Source: Nitrospira sp. (GTDB lineage Bacteria > Nitrospirota > Nitrospiria > Nitrospirales > Nitrospiraceae). From it: a DNA stretch of 64,000 nt. Made by a program: the position numbers and the translations under genes. Below are positions 1 through 64,000 of this stretch, in pieces; position 1 is the stretch's first letter; each line of letters begins with the position of its first letter. Where the stretch lies: NCBI GenBank assembly GCA_005116835.1, contig SWDM01000016.1:62001-126000 (forward strand), given 5' to 3'. Below the pieces are notes generated by a model. The model did not search any database and was not told the origin of the DNA. It saw nothing but the letters and a program-made list of their open reading frames with translations.

Positions 1-3
1 ACC

Positions 4-321
4 CTACGCCTTCGGTTTCTGCGCAGTGCCCAACCCCACTAACACGTGCTGAATCTGCTGATGCAATCGCGCGAGCACGTCCACGCTCATCGCCACGCGG
101 GTGACGAGGGCACCCTCTAATCCCTTGGGCGCCGCCTGGCCATCCTTCGCCGTCTTGGCAATGGCCGCGAACAGCGCGGGCTCGATGAACCCAAAATCGA
201 GATAGGCGATCCCCTGAACTACGCCGACGTTGGTGTAGTTTGTCGCGCGCGGATGCGCCGACGACTCACTGGGCTTCAAGCGCACGTTTAATGCGAGGAT
301 CTGGTCTTTGGCTTGACTCAT
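4..321 (-). CDS. DUF3467-like conserved protein
   Basis: A 105-residue soluble protein with no signal peptide or membrane segment. The middle part (TNYTNVGVVQGIAYLDFGF) followed by a region ending in LVTRVAMSVDVLARLHQQI resembles the DUF3467 pattern, in which a short beta-rich part with a DFG-like turn is followed by a helix beginning R(I/V)xMS. The function of that family is not known to me. It is read leftwards and ends at the window edge with its own stop codon, so it is complete. Nothing about its partners can be said because the left neighbour is outside the window. The family assignment is by eye and only moderately sure. Confidence 0.6.
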   Translation of the reverse strand: MSQAKDQILALNVRLKPSESSAHPRATNYTNVGVVQGIAYLDFGFIEPALFAAIAKTAKDGQAAPKGLEGALVTRVAMSVDVLARLHQQIQHVLVGLGTAQKPKA

Positions 322-452
322 ATTGGCTTTCTACTAGTGATAGAGATTGGCGTAGGGCGTTCTTGATGCAAGAACAGGCTCGAAAGTAATCCATAGGATT
401 TGATATGGAATCCGTGATGGATTTCCGACTATATCGAGCCATCTATAATCAT

Positions 453-638
453 TCAAGGCTTTAGCATTATTCCTATTCGCTGCGACGACTTAGTTAACCG
501 GTCGTATTGTTCTGGAGTAGTGGTTAACTCTGCGGCGTAGGCTGCGAGGAACGTTTCCTTCAGTTGACAGTGATAGGGGGCTAGGGCTACACATCTGCAT
601 GGGCATTCATCCCCTTGCAGGTCAGCCAGCTCCGACAT
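453..638 (-). CDS. possible small cysteine-containing protein
   Basis: A 61-codon reading frame, divergent from pgm and overlapping its first 40 bases. It holds a cysteine cluster (CPCRC, then a further Cys about ten residues on) followed by a helical stretch ending in [18 protein letters not shown]. The amino-acid composition looks like a real protein rather than a shadow frame, but no Shine-Dalgarno sequence is clear and a shorter start after residue 11 is possible. It would have to share its 5' region with the pgm promoter. I do not recognise it and list it as uncertain. Confidence 0.27.
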
Positions 639-2248
639 CGGCCCTCGTCGATGTCGCGAAGCTCATCGCGGCCTATTTTTCAGAGAAGCCCGATACAACG
701 GTCCGTGAGCAGCGAGTCGCCTTCGGTACTTCGGGACACCGCGGTTCATCCTTTAAGCGAAGCTTTAACGAATCGCACATTCTGGCCATCACGCAGGCCA
801 TCTGTGAATATCGAGTCAGCCAGGGCACAGTCGGACCGCTCTATCTTGGGAAGGATACCCACGCACTTTCGGAGCCTGCTTGTGCAAGCGCGATCGAGGT
901 GTTAGCCGCGAACGGCGTTGAGGTGATGATCGATCGGACCGGCGGCTATACCCCCACTCCGGTCATCTCTCACGCAATACTCACTTATAATCGGGGGAGA
1001 ACCTCAGGGCTCGCGGACGGCATCGTCATCACGCCTTCTCACAATCCGCCGGAGGACGGCGGCATCAAGTACAACCCACCGCATGGCGGACCGGCCGATA
1101 CCCAGGTGACCAAATGGATTGAAGATCGTGCGAATGCCCTCCTGGCTGCTGATCTGCAAGGAGTCAAGCGTTTGGCGTATGACCAGGCTCGTCGTGCGAG
1201 CACGACCCACCAGCACGATTATCTCGGTGCATACATCGGAGATCTCGCACAGATCATCGATATGGATATCATTCGTTCAGCCGGATTGAAGCTTGGTATC
1301 GATCCGCTCGGTGGGTCCGGTGTGGCCTACTGGCAACCGATCGTAGAGCGATATGGCTTGAATATCGAGAACGTGAATCCTTCTGTCGATCCAACCTTCC
1401 GTTTCATGCCGCTCGATTGGGATGGCAAGATTCGTATGGATTGTTCCTCTCCCTATGCCATGGCGAATCTGATTGCGCTGAAAGATCGCTTCGATGTCGC
1501 ATTCGGCAACGATGCAGACAACGACCGCCATGGCATTGTCACCCCCTCTGCCGGTCTGATGAATCCCAATCATTATCTGGCTGTCTCGATCGCATACCTC
1601 TTTGCAAACCGTCCAGGCTGGAGCCTGAGCGCTGGGATCGGTAAAACACTGGTGAGCAGCAGTCTCATCGACCGTGTGGCGGTGAAGCTCACACGCAAGC
1701 TTGTTGAAGTACCGGTCGGCTTTAAATGGTTCGTCAACGGGTTGCTCGACGGCGCGCTCGGTTTCGGCGGTGAAGAAAGCGCCGGGGCCTCGTTCCTGCG
1801 CCGAGACGGATCGGTCTGGACAACGGACAAGGACGGCATCATCATGAATCTTCTGGCAGCGGAAATGATGGCTAAGACCGGCCGCGATCCCGGTGAACTG
1901 TACCGTGAACTGACTCACGATCTCGGTGAACCGATCTATGCACGGATGGATGCGCCAGCGACGCCGGTGCAGAAAACTATTCTCTCAAAACTCTCTCCCG
2001 ATCAAGTGAGTGCAACCGAGTTGGCCGGAGACAGGATCGTCACTAAACTGACCACGGCCCCTGGCAATGGCGCCTCAATCGGCGGATTGAAAGTCGTCAC
2101 CGAACAAGGCTGGTTTGCCGCCCGGCCCTCCGGCACCGAGGATGTGTATAAGCTTTACGCCGAAAGCTTCAAGGGGAAAGACCATCTCAAGCGGATTCAA
2201 GAGGAAGCGCAGGCATTGATCACGAAGGCTCTCATAGGAAGTAGCTGA
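599..2248 (+). CDS. pgm: phosphoglucomutase (alpha-D-glucose phosphate-specific)
   Basis: Interconverts glucose 1-phosphate and glucose 6-phosphate in the cytoplasm, linking glycogen and cell-surface sugar nucleotide synthesis to glycolysis. All four active-site loops of the alpha-D-phosphohexomutase superfamily are present: the phosphoserine loop [12 protein letters not shown] (about residues 143-154, Ser about 146), the Mg-binding loop DADNDRHG (about 305), the sugar-binding [10 protein letters not shown] (about 389) and the phosphate-binding [10 protein letters not shown] (about 508). The length of 549 is normal for the E. coli Pgm type. The start is fixed by the match of the N-terminus ([11 protein letters not shown]) to the E. 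coli protein (MAIHNRAGQPA). Ribosome-binding site is weak. Single transcription unit or with the small membrane gene downstream. Confidence 0.96.
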
Positions 2249-2288
2249 AATGAACCGGTATATTCAACGATATACATGAGTGTCTTGA

Positions 2289-2504
2289 ATGTTTGAAATG
2301 GGCAGCACAGCGGTCTTACTCTGGGGGCTGCTCTTTGGATCCATCGGATTTGGATTCTTTATTTATGGGAAAAAGCAGAAGGCAGTCGTGCCCCTCATCA
2401 CCGGGATCGCGCTCTGCGTTGTGCCCTATTTTATTGCGAACGTCTATGTGCTGGTTGGAGTCGGGGTGGTCTTAGTCGCAATCCCTTTCGTTGTGAAAAT
2501 TTAA
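2289..2504 (+). CDS. small integral membrane protein
   Basis: A 71-residue protein made almost wholly of hydrophobic segments: residues about 6-26, a short basic loop (YGKKQK), then about 31-70 that could cross the membrane twice. This is the pattern of small inner-membrane proteins of unknown function seen in many Gram-negative genomes. ATG at 2298 (MGSTAVLL) is an alternative start. It lies 40 bases after pgm in the same direction. Its TAA stop is followed at once by the end of a dispersed inverted-repeat element. Confidence 0.6.
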   Translation: MFEMGSTAVLLWGLLFGSIGFGFFIYGKKQKAVVPLITGIALCVVPYFIANVYVLVGVGVVLVAIPFVVKI

Positions 2505-2701
2505 CTAGCAGTCTGTTGACAAAGTCCGCCAGCGGCGTTCTCGCGGCGCTCAGAGGCTCAACGTACGGCGGAGAGCACGCTTCGCCTCTTCGCTTGCTGG
2601 ACGGCCTTTCTGAACAGCCTGCAACCTATCGTGAGATCATCCCTAACCTACTCCGTGTTGAGTGCCGAAGCGCTTAGGTGAGTTTGTCAACAGACTGCTA
2701 G
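2505..2701 (+). repeat. dispersed inverted-repeat element, family A (copy 1)
   Basis: A 197-bp element bounded by 19-bp perfect terminal inverted repeats: CTAGCAGTCTGTTGACAAA on the left and TTTGTCAACAGACTGCTAG on the right. Inside are the family landmarks GTCCGCCAGCGGCGTTCTCG, CTCAACGTACG and GGACGGCCTTTCTGAACAGC. It abuts the TAA of the small membrane protein. A closely related copy lies at 50278-50481. It contains no credible reading frame, so it is non-autonomous, like a MITE or REP-type element. 'Plus' orientation is defined by the GTCCGCCAGC end being on the left. Confidence 0.85.
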
Positions 2702-2707
2702 ACCAAA

Positions 2708-3403
2708 TCAGCCTGATAGACCAGACAGGATGGAATCAGTAGAGATCGCGACCAGCCGAAAGACTTCCGCATATTGACCAACCGGGGCGCTGGCCTTCGG
2801 GTCGGCGAATACGGCACGCCAGCGGTTCATTCCCAACACTCCTTCTCCATAGGGTATGGTCGCCACCTGGCTTTGGTGCTCTGCAATGGCAGCCATCTTC
2901 GTCGCCACAAAGCCGTCAATGTATTCGAGACGGTCCCAGTTGGCAAAAGGCCCCCAGATTTCATATGACCAGAGGCCGCCGCTGAGATTGGTGTCGGCTT
3001 CAAGGACGCTTTCCCTCGCCAGCTTACCGGCAAGTCGATGGGCCGGATGCCGATCGAGTTCCTCATCCAACGTATAGACCTCGGTCGGACGAAGTCGAGC
3101 CAGGATCTCGACGAGTCTCCGCGTGACAGCCTTGGTATCGATCTCGTCGGCTGCGTCCGGTTCGTCACAAAAGATCACCTCCGTGACTCCCAAAACGCCG
3201 GCGGCACGGAGGGCTTCTTCTCTTCTTACCTTCGCCATCTGCTGCTCTGTCAACGCGAATGGATTGGACGATCTGCCACCGTTCGTAATAACGACGGACG
3301 TGATTACCGCCATGGACGCCACCAGCTTGGCAACCGTCCCGCCCATGCCGATTTCCATGTCATCCGGATGGGCACTGATGATGACAACGCGGTGTTGGTT
3401 CAT
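2708..3403 (-). CDS. PIG-L/LmbE family deacetylase
   Basis: Zinc-dependent deacetylase of the LmbE/PIG-L family, which removes N-acetyl groups from N-acetylglucosaminyl or related conjugates; the substrate cannot be told from sequence. The zinc and catalytic motif AHPDDMEIG lies at the N-terminus and the third ligand region DRHPAH about residue 125. The protein is about 231 residues from the chosen ATG. The reading frame is open further to 3442 (TTG), but those extra codons are the arm of a 9-bp repeat and read as Asn-Gln-X triplets, and no family member needs them. ATG codons at 3412 and 3403 are both inside the repeat, and neither has a Shine-Dalgarno sequence. It may be the last gene of the mrp-lipA run. 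Confidence 0.85.
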   Translation of the reverse strand: MNQHRVVIISAHPDDMEIGMGGTVAKLVASMAVITSVVITNGGRSSNPFALTEQQMAKVRREEALRAAGVLGVTEVIFCDEPDAADEIDTKAVTRRLVEILARLRPTEVYTLDEELDRHPAHRLAGKLARESVLEADTNLSGGLWSYEIWGPFANWDRLEYIDGFVATKMAAIAEHQSQVATIPYGEGVLGMNRWRAVFADPKASAPVGQYAEVFRLVAISTDSILSGLSG

Positions 3404-3505
3404 CTTGTTCATTTGGTCTGTCTGGTTTGTTTGGTTGAACAAAACTAACGAAATGAATGCACTAATCCAGATAGATCAGAGAAATGATATGAACCAGACA
3501 AACCG
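3397..3505. repeat. 9-bp-unit palindrome, family B (copy 1)
   Basis: The left arm has units of the YYRTYTGGT type (CATTTGGTCTGTCTGGT and following), then the core TTGGTTGAACAAAACTAACG, then a right arm with units of the ACCAGAYRR type (CCAGATAGATCAG, GAACCAGACAAACCGG). The arms are complementary, so a long imperfect hairpin is possible. It overlaps the start of the PIG-L gene and follows lipA. Confidence 0.8.
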
Positions 3506-3568
3506 GATTTGTCCCAGGCGTGCCAACCATCGAAGTTCTCTCGTAACCACATAGTTTTCTTCAGCATA

Positions 3569-4483
3569 TTAAAGAGCTACCTGCCGGTCTGCATGGTAGG
3601 AGCTGCGGACAAGTGGGCCTGATTCGACGTGGGTGAAGCCAAGGGCTCTCCCCTCCTCTTTGAGCATTACAAACTCGCTGGGATCGTAGAAGCGTGCAAC
3701 AGGCAGGTGGTCTCTTGTCGGTTGGAGATATTGACCGATGGTGATGATGTCGCAGCCGACTGAGCGCAGATCACGCATGACGTCACGCGCCTCGTCGATC
3801 GTCTCTCCCATCCCGAGGATCAACCCGGACTTGGTATGCATGCCCAAATGTTTGGCTTTGCCGAGTAATTCGATCGATCGATGATACTTTCCCTGGGGTC
3901 TGATAGCCGGAAACAGCCGCTGAACCGTTTCAATATTGTGATTGAGAATGTCCGGCTTCTCGGCACAGACTGTCGCAAGGGCAGTCTCATTCCCCTCAAA
4001 ATCAGGAATCAGCACTTCAATCGTACAGTCCGGACTGAGCTGCCTAATCTGTCGAATGGTTTCAGCAAAGATGGCGGCGCCGCCATCTTCCAGTTCATCA
4101 CGATTCACCGAAGTGATGACAGCATGGCGAAGGCCCAATGCCTGAACTGCCTCAGCGACACGTCGTGGCTCTGCATGATCGACCGCCAAGGGTCGGCCTG
4201 TCTCGACTGAACAGTAGTGGCAGCGTCTGGTGCAGATGTCGCCCAGGATCAGAAATGTCGCGGTGCGCGCGTTCCAACATTCCCATCGATTCGGACAGCG
4301 AGCTTCTTCACAGATGGTGTGGAGATTGAGCCGGTCCATCGTCTGTTTGATGTCGAGGTAGTCCGGACCGGTTTTCGCCTGGACTTTGAACCATGAAGGA
4401 AGGCGTCCGGACAGGCTGATGGCTGATGGCTGATGGCTGATGGCCTGAGATGATCGAAGTTGATCTAGGGGGATGAAGCTCAT
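3569..4483 (-). CDS. lipA: lipoyl synthase (radical SAM)
   Basis: Inserts two sulfurs into protein-bound octanoyl groups to make lipoate for 2-oxoacid dehydrogenases and glycine cleavage. Both Fe-S sites are intact: the auxiliary cluster ligands C58, C63 and C69 (CEEARCPNRWEC) and the radical-SAM CxxxCxxC at C84, C88 and C91 (CTRRCHYC). The C-terminus keeps the family ending SGPLVRSSYHAD. The length of 304 is normal. Residues 12-27 are unusual: they are encoded by four exact GGCTGAT heptamers on the plus strand and have no counterpart in usual LipA. No other start codon exists between the repeat and the conserved core. It follows mrp and two unknown genes with a 9-base gap and is likely co-transcribed. 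Confidence 0.97.
   Translation of the reverse strand: MSFIPLDQLRSSQAISHQPSAISLSGRLPSWFKVQAKTGPDYLDIKQTMDRLNLHTICEEARCPNRWECWNARTATFLILGDICTRRCHYCSVETGRPLAVDHAEPRRVAEAVQALGLRHAVITSVNRDELEDGGAAIFAETIRQIRQLSPDCTIEVLIPDFEGNETALATVCAEKPDILNHNIETVQRLFPAIRPQGKYHRSIELLGKAKHLGMHTKSGLILGMGETIDEARDVMRDLRSVGCDIITIGQYLQPTRDHLPVARFYDPSEFVMLKEEGRALGFTHVESGPLVRSSYHADRQVAL
4414..4441. repeat. four exact 7-bp tandem repeats inside lipA
   Basis: GGCTGAT is repeated four times without error, followed by a near copy (GGCCTGA). The unit is not a multiple of three, and it sits between the only available lipA start codon and the conserved core, so any change in copy number other than by three units would break the frame. 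Confidence 0.9.
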
Positions 4484-4492
4484 GGCCGATAT

Positions 4493-4852
4493 CTATTCAC
4501 TGGTTGCGCGGGGGCGAAAGTAGCTCATAAGCCTAGCCATAAACCCTGGTGGTTCCGGTTCCGGCACCGGGTCAAGATGCTCGACCCAGAGTTCCTGCGA
4601 GCCAAGATAGACGCCGTTCCGAAAACTCATCTGCGTTCGAAGCTGGCGATAACCGTCCGATTGCAGCTTCTGAATGAGGATGCGCAGGGCCTCATCCTGG
4701 GTTGGGTACGGCCCAACCTCACAGAGCACCGTTTCATAGCGCAGGATCGCCCGATACCCCTCCGCTACCAGTTGGAACACCACGGGACGGCTGAAGCCCC
4801 GTTCGCGGGCATCGAGTCCAGCCAACTGATGTTTGTCGAGGCTGTCCCCCAT
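4493..4852 (-). CDS. unknown protein in the mrp-lipA operon
   Basis: A 119-residue soluble protein that I do not recognise. The middle contains a beta/alpha pattern (FQLVAEGYRAILRYETVL, then DEALRILIQKLQSDGYRQL) that looks like a small compact domain; the C-terminus has a proline/glutamate stretch (PVPEPEPPG) and a short amphipathic end (FMARLMSYF) that could touch a membrane. There is one Cys only, so it is unlikely to hold a cluster alone. It lies 9 bases before lipA and 21 bases after the previous gene, all in one direction. A role linked to Fe-S or lipoate metabolism is inference from position only. Confidence 0.7.
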   Translation of the reverse strand: MGDSLDKHQLAGLDARERGFSRPVVFQLVAEGYRAILRYETVLCEVGPYPTQDEALRILIQKLQSDGYRQLRTQMSFRNGVYLGSQELWVEHLDPVPEPEPPGFMARLMSYFRPRATSE

Positions 4853-4873
4853 ATCGAATACCGATCGAAATGG

Positions 4874-5239
4874 TTACGCCATGGCACGGAAGACCGCGAC
4901 CAGATCGCTCAAGGCCAAGGTCTTGTTCCTGAGAATGGCCCGTTCAGACTGAATCGTTTCGCGCATCTTGGCATCGGCGGCGCCATCTTTCAGACAGGCT
5001 GCGCCCAATGCCAAGATACGGTCACAGTCCTCTGAGAGTTTCTTCTTCACTACCGGATTGACTGCTAGGATCTCCATGAGTTGACGTCTGGTTTCCGTGA
5101 GATGTCCTTGCAGCTCAGCATCAGGGTAGCTTTTGCGAGCGGCCTCGTCAAAACAGCGATCGAGGTATTGTGCCAGGAAGACGTAGAGACGAACCAGCGC
5201 GGCCGTGACATCGATCTGTTCTGTGGTGGTGGTAGCCAT
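4874..5239 (-). CDS. unknown helical protein in the mrp-lipA operon
   Basis: About 121 residues, predicted almost all helical, with heptad-like leucines (LVRLYVFLAQYL, LMEILAVNPVVKKKL, RNKTLALSDLVAVF) and two Cys residues that are not in a cluster motif. The start at ATG 5239 (MATTTTEQ) is preferred over 5257 because a GAAAGGG Shine-Dalgarno lies about ten bases upstream. It follows mrp by 25 bases and precedes another unknown gene and lipA. I do not recognise the family. It could be an adaptor for Mrp or LipA, but the sequence does not show this. Confidence 0.72.
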   Translation of the reverse strand: MATTTTEQIDVTAALVRLYVFLAQYLDRCFDEAARKSYPDAELQGHLTETRRQLMEILAVNPVVKKKLSEDCDRILALGAACLKDGAADAKMRETIQSERAILRNKTLALSDLVAVFRAMA

Positions 5240-5264
5240 ACTCTCTTGCCCTTTCAACTACGAA

Positions 5265-6140
5265 TTATGTTTTCGCAAACGGATTTTTTATTTTACTCAG
5301 AAGGCTTTCGATCGGCGGAGCTCCTGCCTGCTTACCGGTGATCCCTGCGATAATTTTCTGCGCAATGTCACGAAACGCTGCCGATTGCGGAGAGGCTGGA
5401 TCTGCTACTACGATCGGAGTGCCGGAGTCGCCCCCGTCTCGAATCGCCGGGTCGATCGGCACGCGGCCAAGGAATGGGATTCCTAGTTTGGCTGCGGCTC
5501 GCTCCCCTCCACCATGCGAAAATATTTCAGTCCGCTCGCCGCAATGACCGCAGAGAAAGTAACTCATGTTCTCCACAATACCGAGCAGCGGCACATTTAC
5601 TTTCTGGAACATCATCATGCCTTTGCGTACATCGTGCAAGGCGACTTCTTGCGGTGTCGTCACGGTCACGGCGCCGGTGAGCGGAACCAACTGCGTCAAG
5701 GTGAGCTGCGCGTCTCCCGTGCCTGGGGGCAGATCGATCAGCAGATAATCCAGTTCGCCCCACAGGACATCGCGGAAGAGCTGCTGAATAGCGGTATGGA
5801 CCATCGGACCTCGCCAGACCACGGCTGTGTCCTCCGGCACGAAGAAACCCATGGAGATCAGCTTGACGCCATGGCTTTCCGCTGGAGCGATTTTCCCGTC
5901 TATCTGTTCCGGGGGCTTGGTCACGCCCATCATCATAGGAATGTTCGGGCCATAGATATCTGCATCGAGCAGGCCGACCTTGGCGCCGGTTAAGGCCATC
6001 GCCACGGCAAGGTTGACGGAGACTGTAGATTTGCCGACTCCGCCTTTGCCGCTGCTGACGGCAATGACGTATTTCACGCCGGGAATGAGATTGTCTTTTC
6101 CATGACCGGCCTGAGGTCCGGCGGGATGTTGCTCTGCCAT
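5265..6140 (-). CDS. mrp: Mrp/NBP35 family iron-sulfur cluster carrier ATPase
   Basis: Cytoplasmic P-loop ATPase that carries and delivers Fe-S clusters to apoproteins. The deviant Walker A GKGGVGKS is at residues 31-38, followed by the [10 protein letters not shown] switch region typical of the family, the [11 protein letters not shown] Walker B region, and the CxxC cluster site CGHC near residue 198, through which dimers bridge a cluster. The length of 291 is normal for the form without an N-terminal MIP18 domain. GGAGGAG precedes the ATG. It leads an operon that ends with lipA, an enzyme that consumes its own auxiliary cluster, which fits a supply role. Confidence 0.95.
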
Positions 6141-6285
6141 CGATTACTCCTCCTCTAGATGCTGGTTCCAATAGGACTGGCTCTCAAGCCATACCCTCCA
6201 TCATAAGCGGAATGCAGGGCGAAAGAAAATGGGGCTATTGTGCATGAGGAAGGGATTCAGAAAGATAGGCTGAAGGCTGAATGGC

Positions 6286-7182
6286 TTACCCGACTGTGGG
6301 ATCGTTACGACGAAGATTGCTTGTGAGGCCGATCAGCGACAGCGTGTAGATGATCCACTTCGAGGGGTCGAAATTGTACCACTGAGGTCCGTTACGATAA
6401 TCGCGCGCATAGGTGTGATGAAAATTGTGATACCCCTCGCCAAAACTCACGAAGGAAACCAGCCAACTGTCGCGGCTGCTGTCCTTTTTACTATAGGGCT
6501 GCGCGCCTATCATGTGGCAGAGTGAATTGATCGTGAAGGTGGAATTCAGCACCATGAAGAGTCGGAATAACCCGCCCAAGAGCAGCCCGCTGATGCCACC
6601 TTGCAAACCGCCATGCCACAGACCAAGGATAAAGGGAAGTAACAATCCCGTAACCACGATCGGCCAATAGAAGCGATGTTGCCACATCACAATGGGGTCG
6701 CGCCGCAAACGGACTTCGTATTTTTCCTTGCGATGGATGCTGTTGTAAAACAGCCAGCCGCAGTGGCTGTGCCAGAATCCCTTGGTGGCGTTATAGGGAT
6801 CTTCTTCTTCATCTGTCTTGGCATGATGCCGGATATGGTCGCTGCCCCACTTGAGGGCAGAGTTCTGCAGCGCCCACCCGGCGGCAACGAGTATACAGGC
6901 CTTGACCCAGTTCGGGCATTCGAAACTCTGGTGCGAAATCAGCCGATGGTAGCCGACGGTGATCCCCATGCCTGTCACGACATACATGGAGAAGAACAGT
7001 CCCCAATCGAAGAGGCTGAACCCGTAATAGTACCCGTATAGCGGGACACCGATCGTGTTGGCGATGACAATGGCACAGAAGAGAACAAAGTTCAGTGGAG
7101 AAAAAGGAGCGGTGGCTGGTGTCGCCTCTGTAGTAGGCGTGGCTTCCGTTGTAGGTGTCGCTTCAGTTGTTGTTGCGAGCAT
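6286..7182 (-). CDS. acyl-CoA/acyl-lipid delta-9-type fatty acid desaturase
   Basis: Membrane di-iron desaturase that puts a double bond into fatty acyl chains using O2. All three histidine boxes are present: HRLISH (79-84), HIRHH (116-120) and HNFHH (about 250). Hydrophobic segments flank them (about 31-72, 93-110 and 170-215). The N-terminus carries three copies of a Thr-Glu-Ala-Thr-Pro-Thr hexapeptide from an 18-base tandem repeat, absent from usual family members and probably disordered. It is divergent from putA with about 150 bases between, so both promoters should lie there. The use of O2 indicates an aerobic lifestyle. Confidence 0.93.
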   Translation of the reverse strand: MLATTTEATPTTEATPTTEATPATAPFSPLNFVLFCAIVIANTIGVPLYGYYYGFSLFDWGLFFSMYVVTGMGITVGYHRLISHQSFECPNWVKACILVAAGWALQNSALKWGSDHIRHHAKTDEEEDPYNATKGFWHSHCGWLFYNSIHRKEKYEVRLRRDPIVMWQHRFYWPIVVTGLLLPFILGLWHGGLQGGISGLLLGGLFRLFMVLNSTFTINSLCHMIGAQPYSKKDSSRDSWLVSFVSFGEGYHNFHHTYARDYRNGPQWYNFDPSKWIIYTLSLIGLTSNLRRNDPTVG

Positions 7183-7339
7183 TATCTTTCCTTTGCGCAG
7201 AAACCTCTCTCACATCGCAAGACCATGCTGCTGGAGAGATAACACGCTATCACACCATACCGAATTCTCATAAATGTTTCAAGCGAATGGTCACGGTGTA
7301 TACTGTCAGTGCCCCAGATTTACTGGCTGTGAGGCATCC

Positions 7340-10303
7340 ATGCCGGACGTGTCCTTCCCTCTGGAACCTCTCATATCCCGTATCGGTGAACAGCTCGCCC
7401 GTCTTTCTGCCGGACGGACTCCTACTCTTTTCGAAGGAGGTTGGTGGTCGCACCAGGCTCTCAACCTCGCCATGCACGACACCACTTTCAAGACACAGCT
7501 CTTTCGATTTATCGATGTCCTGCCTTCGGTCACGGACGATGAGCAGGTGGTCGCCTTAGCCCGCGAGTATTTGGGAGAGGGAGAGGCATCGCTCTTCGGC
7601 ACCCATTGGGGACTGAAAGCCCTTGCCGCCACCAGCATCGGGGCTCGGCTCAGTGGCAAGGCCATTCGGAATCAGGTTGAACATATGGCTCGTACCTTCA
7701 TCGCTGGAGCAACGACCGCGGAGTCGGCGCCACGCTTGAGCGAGCTTTGGCAGCAGGGACGATCGTTCTCGGTCGACTTATTGGGAGAGGCCACCATCAG
7801 TGATCGCGAGGCGGACCGTTATCGCGATCGCTGCCTGGAAGCGCTGACTCTGCTTGCGCAGGAGGCGGCAATCTGGCCACCCAATGTATTGCTTGAACGA
7901 GACCATCTCGGATTGATACCGAGGGTCCAGCTTTCCATTAAGATATCCGCCCTCTCCCCACATCTCGACCCGATTGATCCGGAAGGGAGCTACCGTTCAG
8001 TGGCGGCGAGACTCCGACCTATTCTCGATTTGGCGATGCGCCTCCCAGCGTCGCTGATCTTCGATATGGAACAAGCCGAAATTAAGTCTTTGTTGGTTGA
8101 GATCTTCACCAGACTCTTCACAGAACCTTCTTACAAGGATTACCCCTTTGCAGGACTCGCATTACAGGCCTACCATCGGGAAACAGCGCGAGATATCGAA
8201 GGACTCCTGGCTTGGGTTCGCTCGCGTGGGGCGCCCATCTCGATACGATTGGTGAAAGGGGCCTACTGGGATTCGGACAGGATCCGTTACAAACAACGAG
8301 GCTGGCCGATTCCTCTCTTTGAACACAAAGTGGAGACGGATGCCAACTATGAATCGCTCGCCTCTCTCTTGTTATCCCAATCAGCGCTGATCAGACCGGC
8401 TTTTGGCACACATAATCTCCGAACGTTGGCCTACATCGAGGCAGTTGCGGAATCGCTCAAGCTCCCTCCTGAGACCTGGGAATATCAGATGATCTTCGGT
8501 ATGGCCGAGCCCTTTCAGCATGCGCTCACGCAATACCGACGCCGATTACGGCTCTATACCCCGGTGGGAGACCTGCTTCCCGGCATGGCCTACCTTGTGC
8601 GTCGGCTGCTCGAAAATACTTCGAACGAATCCTTCCTCCGCAAGGAGTATGTAGAATCTCAATCCTTGATCACCCTATTGGCCCCTCCCGTTCTTGAGAA
8701 GCAGAACGCTCAGCGCCCCCTCGTGCATGCCCACGGGGTAATGCAGGAGTTTCACAATGAGCCGCAAAGAGATTTTTCGCAGGCCGACAACCGCATTGCG
8801 ATGCAGCAAGCCCTAGCGACCGTACGGTCGCAGCTGGGTCGAGAATGGAAGTCGTCGATCGGGAAGCAGGGCCTCACGGGGCCTCTCCTTGAGTCTCGTA
8901 ACCCAGGAATTCCCGACCAAGTTGTCGGCAGAATTTCAACTGCCACCTTGCCGGATGTCGAACAGGCGGTTCGTACGGCGAGCCAAGCATGGGGTCTTTG
9001 GCGCGACACGTCAGCGGAGCGACGAACAGACATCCTCTGTGCCGCTGCAGCGATCATGCGGATCAGACGTCATGAGTTGGCCGCATGGGAGATCTTTGAA
9101 TGTGGAAAACCTTGGAGAGAGGCGGATGCGGATATCGCGGAGGCGATCGACTTTCTGGAATATTACGCAGCTGACTGGCGAAGGCTCGCTCCTCCAAAAC
9201 GGTTAGGACAGGAACCGGGGGAACTGAACCAACGGATCTACAGCCCTCGCGGGGTCACGGTCGTGATCGCTCCATGGAATTTCCCCCTGGCGATTCCCAC
9301 CGGCATGGTGTCTGCGGCTCTGGTCACAGGGAATCCCGTAATATTCAAGCCCTCCGATCGTTCGCCCATGATGGGTCGCTGGCTCACGGAGATTTTGCAT
9401 GAGGCGGGTGTGCCGAGAGAGATTCTCTGTTGTCTGCCGGGTGGACCTGACATTGGACGCGCTCTGGCGCATCATCCCAACATTGCCACCATTGCCTTTA
9501 CCGGCTCGAAGGATGTGGGGCTCAGCCTGCTGAAAGACGCAGGCACGTTGATACCAGGGCAACAGATGGTCAAGCGGGTGCTGGCAGAAATGGGAGGCAA
9601 AAACGCGATCATCGTGGATGAAACAGCGGATCTCGATGACGCGATTACCGGCGTGGTCTCATCCTTCACCGGCTATGCGGGACAGAAATGCTCTGCCTGC
9701 TCACGAGCGATCGTGCATGCCGCAATCTACGATACATTTCTAGACCGTCTCACCGAAGCGGTGTTGAGCCTGAAGATCGGCAATCCGGAAGAACCAGGCA
9801 CCCAGGTCGGGCCAGTGATCGATCGCCGGGCTCAATCGAAGATTCAGGACTATATCGAAATCGGAAAGAAGGAAGCCCGCCTATTGGTGCAGGGAGCGAC
9901 AGGAGAACCTGGCTGGTATGTCGGACCGACAGTCTTTGCGGATGTAGCGCCGGCGCATCGGATAGCCCAGGAAGAAATCTTTGGGCCGGTTCTGTCAGTG
10001 ATGAAGGCTCAGTCTTTCCAAGAAGCGCTGACCCTGGCGAACTCGACAGCCTATGCCCTCACCGGAGGAGTCTATTCTCGAAGCCCGGCAAATCTGGAGC
10101 TCGCGCGGCAAGGATTCGACGTCGGCAATCTGTATCTGAATCGTCCGATTACCGGCGCGTTAGTGGGTCGCCAACCGTTTGGGGGGCATCGTCTGTCCGG
10201 AGTGGGAGCGAAGGCCGGAGGCGAGGACTACTTGACGCAGTTCGTGGTCACCCGCGTCATCAGCGAGCAGACCCTCCGTCGAGGGTTCGCCCCGCCCGAG
10301 TGA
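7340..10303 (+). CDS. putA: bifunctional proline dehydrogenase / P5C dehydrogenase
   Basis: Oxidises proline to glutamate in two steps. Residues about 90-470 form the FAD-dependent PRODH barrel (SIKISALSPH, MEQAE, RLVKGAYWD, and the FAD/substrate part EYQMIFGMAE). Residues about 530-980 form the NAD-dependent aldehyde dehydrogenase domain with the catalytic Glu (LAEMGGKNA, about 750) and Cys (GQKCSACSRA, about 784). At 987 residues it is the shorter PutA form without the DNA-binding domain, so it should not repress its own gene. ATG 7340 is chosen over 7274 because GAGG lies six bases upstream and the domain begins there. Its last 144 bases overlap a gene on the other strand. Confidence 0.96.
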   Translation: MPDVSFPLEPLISRIGEQLARLSAGRTPTLFEGGWWSHQALNLAMHDTTFKTQLFRFIDVLPSVTDDEQVVALAREYLGEGEASLFGTHWGLKALAATSIGARLSGKAIRNQVEHMARTFIAGATTAESAPRLSELWQQGRSFSVDLLGEATISDREADRYRDRCLEALTLLAQEAAIWPPNVLLERDHLGLIPRVQLSIKISALSPHLDPIDPEGSYRSVAARLRPILDLAMRLPASLIFDMEQAEIKSLLVEIFTRLFTEPSYKDYPFAGLALQAYHRETARDIEGLLAWVRSRGAPISIRLVKGAYWDSDRIRYKQRGWPIPLFEHKVETDANYESLASLLLSQSALIRPAFGTHNLRTLAYIEAVAESLKLPPETWEYQMIFGMAEPFQHALTQYRRRLRLYTPVGDLLPGMAYLVRRLLENTSNESFLRKEYVESQSLITLLAPPVLEKQNAQRPLVHAHGVMQEFHNEPQRDFSQADNRIAMQQALATVRSQLGREWKSSIGKQGLTGPLLESRNPGIPDQVVGRISTATLPDVEQAVRTASQAWGLWRDTSAERRTDILCAAAAIMRIRRHELAAWEIFECGKPWREADADIAEAIDFLEYYAADWRRLAPPKRLGQEPGELNQRIYSPRGVTVVIAPWNFPLAIPTGMVSAALVTGNPVIFKPSDRSPMMGRWLTEILHEAGVPREILCCLPGGPDIGRALAHHPNIATIAFTGSKDVGLSLLKDAGTLIPGQQMVKRVLAEMGGKNAIIVDETADLDDAITGVVSSFTGYAGQKCSACSRAIVHAAIYDTFLDRLTEAVLSLKIGNPEEPGTQVGPVIDRRAQSKIQDYIEIGKKEARLLVQGATGEPGWYVGPTVFADVAPAHRIAQEEIFGPVLSVMKAQSFQEALTLANSTAYALTGGVYSRSPANLELARQGFDVGNLYLNRPITGALVGRQPFGGHRLSGVGAKAGGEDYLTQFVVTRVISEQTLRRGFAPPE

Positions 10304-11092
10304 GGCCTTCGGCGCCTTGATCTCATAGGATTCCAGTTCTTCCATGATATCCGTCACCACACCCCGGTCCTCTACCAAGGGGGAAAGCTCTTGCCGTTCG
10401 ACGTACTTAACCAAACCGACCCCCTTCACAAACCAGGCGGTCATCACATCGTTACCCTGGACCGTCTTCTTCATGCCTGAGAGATAAATCTGCATACGCA
10501 TACGCGCTTCCAATTTCACCGCGTCCTTGAAGGTGCCGGCCGGCACGGTGATCGATTCTTGTCCTAACACGACGGCATCGCCCTCTGCATCGGCCTTTTC
10601 GTTGATGCCATCCCGATCCAAATCGTTGCCGAAGTCCAGATCCTTGCGGTTGAATTGTTGGAAGGATGAGGAAAACTTCATGGGAAAGCGCACGATCTGA
10701 TAGGGCACAAGTTGTTTTTCAAATGGCGTACCAGGATCCGAACCGTAATAGACGATGCCGACCGTGTCTCTCCGGTAAAAACTGTCCATGGCGCCATGAT
10801 TGCCGGGATTGGTATCGTGAAATACGGTGACGGTCATACCCTTCATCATTTTCGTACCGGTGACCGTGGATTCGTTGGAGAAAAACTTGAGCTCGACCGT
10901 TTGCAATGGTCCTTCGGTAATTTGGCCACGATAGCGCCACCGATTCCCAATTTGATCGGGGAAATAGTCGGCGGACTGAGCGACAACACCGGCTTCTCCT
11001 GCTGCATGGGGTGCTGACCAAGGGATACAGCTGAGCAACAGCACTGCACAGACTGTGACAATCCATCGATATCCAGGCTTCTTCTCCGACAT
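10160..11092 (-). CDS. secreted protein of unknown function, 3' end antisense to putA
   Basis: A 310-residue exported protein: an N-terminal signal (YRWIVTVCAVLLLSCIPW, then APHAAG) followed by a beta-rich domain opening with DYFPDQIGNRWRYRG, a start common to conserved exported proteins of unknown function. The central part has a calcium-loop-like run (NDLDRDGINEKADAEGD) and then ITVPAGTFKDAVKLE, which resembles lipoprotein-type domains. GGAGGGT precedes ATG 11092. The final ~48 residues, after EIKAPK, lie antisense within putA and look unlike the rest, as if the original stop codon had been lost. The function is not known. Confidence 0.8.
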   Translation of the reverse strand: MSEKKPGYRWIVTVCAVLLLSCIPWSAPHAAGEAGVVAQSADYFPDQIGNRWRYRGQITEGPLQTVELKFFSNESTVTGTKMMKGMTVTVFHDTNPGNHGAMDSFYRRDTVGIVYYGSDPGTPFEKQLVPYQIVRFPMKFSSSFQQFNRKDLDFGNDLDRDGINEKADAEGDAVVLGQESITVPAGTFKDAVKLEARMRMQIYLSGMKKTVQGNDVMTAWFVKGVGLVKYVERQELSPLVEDRGVVTDIMEELESYEIKAPKASLGRGEPSTEGLLADDAGDHELRQVVLASGLRSHSGQTMPPKRLATH

Positions 11093-11260
11093 GAGCGAGA
11101 CCCTCCGATCATTCAAGGATGGGCGACCGTACCATAGGAGTCCGGGAAGCGGCAAGGGAAGGATGGCGACTCAATCGCGTAACACGTCGTTCGTGAAGCG
11201 CAGGATCGCGTTTGTAGGCTTGCCTTCGTCCGTTATCCCTCCCATAATCGGATCGTTGTC

Positions 11261-11353
11261 CGGTTTATTTGGTTTGTCTCGTTTATTTGGTTGAACGAAA
11301 CAAACCAGAGGAACCAAAGAAACCAAATAAACCAAATGAACCAAATAAACCAG
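11261..11353. repeat. 9-bp-unit palindrome, family B (copy 2)
   Basis: Left arm units such as GGTTTATTTGGTTTGTCTCG, core TTGGTTGAACGAAACAAACC, right arm of at least five ACCAAAYAA-type units. It lies between divergent genes, and its right arm runs into the start of the SDR gene. Confidence 0.85.
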
Positions 11354-12067
11354 AAACATGCGGTGCTTGTGACCGGCGCATCCGGGGGCATTGGCCGAGC
11401 CATCAGCGTGGCGTTTGCCCTAGCCGGCTGGTCTGTTGGGGTCCATTACCATCGAAACAAGACTGCGGCTGAGGGCACCTTTGCGCGAGTTGTGGCAGCC
11501 GGTGGGGCCGGGGCTCTCTATCAAGCCGATATTCGCGAGCCTCATGCGGTACAACAGATGGTTGACGCCGCCTGCCGTAGGGAACCAGCGCCATCTGTGT
11601 TCATCTGTAATGCCGGAATTGGAGGGAGCCATCTTCTTCTTCGACAAAATGAAACAGATTGGGCAGAGATAGTGGCCACCAATCTCACTGGGACATTTCA
11701 CTGCCTTCGCGCCATGGCTCCTCCCCTCCTTGCCCGCAACGGCGGATCAATCGTCGTGATCGGGTCCTATGCGGGCTTTCACGGTTCGATTGGGCAGACT
11801 GCCTACGCTGCGTCCAAGGCAGGGCTGATCGGCTTGGTGCAGACCGTCGCCAAGGAATGGGGATCTAGCAACATTCGTGTGAATCTTCTCTTGCCAGGGT
11901 GGCAGGTGACGGGGCTGTCCGAAGGAGCCATGCCGGAAGCCGATGCGTGGAACGGCCATGCGTTGGGTCGACCGCCCTCACGAGAAGAAGTGGCCAGGAC
12001 CGTCTTGCATCTCGCTCAACTTAACGATGTGTCGGGGCAGGTGTGGAACTGTGACAGCCGAACTCTA

Positions 12068-12070
<3 letters not shown>
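11336..12070 (+). CDS. short-chain dehydrogenase/reductase, FabG-like
   Basis: NAD(P)-dependent reductase of the classical SDR type, about 244 residues. The cofactor motif TGASGGIG is near the start, followed by the NAG motif (CNAGIG), the catalytic Ser region (VVIGSYAG) and YxxxK (YAASK). It probably reduces a 3-oxoacyl group, but the substrate is not shown. It is followed by bioD in the same direction, so a part in pimeloyl/biotin synthesis is possible. The frame stays open to a TTG at 11291, but that part is a 9-bp repeat arm reading as Asn-Gln-X units; ATG 11336 is still inside the repeat. Its TAG stop is the first three bases of a family A element. Confidence 0.88.
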
Positions 12071-13610
<1,540 letters not shown>

Positions 13611-13619
13611 AAGGAGGGA

Positions 13620-14108
13620 TTACTTCTTGTCGCAGGCCACTTTCCACAGAGCTCGATTGATCGTACGTGGAACAGCCGGTTCCCATTGCTGCTCATACGG
13701 GGTACTGTACACCACCTTGCCTGTCGCCATGTTGCCCAAGAACCAGGTATAGGCCAGCATACGTGTGCGCACTTCGAGGCAATCGAATTCGTTGTACCGT
13801 TTGATAGACAAGAACGAATCGCCCGCCACAGTTTGAACCGTTTTGTAGTCGAACAATTGCCACATTTTTGCCAAGCTTCCCTTGCGGCGAATGGACTCCG
13901 GATCGACGTACACCTTTAAACCCACTTCATCGTCGCCGCTCGTCAATATCCATTCCGCAAAGGCGGGCACGCTGCTCAGTACCAGAAGCGAAAGCAGTAA
14001 GCAGACACTCAGCAGATAGGTCATTAACCGCTTGGGGATTAGACAGATGTTGCCAGCCAAAACGACGGGTACAGGGGAACGGCGGTGGGAGTAGAGCGTG
14101 AAGGGCAT
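13620..14108 (-). CDS. surface-adhesin protein E-like exported protein
   Basis: Resembles the surface-adhesin E family: after a hydrophobic signal (MTYLLSVCLLLSLLVL, then AFAEW) comes a small domain with VYVDPESIRRKG, KMWQLFDYKT, an FDCLEVRTR-type segment with a Cys, and a final Cys (KVACDKK), which could form one disulfide. GAGG precedes ATG 14108, but ATG 14024 gives a better-placed signal peptide. Such proteins are common as several copies in environmental Gram-negatives; the adhesin name comes from one pathogen homologue and may not reflect the role here. Confidence 0.8.
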   Translation of the reverse strand: MPFTLYSHRRSPVPVVLAGNICLIPKRLMTYLLSVCLLLSLLVLSSVPAFAEWILTSGDDEVGLKVYVDPESIRRKGSLAKMWQLFDYKTVQTVAGDSFLSIKRYNEFDCLEVRTRMLAYTWFLGNMATGKVVYSTPYEQQWEPAVPRTINRALWKVACDKK

Positions 14109-14231
14109 GCAGGCCTCGTTGAGAGGGGCTATTCTAGGAGTGAGCGATCAAAGATGCAAGGATCATGGAACTAAAAGTTGCAACAAGTGGTATGGGAAAC
14201 ACCTTGCCTCAATCTGGCAGTAGAGATGCGG

Positions 14232-15203
14232 TTACCAGGCATAGGCTTCTGGCGCAGGTCCGCCTGGGCCTGGGAATATTTCATCGAGCCGTCTCAGCGT
14301 CTCTTTGCTCAAGGTGAGGCTTAGGACGCGAGCCGTGCCGTTCAACTGCTCCATCGTACGTGGTCCGATAATGGGCGCTGTCACGACCTTTTGATGCAGC
14401 AGCCAGGCAAGCGCCACATCGGCCGGACGCTCGGCGATTTGCGCGCAGACCGCCTCATAGGCTTCCAGCTTGGGGCGCTGAGCTTCGATATCCTTCTTCA
14501 GGTCTTCATTTGCGCGTCGGCCGATGGTGACTGGCTCTAATGCCCCGGCCAAGAGCCCCCGCGCGAGTGGACTCCAGGGGATCAGCCCGATGCCATAGGC
14601 CTCGCAAGCTGGAATAACTTCCAACTCGATTGTCCGCTCGTTCAAATTATAGAGACTCTGCTCCGAGACAAGACCGAAGAAATGGCGGCTGCGGGCCAGT
14701 TCTTGCGCCTGGGCCAGGTGCCAACCGGCAAAATTGCTGCTGCCAACATAGAGCACCTTGCCTTCCCGGACCAACTGCTCCATCGCCTGCCAGATTTCTT
14801 CCCACGGCGTCTCCCGATCGACATGATGCATCTGATAGAGGTCTATGCAATCCGTCTGCAGACGACGCAGGCTCGCCTCGCAAGCCCGCTTGATATGCAG
14901 GGCCGACAACCGAGATTGATTGGCCCACTCCCCCATGCGGCCGAATACTTTCGTCGCCAGCACGACTTTCTCGCGCCGTCCTCCACCCAAGGCAAACCAA
15001 CGGCCCACAATCTGCTCCGTCCACCCCTCTCCTACTTTCCAGCCATAGACGTCCGCCGTGTCGAAAAAGTTAATTCCCAGTTCCAGTGCCCGATCCATGA
15101 TGGCAAAACTGTCCGCCTCGTTCGTCTGCGGTCCGAAGTTCATCGTGCCGAGACAGAGGCGGCTGACTTTCACTCCCGATCGACCGAGATGAACGTATTG
15201 CAT
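14232..15203 (-). CDS. aldo/keto reductase
   Basis: NADPH-dependent oxidoreductase of the AKR superfamily, TIM-barrel, 323 residues. The catalytic tetrad is visible: Asp48 and Tyr53 (DTADVYG), Lys about 83 (LATKVFG) and His about 124 (YQMHHVD). The C-terminal cofactor part includes WLLHQKVVTAPIIGPRTMEQL. The closest named groups are the YajO/Tas-like reductases. Single gene between unrelated neighbours. The substrate is unknown. Confidence 0.92.
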   Translation of the reverse strand: MQYVHLGRSGVKVSRLCLGTMNFGPQTNEADSFAIMDRALELGINFFDTADVYGWKVGEGWTEQIVGRWFALGGGRREKVVLATKVFGRMGEWANQSRLSALHIKRACEASLRRLQTDCIDLYQMHHVDRETPWEEIWQAMEQLVREGKVLYVGSSNFAGWHLAQAQELARSRHFFGLVSEQSLYNLNERTIELEVIPACEAYGIGLIPWSPLARGLLAGALEPVTIGRRANEDLKKDIEAQRPKLEAYEAVCAQIAERPADVALAWLLHQKVVTAPIIGPRTMEQLNGTARVLSLTLSKETLRRLDEIFPGPGGPAPEAYAW

Positions 15204-15402
15204 AGGCTCTATTGGAAATGCTGTTGGGCTAGTGATCCAGAAGGGATATTTCCCATTGGCCCCATCAGACTAGCACAGGCAGTACAAGCACTTCGACATG
15301 CCACCGATAAGTGGGAGTAAGGTATCAGGGAATACCTTGAGTCGCAAAGAAGGCTACTGCTACAGTGCGCAGCAAGACTGATCAAGACCACCAGGAGGCA
15401 CC

Positions 15403-15966
15403 ATGGCCATGGCGTCTGCGATGCTACCGCTCGGAACACCAGCCCCCCCATTTTTCCTGCGTGATGTGGTAAGCGGTCAGGTCTATTCGCTCGACTCGTT
15501 CACCGGAAAGACCGGACTACTCATCATGTTCATCTGTCGGCACTGCCCCTATGTGGTGCATATCGAACAGGAACTCGCCAGGATCGGACATGACTACCGT
15601 GATAACTCACTGGGCATCATCGCGATCAGCAGCAACGATCCGGTGCAATATCCAGAAGATGCTCCGCCGAGACTGAAAGAAATGGCCGATCGCTTGGGCT
15701 ACACTTTCCCCTTCTGTTTTGATGAAACCCAGGACATCGCAAAAACCTATCGGGCTACCTGTACTCCTGACTTCTATCTCTTCAACCAGGAACGGCGACT
15801 GGTCTACCGTGGGCAACTCGACGACAGCCGACCAGGCAACGGTAAGCCTGTCACTGGCCGTGATTTGCGCGATGCAATCGATGCCGAGCTGGCAGGAAAA
15901 CCGATCGACAGTAATCAGAAGGCTAGCATCGGTTGCAGTATCAAGTGGAAGCAGGTGGGTGAATGA
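15403..15966 (+). CDS. thioredoxin-fold protein of the peroxiredoxin-like group
   Basis: A 187-residue cytoplasmic thioredoxin-fold protein. The FICRHCPYV segment (about 44-52) is the active-site CxxC, and YRATCTPDFYLF (about 118) is the cis-Pro loop with a further Cys; the end SIGCSIKWK is typical of the PRX-like-1 set related to AhpC/TSA. It probably handles thiol-disulfide exchange or peroxide defence. CAGGAGGCACC precedes the ATG. It stands alone. Confidence 0.9.
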   Translation: MAMASAMLPLGTPAPPFFLRDVVSGQVYSLDSFTGKTGLLIMFICRHCPYVVHIEQELARIGHDYRDNSLGIIAISSNDPVQYPEDAPPRLKEMADRLGYTFPFCFDETQDIAKTYRATCTPDFYLFNQERRLVYRGQLDDSRPGNGKPVTGRDLRDAIDAELAGKPIDSNQKASIGCSIKWKQVGE

Positions 15967-16098
15967 CACGCGTGCCATTCCTAGAAAAGTGAAGGAGACA
16001 GGCTTGCAGGGATGGTATCTGAAGTGTGCCTACCCGTCGCGCCATTTCCTAAGAGAACCAGCTCACCCATGATATAGTTTTCAATCAGGGAGGTGCTC

Positions 16099-16362
16099 AT
16101 GTATAGGACAAACGTTATCGTCGCTTTCTTGGCTGTATGGCTCATAGCGGCATTTGCCTTCGCTGAGAATCGCAAGACAGGGGAGGACAACGGTATCACG
16201 CTCGATGGTCTCGGACGAGGACTGAAGAGTGCCGCTCATAATGTCGAGAAAGAGATACCTAAAGCAGGTTCTGCGATTGGAAGCGCATTCAAGAAAATCA
16301 CATCCGTGGGGTCTGGATCTTCAAAACCATCCTCCCAAGAGCCGGTGAAGCAGAATAAATAA
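16099..16362 (+). CDS. small exported protein of unknown function
   Basis: About 87 residues with a clear signal peptide (VIVAFLAVWLIAAFAFAEN, cut after AFA). The mature part of about 65 residues is hydrophilic, rich in Lys, Ser and Gly, with a possible short helix (GLGRGLKSAAHNVEKEIPKA). GGGAGG six bases upstream supports ATG 16099 over the GTG at 16093. Probably periplasmic. Family not recognised. Confidence 0.7.
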   Translation: MYRTNVIVAFLAVWLIAAFAFAENRKTGEDNGITLDGLGRGLKSAAHNVEKEIPKAGSAIGSAFKKITSVGSGSSKPSSQEPVKQNK

Positions 16363-16506
16363 CTCGCCTTTTTCAATCATAAAACGTACGACAACCAGCC
16401 GATCGAACCGACCCTCCTGCATCCTTTGATTATTATGAGGGAAAATTCACCCGTTGCCTTTCATATCTGACCTGGACACTTTCTAGAAATTCAGCTCCAC
16501 AGCTTC

Positions 16507-16805
16507 TGTGGATAACTCTGTGGATGAGCGGCCTGTCGTAGTGAAAATAACAGACAATGAGAGACCGAGCAGCTGTTTGCCTAAATAATAGGCATTGTGG
16601 CCCCTACTGTGTGACCCCCATATTTTGTGGCTTGACGGGACAATGTTTCTCTTTTCTACCATTCGTGGTTTCGTAGTCCCTCTGCACTAATTTCCTCCTT
16701 GAATCTAATTCCACAATATGGGGTGTTACGCAATACCTTAACTTATCCACAGTTTTGCATAATGGCTATGAACGCGAAGGCTTATGACTTCGCCACAATA
16801 TTGTG
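16507..16805. promoter_or_regulatory. AT-rich island with DnaA-box-like sites and palindromes
   Basis: This stretch holds a perfect DnaA box in inverted orientation (TGTGGATAA, 16507-16515), a near match right after it (TGTGGATGA, 16519-16527), a perfect forward box (TTATCCACA, 16743-16751), an inverted repeat CCCCATATTTTGTGG (16616-16630) / CCACAATATGGGG (16711-16723) and a perfect 12-bp palindrome CACAATATTGTG (16794-16805). It is more AT-rich than its surroundings. No dnaA gene is nearby. The meaning is uncertain: protein-binding region, old origin-like sequence, or regulatory sites of the next small gene. The preceding 16363-16506 shows no gene. Confidence 0.5.
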
Positions 16806-16956
16806 CCGTCATTATGAGATCGATCCTCTGCAAGCTTTTCAGATAGGACTCATCCTGCTGCTCATACATCAAGCGCGAGGTATTCCCCATCTTATAGGGG
16901 GCTTGTCTGATTTCGACTCTGAAGAGATGATGCCAGCAGTGAATACAGATGAGTGA
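16762..16956 (+). CDS. possible small protein of unknown function
   Basis: A reading frame of 64 codons from ATG 16762 (or 62 from 16768) with a plausible protein composition: a helix (AYDFATILCRHY), a hydrophobic stretch (FQIGLILLLIHQA) and an acidic end (DFDSEEMMPAVNTDE). No clear Shine-Dalgarno sequence; a 12-bp palindrome lies inside its start, which could be an operator or argue that the region is not coding. I do not recognise it. Confidence 0.37.
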   Translation: MAMNAKAYDFATILCRHYEIDPLQAFQIGLILLLIHQARGIPHLIGGLSDFDSEEMMPAVNTDE

Positions 16957-16991
16957 CCTCGTCAATTTTCCTATGATCTATCACGCCTGAC

Positions 16992-18428
16992 ATGGCTCAG
17001 AGTTGCATGGTAATACTCGCTTACACCAGGTTGTTCGTCGCCATCTTTTTGTTGAGCACCTTCGTCGTTGCCTGCTCGGGAGGTGGTTCGTCATCGAGTG
17101 GTTCTTCATCGACTAGTTCTTCGCCCAACATTTCAACGGCATCAGTATGTGGCCCACCAGCAAGCATCGTGTCCGTTAGAAATTCCACCTCGATGACCGT
17201 TGCCCGTATCGGGCACACAGCGACGCTCCTCCAAAACCAGGATGTGCTTGTTGTCGGCGGATATGGCGTAGGGGGAGGCTTGTCTTCCACAGAAAACTAT
17301 CATCCAGCGTCAGCGACATGGAGCAACGATGCGAACTTAAGTGGATCCCGTACCGGTCATACGGCGACACTACTTGTAAATGGCGATCTACTTCTGGCTG
17401 GAGGGTATGACAGCAATGGCATCACGGCGTCAGCGGAGATCTATGATAGGGGTACTGATACATGGCGCCCGGCAGCGAATATAAGCGAGCCTCGTTATCA
17501 TCATTCGGCGACTCGACTTCCCGATGCAGAAGGATCAGTACTTCTTATCGGAGGGCGGAATCTCAATGGAGCCGCACTGGCATCTGCAGAACTCTATAAT
17601 CCAAGACTAAATCAATGGAGCGTTGCAGGGTCTATGTCCGTCCCGCGGACCGGTCATGCGACAACATTGCTGCCAACAGGGCAGGTTCTCGTGACGGGGG
17701 GATGGGGCAGTCGAGGACTGACTGGCACTGCCGAGCTATACGATTCAAGCACAGGCCTGTGGAGCCTAGCGCAAAACATGACTATCGCCCGTACAGGGCA
17801 TACAGCAACAGTGCTAACGAATGGAGACGTTCTCGTTGCTGGAGGGTACGGCAGCGGTGGCGCACTCGCGTCCGCCGAGATATACCGCGTACTCGATCCT
17901 AATACTGGTCAAGGCCAATGGGTCGGCACAACGGATCTTCAGGTGCCCCGAGCAGGACATTCTGCGACAGGGCTATCGAATAATTCGGTGTTTGTTGTGG
18001 GTGGAGAAGACGAAAAAGGAATGCTGAGCTCGTCGGAACTGTATGATGCGACGAACAACCAATGGATCTTCGGGAGCAGTTTAATCAGCCCTCGGGCATT
18101 CCATACTGCAACGCTGTTAGCGGACGAATCGCTCTTGGTCACTGGGGGGACACTTCTTCGATCTGACCGTGTCTCTGCTGAACGGGTAACGCCACGCGCA
18201 CAGGCAATCGTGGAATGGGATCGACCATCCGATCCCGCGGTAATCGGGCATAAGATTTACTATGGAACCACTTCCAAGACATACCAAGGTTTGGCTATTC
18301 TCGATCGAGACGTGATGCACATGTTTGGAAATCTTACGAGAGGAACGACATACTATTTTGCAGTGACGAGTATCAGCGAGACCGGAGAAAGTTGCGCCTC
18401 AAAGGAAATCAGCGCGCTCATCCCGTAA
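16992..18428 (+). CDS. Kelch-repeat lipoprotein with C-terminal Fn3-like domain
   Basis: Exported lipoprotein of 478 residues. A hydrophobic signal ends in the lipobox VVAC (Cys about 28), followed by a Ser/Gly linker (GGGSSSSGSSSTSSS). Then about seven Kelch units, each with an R-x-G-H-T-A-T-L-L segment and a later VLVxGG, spaced about 50 residues, which should close as a beta-propeller. The last ~90 residues (VEWDRPSDPAVIGHKIYYGT... TTYYFAVTSISETG) look like a fibronectin type III domain. It is expected to be anchored to the outer membrane and to bind a ligand; no enzyme residues are obvious. Alternative start at 17007. It faces accC with only 20 bases between. Confidence 0.87.
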   Translation: MAQSCMVILAYTRLFVAIFLLSTFVVACSGGGSSSSGSSSTSSSPNISTASVCGPPASIVSVRNSTSMTVARIGHTATLLQNQDVLVVGGYGVGGGLSSTENYHPASATWSNDANLSGSRTGHTATLLVNGDLLLAGGYDSNGITASAEIYDRGTDTWRPAANISEPRYHHSATRLPDAEGSVLLIGGRNLNGAALASAELYNPRLNQWSVAGSMSVPRTGHATTLLPTGQVLVTGGWGSRGLTGTAELYDSSTGLWSLAQNMTIARTGHTATVLTNGDVLVAGGYGSGGALASAEIYRVLDPNTGQGQWVGTTDLQVPRAGHSATGLSNNSVFVVGGEDEKGMLSSSELYDATNNQWIFGSSLISPRAFHTATLLADESLLVTGGTLLRSDRVSAERVTPRAQAIVEWDRPSDPAVIGHKIYYGTTSKTYQGLAILDRDVMHMFGNLTRGTTYYFAVTSISETGESCASKEISALIP

Positions 18429-18429
18429 C

Positions 18430-18461
18430 CCTTGCGGGAGAGGCAGCTTTAGCTCGCAAGG
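18430..18461. terminator. possible bidirectional terminator hairpin
   Basis: CCTTGCGGGAG pairs with CTCGCAAGG (two-base bulge) around a 12-base loop, between the convergent Kelch gene and accC and overlapping the accC stop codon. There is no strong T-run on either side, so efficiency is uncertain. Confidence 0.4.
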
Positions 18462-19789
18462 AACCGCTCTAAGAATGTCGTGGAAACGTGGCCCTTCTGG
18501 AAGTCGGGATCGTTAAGAATCCGTTTGTGCAGGGGGATGGTCGTCTTAATGCCCTCAATCACAAACTCGTCGAGGGCTCGGCGCATACGGGCAATGGATT
18601 CCTGCCTGTCCCGTCCATGGGTAATGACTTTGGCGATCATCGAATCGTAAAACGGGACAACCATCATATTCGCTTCCATCGCGGAGTCGACTCGGACTCC
18701 GAATCCACCAGGCGCGCTGTACTTGGTAATCATGCCCGGGCAGGGCGTAAACTTCTCAGGATCTTCGGCATTGATGCGGCATTCTAGGCTGTGGCCGATG
18801 AGCTTGATGTCTTGCTGCTTGAACGACAGGGACTGTCCGTCGGCGAGCCTGATTTGCTCCTTGATGAGGTCGATGCCGGTCACCATTTCTGTGATCGCGT
18901 GCTCGACCTGGATGCGGGTGTTCACTTCCATGAAGAAGAAATTATGGTCCTTGTCGAGGAGAAATTCGACAGTGCCGACATTCCGGTAGTGCACCGCTTT
19001 GACAGCTTCAACTGCAACGCGGCAGATTTCCCTCCGGAGTTTCTCATCGACGGCAGGCGACGGCGTCTCTTCGAGAAGCTTTTGATGCCGGCGTTGGATC
19101 GAGCAGTCTCGTTCGCCGAGATGCACGACATGACCGCGGTGGTCGGCGATGATCTGCACTTCTATATGACGGGGTTCGAGAAAGTATCGTTCGAGGTAGA
19201 CGGCATCGTTGCCGAACGTGGTCTTCGCTTCCGCTTGAGCTGCTTGAAAGGCGCGGGCAAGATCGTCGGCTTTATTGACGACACGCATACCTCGGCCTCC
19301 TCCACCGGATGAGGCTTTGATGATGACGGGATAGCCGACTTTCCCGGCGGCATCGAGAGCTTCCTGTTCACTCTTCAACTCACCGGGGCTGCCAGGCGTA
19401 ACCGGTAAGCCTCGACGGGCTACAATTTCCCGAGCCTTGGCTTTGTCTCCCAAGAGCGCGATGTGTTCAGACGTGGGACCGATGAATTTGACGCCGATGG
19501 ACTCGCAGACTTCAGCGAAGTGGGCGTTTTCGGAAAGGAAGCCATAGCCGGGATGGATGGCGTCAGCCCCGGTAATCTCAGCCGCGCTCAATACGTTGGG
19601 AATATTTCGATAACTGAGGGCGGCGTCGGCAGGACCGACACAGATTTTTTCATCGGCAGCACGAACGTGGAGGCTCGCTCCATCGGCCTCGGAGAAAATC
19701 GCGACGGTCTTGATACCGAGCTCTTTGCAAGCCCGAATCACACGGAGCGCAATCTCCCCGCGATTGGCAATTAAGACTTTCTTGAACAA
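18449..19789 (-). CDS. accC: acetyl-CoA carboxylase biotin carboxylase subunit
   Basis: Carboxylates the biotin of AccB using ATP and bicarbonate, the first half of malonyl-CoA formation. The ATP-grasp glycine loop (SSGGGGRGM, about 164-172), the catalytic EVNTRIQVEH (about 288-297) and the conserved start FKKVLIANRGEIALR are all present; 446 residues is standard. It is the last gene of aroQ-efp-accB-accC, a common bacterial order. The carboxyltransferase subunits are not in the window. Confidence 0.97.
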   Translation of the reverse strand: MFKKVLIANRGEIALRVIRACKELGIKTVAIFSEADGASLHVRAADEKICVGPADAALSYRNIPNVLSAAEITGADAIHPGYGFLSENAHFAEVCESIGVKFIGPTSEHIALLGDKAKAREIVARRGLPVTPGSPGELKSEQEALDAAGKVGYPVIIKASSGGGGRGMRVVNKADDLARAFQAAQAEAKTTFGNDAVYLERYFLEPRHIEVQIIADHRGHVVHLGERDCSIQRRHQKLLEETPSPAVDEKLRREICRVAVEAVKAVHYRNVGTVEFLLDKDHNFFFMEVNTRIQVEHAITEMVTGIDLIKEQIRLADGQSLSFKQQDIKLIGHSLECRINAEDPEKFTPCPGMITKYSAPGGFGVRVDSAMEANMMVVPFYDSMIAKVITHGRDRQESIARMRRALDEFVIEGIKTTIPLHKRILNDPDFQKGHVSTTFLERFLAS

Positions 19790-19822
19790 GCGAATACTCC
19801 GATGTGTGTTACGGGAAGAGGA

Positions 19823-20395
19823 TTAGGGTGTGGCTGTTGAGTCCACGAGGAAGAGCGCCTGGCCATACTCCACCGGCTTGGTGCTTTCGGCCAGAATCTT
19901 CACGACCCGCCCATCCATCTCCGACTCGATTTCGTTCATCAACTTCATTGCTTCGACGATGCACAGGACTTGTCCCTTCTTCACAAAATCGCCTTCTTCG
20001 ACATAGGGGTCGGCATCGGGCGAGGGAGATCGATAGAAGGTTCCCACGATCGGAGACGCAATGGTAATCATTCCGGTAGCGTTGTCTGTCTGAGCCCCGG
20101 TCGCAACCGAGGGCTGGGAAGATGATGCCGAGGCCGGCGTCCCCTGCTCCGGGACAGTGGTGGTAATCGTTCTGACCCCTGTCTCATGGCGTACGCGGAT
20201 TCTGAGGCCTTCGCGCTCCAACTCAAGTTCGGTCAGGTTATTCTTCTTCAGTAAATCGATCAGTTCCTGGATGTGTTTGGTTTGCTGTCCCGAAAGCAGG
20301 GGCGTCCCTTGTCCGGTTTGGGGCTGGGCAAAAGCCTGGGGCAAAAGGATCGGCGCTCCACTTTTCTTCGATTTACTCGACTTCTGCTTGCTCAC
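19823..20395 (-). CDS. accB: biotin carboxyl carrier protein of acetyl-CoA carboxylase
   Basis: Carries carboxybiotin between AccC and the carboxyltransferase. The C-terminal biotinyl domain has the lysine in EAMKLMNE (about 147-154). The N-terminus has an extra Ser/Lys-rich stretch and a [22 protein letters not shown] helix-type region, joined by a Pro/Ala/Ser/Thr linker ([15 protein letters not shown]). 190 residues is longer than E. coli AccB by about 35. Its start overlaps the efp stop by four bases (ATGA), so translation is likely coupled. Confidence 0.96.
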
Positions 20396-20952
20396 CGAAC
20401 ACGCTCCACATATTCTCTGGTACGTGTATCGATCTTGATCACAGTCCCAGTTTCCAAATAGAGCGGAACCTTGATCGTGGCGCCGGTTTCAAGGGTAGCG
20501 AGTTTGGTGCCGCCTGTTGCCGTGTCGCCGCGGAAACCCGGCTCGGTATCACTAACTTTGAGTTCGATAAAGTTAGGAAGTTCGACATCGATCGGACGAT
20601 GTTCGTACACGAGGATCTTGACCGTCATGTTTTCCTTTAAGAGGTCCGCGTTTCCTCCGAGCTTGCCCTTTTCGAATGTCAGTTGTTCAAAGGTTTCCGT
20701 GTCCATAAAGGTATAGGCGGTGTCGGTCGTATAGAGGAATTGCATGGTTCGTTCCTCGAGATCTGGCTCTTCGAACCGTTCACCGGACCTGAAGGTGCGA
20801 TCCAGAACATTGCCTGAGAGATAGCTCTTGAGTTTGGTGCGCACAAAGGCCCCACCCTTGCCGGGTTTTACATGTTGAAACTCGACAATATAAAAGGGCT
20901 GGTTATCGACCATTAGCCGCACACCACCGCGAAAATCGGTTGTGGAAATCAC
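20392..20952 (-). CDS. efp: translation elongation factor P
   Basis: Relieves ribosome stalling at polyproline stretches. The tip loop reads KPGKGGAF with Lys32 at the position that is modified in E. coli (Lys34), so a lysine-type modification (EpmA route) is expected rather than arginine rhamnosylation. The usual KOW/OB/OB order fits 186 residues, ending [18 protein letters not shown]. It overlaps accB by four bases. Confidence 0.97.
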
Positions 20953-20999
20953 TCGATGCTCCCTTCAGACTGTGATCGGTTGCTCGACCGGATTTGCGA

Positions 21000-21500
21000 T
21001 TATTTCTTTCCTGTCGTCATTCGCCGCGACTTCACCGGCGCGGATACGTTCTTCTCGCGTCGGAGTGTAGTCAGATGGTCGTGCAGCCCGCGAAGCGCAA
21101 GGAGATAACCGGTCAGCCCTAAGCCGGAAATCTGCCCGATCGCCACTCCTGCAATATAGGATCGATGGCGGAACTCTTCACGCTGGTAAATATTGGATAG
21201 ATGCACTTCCACCGTCGGCAGGCCGACCGCCGCGATGGCGTCACGGATTGCAATACTGGTGTGAGTATATGCAGCTGGATTGATGATGATGCCGTCGTAT
21301 CCAATCCGAGCCTCTTGAATCCAAGTCACCAGTTCACCTTCACTATTCGACTGGCGGAGATCGACCTTAACGGACAATTCCTCCGCCAGCTTGACGATGG
21401 CTACGTTCAGAGCGTCGAGGGAAAGGATGCCGTAAATGGATTGTTCCCTAGTTCCGAGAAGATTGAGATTTGGACCGTGTAAGACTTGGATTCGTAGCAT
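21000..21500 (-). CDS. aroQ: type II 3-dehydroquinate dehydratase
   Basis: Third step of the shikimate pathway. Type II signature at the N-terminus ([13 protein letters not shown]) with catalytic Tyr23, the [12 protein letters not shown] segment, [15 protein letters not shown] and the His region [17 protein letters not shown]. It has about 18 extra basic residues at the C-terminus ([19 protein letters not shown]) compared with the usual ~146. First gene of the aroQ-efp-accB-accC group, 47 bases from efp. Confidence 0.96.
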
Positions 21501-21605
21501 GTCTGTCTACCAGATACCGGATACACAAGGACGATTCTTTGTGAGAGGATCCGGCAGAGGGGCATTGTAGCAGTCCGCCTCAGACCGGTCAAACATGCAA
21601 AAGTA

Positions 21606-22394
21606 TTAGGAAGTTTTAGTCTGTGGTTCGTTCGTTGCGTCGCGATCCTGTCGGCGCAACTCAATAGCGCGGAGCCAAGCCTCCAGTTGAGCCACAGCCC
21701 CATCTTGCGGCGATTGAGCCGGCACCAACTCGGAATCGGCGCCGGGAAAATCCTGCTCCAAAGCCACGAGTCGTTCCCCGGTTCGATCTTGTAAGGTAAG
21801 GTCTGTCTCCTTAACAGTTGGCGACTGGCTAGGCGCGTCGGCAGAGGCATTCTCTCTCGCGTCCACCATTGTAGCCGATTGGTCCGGCGCCGTACTCATC
21901 TCCTGAGCGGGTGGCGCAATCGTCACCGGATTTGCGGGCTTGGACCGTTCTATCTCTTTCTTTTGTGTCAGTGACCCACCCAGAGCAGCTTGGACTGACA
22001 GCGCTTCTTCATCACGCGGGTTGACTGCCAGAATAACGGCACAGGACAACAGCGCCGACTCCTTCATACCCTGGTTTTGATAAATCTTGATCAAGGTTCT
22101 GTGGGCTCGCAGATTTTCAGGGCTTACCTTAACGGATTCCTCCAAAATTGCCTTGGCCTTCGTGGCTTGTCCCATTTGGTCGTACGCGCGTCCCAGTGCA
22201 ACCATGGCAGTAATAAATCCAGGATATAATTTCAGGCCATCTTCGAGGACCGCAGCGGCTTCCTGCCACATTCCGACTTTTCCGTACTCCTCGGCCAGCG
22301 GCATAAAGGCTTTGGAATGTGGATCTTTGGCTAACTGAGTAGCCAGCCGATCAATTTCCAAGGCGCTCGCTGCGGCTTGTGGGTTCTGAGCCAT
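21606..22394 (-). CDS. tetratricopeptide-repeat protein
   Basis: 262 residues, no signal peptide. About three TPR units fill residues 15-125 (KAFMPLAEEYGKVGMWQEAA, GFITAMVALGRAYDQMGQAT, NLRAHRTLIKIYQNQG), which should serve protein-protein contact. The rest is a low-complexity, acidic/Pro-rich tail and a final helix (VAQLEAWLRAIELRRQDRD). It starts 5 bases after coaBC ends and is probably in the same transcript. No specific partner is shown. Confidence 0.85.
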   Translation of the reverse strand: MAQNPQAAASALEIDRLATQLAKDPHSKAFMPLAEEYGKVGMWQEAAAVLEDGLKLYPGFITAMVALGRAYDQMGQATKAKAILEESVKVSPENLRAHRTLIKIYQNQGMKESALLSCAVILAVNPRDEEALSVQAALGGSLTQKKEIERSKPANPVTIAPPAQEMSTAPDQSATMVDARENASADAPSQSPTVKETDLTLQDRTGERLVALEQDFPGADSELVPAQSPQDGAVAQLEAWLRAIELRRQDRDATNEPQTKTS

Positions 22395-22399
22395 TGCGA

Positions 22400-23662
22400 C
22401 TAGTGTCCTCTCACAACCGGGCTGGAAGCATCGTTGGATTGTCTGGCATGTAGAAGTTGCTGCGCCCGGTTCAAAATCACATCGGCGAGCGCTCGTTTCG
22501 GTATCAGCGGCACGTCAATCATGACTCCCTGCCGGTCGATCAAAACGGCGGCATTTTGATCGCTACCGAACCCCCCTCCCGATGTCGTGACATCGTTGGC
22601 GACGATGAGATCCAACCCCTTCGCTATCAACTTACCCTGTGCATTAGCGATCAGATCGTGGGTCTCCGCCGCGAAACCCACAAAGAGTTGCGTAGTTCGT
22701 TGAGCAGATAAGGACGCCAGGATATCCGTGGTGCATTCTAGGTCCAACGACTGGCCTACTTTTCCTTGTTTCTTCATTTTGCGCTGAGCAGGGCTTATGG
22801 GACGATAATCCGACACAGCGGCGGCCATGATGACAGTCGTAGACCATGCAAGGCGCGCGGACAGGGCTTTGTACATTTCTTCAGCCGTGGCGATCGGCAC
22901 GACCTCGACGCCTCTCGGAGCAAGCAAGGCAGTAGGACCGGTGACGAGTACTACCTGGGCTCCCCTCGCCTGAGCGGCTTCAGCAATGGCATAGCCCATC
23001 TTGCCTGACGATCGGTTTGAAATGAATCGAACCGGATCGATTGGCTCCTGTGTCGGGCCAGCTGAAACCAACACGCGATGCCCCTGCCAATCACGCTGTG
23101 GAGCCAGTGCCGTCTGAAGCGCCTCCAGAATCGCGCCTTCCTCAGCCAAACGGCCCTGGCCGATCCGTCCGGATGCAAGAGGGCCTATTTCCGGATCGAC
23201 TACCACGGTTCCTCTAGCACGTAAAGTTGCGACATGCTGACTAACGGTTGGATGAGTCCACATCCCTCCATCCATGGCGGGAGCTACAACCAGCGGGCAC
23301 TGTGCCGTAAGGAGCATGGTTGAGAGTAAATCGTCGCCCAGTCCAAGCGCTGTCTTTGCCAGAAAGTTGGCCGTAGCAGGGGCAATGACAATGGCATCGG
23401 ACTGCTCAGGCAATGACAAGTGTTTCATCTCCTGATGCGCCTCAAATACCTCTGTCGATACTGGGTGGCCCGAGAGCACTTCGAACGTAAGGGGCGCCAC
23501 GAACTTCGTGGCGGATTGCGTCATCACGACGTGGACCGTGGCCCCTTCACGAAGGAAGGCCCGGAGCAATGAAATGGCCTTATAAGCGGCAATACTGCCG
23601 GTCACGCCGAGCACGATCCGCTTCCCGGCCAGCATCGGCCCTGTGGAGCCGGATATCGTCAT
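22400..23662 (-). CDS. coaBC: bifunctional CoaBC (phosphopantothenoylcysteine synthetase/decarboxylase)
   Basis: Makes 4'-phosphopantetheine for coenzyme A in two steps. Residues 1-185 are the FMN-dependent decarboxylase (GSIAAYKAISLLR, HLSLPEQSDAIVIAPATAN); the rest is the CTP-dependent synthetase (SAGPTQEPIDPVRFISNRSS, AAVSDYRP). In the decarboxylase the usual PxMNxxMW motif reads PAMDGGMW, and the usual ACGxxGxGR reads ASGRIGQGR, that is Asn to Asp and Cys to Ser. I recall similar variants in other deep-branching bacteria, so it is probably active. It is adjacent to rpoZ (12 bases). Confidence 0.94.
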   Translation of the reverse strand: MTISGSTGPMLAGKRIVLGVTGSIAAYKAISLLRAFLREGATVHVVMTQSATKFVAPLTFEVLSGHPVSTEVFEAHQEMKHLSLPEQSDAIVIAPATANFLAKTALGLGDDLLSTMLLTAQCPLVVAPAMDGGMWTHPTVSQHVATLRARGTVVVDPEIGPLASGRIGQGRLAEEGAILEALQTALAPQRDWQGHRVLVSAGPTQEPIDPVRFISNRSSGKMGYAIAEAAQARGAQVVLVTGPTALLAPRGVEVVPIATAEEMYKALSARLAWSTTVIMAAAVSDYRPISPAQRKMKKQGKVGQSLDLECTTDILASLSAQRTTQLFVGFAAETHDLIANAQGKLIAKGLDLIVANDVTTSGGGFGSDQNAAVLIDRQGVMIDVPLIPKRALADVILNRAQQLLHARQSNDASSPVVRGH

Positions 23663-23674
23663 CGACGACCTCTC

Positions 23675-24031
23675 TTACTCCTCGCTCTCGACAGCCGGCG
23701 GCGCCGGGGAATCATCGACATAGACGCTCAGCTCTTTCTTAATCTCCTTCGCATCGTCGCCGGTCATCAAGGCGACCCGCTCCATTTCGCCTTCCTTGCC
23801 GCGCTTCGCTTCCTTCATGGCATCCCGCGCTTCCGGGCCAATGAGGTAGGTGACTTGTCCCCGGAGAACCTCATCCAGGGCAATGGTCGTTTCTTTGGTG
23901 AAGCGTGAAGCGGCATGGCGCGACCCCTGCAAGATATGCTTCGCCCGCTGGGCTGCGATGATGGTCAGCCTGTGGCGTGAGTCGAATTGGTCCGGCGTAT
24001 ATTGCGGTAATAATCTCAACATGTCGATCAT
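23675..24031 (-). CDS. rpoZ: RNA polymerase omega subunit
   Basis: Small subunit that helps assemble beta-prime into RNA polymerase. The family pattern is seen in DSRHRLTIIAAQRAKHIL (about 17-34) and in the helix after it (TKETTIALDEVLRGQVTYLIG). It has an acidic, Pro-containing C-terminal tail (DDSPAPPAVESEE). 118 residues is within range. The gmk-rpoZ-coaBC order is classical and supports the call. Confidence 0.92.
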   Translation of the reverse strand: MIDMLRLLPQYTPDQFDSRHRLTIIAAQRAKHILQGSRHAASRFTKETTIALDEVLRGQVTYLIGPEARDAMKEAKRGKEGEMERVALMTGDDAKEIKKELSVYVDDSPAPPAVESEE

Positions 24032-24051
24032 GGATACGGTACTCCTATAGG

Positions 24052-24762
24052 TTAGGGAAGATCTTTACGGTCCCCTGTTTTCTGTTCTTCGTCAAGAATG
24101 AAATTATTCTCGAGCCACGTCATGTTCAATCGTTTCGTCTTCAATCGTTCAGACCAAAAGATACTTTCGAGATCCCGAAGAGACCGGCTGAGGTCTTCGT
24201 TTCGGACAATATAGGCATATTCTCGGTAGCTCCACACCTCTTCCTTTACTTTGTGCAGCCGCCGTTGAATCTCATCCGGCGTATCCGAGGCTCTAGTCTG
24301 GAGGCGGGACCGGAGTACGGTCATCGAAGGAGGAAGGATGAAAATGGATACGGAGTCCTCAAACCGTTTCTTAACCTGCATGGCCCCTTGCACATCGATC
24401 TCCAGCAACACGTCGGTTCCCGTATCGATTTTTTCGGTCAACGATTTCCACGGCGTCCCATACAGGTTCCCATACACGTGCGCCCACTCGACGAATTCAT
24501 TTCGCCCGATCATTTCTTGGAATGTCTTCTCTCCAACGAAAAAATACTCGCGTCCATGCTCTTCCCCGGGCCGAGGCTTCCTTGTGGTATAAGAAATCGA
24601 GTGCCACAGCCCTGGGAGATTCACCGTCAGCTGCTTACAGAGTGTTGTCTTTCCGGTACCAGAGGGCGCGGAAATAATGAACAGAATCCCCCGCCGATCC
24701 ATCGATGTCCGTGGGTGGGCGGAAACAAGCGCCGGGGAGCTGGTCGTGGGGGCTGAATTCAT
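24052..24762 (-). CDS. gmk: guanylate kinase
   Basis: Phosphorylates GMP to GDP with ATP. P-loop SAPSGTGKTTL (about residues 31-41), GMP-binding SYTTRKPRPGEEHGREYFF and DVLLEIDVQGAMQVK are intact. The start at 24762 overlaps the yicC stop (ATGA), giving about 20 extra N-terminal residues; ATG 24702 (MDRRGILF) is the family-like alternative. It lies between yicC and rpoZ in the usual order. Confidence 0.96.
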   Translation of the reverse strand: MNSAPTTSSPALVSAHPRTSMDRRGILFIISAPSGTGKTTLCKQLTVNLPGLWHSISYTTRKPRPGEEHGREYFFVGEKTFQEMIGRNEFVEWAHVYGNLYGTPWKSLTEKIDTGTDVLLEIDVQGAMQVKKRFEDSVSIFILPPSMTVLRSRLQTRASDTPDEIQRRLHKVKEEVWSYREYAYIVRNEDLSRSLRDLESIFWSERLKTKRLNMTWLENNFILDEEQKTGDRKDLP

Positions 24763-25637
24763 TCGACGTTCTGGACCTGTTCCCTGATACGTTCGAGCTC
24801 TGCCTTCATCTGTACGACATGGCCGGCGATGACCGCATCATTGGCTTTCGAACCGATCGTATTCACTTCCCGCCCGATTTCTTGCAGCAGGAAGTCGAGG
24901 GTTTTGCCTACAGAATCTGCGCGGTTGAGCGTCTGCTCAAACTGTATCATATGCGAGTCCAATCTGACTATTTCTTCCGTAATGTCTCCACGATCCGCAA
25001 ATACCGCTAATTCCTGGTAGAGCCGTGGAAGATCGGGAATATCCGAGCCCACAAGTTTCTCCACACGGAGCTTCATTCTGTCGAACATTTCCTGCGCTAA
25101 CAGAGGAGTCCGCGCGGCAACGAGATCCTTATGGCCCCTGATCGTCTGAATGCGCGCCGTCATATCCTCGGCCAAGGCCTTCCCTTCGCGCGTGCGCATA
25201 CCATCGAGATCCGCCAGCGCCTGAGTCGTCAATTGCTGAACGGTCTTCGCCAATTTCGGGTCTTCGGCCGGTTGATCCGACACCGACAGCACATCGCGGA
25301 GGCCGGCCATAAGCGCCAAATCGATAGACCCGCTCAACTTGAGGGACTTTTTCAGGGTACGGAGGGCCTGATGGTACTGTTTTGCGAGCGGTTGGTCAAG
25401 ATTGACACTTCCTGCGCGGCCTTTGCCGGCCTGGACCGTCACAGTCGTATCAATACGGCCACGGGTGCAGCATTGCTGAATGGCTTTCTTGAATGAATCT
25501 TCCAAATGGCTCAATGGCCGTGGTAGGCGACAGGCAATTTCGAGAAACCGATGGTTGACGGAACGCATCTCCACCGTCACGGACCCATCCTGCCAGGGCG
25601 CCTGTCGCCGGCCAAAACCGGTCATGCTACGAATCAT
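24759..25637 (-). CDS. yicC: YicC family endoribonuclease
   Basis: Member of the YicC/YloC family, described as an endoribonuclease in E. coli. It begins with the invariant IRSMTGFGR and SVNHRFLEI, and ends with the C-terminal block DFLLQEIGREVNTIGSKAND followed by a helix. 292 residues from ATG 25637, a normal length; the frame is open 40 codons further upstream but that lies inside nth. Four-base overlaps with nth upstream and gmk downstream indicate one operon. Confidence 0.94.
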   Translation of the reverse strand: MIRSMTGFGRRQAPWQDGSVTVEMRSVNHRFLEIACRLPRPLSHLEDSFKKAIQQCCTRGRIDTTVTVQAGKGRAGSVNLDQPLAKQYHQALRTLKKSLKLSGSIDLALMAGLRDVLSVSDQPAEDPKLAKTVQQLTTQALADLDGMRTREGKALAEDMTARIQTIRGHKDLVAARTPLLAQEMFDRMKLRVEKLVGSDIPDLPRLYQELAVFADRGDITEEIVRLDSHMIQFEQTLNRADSVGKTLDFLLQEIGREVNTIGSKANDAVIAGHVVQMKAELERIREQVQNVE

Positions 25638-26296
25638 TGTAAACCTTTCTCTTTCCAGGGACAGTGCCGGTAGATCGAACAGGCGCCGCACTGGGGTTTT
25701 CTTGCAATGCAGACATATCGGCCATGAAGCAGCAGCCGCTGCGAGACCGACGTCCACTGAGACTTCGGCAAAAGCAGCTGCAAATCTTGTTCGACCTGAT
25801 CGGGATTCTCCGATTTAGTCAGGCCGAGCCGTTTGGCCACTCGCTTCACATGGGTATCGACTACGATACTTGGGCGGCCGAAGGCATTACCGAGCATGAC
25901 ATTTGCTGTTTTTCTGCCGACCCCTGGCAAGGTGATCAATTCTTCCATCGTGTCTGGAACCTCTCCGCCAAAGCGGTCGATCACGGTTTGACCGCAGGCA
26001 ACGAGGTGTTTAGCCTTGTTCTTGAAGAAACCCGTGGAGCGAATGACCTGTTCAAGCTCAGGGCGATGCGCCGCTGCAAGCTCTGCCGGCCCCCGATACA
26101 GCTGAAAGAGCGAAGGGGTGACCTGATTGACTCGCTGGTCGGTGCATTGGGCAGAGAGGATCGTGGCCACGAGCAATTCCCAAGGAGAACGATGGTCCAG
26201 TTCCATCTTTGGGCTCGGCATCGCGCGCTGCAGTGTTTTCGCAATATCCCTGAGGCGGGTTCGCTGGTCCGACGATGAGAGTGCTTTTGTAGTCAT
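25634..26296 (-). CDS. nth: endonuclease III (DNA glycosylase/AP lyase)
   Basis: Removes oxidised pyrimidines and cleaves at the abasic site. The helix-hairpin-helix LPGVGRKTANVMLG with the catalytic Lys, the catalytic Asp in VDTHVKRVAKRL, and the C-x6-C-x2-C-x5-C [4Fe-4S] motif at the C-terminus (CIARKPQCGACSIYRHC) are all intact. ATG 26296 (MTTKALSSS) is preferred to 26347. First gene of nth-yicC-gmk-rpoZ-coaBC. Upstream is a 400-base region mostly filled by a repeat element. Confidence 0.96.
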   Translation of the reverse strand: MTTKALSSSDQRTRLRDIAKTLQRAMPSPKMELDHRSPWELLVATILSAQCTDQRVNQVTPSLFQLYRGPAELAAAHRPELEQVIRSTGFFKNKAKHLVACGQTVIDRFGGEVPDTMEELITLPGVGRKTANVMLGNAFGRPSIVVDTHVKRVAKRLGLTKSENPDQVEQDLQLLLPKSQWTSVSQRLLLHGRYVCIARKPQCGACSIYRHCPWKEKGLQ

Positions 26297-26433
26297 AGCC
26301 CGAACTAAAAAAGAGCAATTGTGCAGTGGATGACAGGAGAGATGCAAGTGCTGCTATCAGACAGTAGAAATCTTCGGTTATTGCATAAAATGCCGAACGA
26401 ATGTTTTGTAGGACACCGACGTCTCAATCGTCT

Positions 26434-26697
26434 CAAGATGCTCAAAAAGGCCAGCCTCCTCACCAACCCAACCCAACCCAACCCTAGCGCGCCTAGACGC
26501 GCCTGGTCCCAAGCAAGGCCGCAGCGAGCAAAGAGGCGAGGAGGTACGTACCGCACTTGTGGAGCCGTTCGCCCATACAGTGAATCTTGGCGAACGGGAC
26601 ATACCCTCCAGTGCTCCCGATATTCGCGGTATTCCTTCTCAACGTTGAGTCTCTGAGCGATGCAAAAACACCGCTGGCGGACTGTTTCAGCATCTTG
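26434..26697 (-). repeat. dispersed inverted-repeat element, family A (copy 3)
   Basis: Read on the minus strand it begins directly at the hflX stop (TAACAAGATGCTGAAACAGTC) and ends CTTTTTGAGCATCTTG near 26434, about 264 bp, the longest copy. Inside are CGCCAGCGGTGTTTTTGCATC, the palindrome GGTACGTACC (26543-26552), a hairpin CCGTTCGCC/GGCGAACGG (26565-26597), and a short tandem run of CCCAA (26464-26485). The region 26297-26433 between it and nth shows no gene. Confidence 0.75.
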
Positions 26698-28305
26698 TTA
26701 GACAGCCGGTTTCTTAGGAGAACCGTCCACAGAAGCAAGGGCAGACAATCGTTCTTCTAGGTGCTGGATCAATGGGGCCAAGGTTTCTTGGCGTAGAGAG
26801 GAAATTCCAATGGCGCTGTATCGCCGGCACAGGGTTTCCGCTTGTCCTGACGGGAGTTGGTCGCACTTATTGAAGACCAGCACCCGTGGAATCTGATCGA
26901 GGGTGAGGCTTTGGAGCACAGTCTCGACCGACGCGATATGGGTATCCAAATCCTTCGTCCCGGCGTCGACGACATGCAGAAGAAGGTCTGCATCGCGCAT
27001 TTCGTCCAAGGTTGTCCTGAAGGCCGCAAGGAGATCTTTGGGTAGGTCGCGAATGAATCCCACAGTGTCAGTGAGGATGGCTTCCTTCCCGCTTGGGAAA
27101 TGCAGTCTGCGGCTCGTGGTATCGAGCGTTTCAAAGACTCGCGGGGCCGTACTCACCTGGCTCTTCGTTAATACGTTGAGCAACGTCGATTTGCCTGCAT
27201 TGGTATAGCCCACAATGGACAGAATTGGAAATGCTTGTCGAACCCGGCGAGAGCGCCGTTGATCTTGGTGACGGGCAAAACCTTCGATCTCGCGCTCCAA
27301 ATAGTCGATGCGTTCTCTGATACGTCGGCGATCCGTTTCGAGTTTCGTTTCTCCTGGACCTCTGCTGCCGATTCCTCCGCCCAACCGCGAGAGGCTCGTT
27401 CCCTGACCGGAGAGACGGGGAAGGAGATAACGAAGCTGCGCCAACTCGACCTGCACTTTCCCTTCACGGCTATGGGCACGTTGAGCGAAGATGTCGAGAA
27501 TCAGCTGGGTCCGATCGATAACCGTGAGGTCGGTAATCTCCGCTATAGCCCGCAACTGCCCGGGAGCTAAATCTTGATCGAAGATCAGCAGATCCGCGCC
27601 TTGTTGCATGGCTTGCATCAACACGTCTTTGAGTTTGCCGCTTCCCAACTGGAAGCGATGATGGCCGCTCTGTGTGCGTTGCACGAGCCGGTCGATGACC
27701 GTGAGATCTGCAGAGGAGGCCAAGTCTGCCAGTTCTACCAGCCGTTCTTCTTGGTCAGCCTTACTCTTGGGTGAAGCGCTCACGAGGATGGCTGTCTGTT
27801 TCGCAGCCAGCGCGTGAGACCCGCTCTGACGCTGAAGATCTGTTTCCAGTTCATGGATGAAGGTCTCGAATTTCACCGGGCATTGATGAGCAAGAGTAGA
27901 ACTCAAGACTGTATACAACGGTCCTTTAGGTGTGGGCGGATTGAGATGGGCTAGAGAGAGTAATCCCGGTTCACCTTTTGAAGTAACGGCCAATATCCCG
28001 ATCATATCGAGCCTCAGCAGGCCCAACATCGTCAGATCTTCCTGCGTCAAAGGCTGATCCTTTAGCTGCGAGCGTATGAGGCGTAGACCTCGTAAAGATC
28101 GCGGGCTGGCACGAAAGGTAGTCAGCGTCGTCGCTGAGGGCTCGGCGCCGGCCCCGACCAGGACGTCTTGGACAGCCCCGCGTCTGGTAATGACCAGTCC
28201 GATAGGGCGACGAATCTCGTGGGTGAACTGCGCGAGAGTTTTTGCCGCTTCTGCCGAGATGACATCATCGACAGGCATGCGCCGGCGATAAAGCCGCTCA
28301 AGCAT
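26698..28305 (-). CDS. hflX: HflX-type ribosome-associated GTPase, start codon unclear
   Basis: GTPase that binds the 50S subunit and splits stalled or hibernating ribosomes. It has the HflX domain with GGGIGSRGPGETKLETDRR (about 310), then the G domain: G1 GYTNAGKST (about 365), G3 DTVGFIRDLP, G4 NKCD. This is the long form with an extra N-terminal domain. The family pattern GLRxGQL...LERLYRRR begins 16 codons upstream of the first ATG (28305), and the frame stays open to a stop at 28420, but without any ATG, GTG or TTG there. An ATT at about 28356 with AAGGA upstream, or an N-terminally trimmed protein from 28305, are the options. Confidence 0.92.
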   Translation of the reverse strand: MLERLYRRRMPVDDVISAEAAKTLAQFTHEIRRPIGLVITRRGAVQDVLVGAGAEPSATTLTTFRASPRSLRGLRLIRSQLKDQPLTQEDLTMLGLLRLDMIGILAVTSKGEPGLLSLAHLNPPTPKGPLYTVLSSTLAHQCPVKFETFIHELETDLQRQSGSHALAAKQTAILVSASPKSKADQEERLVELADLASSADLTVIDRLVQRTQSGHHRFQLGSGKLKDVLMQAMQQGADLLIFDQDLAPGQLRAIAEITDLTVIDRTQLILDIFAQRAHSREGKVQVELAQLRYLLPRLSGQGTSLSRLGGGIGSRGPGETKLETDRRRIRERIDYLEREIEGFARHQDQRRSRRVRQAFPILSIVGYTNAGKSTLLNVLTKSQVSTAPRVFETLDTTSRRLHFPSGKEAILTDTVGFIRDLPKDLLAAFRTTLDEMRDADLLLHVVDAGTKDLDTHIASVETVLQSLTLDQIPRVLVFNKCDQLPSGQAETLCRRYSAIGISSLRQETLAPLIQHLEERLSALASVDGSPKKPAV

Positions 28306-28387
28306 TGCAAGCTGGCCGGCGCGGAGACCGAGAACCTGTCCGTGAATTTCTGGAATGGGAGTCGTTTCCTTATTATCGTCGGAAACC

Positions 28388-28470
28388 GAGTCTATCTGGT
28401 CTATTCAGTCTGTCGCGTGTATGTGATCTGACGAAACTAACCGGTAGGACCAGACAGACTAAATGAACAG
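28388..28470. repeat. 9-bp-unit palindrome, family B (copy 3)
   Basis: Arms CTATCTGGTCTATTCAGTCTG and, after the core ACGAAACTAACC, GGACCAGACAGACTAAATGAAC. It covers the space between tsaD and hflX, encodes the last residues and stop of tsaD, and reaches the 5' end of the hflX frame. Confidence 0.8.
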
Positions 28471-29501
28471 GCGAGTGAGGCCTTGGCATCGATATCGAGA
28501 GGCGCATAGAGTCCGTCGAGAAGCGCCTGTCTCCCCGCTGCAGCAATCATTGCAGCGTTGTCGGTACAGTAAGCCAGCGGGGGAATACTGAGTTGCAGGC
28601 TCTCTGATAGAGCGCGCTGCTGAAGCAGCGCGCGCAAACGCGAATTGGCCGACACCCCCCCCACAACTGCCAGCGCGCATGCACCGGATGACCGGACCGC
28701 AGCAATCGACTTTTCAACCAAGACCGCCACAATGGCCTCCTGATAGCTAGCCGCCAAATCGGCAGCCTGCGCTGCGCGTGCCTGCTTATCCATCTTTTGA
28801 AGTCTATAGAGTAGCGCCGTTTTTAAGCCGCTGAAGCTAAAGTCCAGACTCCCCTTCCTGATAGAGGATCGAGGGAAAGGAATAGCCTCAGGGTTTCCCA
28901 GTCGCGCCAGGCGATCGACCGCCGGGCCTCCAGGAAACCCCAGTTCAAGCAACTGCGCGCCTTTATCGAAAGCCTCTCCCGCCGCATCGTCTCTAGTGGC
29001 GCCAAGGAGCCGGCATTGACCGGTTATGTCCTTATAATAGAGATGGGTATGGCCACCCGAGACAACCAGAACCACGCAGGGTAATGGGAAGGCTGGATCC
29101 TGCAACCAGGCGGAAGCGATATGACCTTCCAAATGGCTCACACCCACCAGGGGAATATCTAAGGCATAGGCTAGCGCTTTTGCATAGTTGACCCCCACCA
29201 AAAGCGAACCGGCTAGACCCGGCCCCTGGGTAACGGCGATTCCAGTCAGATCCATCCATGAAAGACCTGCTTGTTGCAGTGCCTCAGCAGAAACATTCTC
29301 AATCGATTCGATATGGGCTCGGGAGGCAAGTTCGGGAACGACGCCACCGAATCGCTCATGGACCCTATGTTGAGAGGTAATAATATTTGAGCGAACCGTG
29401 CCGTCTGCGGCAAGCACCGAGGCAGCCGTTTCATCGCAAGATGTCTCGATACCAAGGATGGGCCCGGGCACCCAAGGTGAACTGGATCGTTCGGTAGTCA
29501 T
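28437..29501 (-). CDS. tsaD: tRNA N6-threonylcarbamoyladenosine synthase subunit
   Basis: Transfers threonylcarbamoyl to A37 of ANN-decoding tRNAs. ASKHA fold with the start ILGIETSCDETAASV, the metal-binding HLEGH (about 121-125), VVSGGHTHLYY, and GGVSANSRLR; 354 residues is standard. The last nine residues (SFSLSGPTG) and the stop codon fall in a family B repeat, so the true family C-terminus may have been replaced. It lies between clpC and hflX, all leftward. Confidence 0.96.
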   Translation of the reverse strand: MTTERSSSPWVPGPILGIETSCDETAASVLAADGTVRSNIITSQHRVHERFGGVVPELASRAHIESIENVSAEALQQAGLSWMDLTGIAVTQGPGLAGSLLVGVNYAKALAYALDIPLVGVSHLEGHIASAWLQDPAFPLPCVVLVVSGGHTHLYYKDITGQCRLLGATRDDAAGEAFDKGAQLLELGFPGGPAVDRLARLGNPEAIPFPRSSIRKGSLDFSFSGLKTALLYRLQKMDKQARAAQAADLAASYQEAIVAVLVEKSIAAVRSSGACALAVVGGVSANSRLRALLQQRALSESLQLSIPPLAYCTDNAAMIAAAGRQALLDGLYAPLDIDAKASLACSFSLSGPTG

Positions 29502-29569
29502 TGTTATGAAATCATGTTCAGTCGACTGGGCCAGCCTCGGCGAAAACGATACCCTGCAAAAGCAGAAAT

Positions 29570-29610
29570 AACAAGACCCTTGTGGCGTCTAGCACCACAA
29601 GGGTCTTGTT
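29570..29610 (-). terminator. strong hairpin downstream of clpC
   Basis: A perfect 16-bp stem, AACAAGACCCTTGTGG with CCACAAGGGTCTTGTT, around a 9-base loop. On the minus strand it is followed by TTATTTCTGCTTTT, a moderately T-rich tail. It sits 43 bases after the clpC stop and before tsaD, as expected for a terminator. Confidence 0.8.
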
Positions 29611-29652
29611 GAACTCGAGTTACTCCCCCGTGCAGGCGAGAAATTCGGTGGA

Positions 29653-32079
29653 TTAGACTCCGGCCATCGCTTCTTGCTCGATGAATGCCGGAGCGCCGTC
29701 GCGAAGCACCACGCGAATCTTTCGAGATTCTTTGAACCGCCCTCTGATCATCTCCTCTGAGAGAGGATCCCCGATCGCGCGCTGAATCGTCCGACGCATC
29801 GGCCTGGCTCCATAAAGCGGCTCATAGCCTTCTTTGATCAGCCACTGTTTCACGTCGTCATCGACCTCAAGCTCCACACCCTTGTCGAGTAGACGAAGAT
29901 TCAGTTCACTCAAGAGGATGTCCAGGATACTGAAGAGATGCGTCTTGTCCAATTGATGAAAGACCACGATCTCGTCGATCCGGTTTAAAAACTCCGGGCT
30001 GAACGAGCGGCGTAATTCTCCCAACACCTCTTCCTTCTTATGGCGCTCTTGATCGCCTTCAGTGCTCTGAAATCCGAGCGAAACGCCCTTCTGGATCATC
30101 TTGGTGCCAATATTCGAAGTCATGATGATGACACAGTTCTTAAAGTCGACTTTCCGTCCAAGGCTGTCAGTCAAGACCCCGTCGTCCAAGACTTGTAACA
30201 AGATATTGAACACATCGGGATGGGCCTTTTCGATTTCGTCAAACAGAACTACAGAATAGGGTCGTCGCCTGACCCGTTCAGTCAATTGGCCGCCTTCCTC
30301 GTATCCCACATACCCAGGCGGGGCTCCAAAGAGCCGTGAGCTGGTAAATTTTTCCTGGTATTCGGACATATCGATTCGAATCAACGAGTCCTCGCTGTTG
30401 AACAGAAACTCCGCTAACGTCCGCGCTAATTCGGTTTTCCCAACTCCGGTTGGGCCCAAGAATATAAAGGATCCGATCGGCTTTTTTGCCTCCTTGAGGC
30501 CGGCTCGGGATCGTCGAATAGCGCGGGCCACCGCGGAAATCGCTTCATTCTGTCCGACCACGCGTTTATGGAGGAACTCCTCCATGCGGAGCAATTTGTT
30601 CGACTCTTCTTCTTCGAGCTTGAAGAGGGGAATGCCCGTCATCTTCGATACGACGTAGGCTACTTCTTCTTTGCCGATCGTCGGCTTGTTCTTTTCCTGA
30701 TTCTTTTTCCACTCACGTTTGGACTCATCCAAGAGTTTCCGCAGCCGCTCTTCTTCCTCGCGATGGCGAACGGCTTCCTCGAAGTTTTGCATCGAGATTG
30801 CTAGTTCCTTATCGCGAGAGACTTTTTTCAGCTCTTGCTCCATCGCCTTCAAATCCGACGGTAAGGCATAGGTCTGCAGTTTGGCCCGAGATCCGGTCTC
30901 GTCGATCAAATCGATGGCTTTGTCCGGCAAGAACCGGTCGCTGATATATCGATCCGACAGTTTGACCGCCTCAAGGATGGCTTCTTCAGAAATATCGACA
31001 CCATGGTGTTCTTCGTAACGGTCGCGGAGCCCTTGGATAATCAACACCGTTTCATCAAGACTTGGCGGTTGCACGTGAATCGGTTGGAACCGTCGCTTCA
31101 GCGCTCCGTCTTTCTCAATGTGCTTTCGGTATTCATCGAGAGTCGTGGCGCCGATGCATTGTATTTCGCCCCGTGACAACGCCGGCTTGAGCATGTTGGA
31201 TGCGTCGATCGATCCTTCAGCCGCCCCTGCTCCCACCAAGGTGTGGAGTTCATCGATGAAGATGATAATGTTCCCGGCTTGGACGATTTCCTTCATGACA
31301 ACCTTCAGTCGTTCTTCGAACTGGCCGCGATATTTCGTCCCTGCCACCAGAGAACCGAGATCAAGCGCGATGACCCGTCGAGAGAGCAAATTGTCCGGCA
31401 CTTCGGACTGGACGATTCGTTGGGCAAGCCCTTCCACAATCGCCGTCTTTCCAACGCCTGCCTCTCCGATGAGGACTGGATTGTTTTTCGAACGGCGGCT
31501 CAATATCTGCAGCACCCGCTCGATTTCGTCCGCTCGACCGATCACTGGATCCAGCTGCCCTGCTTGAGCGAGCTGGGTCAGATCGCGACCGAACTCATCG
31601 AGGGCTGGGGTGTTGCTCTTCCGGTCGCGCTCACGAGGAGCCGATTTCCGCAGGAATGTCACTGTCAATTGTCTGGCGGTCAAGAGGTTGGCGCCTAAAC
31701 TACGGAGTATCTTTCCGCCAATCCCCTCTTCTTCCCGAAGAAGACCCAATAAGAGGTGTTCACTTCCAATATGATTGTGTCCAAGGAGACGGGCTTCTTC
31801 GACCCCATATTCGATGACCTTCTTCACCCGAGGGCTAAAGGGGATCTCCCCAAAGGTCATGGTCGTTCCCCCACCTGGCAAATTCCGTTCAATTTCTAAA
31901 CGGATTTGTTCGGTCGAGAGCCCCATCTTTTTCAAAATCATCAAGGCAATTCCGTCGGACTCACGGAGTATGGCCAAGACAAGGTGCTCGGTTCCGAGGT
32001 AGTCGTTTTGGTGACGCTCAGCCTCTTCCCGAGCGAGGATGATGATCTTCCGGCCCTTATCCGTAAATCTTTCGAACAT
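29653..32079 (-). CDS. clpC: ClpC AAA+ protease ATPase subunit
   Basis: Hsp100 unfoldase that feeds ClpP. Two Clp N-repeats fill residues 1-145, the first AAA domain has Walker A GEAGVGKT (205-212) and Walker [15 protein letters not shown], then a UVR-type middle region (about 420-455, [19 protein letters not shown]) marks ClpC rather than ClpB or ClpA, and the second AAA domain has GPTGVGKT (about 541) and [10 protein letters not shown]. 808 residues is standard. AAAAGGAGG precedes the ATG. A terminator hairpin follows. Confidence 0.97.
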
Positions 32080-32588
32080 CCTGCCTCCTTTTAGGGGGAG
32101 CCTATAACCGGTTCAAACTACGCAAAGTTCTCGAAAAAGCTGGCCTAATACTATCTAGAAGGTTTTTAAGTGTCAAGGCTGCACAGTAATCGCACAAACG
32201 AATAGTCATGACTCATGGAGACAGCTACTATTACTTCCCGTACATTGCTGCACCGAGATTGACGACGGACTCAAGGTTGGTTGATCGACGCAGTCCTTCA
32301 AGCACAGGGTTTCCTTCCTCGCTGATTCGATATAGATGCTGCCTGCACAGTTTACAGGGGGCCATCTCTAATAGAAACCCCCGCGAAGGGGGTAGAGACC
32401 CTTCGATTCCCGTAAAGCAAACGATCTGATATCAGGAGCGTATCCCACTTACTGCCAAACGGCTTGCAACCGGCTGTCATGAATGCTGCCTGCTGGTTCG
32501 TTGACTTCAAAAGAACCCTCCCGATACAATCCCGAACCTTTTCGCCGACATCGACACAGCCTTACGATAGGGCCTCAAGGACTTCGAA
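32080..32588. other. 509-base intergenic region between divergent clpC and nadK
   Basis: No credible gene. It should hold the promoters of both divergent genes. One small hairpin is visible, ACCCCC/GGGGGT around GCGAA (32377-32393), inside a slightly longer imperfect stem (CTCTAATAG... TAGAGAC). A 73-codon frame at 32208-32429 has Arg/Ser/Pro-rich non-protein-like composition and no ribosome-binding site. Confidence 0.6.
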
Positions 32589-33449
32589 ATGAAAAGCAAA
32601 AGCATTGGCATACTAACTAAGCCTAAATTCCCTGAGGTCAAGGGAACGCTGCGGGACGTGGTCGCCTGGCTCAGAGCTCGGAACATCAATGTAATTTTGG
32701 GCGAGACTTCGGCGACCCTTCTTGGTGAACTGGATGGGTATCAAGATGCTCAACTATCGAACAAAGCAGATGTACTTCTGGTTCTCGGTGGCGACGGAAC
32801 CATGCTCAATGCTGCTCGGCTTGCCGCAGAACGAAGCATCCCCATCCTCGGTGTCAATATGGGTGGACTTGGATTTTTGACCGAGGTCCGTCTGGAGAAC
32901 CTCTACCCTTCGCTCGAACGGGTCTTTGCTAACGACTATGTGCTCGATGAGCGGCTCATGTTACAAACGCATATACATCGGGATGGAGAAACGATTGCGC
33001 AAGGGGTTGTCTTGAACGATGTCGTGATCAGCAAGGGCACGCTCGCCCGCATGATCGAACTGAGAATTGAGATTGAAGGACGATTCGTGACTAACTTGCG
33101 CAGCGACGGGTTGATTGTCAGCAGTCCGACAGGATCCACCGCCTACTCACTTTCAGCCGGTGGGCCAATTATCGATCCTGCAGTTCAATCGTTGATCCTG
33201 ACGCCAGTCTGTCCCCATACGCTGACTCATCGGCCTTTGATCGTGCCAGGCAAGGACAAGATCGATCTCACACTGACCAGTAAAGACGATGGCGCCATGG
33301 CGACGCTCGATGGGCAGGTAGGAGTATCAATCACTCAGGGAGATACGGTCACCATCCAGACATCGGAGAACCGGACCAGACTGATCAGATTTCCCGAGAG
33401 CAACTACTACGACGTGCTCAGGGAAAAACTCAAATGGGGGGACGGCTAG
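32589..33449 (+). CDS. nadK: NAD kinase
   Basis: Phosphorylates NAD to NADP. Motifs of the family are present: GGDGTML (about 69-75), NMGGLGFLTEV (about 93-103), and SPTGSTAYSLSAGGPI (about 178-193), which forms the substrate site. 286 residues is normal. It is read rightwards and its end is 15 bases from the convergent oxidoreductase gene, with no obvious terminator between them. Confidence 0.96.
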   Translation: MKSKSIGILTKPKFPEVKGTLRDVVAWLRARNINVILGETSATLLGELDGYQDAQLSNKADVLLVLGGDGTMLNAARLAAERSIPILGVNMGGLGFLTEVRLENLYPSLERVFANDYVLDERLMLQTHIHRDGETIAQGVVLNDVVISKGTLARMIELRIEIEGRFVTNLRSDGLIVSSPTGSTAYSLSAGGPIIDPAVQSLILTPVCPHTLTHRPLIVPGKDKIDLTLTSKDDGAMATLDGQVGVSITQGDTVTIQTSENRTRLIRFPESNYYDVLREKLKWGDG

Positions 33450-33464
33450 ACACGAAGAGGGCTG

Positions 33465-34820
33465 CTACGCCTTGCTTCGCTCGATCAATTCGATCATTTC
33501 CTGATTCTTCGTATACTTGAACTCCCCGATACAGTCTTCCTCACTCCAGTGAGCCTTTTCACTCGATTCAAGTATGCGGAGGCCCTTCACATCGACAGGA
33601 TGACTCTTGCGAGACGAAAGAATCGAGGAGAGCTTACCGAGGACAGCTTTTGTATCAGAGAGTCTAGGAGTTTTCGTCGCAAGGTATTTACCGACAATTT
33701 CAGCGCACCAGTCCCCGTCCCGCTTCGCGATACCGACTAAGCCCTCACTGGCTTTGCGCGCCCACCCGGCGAGAAAGACGCCCTCCATCACCTTGCCTGC
33801 CGTTTCGTCATAAGCTTGAAATAGCGCATCGTCCGGATCGTTGCCGGTCTTGTTGGGATTCGTGACGAACATGCCGCTCTTATATGGCAGACCAACTGTC
33901 TCATCTACCTTGTCGCCGACGGCAAAGACCACAGAGTCGCAGGGGAATTCATAAAACTGTTTGAGTCCGACTGCGGCTGTATCTTCGCCCTTTGGCTCAA
34001 GCTTGTTGTCTTCCATTTCCAGCCCGCGAACCTGATTGTTTCCATCGACAAGGATGCGTTTAGGAGAGGCCAAAAACTTGAAGCCCATTTTCGTATCGCT
34101 GACCTTCGGCTCGCACTTCGTAAATTCATCTGTCAAGCCCTTGTGTATCTCGTCCGCATTCTGGCCAACCGCGGCAAGACGATCCTTGATCCGAGCAACC
34201 TCACTCGCGATCCCTTCCACATCCATATTGGCGCACACCGCGCGAATTTCTTTCGGATTGTATTTTCGCTCGGCAGGCCCGCGCCGCACAATCGCCGTGA
34301 CCCGTTCCACTTTCTTGAAGCGAACCAGCCAGTGCGCGATATCGACCATGACATCGCCTGCGCCGATCACTGCCACATGTTTACCCACCTCAAAGGGACG
34401 ATCGCCGAATCCAGGAAGCCGATTGAAATGGTACACGACATCCTTCGCGTGGAATACCCCCTTGGCCGAATCCCCTTCCACACCGATCGCCTTGGTCCCT
34501 TGCGCGCCGATAGAAAAAACGACCGCGCTGGCACCCAGGGTTCGGACATCTTCAACGGAGAGATCTTTGCCGTTACCGATTGAGACATTGCCGAAATAAT
34601 GAACATTGGGTTTCTCAAGCAATTCCCAATATTGTTTCTTGAGACCCCCGCGAAGCTTGAGCTTGGCAGGGAAGATCCCATATTCCGCCAACCCTCCGAA
34701 CTTGATGTCGCGATTCAGAATAATAATTTCATGGCCAGCCTTTGCAAGTGAAGCAGCCACGGCCATCCCCGCTGGTCCAGCGCCAGCCACAATAATTACG
34801 TGCTTGTTTTGCGTGCTCAT
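33465..34820 (-). CDS. FAD/NAD(P)-binding oxidoreductase, GltB-small/FNR-like
   Basis: Flavoprotein of 451 residues with two Rossmann motifs: FAD-binding AGAGPAGMAVAASL at residues 12-25 and a second nucleotide motif VAVIGAGDVMVDIAHWL near 150. The order and the C-terminal AVGDKVDE...GVFLAGWARKASEGLVG match the glutamate-synthase small-subunit / adrenodoxin-reductase-like group, which passes electrons between NAD(P)H and a partner such as ferredoxin or a larger subunit. No Fe-S cysteine cluster is present in this chain. The partner is not in the window. A specific reaction cannot be assigned. Confidence 0.85.
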   Translation of the reverse strand: MSTQNKHVIIVAGAGPAGMAVAASLAKAGHEIIILNRDIKFGGLAEYGIFPAKLKLRGGLKKQYWELLEKPNVHYFGNVSIGNGKDLSVEDVRTLGASAVVFSIGAQGTKAIGVEGDSAKGVFHAKDVVYHFNRLPGFGDRPFEVGKHVAVIGAGDVMVDIAHWLVRFKKVERVTAIVRRGPAERKYNPKEIRAVCANMDVEGIASEVARIKDRLAAVGQNADEIHKGLTDEFTKCEPKVSDTKMGFKFLASPKRILVDGNNQVRGLEMEDNKLEPKGEDTAAVGLKQFYEFPCDSVVFAVGDKVDETVGLPYKSGMFVTNPNKTGNDPDDALFQAYDETAGKVMEGVFLAGWARKASEGLVGIAKRDGDWCAEIVGKYLATKTPRLSDTKAVLGKLSSILSSRKSHPVDVKGLRILESSEKAHWSEEDCIGEFKYTKNQEMIELIERSKA

Positions 34821-35013
34821 ACGTTCTTCCCCGGGAAAAATGAAGAGAAAATACCCAGAACCTCAACAGTTCCGCGGACTTTAACATAGGGGGTTTTGTG
34901 GTGTCAAAACCGATTGGTCGAACTGAGAGTTTGGGAAACCAGAGAGCCCAGTGCGATGGTTGGAGCCATCGACACCAGGCTCTTGGCTATGCAGCTATGT
35001 GAGCCTACTAATT

Positions 35014-35618
35014 CTACTCAGCTGACGGGAAAGGATGCCGTTGATCATGCGTTAGCTGGAACTTCCATGCACGAGGAAGATTCTGGACCCAGCCGTTGTA
35101 GACATTGGGGACAGGCAATACCCCCTGGCCGCCCATGCCTTTGTTCCCAATGATCACATCATCATTGGGGCTGCATCGTTGGCAAGCACCATCTAACCGG
35201 CAATCACGTCATCAGCAACATTGCCATCTCCGTTTGGATCGTAGTCCATGACGATCAAGCGGTTGGAGAACTTACTGTTGATATAGGCATAGTAGCCGCC
35301 ACCTGCCTTGGCTCCAAAGTTCACACCATGACAGTCTGGATCGCAAGGAACCATTGCCACCAGCGTGTCGGTCACCGCATCAATGATGGTGATCGTGCCG
35401 GTCAAGGTATGCCCGGTGATCACAACCTTGATGTCAGGGCTCACCGGAGTCTGAATCGGCAACCCACCAACCGGCCCTGTAATGGAAGCCCCAATCGTAA
35501 TCGGATCGTAGTTGCCATTCAGTAATAGGGGGATGTCCTTGATCTTCGTCCCTGGACCACCAGCGGCACAGGCTGGAATGGCCGGGTTAGCAGCAATCCC
35601 ACCACATTTGATTGCCTA
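35014..35618 (-). pseudogene. decayed 3' part of a large secreted beta-rich protein
   Basis: One frame runs from a stop at 35616-35618 through about 140 codons (CGGIAANPAIPAC, then GPVGGLPIQTPVSPDI, ITIIDAVTDTLVAMVPCDPDC, GGYYAYINSKFSNRLIV, DYDPNGDGNVADDVIAG) to a stop at 35193, with no start codon. Directly after, the protein-like text continues in another frame (CSPNDDVIIGNKGMGGQGVL, NVYNGWVQNLP) to a stop at 35014. The joined product looks like the C-terminal part of a YVTN-type beta-propeller secreted protein. Lack of a start and the frameshift indicate a pseudogene or remnant. The flanks 34821-35013 hold no gene. Confidence 0.7.
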
Positions 35619-35948
35619 TGGCCTGGGGCACATTGCCATATATTTGCTAGATATCAAACCCTACGTATGGTGTGGGAGAGGCACCACGCCCTCCCAATGA
35701 GCTGGGTTGCCATGACGTGAATGGAATAAATGGGGATCTGGGCAGAGAGTGTGTATGGCTAGAGGAAAGGGGCACCTATGGAACTGGTTTCATTCGTCGA
35801 ATATCCAATAGTGGCTATAGCGTATCGCGCAATTGAGCTGGTCAACGGATTGGCAGACTCGAAAATATCCGAAGGTTTCGGTTTTTTCGTCGAAGCGGAA
35901 TTTTGGCAGAATGGACTGCTCAAGTTTCATTAAGAACACCCCTGCCCC
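35619..35948. other. 330-base region without a recognisable gene
   Basis: On the minus strand there are weak traces that could be more of the decayed gene (a run reading about like AHWEGVVPLPHH near 35670), broken by stops. Nothing else supported was found before fumC. Confidence 0.5.
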
Positions 35949-37397
35949 TTACCCCCCTGCACTCCCCACCGGCCCGCCTGGTTCGGTCATGCGCCAGGGG
36001 TCGAGCAGTTCGGTAAGTCGTTTTTCTGGTAGGACTTTTTGTTCTTTGGCCATCTCGCGCACGGTCTTGCCGGACTTGTAAGCATCCTTGGCGAGTTTCG
36101 CGGCTGCTTCATACCCGATCTCCGGAGCGAGGGCCGTACACATGGCGAGACTTTCCTCGATCAAACTCTTACAGCGCTCTTCGTTGGCTTTGATGCCGTC
36201 GATACACTTCACGGCAAAGTTCGTTGACGCTGTCGAGAGGAGTTCAATGGACTGGAGGAGGTTATAGGCCATGACCGGCAGCATGACGATCAGTTCGAAG
36301 TTGGCCGCCTGCCCTCCCACTGTAACCGTCACATCGTTGCCGATTACCTGCGCACAGACCATCGTCACCGATTCGGCGATGACCGGGTTGACCTTGCCCG
36401 GCATGATGGAGGAGCCAGGCTGTGTCTCCGGCAGATTGATTTCTCCGAGCCCGCAGCGAGGGCCGGAGCCGAGCCAGCGAATGTCGTTGGCGATCTTCAT
36501 GAGGCTCACGGCAATAGTCTTCAACTCCCCGCTCGCTTCGACCAACGAATCCTGTGTGGACTGCGCTTCAAAGTGGTTCTTCGCTTCTATGAATGTGCAG
36601 CCCGTTTCTTTCGACACGATGGCCATGACCCTGGAAGAGAATTTCGGATGGCAATTGAGCCCTGTACCGACTGCTGTGCCCCCAAGCGCCACTTCGCTGA
36701 GGGCCTCTTGCGCTCGCTTGATCCGTTGAATGCCGAGTTCGATCTGCCTCGCGTAACCACCGAACTCCTGACCCAATCGAACTGGTGTCGCATCCTGCAA
36801 ATGGGTGCGGCCGATCTTGACGATCTTGTCGAACTCCTTGGCTTTGCGGGCGAGGGATTTCTGCAAACGGGTGAGCGCCGGAATGAGCTGCTGCTGCATC
36901 ATTTCGCCGGCGGCAATATGAATGGCTGTGGGAATCACGTCGTTGCTGGACTGCCCTAGATTGACGTGATCGTTGGGGTGCACCAACTTACTCCCTCGTG
37001 TCCCTCCTAACAGCTCGGTGGCGCGATTGGAGATCACCTCGTTGGTATTCATGTTGGTCGAAGTACCTGAGCCGGTTTGGAAAATATCTACAGGGAATTC
37101 GGTATCGAGCGCTCCCTCGACCACTTCGGTCGCAGCCTGGTTGATCGCATCCGCCGACTTCTTGTCCAGGAGGCCCAGCGACTGATTGACCGTCGCGGCG
37201 GCGCGCTTGATCATGCCCATCGCCCGGATCATGGCGCGGGGAAATCGCAACGAACTGATTGGAAAGTTCTCGATCGCGCGAGCAGTCTGCACACCATAGT
37301 ACGCTGTGGCCGGCACAGCCAACTCGCCCATCGTATCTCGTTCAAGTCTGGTCGCAGGAGATGATTGGCTCGATACCGTTGTGGGGTTCTTCTTCAT
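35949..37397 (-). CDS. fumC: fumarate hydratase class II
   Basis: Converts fumarate and malate in the TCA cycle, oxygen-stable iron-free type. The superfamily signature GSSIMPGKVNP is near residue 325, with TGSGTSTNMNTNEV (about 110) and GRTHLQDATPVRLGQE (about 195) also matching. 482 residues, with the normal start after a short polar extension (MKKNPTTVSSQSSPATR). Along with citrate synthase and malic enzyme nearby it belongs to central carbon metabolism. Stand-alone leftward gene. Confidence 0.96.
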   Translation of the reverse strand: MKKNPTTVSSQSSPATRLERDTMGELAVPATAYYGVQTARAIENFPISSLRFPRAMIRAMGMIKRAAATVNQSLGLLDKKSADAINQAATEVVEGALDTEFPVDIFQTGSGTSTNMNTNEVISNRATELLGGTRGSKLVHPNDHVNLGQSSNDVIPTAIHIAAGEMMQQQLIPALTRLQKSLARKAKEFDKIVKIGRTHLQDATPVRLGQEFGGYARQIELGIQRIKRAQEALSEVALGGTAVGTGLNCHPKFSSRVMAIVSKETGCTFIEAKNHFEAQSTQDSLVEASGELKTIAVSLMKIANDIRWLGSGPRCGLGEINLPETQPGSSIMPGKVNPVIAESVTMVCAQVIGNDVTVTVGGQAANFELIVMLPVMAYNLLQSIELLSTASTNFAVKCIDGIKANEERCKSLIEESLAMCTALAPEIGYEAAAKLAKDAYKSGKTVREMAKEQKVLPEKRLTELLDPWRMTEPGGPVGSAGG

Positions 37398-37526
37398 GTG
37401 TCCGCTCCAATGTTAGGGGTTGCGGGCGCCATGATAAACGGAGGCCACCTGGTTGTACAAGGGGAGCTGGTGCGGGACGCGCTGGACTGGCGAGAAAAGC
37501 GGGACGGGTGAGATGAACGATAGTTC

Positions 37527-37548
37527 GAGGCCCGCCGGAGCGGGCCTC
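37527..37548 (-). terminator. hairpin downstream of hsp20
   Basis: Perfect 9-bp GC-rich stem GAGGCCCGC/GCGGGCCTC with a four-base loop, 29 bases after the hsp20 stop. The T-run after it is poor, so it is a candidate only. Confidence 0.55.
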
Positions 37549-37576
37549 TGTTCAGACCGGATGGGATGAGTGCCGA

Positions 37577-38032
37577 TTAGCCTACTGCGACTTCGATCGC
37601 TTTCGGTTTGGCCTTCTCGGACTTGGGGAGCTGGAGATTCAGCACCCCATCTTTGAACTCCGCTTTGACCTTCTCCTCATCCACGAGATCGGGCAAGGTG
37701 AAGCTTCGGACAAAACTGCCATAGGAGCGCTCTACCCGATGGTACTTCTTACCCTTCTCTTCCTTCTCATGTTTCCGCTCGCCCTGGATCGTGAGAACGC
37801 CGTCTTCTACCGTCACCTTCACGTCCTCTTTCTTCACGTCAGGAATCTCCGCCTTAATCTGATACTCGCCTTCCGTTTCGCTGACGTCCACGGAAGGGAT
37901 CCAATCGGCGACAACCATTGTCTCCTTGCCGTTACCATTGGTCCGAGGCAGAGCCGGGCGGTTAAACATCCGATTCAACCGATCCGACATATCTTCGAGT
38001 TCACGAAACGGATCCCACCGTACGAGTGTCAT
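37577..38032 (-). CDS. small heat shock protein (Hsp20/alpha-crystallin)
   Basis: ATP-independent holdase chaperone of 151 residues. The start TLVRWDPFRELEDMSDRLNRMF, the alpha-crystallin domain (about 40-140) and the signature region VDEEKVKAEFKDGVLNLQLPK are all present. An AAAGGAGG sequence precedes the ATG. The upstream 38033-38167 has no CIRCE or clear heat-shock operator that I can see. A family B palindrome lies between it and citrate synthase. Confidence 0.95.
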   Translation of the reverse strand: MTLVRWDPFRELEDMSDRLNRMFNRPALPRTNGNGKETMVVADWIPSVDVSETEGEYQIKAEIPDVKKEDVKVTVEDGVLTIQGERKHEKEEKGKKYHRVERSYGSFVRSFTLPDLVDEEKVKAEFKDGVLNLQLPKSEKAKPKAIEVAVG

Positions 38033-38167
38033 GGTAGACCTCCTTTTAACTTTTACGCACTGTTTGAGAACGTCTACGGACGCGCGCGCCGGTTCGTCTA
38101 TCTGAGCTATGAGATAAAACAGGATATCGTGGAGTCAAGGGGGGCCACGCGCAAAGCGCGCGAACCG

Positions 38168-38264
38168 GATGGTTTGTCTTGTTTGTTTAGTCTATTTAAT
38201 TTGTTTGGTTGAAGGAAACTAACCAGGTAACCAAATCAACCAGATGAACAAACCAAATGAACCG
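38168..38264. repeat. 9-bp-unit palindrome, family B (copy 4)
   Basis: Left arm GGTTTGTCTTGTTTGTTTAG and on, core TTGGTTGAAGGAAACTAACC, right arm with CCAAATCAACCAGATGAAC and AACCAAATGAACC. It ends six bases from the citrate synthase stop. Confidence 0.85.
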
Positions 38265-38269
38265 TCTGT

Positions 38270-39403
38270 TTACCGTTGCTCGATGGGGACATACGACTTC
38301 CCATGTTCACCTGAATAAATCTGATCCGGACGGAATAGTTTGTTCTCTCGAAGCTGTTCGAGCCAATGGGCCAGCCAACCAGACACCCGGGCCATCGCGA
38401 ATAAGGGTGTGAACAGATCGGTTTCGATGCGCATCTTGTCGTAGACGATTCCGGAGTAGAAATCGACGTTGGGATAAATCCCTTTCCCCTTTAGTAACTC
38501 TTCGGCAACCAGCTCGACCTGTAAAGCCACCTCATACATCGGTGAACTACCGCACTCCTTGAACAGCCTCTCGCAGAGACCTTGAAGGATTGTCGCACGG
38601 GGATCTTTGACCTTGTACACTCTGTGACCGAAGCCCATCAGCCTTTGCTTCTTTTGAACCTGCTCCTCAAGATACGCTCGGACTCGCCCTGGCTCGCCGA
38701 TCTCCTTCAGCATCTGCACGACTTCTTCGTTGGCCCCTCCGTGCAACGGGCCCTTCAGTGCCCCAATGGAGGAGGCAACAACCGTATAGGGGTCGGCCAA
38801 CGTCGAGGCTGTAACCATGCCGGTGAAAGTCGAGGCGTTCATCGTATGCTCGGCATGGAGGATCAGGCAATCATCGAACACGTCGCGCCATGCAGCAAGA
38901 GGCACAGTTTCAGTCAGCATGTAGAGAAAGTTCTCTGAAAAACCAAGATCGTCGTGCGGTGGAATGTACTCGTCCCCATGACGCAACCGGGCCCAGGCCG
39001 CAACGATCGTCGGGAGTTTGGCCACGAGGCGGACGGCAGACCAATAGTTATTGTCGATATCCTGTACATTCCGACCGGGATAAAACATCCCCAAGGCGGC
39101 AACCGCGGCTTGCAAGGCATCCATTGGATGTCCATGTTCCGGAAGACATTTCAGCAAATCGACGATTTTGAATTTGATACGGCGGTGATGAAGGATATCC
39201 TCGTTCCATCGCGCCAACTCCGATTGGGTGGGAAGGTGCCCAAACAACAACAAAAAGGCGGTTTCGAGATAGGACGATCGCTGGCACAGCTCTTCAACGC
39301 GGATACCGCGGTATTCCAGGACACCTCGTTGGCCATCGACATCGCTGATTGCTGATTTGGCCGCAGGAACGCCTGCAAGGCCTGGCATGAAATCATGTGG
39401 CAT
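38270..39403 (-). CDS. gltA: citrate synthase
   Basis: Condenses acetyl-CoA and oxaloacetate. Catalytic residues are in place: His in HAEHTMNAST (about 185), His in GPLHGGANEEV (about 220), GFGHRVYK (about 263) and Asp in YPNVDFYSG (about 315). 377 residues matches the short Gram-positive/archaeal-type enzyme (like CitZ) rather than the 430-residue E. coli form, which suggests it is not NADH-regulated. Read leftwards between a family B repeat and a divergent small gene. Confidence 0.96.
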   Translation of the reverse strand: MPHDFMPGLAGVPAAKSAISDVDGQRGVLEYRGIRVEELCQRSSYLETAFLLLFGHLPTQSELARWNEDILHHRRIKFKIVDLLKCLPEHGHPMDALQAAVAALGMFYPGRNVQDIDNNYWSAVRLVAKLPTIVAAWARLRHGDEYIPPHDDLGFSENFLYMLTETVPLAAWRDVFDDCLILHAEHTMNASTFTGMVTASTLADPYTVVASSIGALKGPLHGGANEEVVQMLKEIGEPGRVRAYLEEQVQKKQRLMGFGHRVYKVKDPRATILQGLCERLFKECGSSPMYEVALQVELVAEELLKGKGIYPNVDFYSGIVYDKMRIETDLFTPLFAMARVSGWLAHWLEQLRENKLFRPDQIYSGEHGKSYVPIEQR

Positions 39404-39555
39404 ATTCGTGCTCCCTCACCTGAATGGCAAATGCGTACGCATCAAAATGAGTCTATCATGTCCAGGAAACCCGGTCCTTGAAATGGCTCTTATCGGTTGG
39501 CATACTCACCTTGTGGCTCGTTCACGCAAGGAATCGATGTGCTGGGAGGCCTGCG

Positions 39556-39945
39556 ATGACTAGACAGCTCCTCCTCCTGCTCATGCTGACCGGCCTCATG
39601 GCGATTGAAGCACAGTCCTTAGCCCAGGCTGAGACCGAAGTCCTCGGTTTTGCCGTCGTGAGCGAGGCGCCAAGAGACAAGGCAGTGGTGCCGGCGAAAT
39701 TCTCTGTGAATGACACCCTGTCGGATATAAAACTCCTCGCCTCGGAAACCATTCTCAACAATCTCATTTGGAAGAAACTCGAGATTTGCCATGCCATGAG
39801 GATAGAAGGCTACAGAGTTGCTGAAGGGTTTCAGGTTCTCACGGTGCATATCATCGACGCGGGTATGTTGCCGATGTCATTACAGTCCTTTGCCGGCGAC
39901 TGCTTGATTAAAAAAGCGATTGAGCTCGCGCCGATGAGAGACTAA
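39556..39945 (+). CDS. small exported protein of unknown function
   Basis: About 129 residues. A signal peptide (QLLLLLMLTGLMAIEAQSLAQAE, cut likely after AQA) is followed by a compact domain of about 100 residues with two Cys (EICHAM, AGDCLIK) that could pair. GGGAGG upstream supports ATG 39556; the open frame extends to 39478 but that part is not signal-like. Probably periplasmic. I do not recognise the family. Confidence 0.65.
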   Translation: MTRQLLLLLMLTGLMAIEAQSLAQAETEVLGFAVVSEAPRDKAVVPAKFSVNDTLSDIKLLASETILNNLIWKKLEICHAMRIEGYRVAEGFQVLTVHIIDAGMLPMSLQSFAGDCLIKKAIELAPMRD

Positions 39946-40028
39946 CAGGATCGCCCAGCGAGACCGACGTGACGCTCAAAATCACGGTATGTGTGGAGTG
40001 TTTGTCGTGCACGTCTCCCGTGTCTGGT

Positions 40029-40202
40029 GCAGGATGCTCAAAAAGGCCGTTCAGCAAGGCCGCAGCGAGTGAAGACCGGAGGCGTACCCTTCCTCACCCA
40101 CCCGCCCCCGAGCTGCCAAGACAGCTCGTTTCCCGAGTGGGGTACGTTGAGGATCTGAGCGATGCGAGAACGACGCTGGCGGGCTTTTTCAGCATCCTGC
40201 TA
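40029..40202 (-). repeat. dispersed inverted-repeat element, family A (copy 4)
   Basis: Ends GCAGGATGCTCAAAAAGGCC (left) and GGGCTTTTTCAGCATCCTGC (right) match as inverted repeats at about 17 of 20 positions. Inner landmarks: GAGGCGTACCC and GGGTACGTTGAGG, a hairpin AGCTGCCAAGACAGCT, GAACGACGCTGGCGGG. On the minus strand it begins with the TAG that ends the zinc-ribbon-like gene, same orientation as that gene. Confidence 0.85.
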
Positions 40203-40577
40203 TGCGCAGCGGCACTCTGGGCACAAAGCTGGCTCTTCAGCTGCTTCGCATTCTTCAACAGTTAAAGGAAAGAGTGATTCGCATTTCCGGCAGGGACGAA
40301 TTTCGAAATAGGCAACTCCCTTATCATCGATGTCCGTGGGTAAGAGCAATTCAAGCGGGTCATATCCGATCGCGCCACCATCCGAGAACTTGACGATCGC
40401 CAAACGTTCGTTAAAGACCTCGAAGGTTCCTTCCTGTCCTTTGCGGGTCAGAACATGGCCAAGCACACAGACCGGTTGTCCCCTGCGTTTGGTGCGGAGA
40501 TCCCGCAATGTATGTTGAGTGTCGGTTGCACAAGAAAACTGACCGGTTGAACTGGTTCCGAAAATTGGCGTTGGCAT
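40200..40577 (-). CDS. unknown protein with C-terminal cysteine pairs (zinc-ribbon-like)
   Basis: About 125 residues from ATG 40577 (MPTPIFGTSSTGQ). A beta-rich middle (VLGHVLTRKGQEGTFEVF, RLAIVKFSDGGAIGYDPLELL) is followed by CxxC twice (CRKCESLF near the end and CPECRC at the end), a pattern that can bind zinc. The last codon is followed by a TAG that belongs to a family A element, so the original C-terminus may have been altered. Not recognised; a PilZ-like fold for the middle part is possible but unproven. Confidence 0.65.
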   Translation of the reverse strand: MPTPIFGTSSTGQFSCATDTQHTLRDLRTKRRGQPVCVLGHVLTRKGQEGTFEVFNERLAIVKFSDGGAIGYDPLELLLPTDIDDKGVAYFEIRPCRKCESLFPLTVEECEAAEEPALCPECRCA

Positions 40578-40670
40578 CAAGGACTTTCTAGGAATAGGAT
40601 GAGCCCCATGTATCATAGTGGTAAAAATGGCGTCAAGGTAACCGAGACACCCATATAAGGAGATTGAAGT

Positions 40671-41021
40671 ATGGCGAATATAACAATCTATCAGAAACCA
40701 ACCTGCAGCACATGCCGACAAGCGGTGCAGCTGTTAAAAGAGAGCGGCAAACCCTTCACGGCCATTAACTACTACGAAAAGCCCTTCACTAAAGCGCAAC
40801 TCAAGAACCTGTTAAAGAAGGGGGGGCTCACGCCAAAGGATATTCTGAGAACTAAAGAAGATATCTACAAAGAACTCGGTTTGGCGAAAAAGACCCTGTC
40901 GGATGATGAGTGGTTCGATGTTCTGGTAGCCCATCCAGACCTCATACAGCGTCCGATCGTTGAAAATGGTGAGAAGGTTATTTTGGCAAGACCGGCTGAG
41001 TCTGTGAAGGAACTTCTGTAA
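40671..41021 (+). CDS. ArsC/Spx family reductase-like protein
   Basis: Thioredoxin-fold protein of the arsenate reductase/Spx/YffB family, 116 residues. The start ITIYQKPTCSTCRQAVQLL holds CxxC at residues 12-15, and the C-terminal RPIVENGEKVILARP includes the conserved Arg-Pro-Ile. These residues fit a glutaredoxin-linked ArsC-type enzyme, but the family also has members without arsenate activity and no ars genes are nearby. AAGGAG precedes the ATG. Confidence 0.9.
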   Translation: MANITIYQKPTCSTCRQAVQLLKESGKPFTAINYYEKPFTKAQLKNLLKKGGLTPKDILRTKEDIYKELGLAKKTLSDDEWFDVLVAHPDLIQRPIVENGEKVILARPAESVKELL

Positions 41022-41028
41022 CAGGGCC

Positions 41029-41136
41029 GTAGCTACCAGGGGTTTCGACTGAAGGCTGATAGGGGTTGGTCAATTTGTACCCAAGGTTGGAGAAGCCGAG
41101 AAGTGTGGAATGGCTCTGTCTAAACACCTGAATATT
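41029..41136. repeat. dispersed repeat, family C (copy 1)
   Basis: Left part GTAGCTACCAGGGGTTTCGA then CTGAAGGCTG; right part GTCTAAACACCTGAATATT, which is inverted relative to a GTGTTTAGRCTGAAGG-type end. About 108 bp in the gap between two convergent genes (stops at 41021 and 41147). It resembles the element at 46253-46430. Confidence 0.5.
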
Positions 41137-41146
41137 TGCGCCGGGG

Positions 41147-42457
41147 CTACGTTCCGTATTCGCTAATCGAGGCGGCTTTCCCCGATCCGGCAAGGGACCG
41201 TCGTGCTGGCACTGCCTCCTCCACCCCCCGCTTGACGACATTCCCTCCTATACCTTTGGCTTCGTAAAGGGCACGGTACGCCGTCTTAATCACTAATGTC
41301 AGTGTAGTGTTGTCGTTCACTTTTTCTGCTACGCCGATACTCAGAGTGACTGGGAGTGCCTGATCGCGTGATCCTGTCTTTTGAGTGGTTCGCTCTTTCT
41401 CCCACACTCGATCTCGCCCTCGGAGGAACAGTGAAGTAGCCTCAATCGATTTCCGTATCGCATCCAATGAGCTTAACGCCTCCGTGTTCGACTTACCGGG
41501 AAACAGCACCGTGAGCTCCTCTCCTGTCGTCCGGTACACCTGTCCGACAGAACAAGCAGCCATAACTCTGGGCGCGATATGTTTCAATATCTGTTCACTC
41601 ACAGGTTTTCCATGGACATTGGCATACTGAGTGAGTTGATCGATACCGATGATGGCCAAGGCAAATCGCTTCCCAAGTTGCCCAATCGCTTCGTCATAAG
41701 CCAGCCGGCCGGGGATACCAGTAAGTTCGTCTCGATAGGTCTGCCGATGACAGTATTGAAGCAAGGTAGCAAAGAGAATGAGTCCCGCTGCCATGAAAAA
41801 GTTTGTCGATTGCCATCCGTAGCGGCTCATATGATAGGCCACGAAGATAGCAAGAAGAGCCCATATCGCTCCTCCTTCAAGCGGGTCGCGATGAAGAGCG
41901 AATCGAATGCCATGCAGCAGCAGTGCCATTACGAAGGCAAACAGCGCCGGCTGTGGAATTTGAGTCCATTCCGTGAGTACCGATGGGATGTATGTCCCTG
42001 CGAATAAGGCAGCGGCCAGGTCGCGCTGACCTGGGAGGCAAAGCCAGAACACAAGAACCGGTTGAACTAAGACGGCCAAGAGACGGACCAATCCGCGAAT
42101 CGTCAAGAGGGGATCTTCTTTGAGAATCGAAAATGCCAGCAGATTGATCGGAACGAGAAATGAGGAAACAGCGACAACGGTTTGACGAAGAGTCTCCTGA
42201 TCAGGTTCGGTCGTGGGAAGGATAATCAGAGCCCTATCGGCCAGAGCTAAAACCAGCAAGGAGAGAACCATGCGACTGCTTGCAACGTACCAGCTAAAGA
42301 TGAGCCCGAAGACCATGACGATATAAGGCAAAGCAGCCACCGGCTGTTGCACCCACATGGGGAGTCCCTGCGGACGAAGAAATCCAACTGCGATGAGAAA
42401 AATCACCCCTCCAGGAAAGATCAGGGCGAGAATCGATTTCCAGAGATGACTTTGCAT
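41147..42457 (-). CDS. membrane protein with degenerate GGDEF domain
   Basis: The first ~225 residues contain seven or eight hydrophobic segments (for example SILALIFPGGVIFLIAVGFL, LSLLVLALADRALIIL, LFAFVMALLLHGIRF, FFMAAGLILFATLL). The rest is a diguanylate-cyclase-type domain (DELTGIPGRLAYDEAI to AYRALYEAKGIGGN). The catalytic GG(D/E)EF reads TGEEL, with the first Gly and the Phe changed, so cyclase activity is doubtful; it might be a c-di-GMP or GTP sensor. The membrane part resembles no named sensor I know. It stands alone between repeats. Confidence 0.85.
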   Translation of the reverse strand: MQSHLWKSILALIFPGGVIFLIAVGFLRPQGLPMWVQQPVAALPYIVMVFGLIFSWYVASSRMVLSLLVLALADRALIILPTTEPDQETLRQTVVAVSSFLVPINLLAFSILKEDPLLTIRGLVRLLAVLVQPVLVFWLCLPGQRDLAAALFAGTYIPSVLTEWTQIPQPALFAFVMALLLHGIRFALHRDPLEGGAIWALLAIFVAYHMSRYGWQSTNFFMAAGLILFATLLQYCHRQTYRDELTGIPGRLAYDEAIGQLGKRFALAIIGIDQLTQYANVHGKPVSEQILKHIAPRVMAACSVGQVYRTTGEELTVLFPGKSNTEALSSLDAIRKSIEATSLFLRGRDRVWEKERTTQKTGSRDQALPVTLSIGVAEKVNDNTTLTLVIKTAYRALYEAKGIGGNVVKRGVEEAVPARRSLAGSGKAASISEYGT

Positions 42458-42483
42458 GGTTACTCACCGCATAGAGTGAATTA

Positions 42484-42704
42484 GCAGGATGCTGAAAAAG
42501 TCCGCCAGCATCGGTCAGAGCTAACGTGACCTGTGCGAGATCCATACCAGCTCTGTCCTGATGAAGGGGGAGAGAGGCGTGGAGCCTATGATACCAAAAC
42601 CCTGTAAATCATCGCTTTCCAAGAGCACGCCGGACTTACAGCGGCTACAGAGAGAGGGCCCTGCATGGTGGGCCTGAGAGAAGGCCGTTTTTGAACAGCC
42701 TGCA
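42484..42704 (+). repeat. dispersed inverted-repeat element, family A (copy 5)
   Basis: Left end TTAGCAGGATGCTGAAAAAG then TCCGCCAGC, right end GGCCGTTTTTGAACAGCCTGC; about 221 bp. It lies between the start of the GGDEF-like gene and the stop of the RNase D-like gene (about 6 bases away). This is the only copy whose orientation is opposite to the gene it follows. Its middle is more diverged than in other copies. Confidence 0.7.
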
Positions 42705-42710
42705 GTGGGG

Positions 42711-43922
42711 TCAGGGGAGGAGGGTTGATGAGCCCTGCGTCATCCGTAAGGCGCCGGTGGTTCGGTCTACCGCGATCGTGACCGTTCCTTCCAATACTTG
42801 CAGCAGCAGATCTCCTGCCAGCTTTCGTCGCCACCCAAGAAGAATGGGCACATTCAGCGCTCCCCGATTCTGCTTCGTTTCCACAAGTGTTTGTAGGTCA
42901 GCGCTGGTAGCAACCATGGTGGAAGCAATCCCCTGCTCTGCTGAACGGGCCTTCAACACTGCTTGCAGTAGTTCGACGATGCCGGTCGATTCTGGATCAG
43001 GTTTTCGTTCGCTAGGAACCTCCGGCCAGGCCGAAGGAGGAAGGGCGAGCGCCGAGGTGATCGTGGCCAACAGCTGTCCCCCATGACGATCGACTTCGGA
43101 AGAATGAACGCCGCGGAGACCACGAAGATCATTGACCGATTTGGGAGGGTGGCGCGCGAGTTGAAGCAGCACCTCATCTCGCATGACACGTCCGCGTGGC
43201 ACGTTTCGCCGGCGGGCTTCCGTCTCTCGCCAGGCAGCCAATTCACGAAGCACTGCGGCCCCTTTAGGTTTGAGGGTGTCCCATCCTCGAATTCGTTGAT
43301 AGCGTTCCTGTGGCTCTCGACTCTTTTCTCCAACGGCTGATTCCAGTCGCGCAAATTCCTCGCCGACCCATTCCAACCGGCCAAGCTCGCGCAAACGATC
43401 CTGCAAGTGGGTATGAATCGGTAAGAGAAATTCCACATCTTCCAAGGCATAGGCGATTTGCCCCTCCGTGAGGGGTCGCGCGCTCCAGTTGGTAAAGGTA
43501 TGGGCCTTCGCGAGCCTGGTGCCGTGAAGCCTCTGAACGAGGTTTGCATAAGCGATTTGAGCCCCATACCCGACCATAGCGGCGGCAACCTGCGTATCGA
43601 AAAACGGTTTGGGAATCTGTCCCGCATGTGTGGCAAACAAATCGAGATCTTGCCGCCCTGCGTGGAATACTTTCTCGACTTTGGTGTCACAGATCAGCTC
43701 CCAAAAAACATCGAGCGATCCATTCGCCTGCACGGCAGGAAAGTCAATGACAGCGGAGGTAGTCGCGGTCGCGACTTGAATTAATTCGAGCCGAGGAATA
43801 AAGGTGTCTTCCCCCACAAATTCGGTGTCGAGAGCCAGCCGCGGACTCTGCCGCAGCCGCTGGCAAAGCGATTCAAGCGCAGCATGGTCGGTCACATAGG
43901 TCAGAGGCGGATTGGGTGTCAT
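42711..43922 (-). CDS. RNase D-like 3'-5' exonuclease with HRDC domain
   Basis: DEDD-family exonuclease, about 403 residues. Exo I LALDTEFVGED, Exo II HAGRQDLDLF and Exo III YALEDVEFLL are intact, so it is likely active in tRNA or structured-RNA 3' processing. An HRDC domain fills about residues 205-285 (AAVLRELAAWRETEARRRNVPR ordering). ATG 43922 (MTPNPPLTYV) is chosen because it lies 7 bases after the previous gene's stop with GAGAG upstream. The C-terminal tail (GTVTIAVDRTTGALRM) is not typical. It is likely co-transcribed with the DnaJ-domain gene. Confidence 0.9.
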   Translation of the reverse strand: MTPNPPLTYVTDHAALESLCQRLRQSPRLALDTEFVGEDTFIPRLELIQVATATTSAVIDFPAVQANGSLDVFWELICDTKVEKVFHAGRQDLDLFATHAGQIPKPFFDTQVAAAMVGYGAQIAYANLVQRLHGTRLAKAHTFTNWSARPLTEGQIAYALEDVEFLLPIHTHLQDRLRELGRLEWVGEEFARLESAVGEKSREPQERYQRIRGWDTLKPKGAAVLRELAAWRETEARRRNVPRGRVMRDEVLLQLARHPPKSVNDLRGLRGVHSSEVDRHGGQLLATITSALALPPSAWPEVPSERKPDPESTGIVELLQAVLKARSAEQGIASTMVATSADLQTLVETKQNRGALNVPILLGWRRKLAGDLLLQVLEGTVTIAVDRTTGALRMTQGSSTLLP

Positions 43923-43929
43923 GTGTCTC

Positions 43930-44571
43930 TCATTCTGTTGGACGGTAGTTCGCATCGGGCGACTGCATTGGTTCAACGTTGCTCAAGCTTAAGTATTCCT
44001 TCAAGAATTGGTATGCCTCCAACATGCGGCGCAACTCCGGCTCAGCACTGCGGTCACCATTGTTCGAATCAGGATGGAGTTGTTTCGCCTTGTGACGAAA
44101 GGCTGCCGTGACATCGGCAAGTGAACTACCGAACTCTACACCCATTGCGGAATAGGCATCCATTGCATTATTTATACTGCTCGACCCCTGCGACGAATCT
44201 CCGCCTCCCCCACCGGCGGCTTTCAACATATCCGCAAGGCTGATTTTTTTGCGGCGGCGGCGAGGCCTCTCTCGAATCTCGCTGTCGAAATCATCCCAAC
44301 GGTCTTCGACAAACTCAAGCCGAGACTCCAGACGCATCGCGCCGGAAAGATCACGGATCTCTCCGATCTCCTCTTCAATCTGGAGCAATGATTTAATGAT
44401 TTCCTCCAGCCCCTGTTCAACACGAAAGAAGCTGTCGACCCGCTCCTGCATCATCGTATCGACTGCGAGATCCAGACTTTCTTCGGCTTTCGGACGCAAC
44501 GAATCGATCCGTTTTCTCATCCCATTCTGAAACTTGATAAATTTACCTTGTGTAAATGGCATATGCCCCAA
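43930..44571 (-). CDS. protein with C-terminal DnaJ domain
   Basis: 213 residues, cytoplasmic. The first ~110 residues are a charged coiled-coil-like region (QERVDSFFRVEQGLEEII, LQIEEEIGEIRDL) ending in RPRRRRKK; then a Gly/Ser linker and a J-domain (AYSAMGVEFGSSLADVTAAF, LHPDSN with the HPD motif, MLEAYQFLKEYL). The HPD means it can probably stimulate DnaK. No Gly/Phe or zinc region, so it is a class C J-protein with its own binding region. Partner unknown. Confidence 0.85.
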   Translation of the reverse strand: MGHMPFTQGKFIKFQNGMRKRIDSLRPKAEESLDLAVDTMMQERVDSFFRVEQGLEEIIKSLLQIEEEIGEIRDLSGAMRLESRLEFVEDRWDDFDSEIRERPRRRRKKISLADMLKAAGGGGGDSSQGSSSINNAMDAYSAMGVEFGSSLADVTAAFRHKAKQLHPDSNNGDRSAEPELRRMLEAYQFLKEYLSLSNVEPMQSPDANYRPTE

Positions 44572-44616
44572 ACTCTCTCCCAGGAGGATGCAGAAAACTA
44601 TGTCGGCACACCTAAA

Positions 44617-44712
44617 CCCAGTCTATCTGGTCTATTCGGTCTATCTGCTCTGTCTGGTTGATCTGGTTAGTGTCGTTCAACCAAATACACGAGACAGACC
44701 GAATGGACCCAA
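44617..44712. repeat. 9-bp-unit palindrome, family B (copy 5)
   Basis: AGTCTATCTGGTCTATTCGG arm, core in opposite orientation (GGTTAGTGTCGTTCAACCAA), right arm GAGACAGACCGAATGGACCC. Arms are shorter and more diverged than in the other copies. Between malic enzyme and the DnaJ-domain gene. Confidence 0.75.
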
Positions 44713-44797
44713 GTGAACAAGAGGCGCGCATTGTAGCACAGCCCAGCCCCATGCCAGAAGAGCAGTGGAAACAGCTGAATTCATATGAAATGTGGGG

Positions 44798-46240
44798 TTA
44801 AGAGGATGCGAAGTCGTCACTAAGTTTAGAGCGGCGTCTGGCCAAACCCGTTTCACGTGCAGCTGCCGCTACGGCTTTTGCCACCCGCGGAACGACTCCC
44901 TTGTCGAACACGCTCGGAATAATATAGTCCGCACTAAGAGCCGCAGGTGGGATGATCTCAGCCAGGGCCTTGGCCGCAGCCAGTTTCATCGCTTCGTTGA
45001 TGTCGCGAGCCTGTACATCCAGCGCGCCCCGAAAAATGCCTGGAAATGCGAGCGCATTGTTAATTTGATTCGGATAATCGGATCGGCCGGTAGCAAAGAT
45101 CCGGCAGTGGGAGGCAGCCAACTCACGAGGGACTTCAGGGTCGGGATTGGCCATGGCAAAGACGATGCGATCTGCCGCCATCAAGTCGAGGTCTTCCGCT
45201 GTAAGGATATTACCGACGGATAAGCCAATGAAGACATCGGCCCCCTTGAGCGCATCCCGGAGTGTGCCTTGGGGATGGTCTATGGTCATACAGGGGGCGA
45301 GATCCGTTCGGCAAACCCGCAGTTGTTGGCCGTCCCCCCGCAAAACAATGCCTTGAGGTTCGCATCCGACAAGGTGCGAGAGACCGGCAGCAAGCAACAT
45401 CCTGCAGCAGGCGGTTCCCGCAGCGCCAAGACCATTGACGACCACGCGGATGTCTTCGATTCGTTTCCCGATAACGGTGAGCGCATTCGTCAAGGCGGCA
45501 AGGATGACCACGGCGGTGCCATGCTGATCGTCATGCATCACCGGAATATCCAAGGTACCTTTTAAGCGGCGTTCTATCTCGAAACAGCGCGGCGAACTGA
45601 TGTCTTCCAAATTGATGGCGCCAAACCCCGGCGCAATAGCCTGAACCGTGCGAACGATCTCGTCGGGATCTTGCGTATTGAGACAAATCGGCCATGCGTC
45701 GATTCCCGCAAATTCCTTAAAGAGCATGGCCTTGCCTTCCATAACCGGCAAGGCGGCTTCCGGGCCAAGATTGCCAAGGCCCAGCACTGCCGACCCATCT
45801 GTAACGATAGCGACCGAGTTGCCCTTGCCGGTAAAGGCATAGGCTTTCGTTTTATCCTTCGCAATCGCTTGAGATACTCGACCGACTCCCGGCGTATAGA
45901 CCATCGACAGGAGATTTCGTGTCGTGATCGGAAACTTGCTTTGGACGCGGATCTTGCCGCCGAGATGCAGGAGAAAAATCCGGTCGGATGCCGAGAGAAC
46001 TTCTACGTCCGGCAAGCCTCCGATTCGAGCCAGCACCTTCTCTCCGTGAGCTTCACTTTGGACATCGAAGGTCACGTCCCGGACCATACAGTCGGCTGTT
46101 GCGGAGACGATATCTACCGCGCCCAAGTTGGCGCCTTCCTCGGCCAGGATCGCGGCAACCTTTGCGAACATGCCCGGTGTATTGGCGAGTTCAAGACGAA
46201 CGGTCAGGCGGTAATTGGAGTAGGGGCCGGCGTCGGTCAT
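44798..46240 (-). CDS. NAD(P)-dependent malic enzyme with N-terminal ACT domain
   Basis: Oxidative decarboxylation of malate to pyruvate. Residues 1-90 form an ACT-type regulatory domain ([19 protein letters not shown]), which may bind an amino acid effector. The enzyme part has the catalytic Tyr (MVYTPGVG, about 114), Lys in the [13 protein letters not shown] segment, the metal-binding EDISSP and MHDDQHGTA, and the Rossmann motif NGLGAAGTA. 480 residues fits the ACT-containing form. Family B repeat follows, and a family C repeat precedes it. Confidence 0.95.
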
Positions 46241-46252
46241 GGCTGGTCCTTA

Positions 46253-46430
46253 GTAACTACGCAGGTAGATAGGCTGAAGGTTTTTAGGGGTTAAGGTTCT
46301 TGCGCAACGAAGATTCATCTTCTCTTGAACCCACCGTCGTAGAAACTGAGAAGGTGTTGAATGGGTTGGTTCATGCTTCGCGAGACCACGTATAGCCTTC
46401 GGCCTTCAGCCTAAACACCTGAGCAGTTAC
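46253..46430. repeat. dispersed repeat, family C (copy 2)
   Basis: Left end GTAACTACGCAGGTAGATAG then GCTGAAGG; right end CCTTCAGCCTAAACACCTGA then GCAGTTAC, the inverted form. About 178 bp with imperfect terminal inverted repeats of about 28 bp. It fills most of the gap between the divergent malic enzyme gene and the YyaL-AKR fusion gene. Confidence 0.65.
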
Positions 46431-46573
46431 GATCTTTCCAGTAGACTACCACATGGCTGGCCTTGACCAGAATCAATTTTCTAAGAACATTCAATTGCAT
46501 CTTAACCAACGGTCGCAGGCTCCCTCTTTATCTGCTCGTTGACCACATCAAAGCCTCGATGGTACCTTGGGCC

Positions 46574-49500
46574 ATGCAGACACCATCAGACGTACGAAAA
46601 CCCAACCGTCTCATCCACGAAACCAGTCCCTATCTCCTCCAACATGCTTCGAATCCGGTCGACTGGCACCCCTGGGGACCAGAGGCTCTGCAAGCGGCAA
46701 AGACGCAGAACCGCCCCATCCTGCTCTCAATCGGCTATTCCGCCTGTCACTGGTGCCATGTGATGGAGCGGGAGTCGTTTGAAAATGAAACTATTGCCTC
46801 GCTCATGAACAAACATTTCGTCTGTATCAAAGTCGATCGGGAAGAGCGGCCTGATCTCGACGAGATCTATATGCAAGCCACAGTGACACTCAATAACGGC
46901 CAGGGCGGATGGCCGATGACGGTCTTTCTGACACCGGACCAAGAGCCATTCTTTGCCGGCACCTATTTCCCCCCAGACGACCGTTGGGGCCGTCCCGGAT
47001 TCCCAAGTTTGCTGAAGAAAATCGCAGAAGCCTGGGAAAGCGATTCCGCCAGCCTCACCGGCCAAGCGCGTCAACTAACCGAGCGGTTGAAACAGGAACT
47101 CACGGCTGTGTCCCCCGTCTCAGTCAGCGTCTCCGTGCTTGATGATGCCGTGAACCAGTTCCGCGAGCATTTCGATGAACGACACGGCGGATTCGGCACG
47201 GCGCCGAAATTCCCCCCCTCGACCGGACTCTCACTGCTCCTCTGTTGTTACCGGAGAACAGGAGACAGTCGCGTCTTGCAAATGATCACCAACACGCTCG
47301 ACTCCATGGCGGCTGGGGGAATCTACGATCATATCGGTGGTGGGTTCGCACGGTATTCCACTGACGAGCGCTGGCTGGTTCCCCATTTCGAGAAGATGCT
47401 CTATGACAATGCCCTCCTGGCCCGAACCTATCTGGAGGGCTATCAGGTCACCAAGCGGCCATCCTATCGCCAGGTTACCATCGAAGTTCTCGATTATATC
47501 CTTCGGGAGATGACCGACCAGGCTGGAGGATTCTACTCCGCGACCGATGCAGACTCGGAAGGGGTCGAAGGAAAATTTTTCGTCTGGACGATGTCGGAAG
47601 TCCAGGCCGTCTTGCAGAATGATGAAGATACCCGCCGGTTCTGTGCTTGCTACGATATTACCGAGCAGGGCAATTGGGAGCATCACAATATCCCCAATCG
47701 ACTACGCCCCATTGAAGCAGTGCTCAAAGAGTTGAATGTCACCCTCGATGAGCTGAGCGAGACGATTCATCGTGTGCGCCCCCTCCTCTATCGTGCCCGC
47801 CAAAAACGGATACCACCCGGACTCGACGACAAGATTATCACGGCATGGAACGGCATGATGATCTCAGCAATGGCCGAAGCAGGCCGCGTGTTAGGAGTGC
47901 CCCGCTACGTCGACGGGGCCATGAAGGCAGCAGATTTTCTCTTGGAGATACATCGGACATCCGAGGGAGCCCTCCTCCGCACATCGCGGCAAGGCCGGGC
48001 CCATCTTGACGGAGTCCTGGAGGACTATGCCTATCTGGCGGAGGGGTTGATCGACCTCTATGAAGCCAGTGGGCAAGAACGTTATCTCGCAGCTGCGCTT
48101 CAATTTGGGGAACGAATGGTGGATTCGTTCCAGGACAAGGATCAGGGTGGCTTCTTTACAACCGGGAAAACCCATGAAACTTTGATTTTCAGAGCCCGTG
48201 AGGGGGCGGATGGCGCAACACCCAGCGGCAACGCTGTGGCAGTCTCAGCCCTCGCCAGACTCTCCTTCCATTACGATCGCCAGGACTTGCGCGTGGCTGC
48301 CATCGGCGGAATTCGTGCCTATGGCCGCCAGATTGCCCGCTATCCGAGAGCCTTTGCCAAGACACTGATAGCGGTCGATCTATTGGCAGAAGGACCGATA
48401 GAACTGGCTTTTGTCGGGTCGCCGAACGATCCGGGGGTGGAAGCACTACAGCTTGCCGTCCGGGATGTCTTCCTGCCGCATCGCGTGATCGCCACCAGCA
48501 ATGGAGCTGGCGCGCAATCCAGTCACCCTCTGTTAGCCGGCAAGGGGTTAGTGGAGGGGAAGGCCGCCCTCTATATCTGTAGGAATTTTTCCTGTCAGCG
48601 TCCCCTCACAAACCCACAAGAAGTCACTGAGGCCCTACTATCAGCGTCGAAACGAACGGATCCAACGGCCCAACAGACGATCCTTCAAGGAACATCGCGT
48701 CCTGGATCGGCCAGTCCAGAAGGGACTGCCAGGTATGTGGCGCGCATCGTGAGTCAGGAACGACATGACAGCGGCATAGAGCGAGGCTATGTCCCATTCG
48801 GGACCACGGGATTGACCACTTCAAGGCTCGGCTTCGGAACCTATCGAGTCGGCATGAATGAGCCGGAGCATCGAGAGGCCCTGAAGAAGGCGTTACGGGA
48901 AGGCGTCAACCTGATCGATACCTCGACGAATTATATGGACGGTGACAGTGAGCGTCTGGTCGGCTCTGTCTTACGCGAGGTGATGAAGGCTGGTGAGATA
49001 ACTCGTGAAGAGGTGATTGTCGTTTCGAAAATCGGTTATGTACAAGGACAGAACTTCAAACAGGCTGAGGCTCGGGAACAGGCCGGGCGCCCCTACCCTG
49101 ACATGGTCAAATATGGCAAGGGCATCTGGCATTGCATCCATCCGGATTTTCTGGCCGATCAACTGAATGGGTCACTGGATCGGCTGGAACTGGCCAGGCT
49201 CGACATTTGTCTGCTCCATAATCCTGAATATTTTCTGTCCGAGGCAGCGCATCATGCAGGGGGAGATCTTGCAGCGACGCGGGAGATCTTTTATCTCCGT
49301 ATTGAACAGGCCTTCGCCTATTTCGAGTCACAAGTGGCTGCGGGACGGATCAGCTATTACGGTGTGTCGTCGAATACGGTCACGGCAGATCCATCGGACC
49401 TCGAATCGACGTCCCTCTCCCGCCTGTGCGAGGCTGCGCGATCTGCGGCCAAGGCTCAGGGTATAGACCGTCACCATTTCGCAGTGCTGCAATGCCCCAT

Positions 49501-50254
49501 GAATCTCCATGAGGCAGGCGCCCTGATCATGCCCAATACGGGCAAGGATCAGCAGGAAACGGTACTAGAGGTTGCGCAGCGAGAAGGGATCGCTGTACTG
49601 GTCAACCGTCCACTCAATGCCATGCGATCAGAGAAAAGCGGGGTGGTTCGATTGGCAGACTTTCCGCTCGAAGGTGACCTTGTGGACTTCGACCGCCAAT
49701 GCCACACCATTGCAACGCTGGAAACAGAATATCGGAAGGCCATTGCCCCATCCCTCCCACATAGTGGTCAAGGGATGGCCCCGGCAGACTTCTTCACCTG
49801 GGCCGAAGAGCTGAAACGAATACGTCCCCAGATCCAGGGACTGGAACATTGGGAGCAGATCGAGCATCAAATGATCGCGCCCCATGTCAATCAAGTGATG
49901 CAGGCTCTCACCCGCAATCTAACCGGAACAGCTGCAGAGCAGTGGGAGGCCTGGCGCGATCGCTACGTGCCGCAGTTGCTCGTCCTACTGGGGGGTCTTC
50001 GGAGAGAGGCCATTGAGCGGAGCCGTGCCAAGACGGCAGCGTTAACGGCAATGCTCGATCCGCTGTTACCGGAAACCAGTCGCAACGAATCGCTCTCACG
50101 AAAAGCTTTGTGGGTGTTGGCAAGTACGCCTGGCGTCACATCGGTGTTGAATGGCATGAGGACTCGGAGCTATGTGGAAGACTCTCTCGTTATTATCAGA
50201 TGGAAGCCTATTCCGGCAGTACGATCCCTCTATGAGGCGGTGAAGGCTCAATGA
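46574..50254 (+). CDS. YyaL/SPATA20-type thioredoxin-domain protein fused to an aldo/keto reductase
   Basis: About 1226 residues. Residues 1-170 are a DUF255 thioredoxin-like domain ([29 protein letters not shown] with CxxC at 58-61). Residues about 190-620 are the alpha/alpha six-hairpin barrel of the YyaL family ([40 protein letters not shown]). After YyaL ends and a linker (about 690-735), residues about 740-1226 are a complete AKR barrel with Asp/Tyr ([10 protein letters not shown]), Lys ([10 protein letters not shown]) and His (LLHNPEYF). The start at 46574 is chosen by family match; the frame is open to 46463. No frameshift; one continuous frame. The role of YyaL is not known, so the substrate is open. 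Confidence 0.92.
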
Positions 50255-50277
50255 TACTTTATCAGCATGATACCAAC

Positions 50278-50481
50278 CTAGCAGGCTGTTGAGAAAGTCC
50301 GCCAACGGCGTTGTCGCGGCAATCAGTGGCTCAACGTACGGCGGAGAGTACGCTTCGCCTCTTTGCTTGCTGCGGCCTTGTTGGACGGCCTTTCTTAACA
50401 GCCTGCGCCCTATCGTGAGATCATCCGTGACCTGCTCTATAATACCGAAGCGTTTAGGTGAGTTTCTCAACAGACTGCTAG
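50278..50481 (+). repeat. dispersed inverted-repeat element, family A (copy 6)
   Basis: 204 bp with ends CTAGCAGGCTGTTGAGAAAG and GTTTCTCAACAGACTGCTAG. Very similar along its length to the copy at 2505-2701 (shared AACGTACGGCGGAGAG, TATCGTGAGATCATCC, TTTAGGTGAGTTT). The TTGA-G/C-AAA position differs from copy 1 on both arms in a complementary way. It begins 23 bases after the YyaL-AKR stop, in gene orientation. Confidence 0.85.
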
Positions 50482-50562
50482 ACGGCTAGCGGCTCGATTG
50501 AAGTGAATCAGCGTGATGACATTGAAGCAATGTCTGACACGCTGTGGGAAAACGGTTTAGGA

Positions 50563-51093
50563 TTATTCTTCGCGAACGCCGAGATGCGGCCGCTTCGTAC
50601 TCAACAACTCAATTCGCGTCGCGACGTCACGATACTGCGGCGATTCACGCCTAAGCCACCGATAGGCCTCCAACGCTTCGGGGAAGCGTTGAAGCGACTC
50701 CAATGTTTTACCTAAGAGATATAGGATTTGAATTTGCTCTTTCAATGACGCACTAGGTATTTGCAAGGCTCGGCGAAAGACCGTGACGGCTTCTTCCGGA
50801 TTTCCGCTCTTCTTGAGGCAAAGCCCCATCTGGGCTAACCCCTTGAGCTCGTATGCGGGGTCTGCTGCCGCTCTCTTGAAATGCTCTGCCGCTTGCCTGA
50901 ACAAGCCCACATTCTTGAGCGCAGTCCCTTGCTCGTATGCTTCGTGCCCGTCCGGGACTGCCGCTGATGCAGCCTCTTCGATAGTTCGTAGAGGCGTTTC
51001 CTGAACCAGAACAGACGCCCCATTTTCCATAGAGGCTGGGTGGGAGGCTGGATGATTCTCTTTCATCAGTGATGGAGGGTTGATCTCGCTCAT
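50563..51093 (-). CDS. TPR-repeat protein
   Basis: 176 residues, no signal. Residues about 50-160 contain three TPR helices pairs (AYEQGTALKNVGLFRQAA, LKGLAQMGLCLKKSGNPEEA, EQIQILYLLGKTLESLQRFP). The N-terminal 45 residues are Ser/Pro/Glu-rich and probably disordered. It resembles tetratricopeptide proteins next to secretion or pilus genes, but it is divergent from the gsp cluster and about 450 bases from it. Partner unknown. Confidence 0.8.
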   Translation of the reverse strand: MSEINPPSLMKENHPASHPASMENGASVLVQETPLRTIEEAASAAVPDGHEAYEQGTALKNVGLFRQAAEHFKRAAADPAYELKGLAQMGLCLKKSGNPEEAVTVFRRALQIPSASLKEQIQILYLLGKTLESLQRFPEALEAYRWLRRESPQYRDVATRIELLSTKRPHLGVREE

Positions 51094-51539
51094 GCGCTAG
51101 TGTCCTACATGGAGATAATAACGAATGCCCTGAAGATCGCAAGTCTTAGACCATTTAATGTGGTTGTCGAACTCGTTACGTTTCAATGTCTTTGAGCCTG
51201 TCGTTTTGGCTATCAGAAAGCAGAACGAGCCTGTGGATCGGCAGATTCGTTCATATTTGATCTCCGTGATAGGGGGGAAGGTTGAGGCTGCGTGTAACTA
51301 CGCAGGGGTTCAGTCTGAAGGCTGCTGAATTGTCTATGGGTCGCCAGTCGATGACCCGTTCACGGCCTGTGGGCTCACCTTGCGCCACACCTTCGCTCCA
51401 CACTAGAATGTCTGCCTGACGGGGGTGAATGGTCCCTGGCGAGGGGCATGGGCTGAGATGCCTACCTGCTGTCTAATCGAGGAAGCGGAATGAGCACTGC
51501 CCCGCCGGTCAAGCGCATCGATCAACAGAGCAGGAATAC
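51094..51539. other. 446-base region upstream of the type II secretion cluster
   Basis: No gene is supported. At 51294-51326 it has one end of a family C repeat (GTAACTACGCAGGGGTTCAG then TCTGAAGG) without a recognisable other end. It should carry the promoter for gspC and its operon and for the divergent TPR gene. No Pho-box-like 11-bp periodicity was seen here. Confidence 0.55.
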
Positions 51540-52436
51540 ATGAATAGCGCTGGCTGGTCCATCTCAAAGATTGTCACGATGCGTCGGGGCATCATCTTCA
51601 CCTATATGCTCTGCGCCACCTTTCTCGTCGCCCACATTGTTAATGCGGTGATTGCCGAGGCGCTTTCTGTCCCGGCAAGCCTGATGAGGACGTCACAGGC
51701 TTCCGAGCGAGACACTGATGCGACAGCAGCCCTGTCCGTTTTGGTTGAACGTATTCGTGCGAGCGGGCTCTTTCCTCTGCCGCAAGACCCCTTGGGGATG
51801 GGTGCTGGATCGGTCGCCGCTCAACCCCGCCCTCCGTTAAACCTGGCGTCGAAGCTCAAATTGCTGGGAGTGGTCATTGGTGATCGTGAAGGGGTTTCAG
51901 CCATCATTGAGGAGCTTTCCAGTAAACGCCAGTTATTTTTCAAGCTGCATGAACAGATACCCGATGTCGGTGAGATCAGCGAAATCCGTCGCGATGGAAT
52001 CGTTGTTCGTCAAGGCGATCAACAGGAATTGCTTGAACTCGCCGCCGGACAGACTGAGAAGCCTCCTTCAGCCCCGGTTGTAGCCGGATCGGCCGTAGCG
52101 CCACAGCCTGGAAGTCCTGTGCGTACCGTGCTCGATCGAAGAGAGGTTGAACAAGCGATGGGCGACCTGCCCAAGCTGCTGTCTCAGGCGAGAGCCGTGC
52201 CCTACCTGGTGAATGGAGCCATGAATGGGTTTCGATTGGACTACATCGCGCCATCCAGCTTTTATGAAAAAATCGGCTTGAAGTACGGGGATGTCCTTCA
52301 ACAGGTGAATGGCGTAGACATTCGCGATCCCGGCACGATGCTCACACTCTTCCAGCAGCTTCGCAATGAAAAGATGGTGAAACTCGATGTCCTTCGCAAC
52401 AACCAGCGGACTGCGATGACGTTCGACATCCGCTGA
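51540..52436 (+). CDS. gspC: type II secretion protein GspC
   Basis: Inner-membrane clamp of the type II secretion system that contacts the secretin. One N-terminal membrane segment (IIFTYMLCATFLVAHIVNAVI, about 18-38), then the periplasmic homology region (LKLLGVVIGDREGVSAIIEE with later RRDGIVVRQGD) and a C-terminal PDZ-like domain (FRLDYIAPSSFYEKIGLKYG, about 232-290). 298 residues is normal. It heads the rightward gsp cluster. The next gene, normally gspD, is missing. Confidence 0.93.
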   Translation: MNSAGWSISKIVTMRRGIIFTYMLCATFLVAHIVNAVIAEALSVPASLMRTSQASERDTDATAALSVLVERIRASGLFPLPQDPLGMGAGSVAAQPRPPLNLASKLKLLGVVIGDREGVSAIIEELSSKRQLFFKLHEQIPDVGEISEIRRDGIVVRQGDQQELLELAAGQTEKPPSAPVVAGSAVAPQPGSPVRTVLDRREVEQAMGDLPKLLSQARAVPYLVNGAMNGFRLDYIAPSSFYEKIGLKYGDVLQQVNGVDIRDPGTMLTLFQQLRNEKMVKLDVLRNNQRTAMTFDIR

Positions 52437-52473
52437 TTCCTCGTCTATCGCACACCTTTCCTGCGTTCAACAA

Positions 52474-52624
52474 TCTGGTTTATTTGGTTTGTCTGGTTTG
52501 TTTTGTTTATCTGGTTGATTTTGGTTCATCTGCTTAGTTTCGTTCAACCAAAGAACCAGATAGACCAGACAAACCAAATAGACCAGATAGGCCAGATGAA
52601 CCAGATAGACCAGATGAACCGAAT
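52474..52624. repeat. 9-bp-unit palindrome, family B (copy 6, longest)
   Basis: Left arm 52474-52540 of YYRTYTGGT-type units, core in inverted orientation (TTAGTTTCGTTCAACCAAAG), right arm 52551-52624 of seven to eight ACCAGAYRR units with a strict 9-base period (ACCAGATAG, ACCAGACAA, ACCAAATAG, ACCAGATAG, GCCAGATGA...). It lies between gspC and gspE, where gspD would be expected. Confidence 0.9.
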
Positions 52625-52737
52625 GCCTTGTCAGAGCGATCCGATAGAGAGTATCTTTTAAGCCTCAAGGCGTTCTGGGCACGCCCCCAGGCTGATGCGC
52701 ATCCGAGAAACGGCCGATCGATCTGTGGATATTCCGA

Positions 52738-54465
52738 ATGAAGAACGAACATTCCAGTCGCCCACTGATTGGGTCCATTCTCGAAGAAAAATTCGGCTTG
52801 ACCGAAGCCAAGCTCCTTGAGGCGATTAACCTTCAAGAAGCCAAAGGCGGGCGTCTCGGCGAAATCCTCATCCGGCTCAGATCGATTACCGAAGAGCAAC
52901 TCCTTCAGGCGCTGGCCATTCAATTTGAACTTCCCTGGCTGCCGGATCTCGATGCGAGCCAGATCGACCATGAATGGGTTAAGAAAGTTCCGATCCATTT
53001 TGCGCGCCGCTATCAGGTGCTCCCTCTCAAGACAGAAGACGGCGCTGTGATTGTGGCCACGACCGATCCTCTGGAATCGGCCGCATTGGACGACCTTCGG
53101 CTGTTGCTGGGACTTCCGATCAAACCGATGCTGACGACCAGCCTGTCGCTCCTGGCCTGCCTGAACCGTGTCTATGATGAAGCTGCCAGTCCTGCCGGCG
53201 CGGAGCAAGTCATGGAAGACATTGCGGCCAGCGAGAGCCTGGACCAAATCGCTCACGAGTTAGATGAACCGCAAGACCTCCTCGATGCGACAGACGAAGC
53301 CCCTATCATTCGGTTGGTCAACTCCGTGCTCTTCCAGGCAGTCAGACAGCGCGCGAGCGATATTCATTTCGAATCGTTCGAACGGGGGCTCGTCGTCCGC
53401 TACCGCATCGACGGAGTGCTCTATCCCGTCTTAACGCCCCCGAAACATTTACAGGCGAGTATTATCGCGCGATTGAAAATCATGGCAAGTTTGAACATCG
53501 CGGAAAAACGCTTGCCGCAGGACGGCCGATTTCGGATTCGAACAGCCGGCAAGGATGTCGATTTGCGTGTCTCGGTGCTTCCCACATCGCATGGCGAACG
53601 GGTGGTCTTGCGTCTCTTGGAGAAAGAGAACCGTCTGTTAAATCTTCAGGAGATGGGATTTTCGCAAGACCGGTTAGGGATCATCCATCAGCTGATTCAG
53701 TTGTCACACGGCATCATTCTCGTCACGGGACCGACCGGGAGCGGAAAGACGACGACCCTCTATGCGGCGTTGACCCACATCAACGCGCCGGACAAGAACA
53801 TCATCACCGTCGAGGATCCGGTGGAGTATCAGTTGGTCGGCGTGGGCCAGATGCAAGTCAATCCCAAGATTAACTTGACCTTTGCCGCGGGGCTGCGATC
53901 CATTCTCAGACAAGATCCCGATGTCATCATGATCGGCGAAATCCGGGACCGTGAAACCGCTGAAATCGCCATACATGCCTCACTCACCGGGCATTTGGTC
54001 TTCTCCACGCTCCATACCAACGATGCGGCGAGCGCGGCCACCAGATTGATCGACATGGGCATCGAACCGTTTCTTGTCGCGTCGTCGGTCGTTGCCGTCT
54101 TAGCCCAACGGTTGCTGCGCCAGGTCTGTTCGGACTGCAAACAGCCCTATCAACCGGCAGATGAAGAGCTGATCCGGCTCGGTATCGTCCCGCCGAGGGT
54201 TCGCCCGACCTTCTATCGCGGGGCCGGGTGCCCCCTCTGTGCTCAGACCGGCTATCGAGGCAGAACGGGCATTTTCGAGCTGCTGGTGTTGGACGACGAG
54301 ATCCGACGCCTCATCGGGAGCAAGGCGGACTCAGCATCGATTCGTCAGGCAGCCATGGCCAAGGGAATGGTGACCTTGAAAGATGAAGGCGCAGAGAAAG
54401 TGTTTCACGGGGTGACGACGACCGAGGAATTGATGCGGATTACCCAGCAGGAAGTCGAGATCTGA
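52738..54465 (+). CDS. gspE: type II secretion ATPase GspE
   Basis: Hexameric cytoplasmic ATPase that drives pseudopilus assembly. N-terminal GspE-N domain (residues 1-160, with IGSILEEKFGLTEAKLLEAI), then the catalytic domain with Walker A GPTGSGKTTT (about 330), the Asp box EDPVEYQ, Walker B region MIGEIRDRETAE and His box TLHTNDA. A zinc-binding set CSDC (about 463) and CPLC (about 498) is present, typical of GspE/PilB. 575 residues. It ends five bases before gspF. Confidence 0.96.
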   Translation: MKNEHSSRPLIGSILEEKFGLTEAKLLEAINLQEAKGGRLGEILIRLRSITEEQLLQALAIQFELPWLPDLDASQIDHEWVKKVPIHFARRYQVLPLKTEDGAVIVATTDPLESAALDDLRLLLGLPIKPMLTTSLSLLACLNRVYDEAASPAGAEQVMEDIAASESLDQIAHELDEPQDLLDATDEAPIIRLVNSVLFQAVRQRASDIHFESFERGLVVRYRIDGVLYPVLTPPKHLQASIIARLKIMASLNIAEKRLPQDGRFRIRTAGKDVDLRVSVLPTSHGERVVLRLLEKENRLLNLQEMGFSQDRLGIIHQLIQLSHGIILVTGPTGSGKTTTLYAALTHINAPDKNIITVEDPVEYQLVGVGQMQVNPKINLTFAAGLRSILRQDPDVIMIGEIRDRETAEIAIHASLTGHLVFSTLHTNDAASAATRLIDMGIEPFLVASSVVAVLAQRLLRQVCSDCKQPYQPADEELIRLGIVPPRVRPTFYRGAGCPLCAQTGYRGRTGIFELLVLDDEIRRLIGSKADSASIRQAAMAKGMVTLKDEGAEKVFHGVTTTEELMRITQQEVEI

Positions 54466-54469
54466 CATC

Positions 54470-55708
54470 ATGCCTGTCTATCAGTACAAGGGGTACAAGA
54501 ACGACGGAGCAGCCGCGACCGGCATCATTGATGCCGAGAGCCCGAAGGTTGCGCGCGTGAAACTGCGGAAGGTCGGCGTATTTCCCACCGATATGGTGGA
54601 GCAGAGCTCTGGCTCGGCTGGTTCCAACACAGGTTCACCTGGAAAATCCTCCGCAGGAATGGGCCGCTCCCCTGCCCTCAGCACTACCGATGTGGCGATG
54701 ATGACCAGACAGTTGGCCACCTTGCTGGTGGCAGGACTGCCTTTGGTCGAGGCGCTCGGAGTCATGGTGGAGCAAACCGAGAAAAAAGCGGTGAAGAGCC
54801 TGATGGCCGATATCCGGGAGGAACTCCGTGGAGGCGCCTCCTATAGCGCCATACTTGAGCGCTATCCGCGCGAGTTCTCACAGATTTACGTGCACATGGT
54901 GCGCGCCGGTGAAGCCAGTGGCGCGCTGGACCAGATACTATTTCGCCTCGCAGAGTTCCTGGAGAAGCAGCTCGGCCTTAAGCATAAAGTCACGAACGCG
55001 GTTCTCTACCCAGCGCTAATGTTGATCGTCGGTGTCTCAGTGCTGTTTTTCCTCATGACCTTTGTCGTACCGAAAATCACCGCGGTGTTTACAAGTCTGA
55101 AACAGGCCCTTCCCTGGCCCACAGTCGTATTGATGAGTATCAGTCATTTCCTTGCAGACTATTGGGCGCTGATTATTGGCGGGATAGGCTTGTTGGTCTG
55201 GGCGCTGCGCCGGGCACTGAAAACAGAAGCTGGACAGACGACGGCCGACCGATGGTTGCTGAAGGTTCCACTCATCGGCGAAGTCGCCCGCATGGTCGCA
55301 ATCTCGCGGCTTACCAGCACCCTGGCCACCATGTTGGCAAGCGGTGTTCAATTGTTGGACGCGATGGACGTCGCGAAGCGAGTCATGAATAATCGTGTAT
55401 TAGAACAGGCGGTCGAGGGGGCCAGGCAGAATATACGCGAAGGAGAAACGATCGCCGAACCGTTGAAACGCAGCGGTGAGTTTCCTGCACTGGTGACCCA
55501 TATGATCGCGGTCGGCGAACGGAGCGGTGAGATGGAAGAGATGCTCCGCCGGATCGGGCAAATTTACGATGGAGAAGTGGATCGGGTCATTACGCGGTTC
55601 ACGTCGCTCCTTGAGCCCATCATGATATTGGTCATGGGGATCTTGGTATTCTTTATCGTCGTAGCCATATTGTTGCCCATTTTTGAAATGGGGCAAATGG
55701 TTCGCTAG
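54470..55708 (+). CDS. gspF: type II secretion inner-membrane protein GspF
   Basis: Polytopic platform protein of the secretion motor. Two T2SSF cytoplasmic domains (about 70-195 and 275-395, MTRQLATLLVAGLPLVEAL and LTSTLATMLASGVQLLDAM are the paired motifs) are separated and followed by three membrane segments (YPALMLIVGVSVLFFLMTFV, WALIIGGIGLLVWAL, PIMILVMGILVFFIVVAILL). 412 residues, normal. Directly after gspE with four bases between. Confidence 0.96.
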   Translation: MPVYQYKGYKNDGAAATGIIDAESPKVARVKLRKVGVFPTDMVEQSSGSAGSNTGSPGKSSAGMGRSPALSTTDVAMMTRQLATLLVAGLPLVEALGVMVEQTEKKAVKSLMADIREELRGGASYSAILERYPREFSQIYVHMVRAGEASGALDQILFRLAEFLEKQLGLKHKVTNAVLYPALMLIVGVSVLFFLMTFVVPKITAVFTSLKQALPWPTVVLMSISHFLADYWALIIGGIGLLVWALRRALKTEAGQTTADRWLLKVPLIGEVARMVAISRLTSTLATMLASGVQLLDAMDVAKRVMNNRVLEQAVEGARQNIREGETIAEPLKRSGEFPALVTHMIAVGERSGEMEEMLRRIGQIYDGEVDRVITRFTSLLEPIMILVMGILVFFIVVAILLPIFEMGQMVR

Positions 55709-55880
55709 CAGGAGGGGGAGCGGCCAGGTGCCCTTCTTGCTCGCAGAACGCGCACGATGAAACGGTGCTCGTTCGATGCGCGCAGTAAAGGGCAGCCTCG
55801 GCCGCTCCCCTGAAGAGAGGCAGAGAGAATTGGACAAGCCTTGCAGGGTGATGCGTGATGAGTCTAACGGGAGGTGTTCG

Positions 55881-56408
55881 ATGAGTCTACGGGAACAGGT
55901 TCAACATGTGTGGATGATGTGGAGCAGGAAACACCGGGAGCGAGGTTCCCTCGCCTCACGCCTTACGCCTCACGCCTGCCGTGGAACCGCCGGTTTTACA
56001 TTCATCGAGATTATGGTCGTGGTGGCTATTCTGGCGATCCTCGCTGCCCTGGTCGTGCCAAGGATCATGGGGCGAACCGACGATGCGAAACGCACGTCCG
56101 CCAAGGTCCAAATCCGGAACATCGAAGGGGCCTTGCAGTTGTACAAGCTCGATAATGGTGTCTATCCCTCAACTGAACAAGGATTGAAGGCCTTGGTCGA
56201 AAAACCATCTATAGGAGTGATCCCGAAGAAGTGGAAGATCGGCGGGTATCTTCCAAAGCTTCCGGAAGATCCGTGGGGCAACACATACAAGTATCTGAGT
56301 CCCAGCCCGAAGGGCGACTACGAGCTGACTTCCCTTGGCACAGATGGAGAAGTGGGCGGCGAAGGAATCAATGCGGATATCGCCAATTGGAATTTAGATA
56401 AGGACTAG
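55881..56408 (+). CDS. gspG: major pseudopilin GspG
   Basis: Main pseudopilus subunit. The prepilin peptidase site is G^FTFIEIMVVVAILAILAAL with Glu at position +5, and the C-terminus has the GspG pattern YPSTEQGLKALV, PKLPEDPWGNTYKY. GGGAGG upstream supports ATG 55881. The leader before the cut is unusually long (about 37 residues), including SLASRLTPHACR, encoded by a short repetitive stretch with TCACGCC and TTACGCC words. 175 residues from this start. Calcium-site residues appear near the end. Confidence 0.94.
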   Translation: MSLREQVQHVWMMWSRKHRERGSLASRLTPHACRGTAGFTFIEIMVVVAILAILAALVVPRIMGRTDDAKRTSAKVQIRNIEGALQLYKLDNGVYPSTEQGLKALVEKPSIGVIPKKWKIGGYLPKLPEDPWGNTYKYLSPSPKGDYELTSLGTDGEVGGEGINADIANWNLDKD

Positions 56409-56412
56409 CAGG

Positions 56413-56994
56413 ATGAAGCAAGGGATACAGGGGGTGAGGGGTAAAGGGTTACGGGGCTCGCATGGATTCACCATCCTTGAAATCATGATTGTGCTGTTCT
56501 TGCTCGCCGGGTTACTAGGTATCATCCTCCCTCGAATTTCACTGGATGAGAATCTCGCCTCTGTCGGGCGACGGATGGTCGGGACTGTGCGATCCCTCCA
56601 GAGCCTGGCTATGTCCACACAAAAAACGGTACGCCTCTATATTGACATGGATCGAGGAGTTTATTGGCCGATGATTTTGGATGAGAACAAAGAAAAAGTG
56701 CCGACCGATGCCACTTGGGCAACGCCGTTGAACTTTCCAACTGCCATTCGCGTGACAGACGTCCTGGTGAGTCAGGGTAAAAAAGAGTCCGGACGAGTAG
56801 ACCTGTCCTTTTACCCCACCGGCAGGATAGATCCGGTGACGATGCATTTAATGGATGGCAGCAACAATATCCTGGCCATTGCCATCGAGCCGGTGACGGG
56901 AGCGATCCGCACGAGCGACGAACGAATCCCCCCTCCCAGGCCACTGACAATACTCGACCGCGTGAGACCCTTACTCAAGACTCCGTCGAAGTAG
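56413..56994 (+). CDS. gspH: minor pseudopilin GspH
   Basis: Pseudopilin with prepilin site HG^FTILEIMIVLFLLAGLLGI after a 20-residue Gly/Arg-rich leader. The remaining region (RMVGTVRSLQSLAMSTQKT, VDLSFYPTGRIDPVTMHLMD) is the beta-rich GspH globular domain. 193 residues. It starts four bases after the gspG stop with an AGGATGA-type overlap. The order GspG-H-I-J is as usual. Confidence 0.9.
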   Translation: MKQGIQGVRGKGLRGSHGFTILEIMIVLFLLAGLLGIILPRISLDENLASVGRRMVGTVRSLQSLAMSTQKTVRLYIDMDRGVYWPMILDENKEKVPTDATWATPLNFPTAIRVTDVLVSQGKKESGRVDLSFYPTGRIDPVTMHLMDGSNNILAIAIEPVTGAIRTSDERIPPPRPLTILDRVRPLLKTPSK

Positions 56995-57046
56995 GAAGCA
57001 CCCACCTTGACCTTGATAGAACTGCGTCATTACAGGATTCGCGTTT

Positions 57047-57454
57047 ATGGTGAATGAACGGGGCTTCACATTGATGGAAGTATTGATTGCGCTCGGGATC
57101 CTTGCGCTGGCGTTGCCGATCCTATTGGGACTCCGCAATTGGGATCTCGACCTCCATGCAAGAGCCAAGGAACTCACAGCGGCCACAATCCTCGCGCAAG
57201 AAAAGCTGATTGAGACGGAGCTGGGAGCGCTCTTGCCCATGGGCGAAACAGGTGGAGAATTTCTTCTGACCCCTCTGGGGTCGCAAGCCACCGCTGTGGC
57301 TACGAATCGCCCGACAAATTATCGTTGGAAGAGGATTGTATTGCCCACGCAATTGCCGACCGTGCGGGAAATCAAGATTCAGGTTCTATGGCCGCGAGGG
57401 AAAACGGAAGAAATGGTCGAGGTCAGCACCTATGTCGTGTCAACAAGCCCGTGA
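57047..57454 (+). CDS. gspI: minor pseudopilin GspI
   Basis: Short minor pseudopilin, 135 residues, with the cut site RG^FTLMEVLIALGILALALP very near the start (leader of six residues) and the conserved AATILAQEKLIETELGA helix. A beta-rich C-terminal part follows (YRWKRIVLPTQLPTVREIK). It overlaps gspJ by 23 bases. Confidence 0.9.
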   Translation: MVNERGFTLMEVLIALGILALALPILLGLRNWDLDLHARAKELTAATILAQEKLIETELGALLPMGETGGEFLLTPLGSQATAVATNRPTNYRWKRIVLPTQLPTVREIKIQVLWPRGKTEEMVEVSTYVVSTSP

Positions 57455-58043
57455 ACAGGGATTTACCCTGATCGAAATTCTGCTGGCAGTATCCTTAGTC
57501 GCCATGATGGCGACTTTGGTGTTTGGATCACTCTATCTTACGACGAGCGTGATTGACTCGGCGCGGTCGAGTTCGGCCAATGAGCAGATCGTCCGCAGCA
57601 CCTTTCGTGTCATGACCGATGAGTTGTCGGTCGGTGAGAGCAATGAGGCAGGTCCTTGGATCGGAATCAACGGTCAGCAAGACGGTCTGCCTGCCGACTC
57701 GGTAGCCTTTCTCACGATGGGTCAGTTCAGAGGGACAGAATCTGCCAAAGATACCGAACTGGTTCGAATCGTCTATACCAGAGAAGGCGATCGTCTCCTT
57801 CGATTTGTGCGCAGGAATCTGTACGGCTTGACTGACGAGTCCGTCGAGCTAGTCGAGCTGGCCAATAAGGTGAAAGGATTCAATGTGCGCTATTACGATA
57901 GCAAGAGCAAACTCTGGGTGGATGAATGGGATGGCCGTGCGCGGTCTGACAGCCCGAAAGCGCTCTTGATCGAGCTGACCCTACTCCAGGAGAAAGCAGA
58001 GCCCCTGACTGTCCGCCAATGGGTATCGGTGGGGGCGTCATGA
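57432..58043 (+). CDS. gspJ: minor pseudopilin GspJ
   Basis: Prepilin site QG^FTLIEILLAVSLVAMMATL after a 10-residue leader when ATG 57432 (MSCQQAREQ) is used; the frame is open further upstream inside gspI. The globular part includes RIVYTREGDRLLRFVRR and FNVRYYDSKSKLWVDEW, a pattern shared by GspJ proteins. 203 residues. Its stop overlaps the gspN start. Confidence 0.9.
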   Translation: MSCQQAREQGFTLIEILLAVSLVAMMATLVFGSLYLTTSVIDSARSSSANEQIVRSTFRVMTDELSVGESNEAGPWIGINGQQDGLPADSVAFLTMGQFRGTESAKDTELVRIVYTREGDRLLRFVRRNLYGLTDESVELVELANKVKGFNVRYYDSKSKLWVDEWDGRARSDSPKALLIELTLLQEKAEPLTVRQWVSVGAS

Positions 58044-58942
58044 CCGTCAGGCTGTTTGCTTGGGCTGAGACACTGAAAGTAACCGGCCCCTTGGGATGGG
58101 GACTGGCATCGCTGGCCTGCTTCATCGTATTTCTATTCTTGACCTTTCCCTATGGCCCGCTCCAGAACCGTCTGTTGAGCGAACTCAATCGGGCGAGTGG
58201 ATTGGAGGTTCGCGCTGCGGATTGGTCGCTGGGCCTTCCTGCAGCCATTGAGTGGCGTGATCTCGTTCTCGCTGGGCCGACGATTGGAACAATTCCGATT
58301 GAAGCCGCGCGAGCAACCGTTGGAATCTTTCAGGCATGTTTAGGGCGACTGGTGTTAGACTACGGCCTTCAGTTTCCAGGAACGGCTCCAACAGGCTCTG
58401 GACGAGCCTCTGGATCTCTGACTATGGCCTCGTGGTCCTTACCAGGCCCTGTCAGCATCAAAGGCCATCTCCAACAAGTGGATCTCGCAACTGTCCTCAA
58501 ACCCTATGTGAGCCATGGAACCGTTCAGGGGGATTTTACACATCAATGGGACAACGCCCAGGGCGCCGATGCAGCCCTAAAAGGGGAAGGGACCGTGAAG
58601 GTTGAAATTAAAGACCTCGTCGTCGAACGGATCGCCTCGGGCACTTCTTCAATTCCCTCGCTGACCTTCGACCGAGTTCAAGCGGCGATTGCTTGCCGCA
58701 ACGGCGCTTGCGACGTCACGGAATTGAAGGGTGATGGCGCCGATGGATCGTTTACGGCCCAGGGACGTGTGGTGCTGCAAGAACCTGTGCAGCAAAGCCT
58801 TCTGGATCTCACGATCACTGTGATTCCCGGCGCTGGGTTTAGCCAAAAAGCGGCGAGCCTGTCGCTGCCACCCTTCCAGCCTGGAACCCCCTTGACGTTC
58901 AAGCTGGTGGGGCCGATGATAACGGCAAAAGTGGCGTTCTAG
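58040..58942 (+). CDS. gspN: type II secretion protein GspN
   Basis: Accessory periplasmic-facing inner-membrane protein. One N-terminal membrane segment (ASLACFIVFLFLTFPYG, about 22-38), then a long beta-rich periplasmic domain with the family start LLSELNRASGLEVRAADWSL. 300 residues from ATG 58040, which overlaps the gspJ stop (ATGA); the frame is open seven codons further. GspN is present only in some T2SS. Followed by a family B repeat before gspL. Confidence 0.85.
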   Translation: MTVRLFAWAETLKVTGPLGWGLASLACFIVFLFLTFPYGPLQNRLLSELNRASGLEVRAADWSLGLPAAIEWRDLVLAGPTIGTIPIEAARATVGIFQACLGRLVLDYGLQFPGTAPTGSGRASGSLTMASWSLPGPVSIKGHLQQVDLATVLKPYVSHGTVQGDFTHQWDNAQGADAALKGEGTVKVEIKDLVVERIASGTSSIPSLTFDRVQAAIACRNGACDVTELKGDGADGSFTAQGRVVLQEPVQQSLLDLTITVIPGAGFSQKAASLSLPPFQPGTPLTFKLVGPMITAKVAF

Positions 58943-58960
58943 AGGGAAAAGAACATTATT

Positions 58961-59053
58961 TCGTTTATTTGGTTTGTCTCGTTTGTTTGGTCTTATGGAA
59001 CTAACCAGATCGACCATATAAACAAAACAAACCAAATGAACCAAACAAACCGG
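58961..59053. repeat. 9-bp-unit palindrome, family B (copy 7)
   Basis: Left arm TCGTTTATTTGGTTTGTCTC and on, a partly changed core (TCTTATGGAACTAACC), right arm ending ACCAAATGAACCAAACAAACC. It lies between gspN and gspL, ending 14 bases before the gspL start. Confidence 0.85.
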
Positions 59054-59067
59054 GTTGGTGTAGAGAG

Positions 59068-60648
59068 TTGTCATTGGTAGCAGATTGTATTGGGCTCGAT
59101 ATCGGACAGACGGCCTTTAAGGCTGTACGGTTTCGTCGCCGGCTGACGGGCCGTGAATCGGTGGAGTATTTTTACCTGCCCGTTCCCTATGGGCGTCCGG
59201 AACACAGCGAACCGGCGCGTCGAACCGCCATGCTCAGGAATTTCCTTTGGCAGCACGGCTTATATGGCAGTGGGGAAATAGTCACCGCACTCCCCTGCCA
59301 GGATGTATTTATCAGAACCCTCTCCTTCCCCTTTCGCGATGCCTCCAAGCTGGCGCAAGTCGTCCCATTTGAAATGGAAAACCTGATTCCCATGCCCTTG
59401 GAGGAGGTCACCATCGGTAGTCTATTGCTGCCGTCACGGCAATCCCTGGAAGGGGGAGAGAAAGCCAAAGGTTCCGATGTCCTCGTGACTGCAGCTCCCA
59501 AATCTAAGATCCAGGAACATTTGGGGTTCATGGCCTCTGCCGATCTAAATCCTTCCGCAATCACCATTGACGGCATGGCCTTGTTTTCTGTCAGCCAGTT
59601 CTTGAAAGAGGAAGGGGCCCAGGTTCCCGGCGACATGGCGATCATCGACGTCGGCGCCTCAAAAACGACCTTGTGTCTCGTGCATGAAGGCCGTCCGGTG
59701 CTGCTGCGGACTGTGTTGTGGGGCGGGAACCATCTCACCCTTGCGCTTGCTGTTCGCTATGCTTGCAGTTTTGCCGAAGCCGAACGACGGAAGCGAGCCA
59801 TGGCAGTACAGGAAGTCGATGCTTGGCTCGAACCGGTGCTCAAAGAGTTACGCGTCTCTCTCCATGCTTACGAAGGCGCCGTGCATCAACGATTGACACA
59901 TTGTTGGGTATCCGGAGGCGGCTCCAAGCTCAAAGAGCTGAGTGGACATATGGCGCATCAACTGGGCTTACTCCCGGTCGGCCCACGACAAGGATTTGGG
60001 TTGAATTGTCCCCGCGCATTTTCTATTGCGTTTGGACTGGCAATCCATCCAAATATTGTCCGCCCCCGCTGGAAGTCGAGACTGGCTGGATCAGGTCTCG
60101 CTCTGGACTTTAAAACTGGGGGCGAGTCCTCATCAGCCACAACAGATTTCTCGAAACGGGATCGGCGGTTGGCTTTATGGGGCGGACTCATCCTGGCTGT
60201 TCTAGCGTTCGTCGATCTGACCGTACGCCTTGTCCTCAAGGATTCGACCGTCAAGAACCTCAAGCTGGGAATCCAAACCCAATACGAACAGACCTTCGGT
60301 CCAGGCGCCAGTCCTGGCGAAGAGGTCGATCAAGCTCGCTATCGAGTCTCAGAACTGGAAAAAGGCCTCTCGCTAGTCGACGGCAGAGGCTATAATGTCC
60401 TTGCCGGCCTTGCGGAATTGGTGAAGCATATGCCGCCGGGCGTCCCATTGAAGATTCGAGACTTAACGATCGACGGGACAGACGTCCACTTGGAGGGGGA
60501 AACGACGACCTTCGATGCGGTGGAGAAGATCAAGCAGGCCTTCGAGACGGATGAGGCCTTTCACGACGTGTCCATCAGCGATACCCGCGTCGGGGCTGTG
60601 CCGAACCAAGTCGTGTTTCGCCTCACCTATTCGGTGCAACGGCCATGA
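59068..60648 (+). CDS. gspL: type II secretion protein GspL (PilM-like cytoplasmic part)
   Basis: Links GspE to the inner membrane. Residues 1-330 are an actin-like PilM-type domain (CIGLDIGQTAFKAVRF, MAIIDVGASKTTLCLVHEG, CWVSGGGSKLKEL), residues about 373-392 the membrane segment, and the rest a ferredoxin-like periplasmic domain (GVPLKIRDLTIDGTDVHLEG). 526 residues is longer than usual E. coli-type GspL. The likely start is a TTG at 59068 with GAGAG upstream, just after a repeat; no ATG is nearby. Stop overlaps gspM. Confidence 0.88.
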   Translation: MSLVADCIGLDIGQTAFKAVRFRRRLTGRESVEYFYLPVPYGRPEHSEPARRTAMLRNFLWQHGLYGSGEIVTALPCQDVFIRTLSFPFRDASKLAQVVPFEMENLIPMPLEEVTIGSLLLPSRQSLEGGEKAKGSDVLVTAAPKSKIQEHLGFMASADLNPSAITIDGMALFSVSQFLKEEGAQVPGDMAIIDVGASKTTLCLVHEGRPVLLRTVLWGGNHLTLALAVRYACSFAEAERRKRAMAVQEVDAWLEPVLKELRVSLHAYEGAVHQRLTHCWVSGGGSKLKELSGHMAHQLGLLPVGPRQGFGLNCPRAFSIAFGLAIHPNIVRPRWKSRLAGSGLALDFKTGGESSSATTDFSKRDRRLALWGGLILAVLAFVDLTVRLVLKDSTVKNLKLGIQTQYEQTFGPGASPGEEVDQARYRVSELEKGLSLVDGRGYNVLAGLAELVKHMPPGVPLKIRDLTIDGTDVHLEGETTTFDAVEKIKQAFETDEAFHDVSISDTRVGAVPNQVVFRLTYSVQRP

Positions 60649-61193
60649 TGCAAGTCCTGAAAGAACGGTGGCTACAGTTCTCACAACGCGAGCGCATCAT
60701 CGTGGCTGCGGGGGGCGCCATATTGGCAGCAGCGTTGGTCTTTTTGCTGATTGTCGACCCACTCTTAGCGTCGATCGACAAGCTCGATCGGCAGGCGCGG
60801 AAAAAGACGAAGGACAGCCAAGAGCTTGCACTCCTGGCGCAGGATTACGCAGTGAAACAGGCTCGCATGACCAAGCTCGAAGAGCGCATGCCGAACCCGC
60901 CCGCCCAGTTTTCCTTGTTGGCGTTCATGGAGGAAGCAACGACGTCCGTGAAGATCCGCGATCGAATCGTCGGCATGCAGCCACAGGCCCCTATGGTCGT
61001 CCAGGGCTATCAAGAAACTTCTGTCGATCTACGGCTCGACGGCGTGACGCTACCCCAGCTCCTCGCTCTGTTGGTAGCCATCGAGAAGGCCCCCTACGAT
61101 GTCCAGGTGCATCACCTCCAGATGAAACCGAAATACGATAACCCGGTTAATCTCGATGCCACCCTGAAAATCGTGACCTATGCAAAGGTCTGA
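60645..61193 (+). CDS. gspM: type II secretion protein GspM
   Basis: Inner-membrane partner of GspL, 182 residues. One membrane segment (IIVAAGGAILAAALVFLLIV, about 20-39), coiled-coil (LDRQARKKTKDSQELALLAQ) and a periplasmic ferredoxin-like domain (VQGYQETSVDLRLDGVTLPQ). The ATG overlaps the gspL stop by four bases and its end overlaps gspK by 14 bases. Confidence 0.88.
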   Translation: MMQVLKERWLQFSQRERIIVAAGGAILAAALVFLLIVDPLLASIDKLDRQARKKTKDSQELALLAQDYAVKQARMTKLEERMPNPPAQFSLLAFMEEATTSVKIRDRIVGMQPQAPMVVQGYQETSVDLRLDGVTLPQLLALLVAIEKAPYDVQVHHLQMKPKYDNPVNLDATLKIVTYAKV

Positions 61194-62127
61194 TGAACGA
61201 GGCATAGCCCTCCTTCTCACCCTCCTAGTCCTCACCTTCATGGTTGCGCTGATTCTGGAATTCGATGCCGAGGCAAGGCGGGAATACCGTGATGCCGCCG
61301 CCTTTCGCGATAACTTCAAAGCCACCGTCCTCGCGCGCGCAGCTGTGCAAGCAGCTCGAGGGGTGCTTCAACAAGACTTTCTCAAAGATAAGCAATCTGG
61401 AGTATCCTACGACGCTCCCACCGACTTGTGGGCCTTTCCCATTACCAACTATCCCATCGGCGACGGTGTGCTGAACGCAAAGATCGAAGATGAACGGGGC
61501 AAACTGAACCTGAATGACCTGGCGGTGAGCGGAAATCCTATAGCCAAGAAAGCCACGATCGGGAGGTTCAAGCGGCTCTTTGCGTTCGTACAGATTAATC
61601 CGGATCTGGTAGATGCGATTGTCGACTGGGTAGATAAGGACGACCAACCGGAACCGTCCGGCGCAGAAAGCCTCTACTATCAAACGCTGCGTCCTTCCTA
61701 CCTGGCGGCGAATGCTCAGCTGCAGACATTCTTGGAGTTGCGCCTAATTAAGGGGGTAACGCCAGAGATTATGGCAAAACTTTCCAAACTGGTGACCGTC
61801 TACGAGTCAACCGGTGACAGCATGGTGAACATGAACACCGCGGACGCCTTTGTGATTCAGGCCCTCCATGAAGATATTACGCAAGCCATCGCGGCGGATA
61901 TTGTCCAAGCCCGCCCCTTCAAGAATAACAAGGTAGATGATCTAGATCGTGTGAGTAGTTTTCAGGATATCGGAAAAACCATCCGGCAGCTATACGACAT
62001 CAAAAGCGACCTGTTCTTGGCCCGCATGACGGTGAGGGTCAACGAAATGACCAGGAGTGCGATAGTGATTCTCAAGCGAGATCCTGGTACTGGAGCAAGC
62101 ACGGTCCAGTACTACCGAGTCCTCTAA
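61180..62127 (+). CDS. gspK: minor pseudopilin GspK
   Basis: Large minor pseudopilin at the tip. Cut-site region RG^IALLLTLLVLTFMVALILE; the Glu is at a late position as is usual in GspK. Then RGVLQQDFLKDKQSGVSYDA, DERGKLNLNDL, VDAIVDWVDKDDQPEPSGAE (metal/alpha domain) and DAFVIQALHEDI. 315 residues. Being after gspM instead of between gspJ and gspL is an altered order. A family B repeat follows it. Confidence 0.9.
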   Translation: MQRSDERGIALLLTLLVLTFMVALILEFDAEARREYRDAAAFRDNFKATVLARAAVQAARGVLQQDFLKDKQSGVSYDAPTDLWAFPITNYPIGDGVLNAKIEDERGKLNLNDLAVSGNPIAKKATIGRFKRLFAFVQINPDLVDAIVDWVDKDDQPEPSGAESLYYQTLRPSYLAANAQLQTFLELRLIKGVTPEIMAKLSKLVTVYESTGDSMVNMNTADAFVIQALHEDITQAIAADIVQARPFKNNKVDDLDRVSSFQDIGKTIRQLYDIKSDLFLARMTVRVNEMTRSAIVILKRDPGTGASTVQYYRVL

Positions 62128-62129
62128 CC

Positions 62130-62222
62130 GATCTGGTTCATTTGGTCTGTCTAGTCTGTTCGGTCTGTCTTGTTTGTTTGGTTGAACCAGAGAGAAAAAT
62201 AGACCAGAGAGACCAGACAAAC
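62130..62222. repeat. 9-bp-unit palindrome, family B (copy 8)
   Basis: Left arm CGATCTGGTTCATTTGGTCT and on, core TTGGTTGAACCAGAGAG, right arm AGACCAGAGAGACCAGACAAACC. It follows the gspK stop by three bases and precedes the Pho-controlled porin. Confidence 0.85.
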
Positions 62223-62268
62223 CCTCCCCCGTCCGTCTGCTCGAAGTTTTTCGAATCTCCACTCTAAA

Positions 62269-62307
62269 TTAACAATCCCGTAACACCGCTGTCATCCCTT
62301 CTTAATC
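62269..62307 (+). promoter_or_regulatory. Pho box upstream of the porin gene
   Basis: Four six-base words start exactly 11 bases apart: TTAACA (62269), GTAACA (62280), GTCATC (62291), TTAATC (62302). This is the tandem direct-repeat layout of PhoB binding sites (consensus CTGTCAT repeated every 11 bases). CTGTCAT itself is present at 62289. It lies about 70 bases before the porin start. Confidence 0.8.
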
Positions 62308-62376
62308 TGTAGGGAATATCGTCTGGGTCAGACATGACTACCGATAATCTTAAACAGAAATAATGGAGGTATTCGA

Positions 62377-63684
62377 ATGAGACGACTGTGGTGTGCAACC
62401 ATCGCCTGCGTTATCGGCCTTGGGCTGATTGCCCAGGCCAACATTGCTCAAGCCAGCCTTGAGGACACGCTGTATGAAAAAGGTGTCTTCACCAAAGAAG
62501 AATGGCTCAAGGCCAAAGCCGATCATGAAAAAGAAGAAGCGATTATTGCAGAACGATCAACGATCAAAAAATGGTATGACAAGATCAGCATCAGAGGCTA
62601 TACGCAAATTCGCTACAGCTACATCACAGACGATAAAAAGCTGGCCAGCGAGTACGATAGCTCGATCGGGAACAATAAAGGTTTTTTGATCCGCCGTGCT
62701 CGCCTTGTGATTTCCGGCGATATCACCGATTGGTTGTCCATTTATATCCAGCCAGAATTTGCGAGCAGTGCCGGAGGCGATTCGAATAATAATCTTGTCC
62801 AACTGCGAGATGCCTACGCCGATATCTTTCTGACGTCGGACAAGGAATGGCGCATCAGAGGAGGGCAATCGAAGGTTCCCTTCGGGTTTGAAAATCTGCA
62901 ATCCAGCCAAAATCGTCTCGCGTTAGACCGAACAGACGCCATCAATAGCGCGGTGCAGGGAGAGCGTGATCTCGGCTTCTTCCTCTATTACACACCGGTC
63001 GAAACCAGAAAAGTATTCAAGAGACTGGTCGAATCGGGCCTCAAGGGGTCTGGAGACTATGGCGTCTTAGGCGTCGGGGTCTATAACGGTCAGACCATCA
63101 ATGTCTCCGAACGCAATGACGATAAACATGTTGTGCTGCATGCCACTTACCCCTTCGAATTGCCCTATGGGCAAGTCGTACAAATCGGAGTGGATGCGTA
63201 CCGTGGGGTATTTAATGTCGCTTGTGGTGCTCCCGTACCTCTTACGGGAGGACTCTGTGCGGCTGGCGCGGCCCCTAGCGGAAGGAACGTGCTTGACGAG
63301 CGAGTCGGCGCACATTTCGTGCTCTATCCTCAACCCTTCGGATTGCAGGCGGAATGGAACTGGGGCCGAGGCCCGGAACTGAACGCCGCCCAAACCGCCA
63401 TTCAAGAAGGCTCTCTTCAGGGCGGATATGTGCAGGCCATGTATAAATGGAACGATGCCATTCCCTACATACGCTGGCAAGAATATATGGGTGGAAAGAA
63501 GCACCGAACCAATACACCGTACAATGTCGTCAGGGAATTGGAGGTTGGATTGGAATATCAAATCGCCAAGGCGCTTGAGCTGACTGTGGCCTATGCCTGG
63601 ATGAAACGTACGGACACCCAACTCGCGCCCTATAACATCCAAGATGGGCAAGTTCTTCGCACCCAAGTGCAGTGGAATTTTTAA
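62377..63684 (+). CDS. phosphate-selective porin of the OprO/OprP type
   Basis: Outer-membrane channel, 435 residues. Signal peptide MRRLWCATIACVIGLGLIAQ then ending AQA; a short coiled-coil (TLYEKGVFTKEEWLKAKA) as in other OprP-like porins; beta-barrel strands with alternating pattern (ISIRGYTQIRYSYITDD, RGGQSKVPFGFENLQSS, ERDLGFFLYYTPVETRK) and final aromatic residue (VQWNF). A four-unit Pho box upstream and pstS downstream suggest it is induced by phosphate starvation. AATGGAGG precedes the ATG. Confidence 0.93.
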   Translation: MRRLWCATIACVIGLGLIAQANIAQASLEDTLYEKGVFTKEEWLKAKADHEKEEAIIAERSTIKKWYDKISIRGYTQIRYSYITDDKKLASEYDSSIGNNKGFLIRRARLVISGDITDWLSIYIQPEFASSAGGDSNNNLVQLRDAYADIFLTSDKEWRIRGGQSKVPFGFENLQSSQNRLALDRTDAINSAVQGERDLGFFLYYTPVETRKVFKRLVESGLKGSGDYGVLGVGVYNGQTINVSERNDDKHVVLHATYPFELPYGQVVQIGVDAYRGVFNVACGAPVPLTGGLCAAGAAPSGRNVLDERVGAHFVLYPQPFGLQAEWNWGRGPELNAAQTAIQEGSLQGGYVQAMYKWNDAIPYIRWQEYMGGKKHRTNTPYNVVRELEVGLEYQIAKALELTVAYAWMKRTDTQLAPYNIQDGQVLRTQVQWNF

Positions 63685-63766
63685 CGATATCCGATTCTGT
63701 GAAAGGGCTCTGGCGTGCCATCCCTCCCAGCTTGGTCTCCCGATATTATGAGCAAAATTGCAGGAG

Positions 63767-63805
63767 TTAACAGTTCTGTAACATGGATGTAATGCTCCGG
63801 TAACA
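63767..63805 (+). promoter_or_regulatory. Pho box upstream of pstS
   Basis: Four words start exactly 11 bases apart: TTAACA (63767), GTAACA (63778), GTAATG (63789), GTAACA (63800). This repeats the pattern seen 1.5 kb upstream before the porin gene. It ends about 38 bases before the pstS start. The region 63685-63766 has nothing else that I can support. Confidence 0.85.
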
Positions 63806-63843
63806 GGACAAGGGCATCCTTCTAGATGATGAAAGGAGTCTCA

Positions 63844-64000
63844 ATGAACATATCAGCAGCCAGGTCCAGTCTATGGTGCTTCACCCTCCTTGGAGCTCTC
63901 GCTGTCGGGATCCCATCGGCCTCTGCCGATGATGCGATCGTTCTCGACCCAGCCTTGAAGAATTACGTCAAGGTCAGCGGCGTATCGGGCAATGTCAATA
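63844..64000 (+). CDS. pstS: phosphate ABC transporter substrate-binding protein, partial
   Basis: Only the first 52 codons are in the window. A signal peptide (SLWCFTLLGALAVGIPSASA) is followed by DDAIVLDPALKNYVKVSGVS, then GNVN, which fits the start of PstS-type periplasmic phosphate-binding proteins. GAAAGGAG precedes the ATG. A four-unit Pho box directly upstream supports the assignment. Truncated by the window end. Confidence 0.82.
   Translation, partial: MNISAARSSLWCFTLLGALAVGIPSASADDAIVLDPALKNYVKVSGVSGNVN

Follow-up and report, generated by a model that had tools for sequence, protein, structure and literature searches.

A dispersed hairpin repeat of one Nitrospira genus, family B, appears to provide the beginnings of proteins. 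In at least five genes, those of a FabG-like SDR enzyme, a PIG-L deacetylase, hemC, a lipoprotein and a DUF3108 exported protein, the protein appears from orthologue comparison to begin within the repeat. Our preferred reading, to which we assign a probability of about 0.82, is that the element has replaced the native gene start by opportunism and that an ATG of its arm is the new start codon. The window analyzed is a stretch of 64,000 nucleotides from a 3.94 Mb draft Nitrospira genome, and all of the assemblies with which it was compared are draft or metagenome assemblies.

All copies of the repeat have arms composed of 9-nt units flanking a conserved, oriented core, GGTTGAACGAAACTAACC, which forms the loop of the hairpin. 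The left arm consists of GGTTYRTTT units and the right arm of the complementary units ARAYRAACC. The elements are about 80–150 bp long and upon inspection of 39 elements and their flanks the ends were found to read about CTGGTT...AACCAG. As the 9-nt unit is nearly symmetric, a reversed 13-mer is an uninformative control and the loop core was used for counts instead. With two or fewer mismatches allowed, the core had 71 matches in the window's genome and none in the reversed control. Family B is abundant in one Nitrospira genus and nearly absent elsewhere in the family: the core was found in 30 of the 32 genomes of the window's genus at 0–102 copies each (102 in G002), and the 115 genomes from the family's other genera gave stray core matches only, except for G100, which had six. 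The two genomes of the genus that had zero core motifs, G001 and G029, are small (1.7–1.8 Mb). A search of the window against Rfam gave no match above gathering score. In addition to the elements discussed below, the window contains family B elements at 38166–38264 (plus strand), at 44624–44714 (minus strand), at 52472–52625 (minus strand; the largest of the window), at 58957–59047 (plus strand; 14 bp past a stop codon, the downstream gene beginning beyond the element) and at 62130–62219 (minus strand; 2 bp past a stop codon). A second dispersed repeat family (CTAGCAGGCTGTTGAGAAAGTCCGCCAGC...) is found at 2505–2700, 12067–12190, 26642–26700, 40144–40202, 42479–42516 and 50278–50480.

Family B elements lie at gene ends, usually no more than about 20 bp from a stop codon. 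Their positions were scored in an 862 kb sample (22% of the genome) with 84 two-armed elements having terminal inverted repeats and 676 called genes, counts that are not scalable genome-wide because the sample was partly picked around repeat matches and is thus enriched in elements. Among the 54 elements located in spacers between genes of the same direction, 39 lay 22 bp or less from the stop codon of the upstream gene. Random placement within the spacers would put 19.5 elements in that interval, and 39 was reached in none of 20,000 simulations. The orientation of the core relative to the upstream gene showed no clear preference (33 same, 25 opposite). About 23 elements of this sample lay 30 bp or less from a called gene start, and hence start-codon takeover would be a minority outcome, which fits opportunism.

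The preliminary description of the window had emphasized that the 9-nt unit keeps the arms open as (Asn-Gln-X)n. The frame is indeed open, but this is not a special property of the genes concerned, as just 46 of the 146 arms of four or more units have a stop codon in the N-Q-X frame. An ATG is present in that frame in 80 of the 146 (55%), the outward strand of the arms has its ATG codons almost confined to the N-Q-X frame, and the base rate of arms having an ATG within the final 36 nt is 42%. An open N-Q-X frame containing an ATG thus says little for a single gene, and the argument has to be built on comparison with orthologues. What is above chance, judged by sequence comparison, is conservation among orthologues together with the arm ATG substituting for the native start.

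The SDR gene (PF00106, 1.8e-44) encodes a protein that is up to 84% identical to proteins of many Nitrospira assemblies, and would extend from the arm ATG over 11336–12070 of the plus strand (244 residues). At its 5′ end lies a plus-strand element at 11257–11356, an inverted repeat of 9-nt units having its loop core (GGTTGAACGAAACAAACC, 17 of 18 positions matching the consensus) at 11289–11306. The best candidate start codon is the arm ATG at 11336–11338 of the plus strand (MNQINQKHAVLVTGASGG...). Element-free relatives begin at the native ATG, and of their 59 loci 44 have the promoter motif TTGC[GC]T-17/18-[CG]ATAAT, which in 43 of those 44 is followed by an in-frame ATG 7–11 nt past the −10 hexamer. 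Owing to this spacing from a conserved −10 (orthologues L050–L104) we predict that the gene is, ancestrally, leaderless. The window retains the promoter upstream of the element (TTGCCT-17-CATAAT, plus strand, 11220–11248). The element follows roughly where the native ATG would stand, and 87 nt separate the −10 from the arm ATG. An element is present at the SDR gene of the window and 11 relatives, and in all 12 it is in frame with the enzyme and provides an in-frame arm ATG, 4–16 codons ahead of the enzyme core, although the 12 genes are not independent: parsimony gives four gains or losses, at least two of which are forced by well-supported branches. In two of the relatives (L037 and L049) an in-frame stop codon closely precedes the arm ATG, which is the sole start codon ahead of the enzyme core, and thus nothing upstream can serve as a start. 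The pN/pS values of 0.18–0.24 relative to related genes indicate purifying selection.

The PIG-L gene (PF02585) has the same open arm on the minus strand, as the preliminary description had noted. The element, at 3392–3509 of the minus strand, lies between the 3′ end of lipA and the 5′ end of the PIG-L gene, which from the arm ATG would extend over 2708–3403 (minus strand). That ATG (3401–3403, minus strand) occupies the codon at which native PIG-L genes have their ATG (MNQHRVVIISAHPDD versus MSHHNVVIISAHPDD), and a second arm ATG is found at 3412–3410. Twelve PIG-L orthologues have their own ATG, located outside any arm, and the pN/pS of 0.14–0.18 indicates purifying selection. A lone family B right-arm fragment (2701–2727) overlaps the last codons of the PIG-L gene. 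Tandem repeats were also observed in the window, one of 7 nt (GGCTGAT) at 4414–4444 in the N-terminal codons of a lipA-like ORF and one of 18 nt at 7118–7170 that reads (TTEATP)n and lies in the N-terminus of a fatty-acid-desaturase-like ORF.

Three further genes were found by a census of arms continuing in frame into a gene, followed by orthologue comparison. The native start of hemC (PF01379) is GAAAGGGAGC-N-ATG, with most of the genus having GGTGAAAGGGAGC-N-ATG or a sequence close to it. In the window's genome and its sister species G018 arm sequence replaces the native start, with the ATG at an equal codon position (G018, MNQTGHERSTVVLGTRG versus L213, MSTVGHERSTVVLGTRG). Four other loci (L209, L211, L213 and L217) have the repeat upstream of hemC and have kept the native start. 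The hemC pN/pS of 0.09–0.13 again indicates purifying selection. In three genomes (L263, L264 and L267) a gene lacking a Pfam match has its putative start in an arm, ahead of a signal peptide; we call the product a lipoprotein because a lipobox (LIGAC) can be read from its sequence. The fifth gene, encoding the DUF3108 exported protein (PF11306), has an arm ATG ahead of the signal peptide in two genomes (L235 and L236). The arm ATG of all 12 element-bearing SDR genes, and the four other genes in which such an ATG stands where the native start would be, uphold the earlier suggestion that the repeat may supply both start codon and N-terminus, and comparison with repeat-free orthologues, the check that had accompanied that suggestion, agrees with start-codon donation.

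The other end of a protein can also be derived from the repeat. As first described, tsaD ends within an element (28393–28474, minus strand), which supplies its C-terminal codons. The gene ends at 28437, its stop codon TAG (28437–28439, minus strand) falling within the conserved core, which is read there on its other strand. In most of the genus the native TsaD C-terminus is about ASxxSPFAQAI-stop, and the endings in the window and several relatives are element-derived. Comparison of occupied with empty sites indicated that about 25 bp of native sequence was replaced, and no target site duplication was seen. At two loci (L137 and L139) a unit of the second repeat family (CTAGCAGGCTGTTGAGAAAGTCCGCCAGC...) downstream of tsaD has a family B hairpin, or the remnant of one, nested within it.

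Given these orthologues we weighed other possible starts of the SDR protein. As the preliminary description had it, no stop codon interrupts the frame that leads from TTG 11291, in the loop core, through the arm into the enzyme. The open frame in fact reaches back to 11183, with TTG 11291 as its first start-type codon. Initiation at this TTG, which is outside the predicted stem, would give a longer N-Q-X tract, but five of the element-bearing relatives (L035, L036, L037, L048 and L049) lack the TTG at that place, whereas the arm ATG is present in 12 of 12, and we consider a start at the TTG most improbable. As the TTG is not conserved, translated tracts would be shorter than had been implied; ATG 11336, which fits better, is the likely start and the tract would be only MNQINQK. 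The arm holds the sole ATG of the SDR frame, in keeping with the original observation, but the enzyme core contains GTG codons at 11363 and 11369, which are present in many SDR relatives as well, and the composition-based gene caller picked 11363. Were either the start, the arm would be an untranslated leader. This is scarcely more probable than the TTG start: L049 has neither GTG nor TTG among the first codons of its SDR core, the first GTG is absent from L032, L034 and L048, and hemC, PIG-L, the lipoprotein and the DUF3108 protein carry arm ATGs in place of their native starts. A start at a core GTG would presumably also truncate the Rossmann fold within its first strand. Finally, since the insertions destroy native start regions, the genes might be decaying and not expressed. 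The low pN/pS of SDR, PIG-L and hemC, the intact reading frames and the role of hemC in haem synthesis, which is normally essential, make decay the least credible of the alternatives.

An alternative that leaves the arm ATG as the start concerns the hairpin itself. Four of the five arm starts lack Shine-Dalgarno pairing (−1.0 to +0.9 kcal/mol) and that of hemC has −5.0 kcal/mol, as compared with a median of −5.7 for typical genes and −8.9 to −10.0 for native hemC. For an mRNA that includes the complete hairpin, the predicted probability that the arm ATG is unpaired is 0.00–0.26 across the five genes, so that it would mostly be base-paired. The hairpin could be a selected translational switch, in which the arm ATG is concealed in full-length RNA and becomes accessible in transcripts begun or cut in the loop. 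The predicted unpaired probability of the SDR ATG increases from 0.06 to 0.83 when the RNA begins in the loop and that of the lipoprotein from 0.00 to 0.89 with the right arm alone, and the Correia/NEMIS hairpins are known RNase III targets (PMC2229807). However, the right arm alone only partly frees the hemC ATG (0.06 to 0.46), PIG-L is not freed (0.26 to 0.17) and DUF3108 hardly shifts (0.00 to 0.06). Moreover, the presence of the element at a given gene is patchy across species, which fits tolerance better than selected control. We regard a switch as unlikely, though the least unlikely of the alternatives. Somewhat less probable again is its broadest form, a genus-wide translation-start module in which loop cleavage or an alternative 5′ end frees the A/C-rich right arm, devoid of a Shine-Dalgarno sequence, whose ATG starts the gene; such a module would give switchable expression of unrelated genes, hemC included. 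We prefer opportunistic replacement of the start codon and keep the switch as a rival.

In the mechanism we propose, a genus-specific REP/MITE-like hairpin occupies intergenic spacers, usually flush with gene ends, and at some of them has removed the native Shine-Dalgarno sequence and ATG of the downstream gene. Should the outward arm there happen to be in the N-Q-X frame, the ATG of its CARATGAAC unit would become the new start codon at, or a few codons from, the old start, and the protein would gain a short Asn-Gln-X N-terminus where such a change is tolerated. In the SDR case the insertion would have separated the conserved promoter from the enzyme core, converting a gene predicted to be leaderless into one having a hairpin-containing leader of about 80 nt. 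Initiation by ribosomes at the arm ATG, like the manner in which the element would move, is our inference.

Fusions of repeats to genes (RPE, REP, MITE) are already known, and repeated start-codon donation is the newer part. The Rickettsia palindromic elements are genus-specific palindromes of about 100–150 bp translated in frame within conserved proteins (PMC10969869, PMC2229807), and family B is likewise a genus-specific palindrome read in frame. However, RPE insert inside genes and encode a conserved peptide, whereas family B is found at gene ends, has a 9-nt periodicity read as N-Q-X and donates a putative start codon. REP sequences, tagged by GTAG/CGTC, have many spacer copies and may contribute stop codons to genes (PMC3733652, PMC12306157), with a significant share located 1–20 nt after an ORF (PMC12306157); family B resembles them in its spacer location and closeness to upstream stop codons. 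They differ in that REP are 20–40 bp, carry the tags and are often linked to RAYT, whereas family B elements are 80–150 bp with 9-nt-unit arms. Family B works like a REP/MITE-type element, sharing with MITEs the terminal inverted repeats of the 84 two-armed elements of the 862 kb sample, but as far as tested it has neither REP tag nor RAYT link: inspection of the 39 elements and flanks gave no GTAG/CGTC tag at the hairpin ends, and a search for the core motif (14 or more of 18 positions) in the 2.3–3.3 kb around the genome's three Y1 transposase (PF01797) loci gave no match. The enterobacterial RU-1, RU-2 and RU-3 repeats (ERIC, YPAL) are small mobile repeats that form in-frame fusions with the C-termini of proteins and, in Yersinia pestis wbbJ, with an N-terminus; in the parts of that report available to us neither a sequence or architecture in common with family B nor recurrent replacement of native starts is described (PMC2759123). 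Coxiella QMITE2 is located mostly in 3′UTRs and provides an in-frame C-terminal extension of EnhC (PMC5896051), but is a 150–190 bp MITE with 7–11 nt direct repeats and a GTAG REP, and 9-nt-unit arms like those of family B are not described for it. The literature searched, which covered few subscription journals, gave no description of the family B repeat in Nitrospira and no report of a repeat that recurrently replaces native start codons.

If our reading is correct, these genes, with orthologues that carry the repeat and others that lack it, would form a clear natural series in which a repeat takes over start codons, and the series would include hemC, a normally essential gene. Dispersed repeats could then rewrite both ends of proteins, and the automated assignment of start codons may go wrong in these genomes. 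The arm ATGs would also offer a testable set of starts that lack Shine-Dalgarno sequences and lie inside hairpins, in an important nitrifier.
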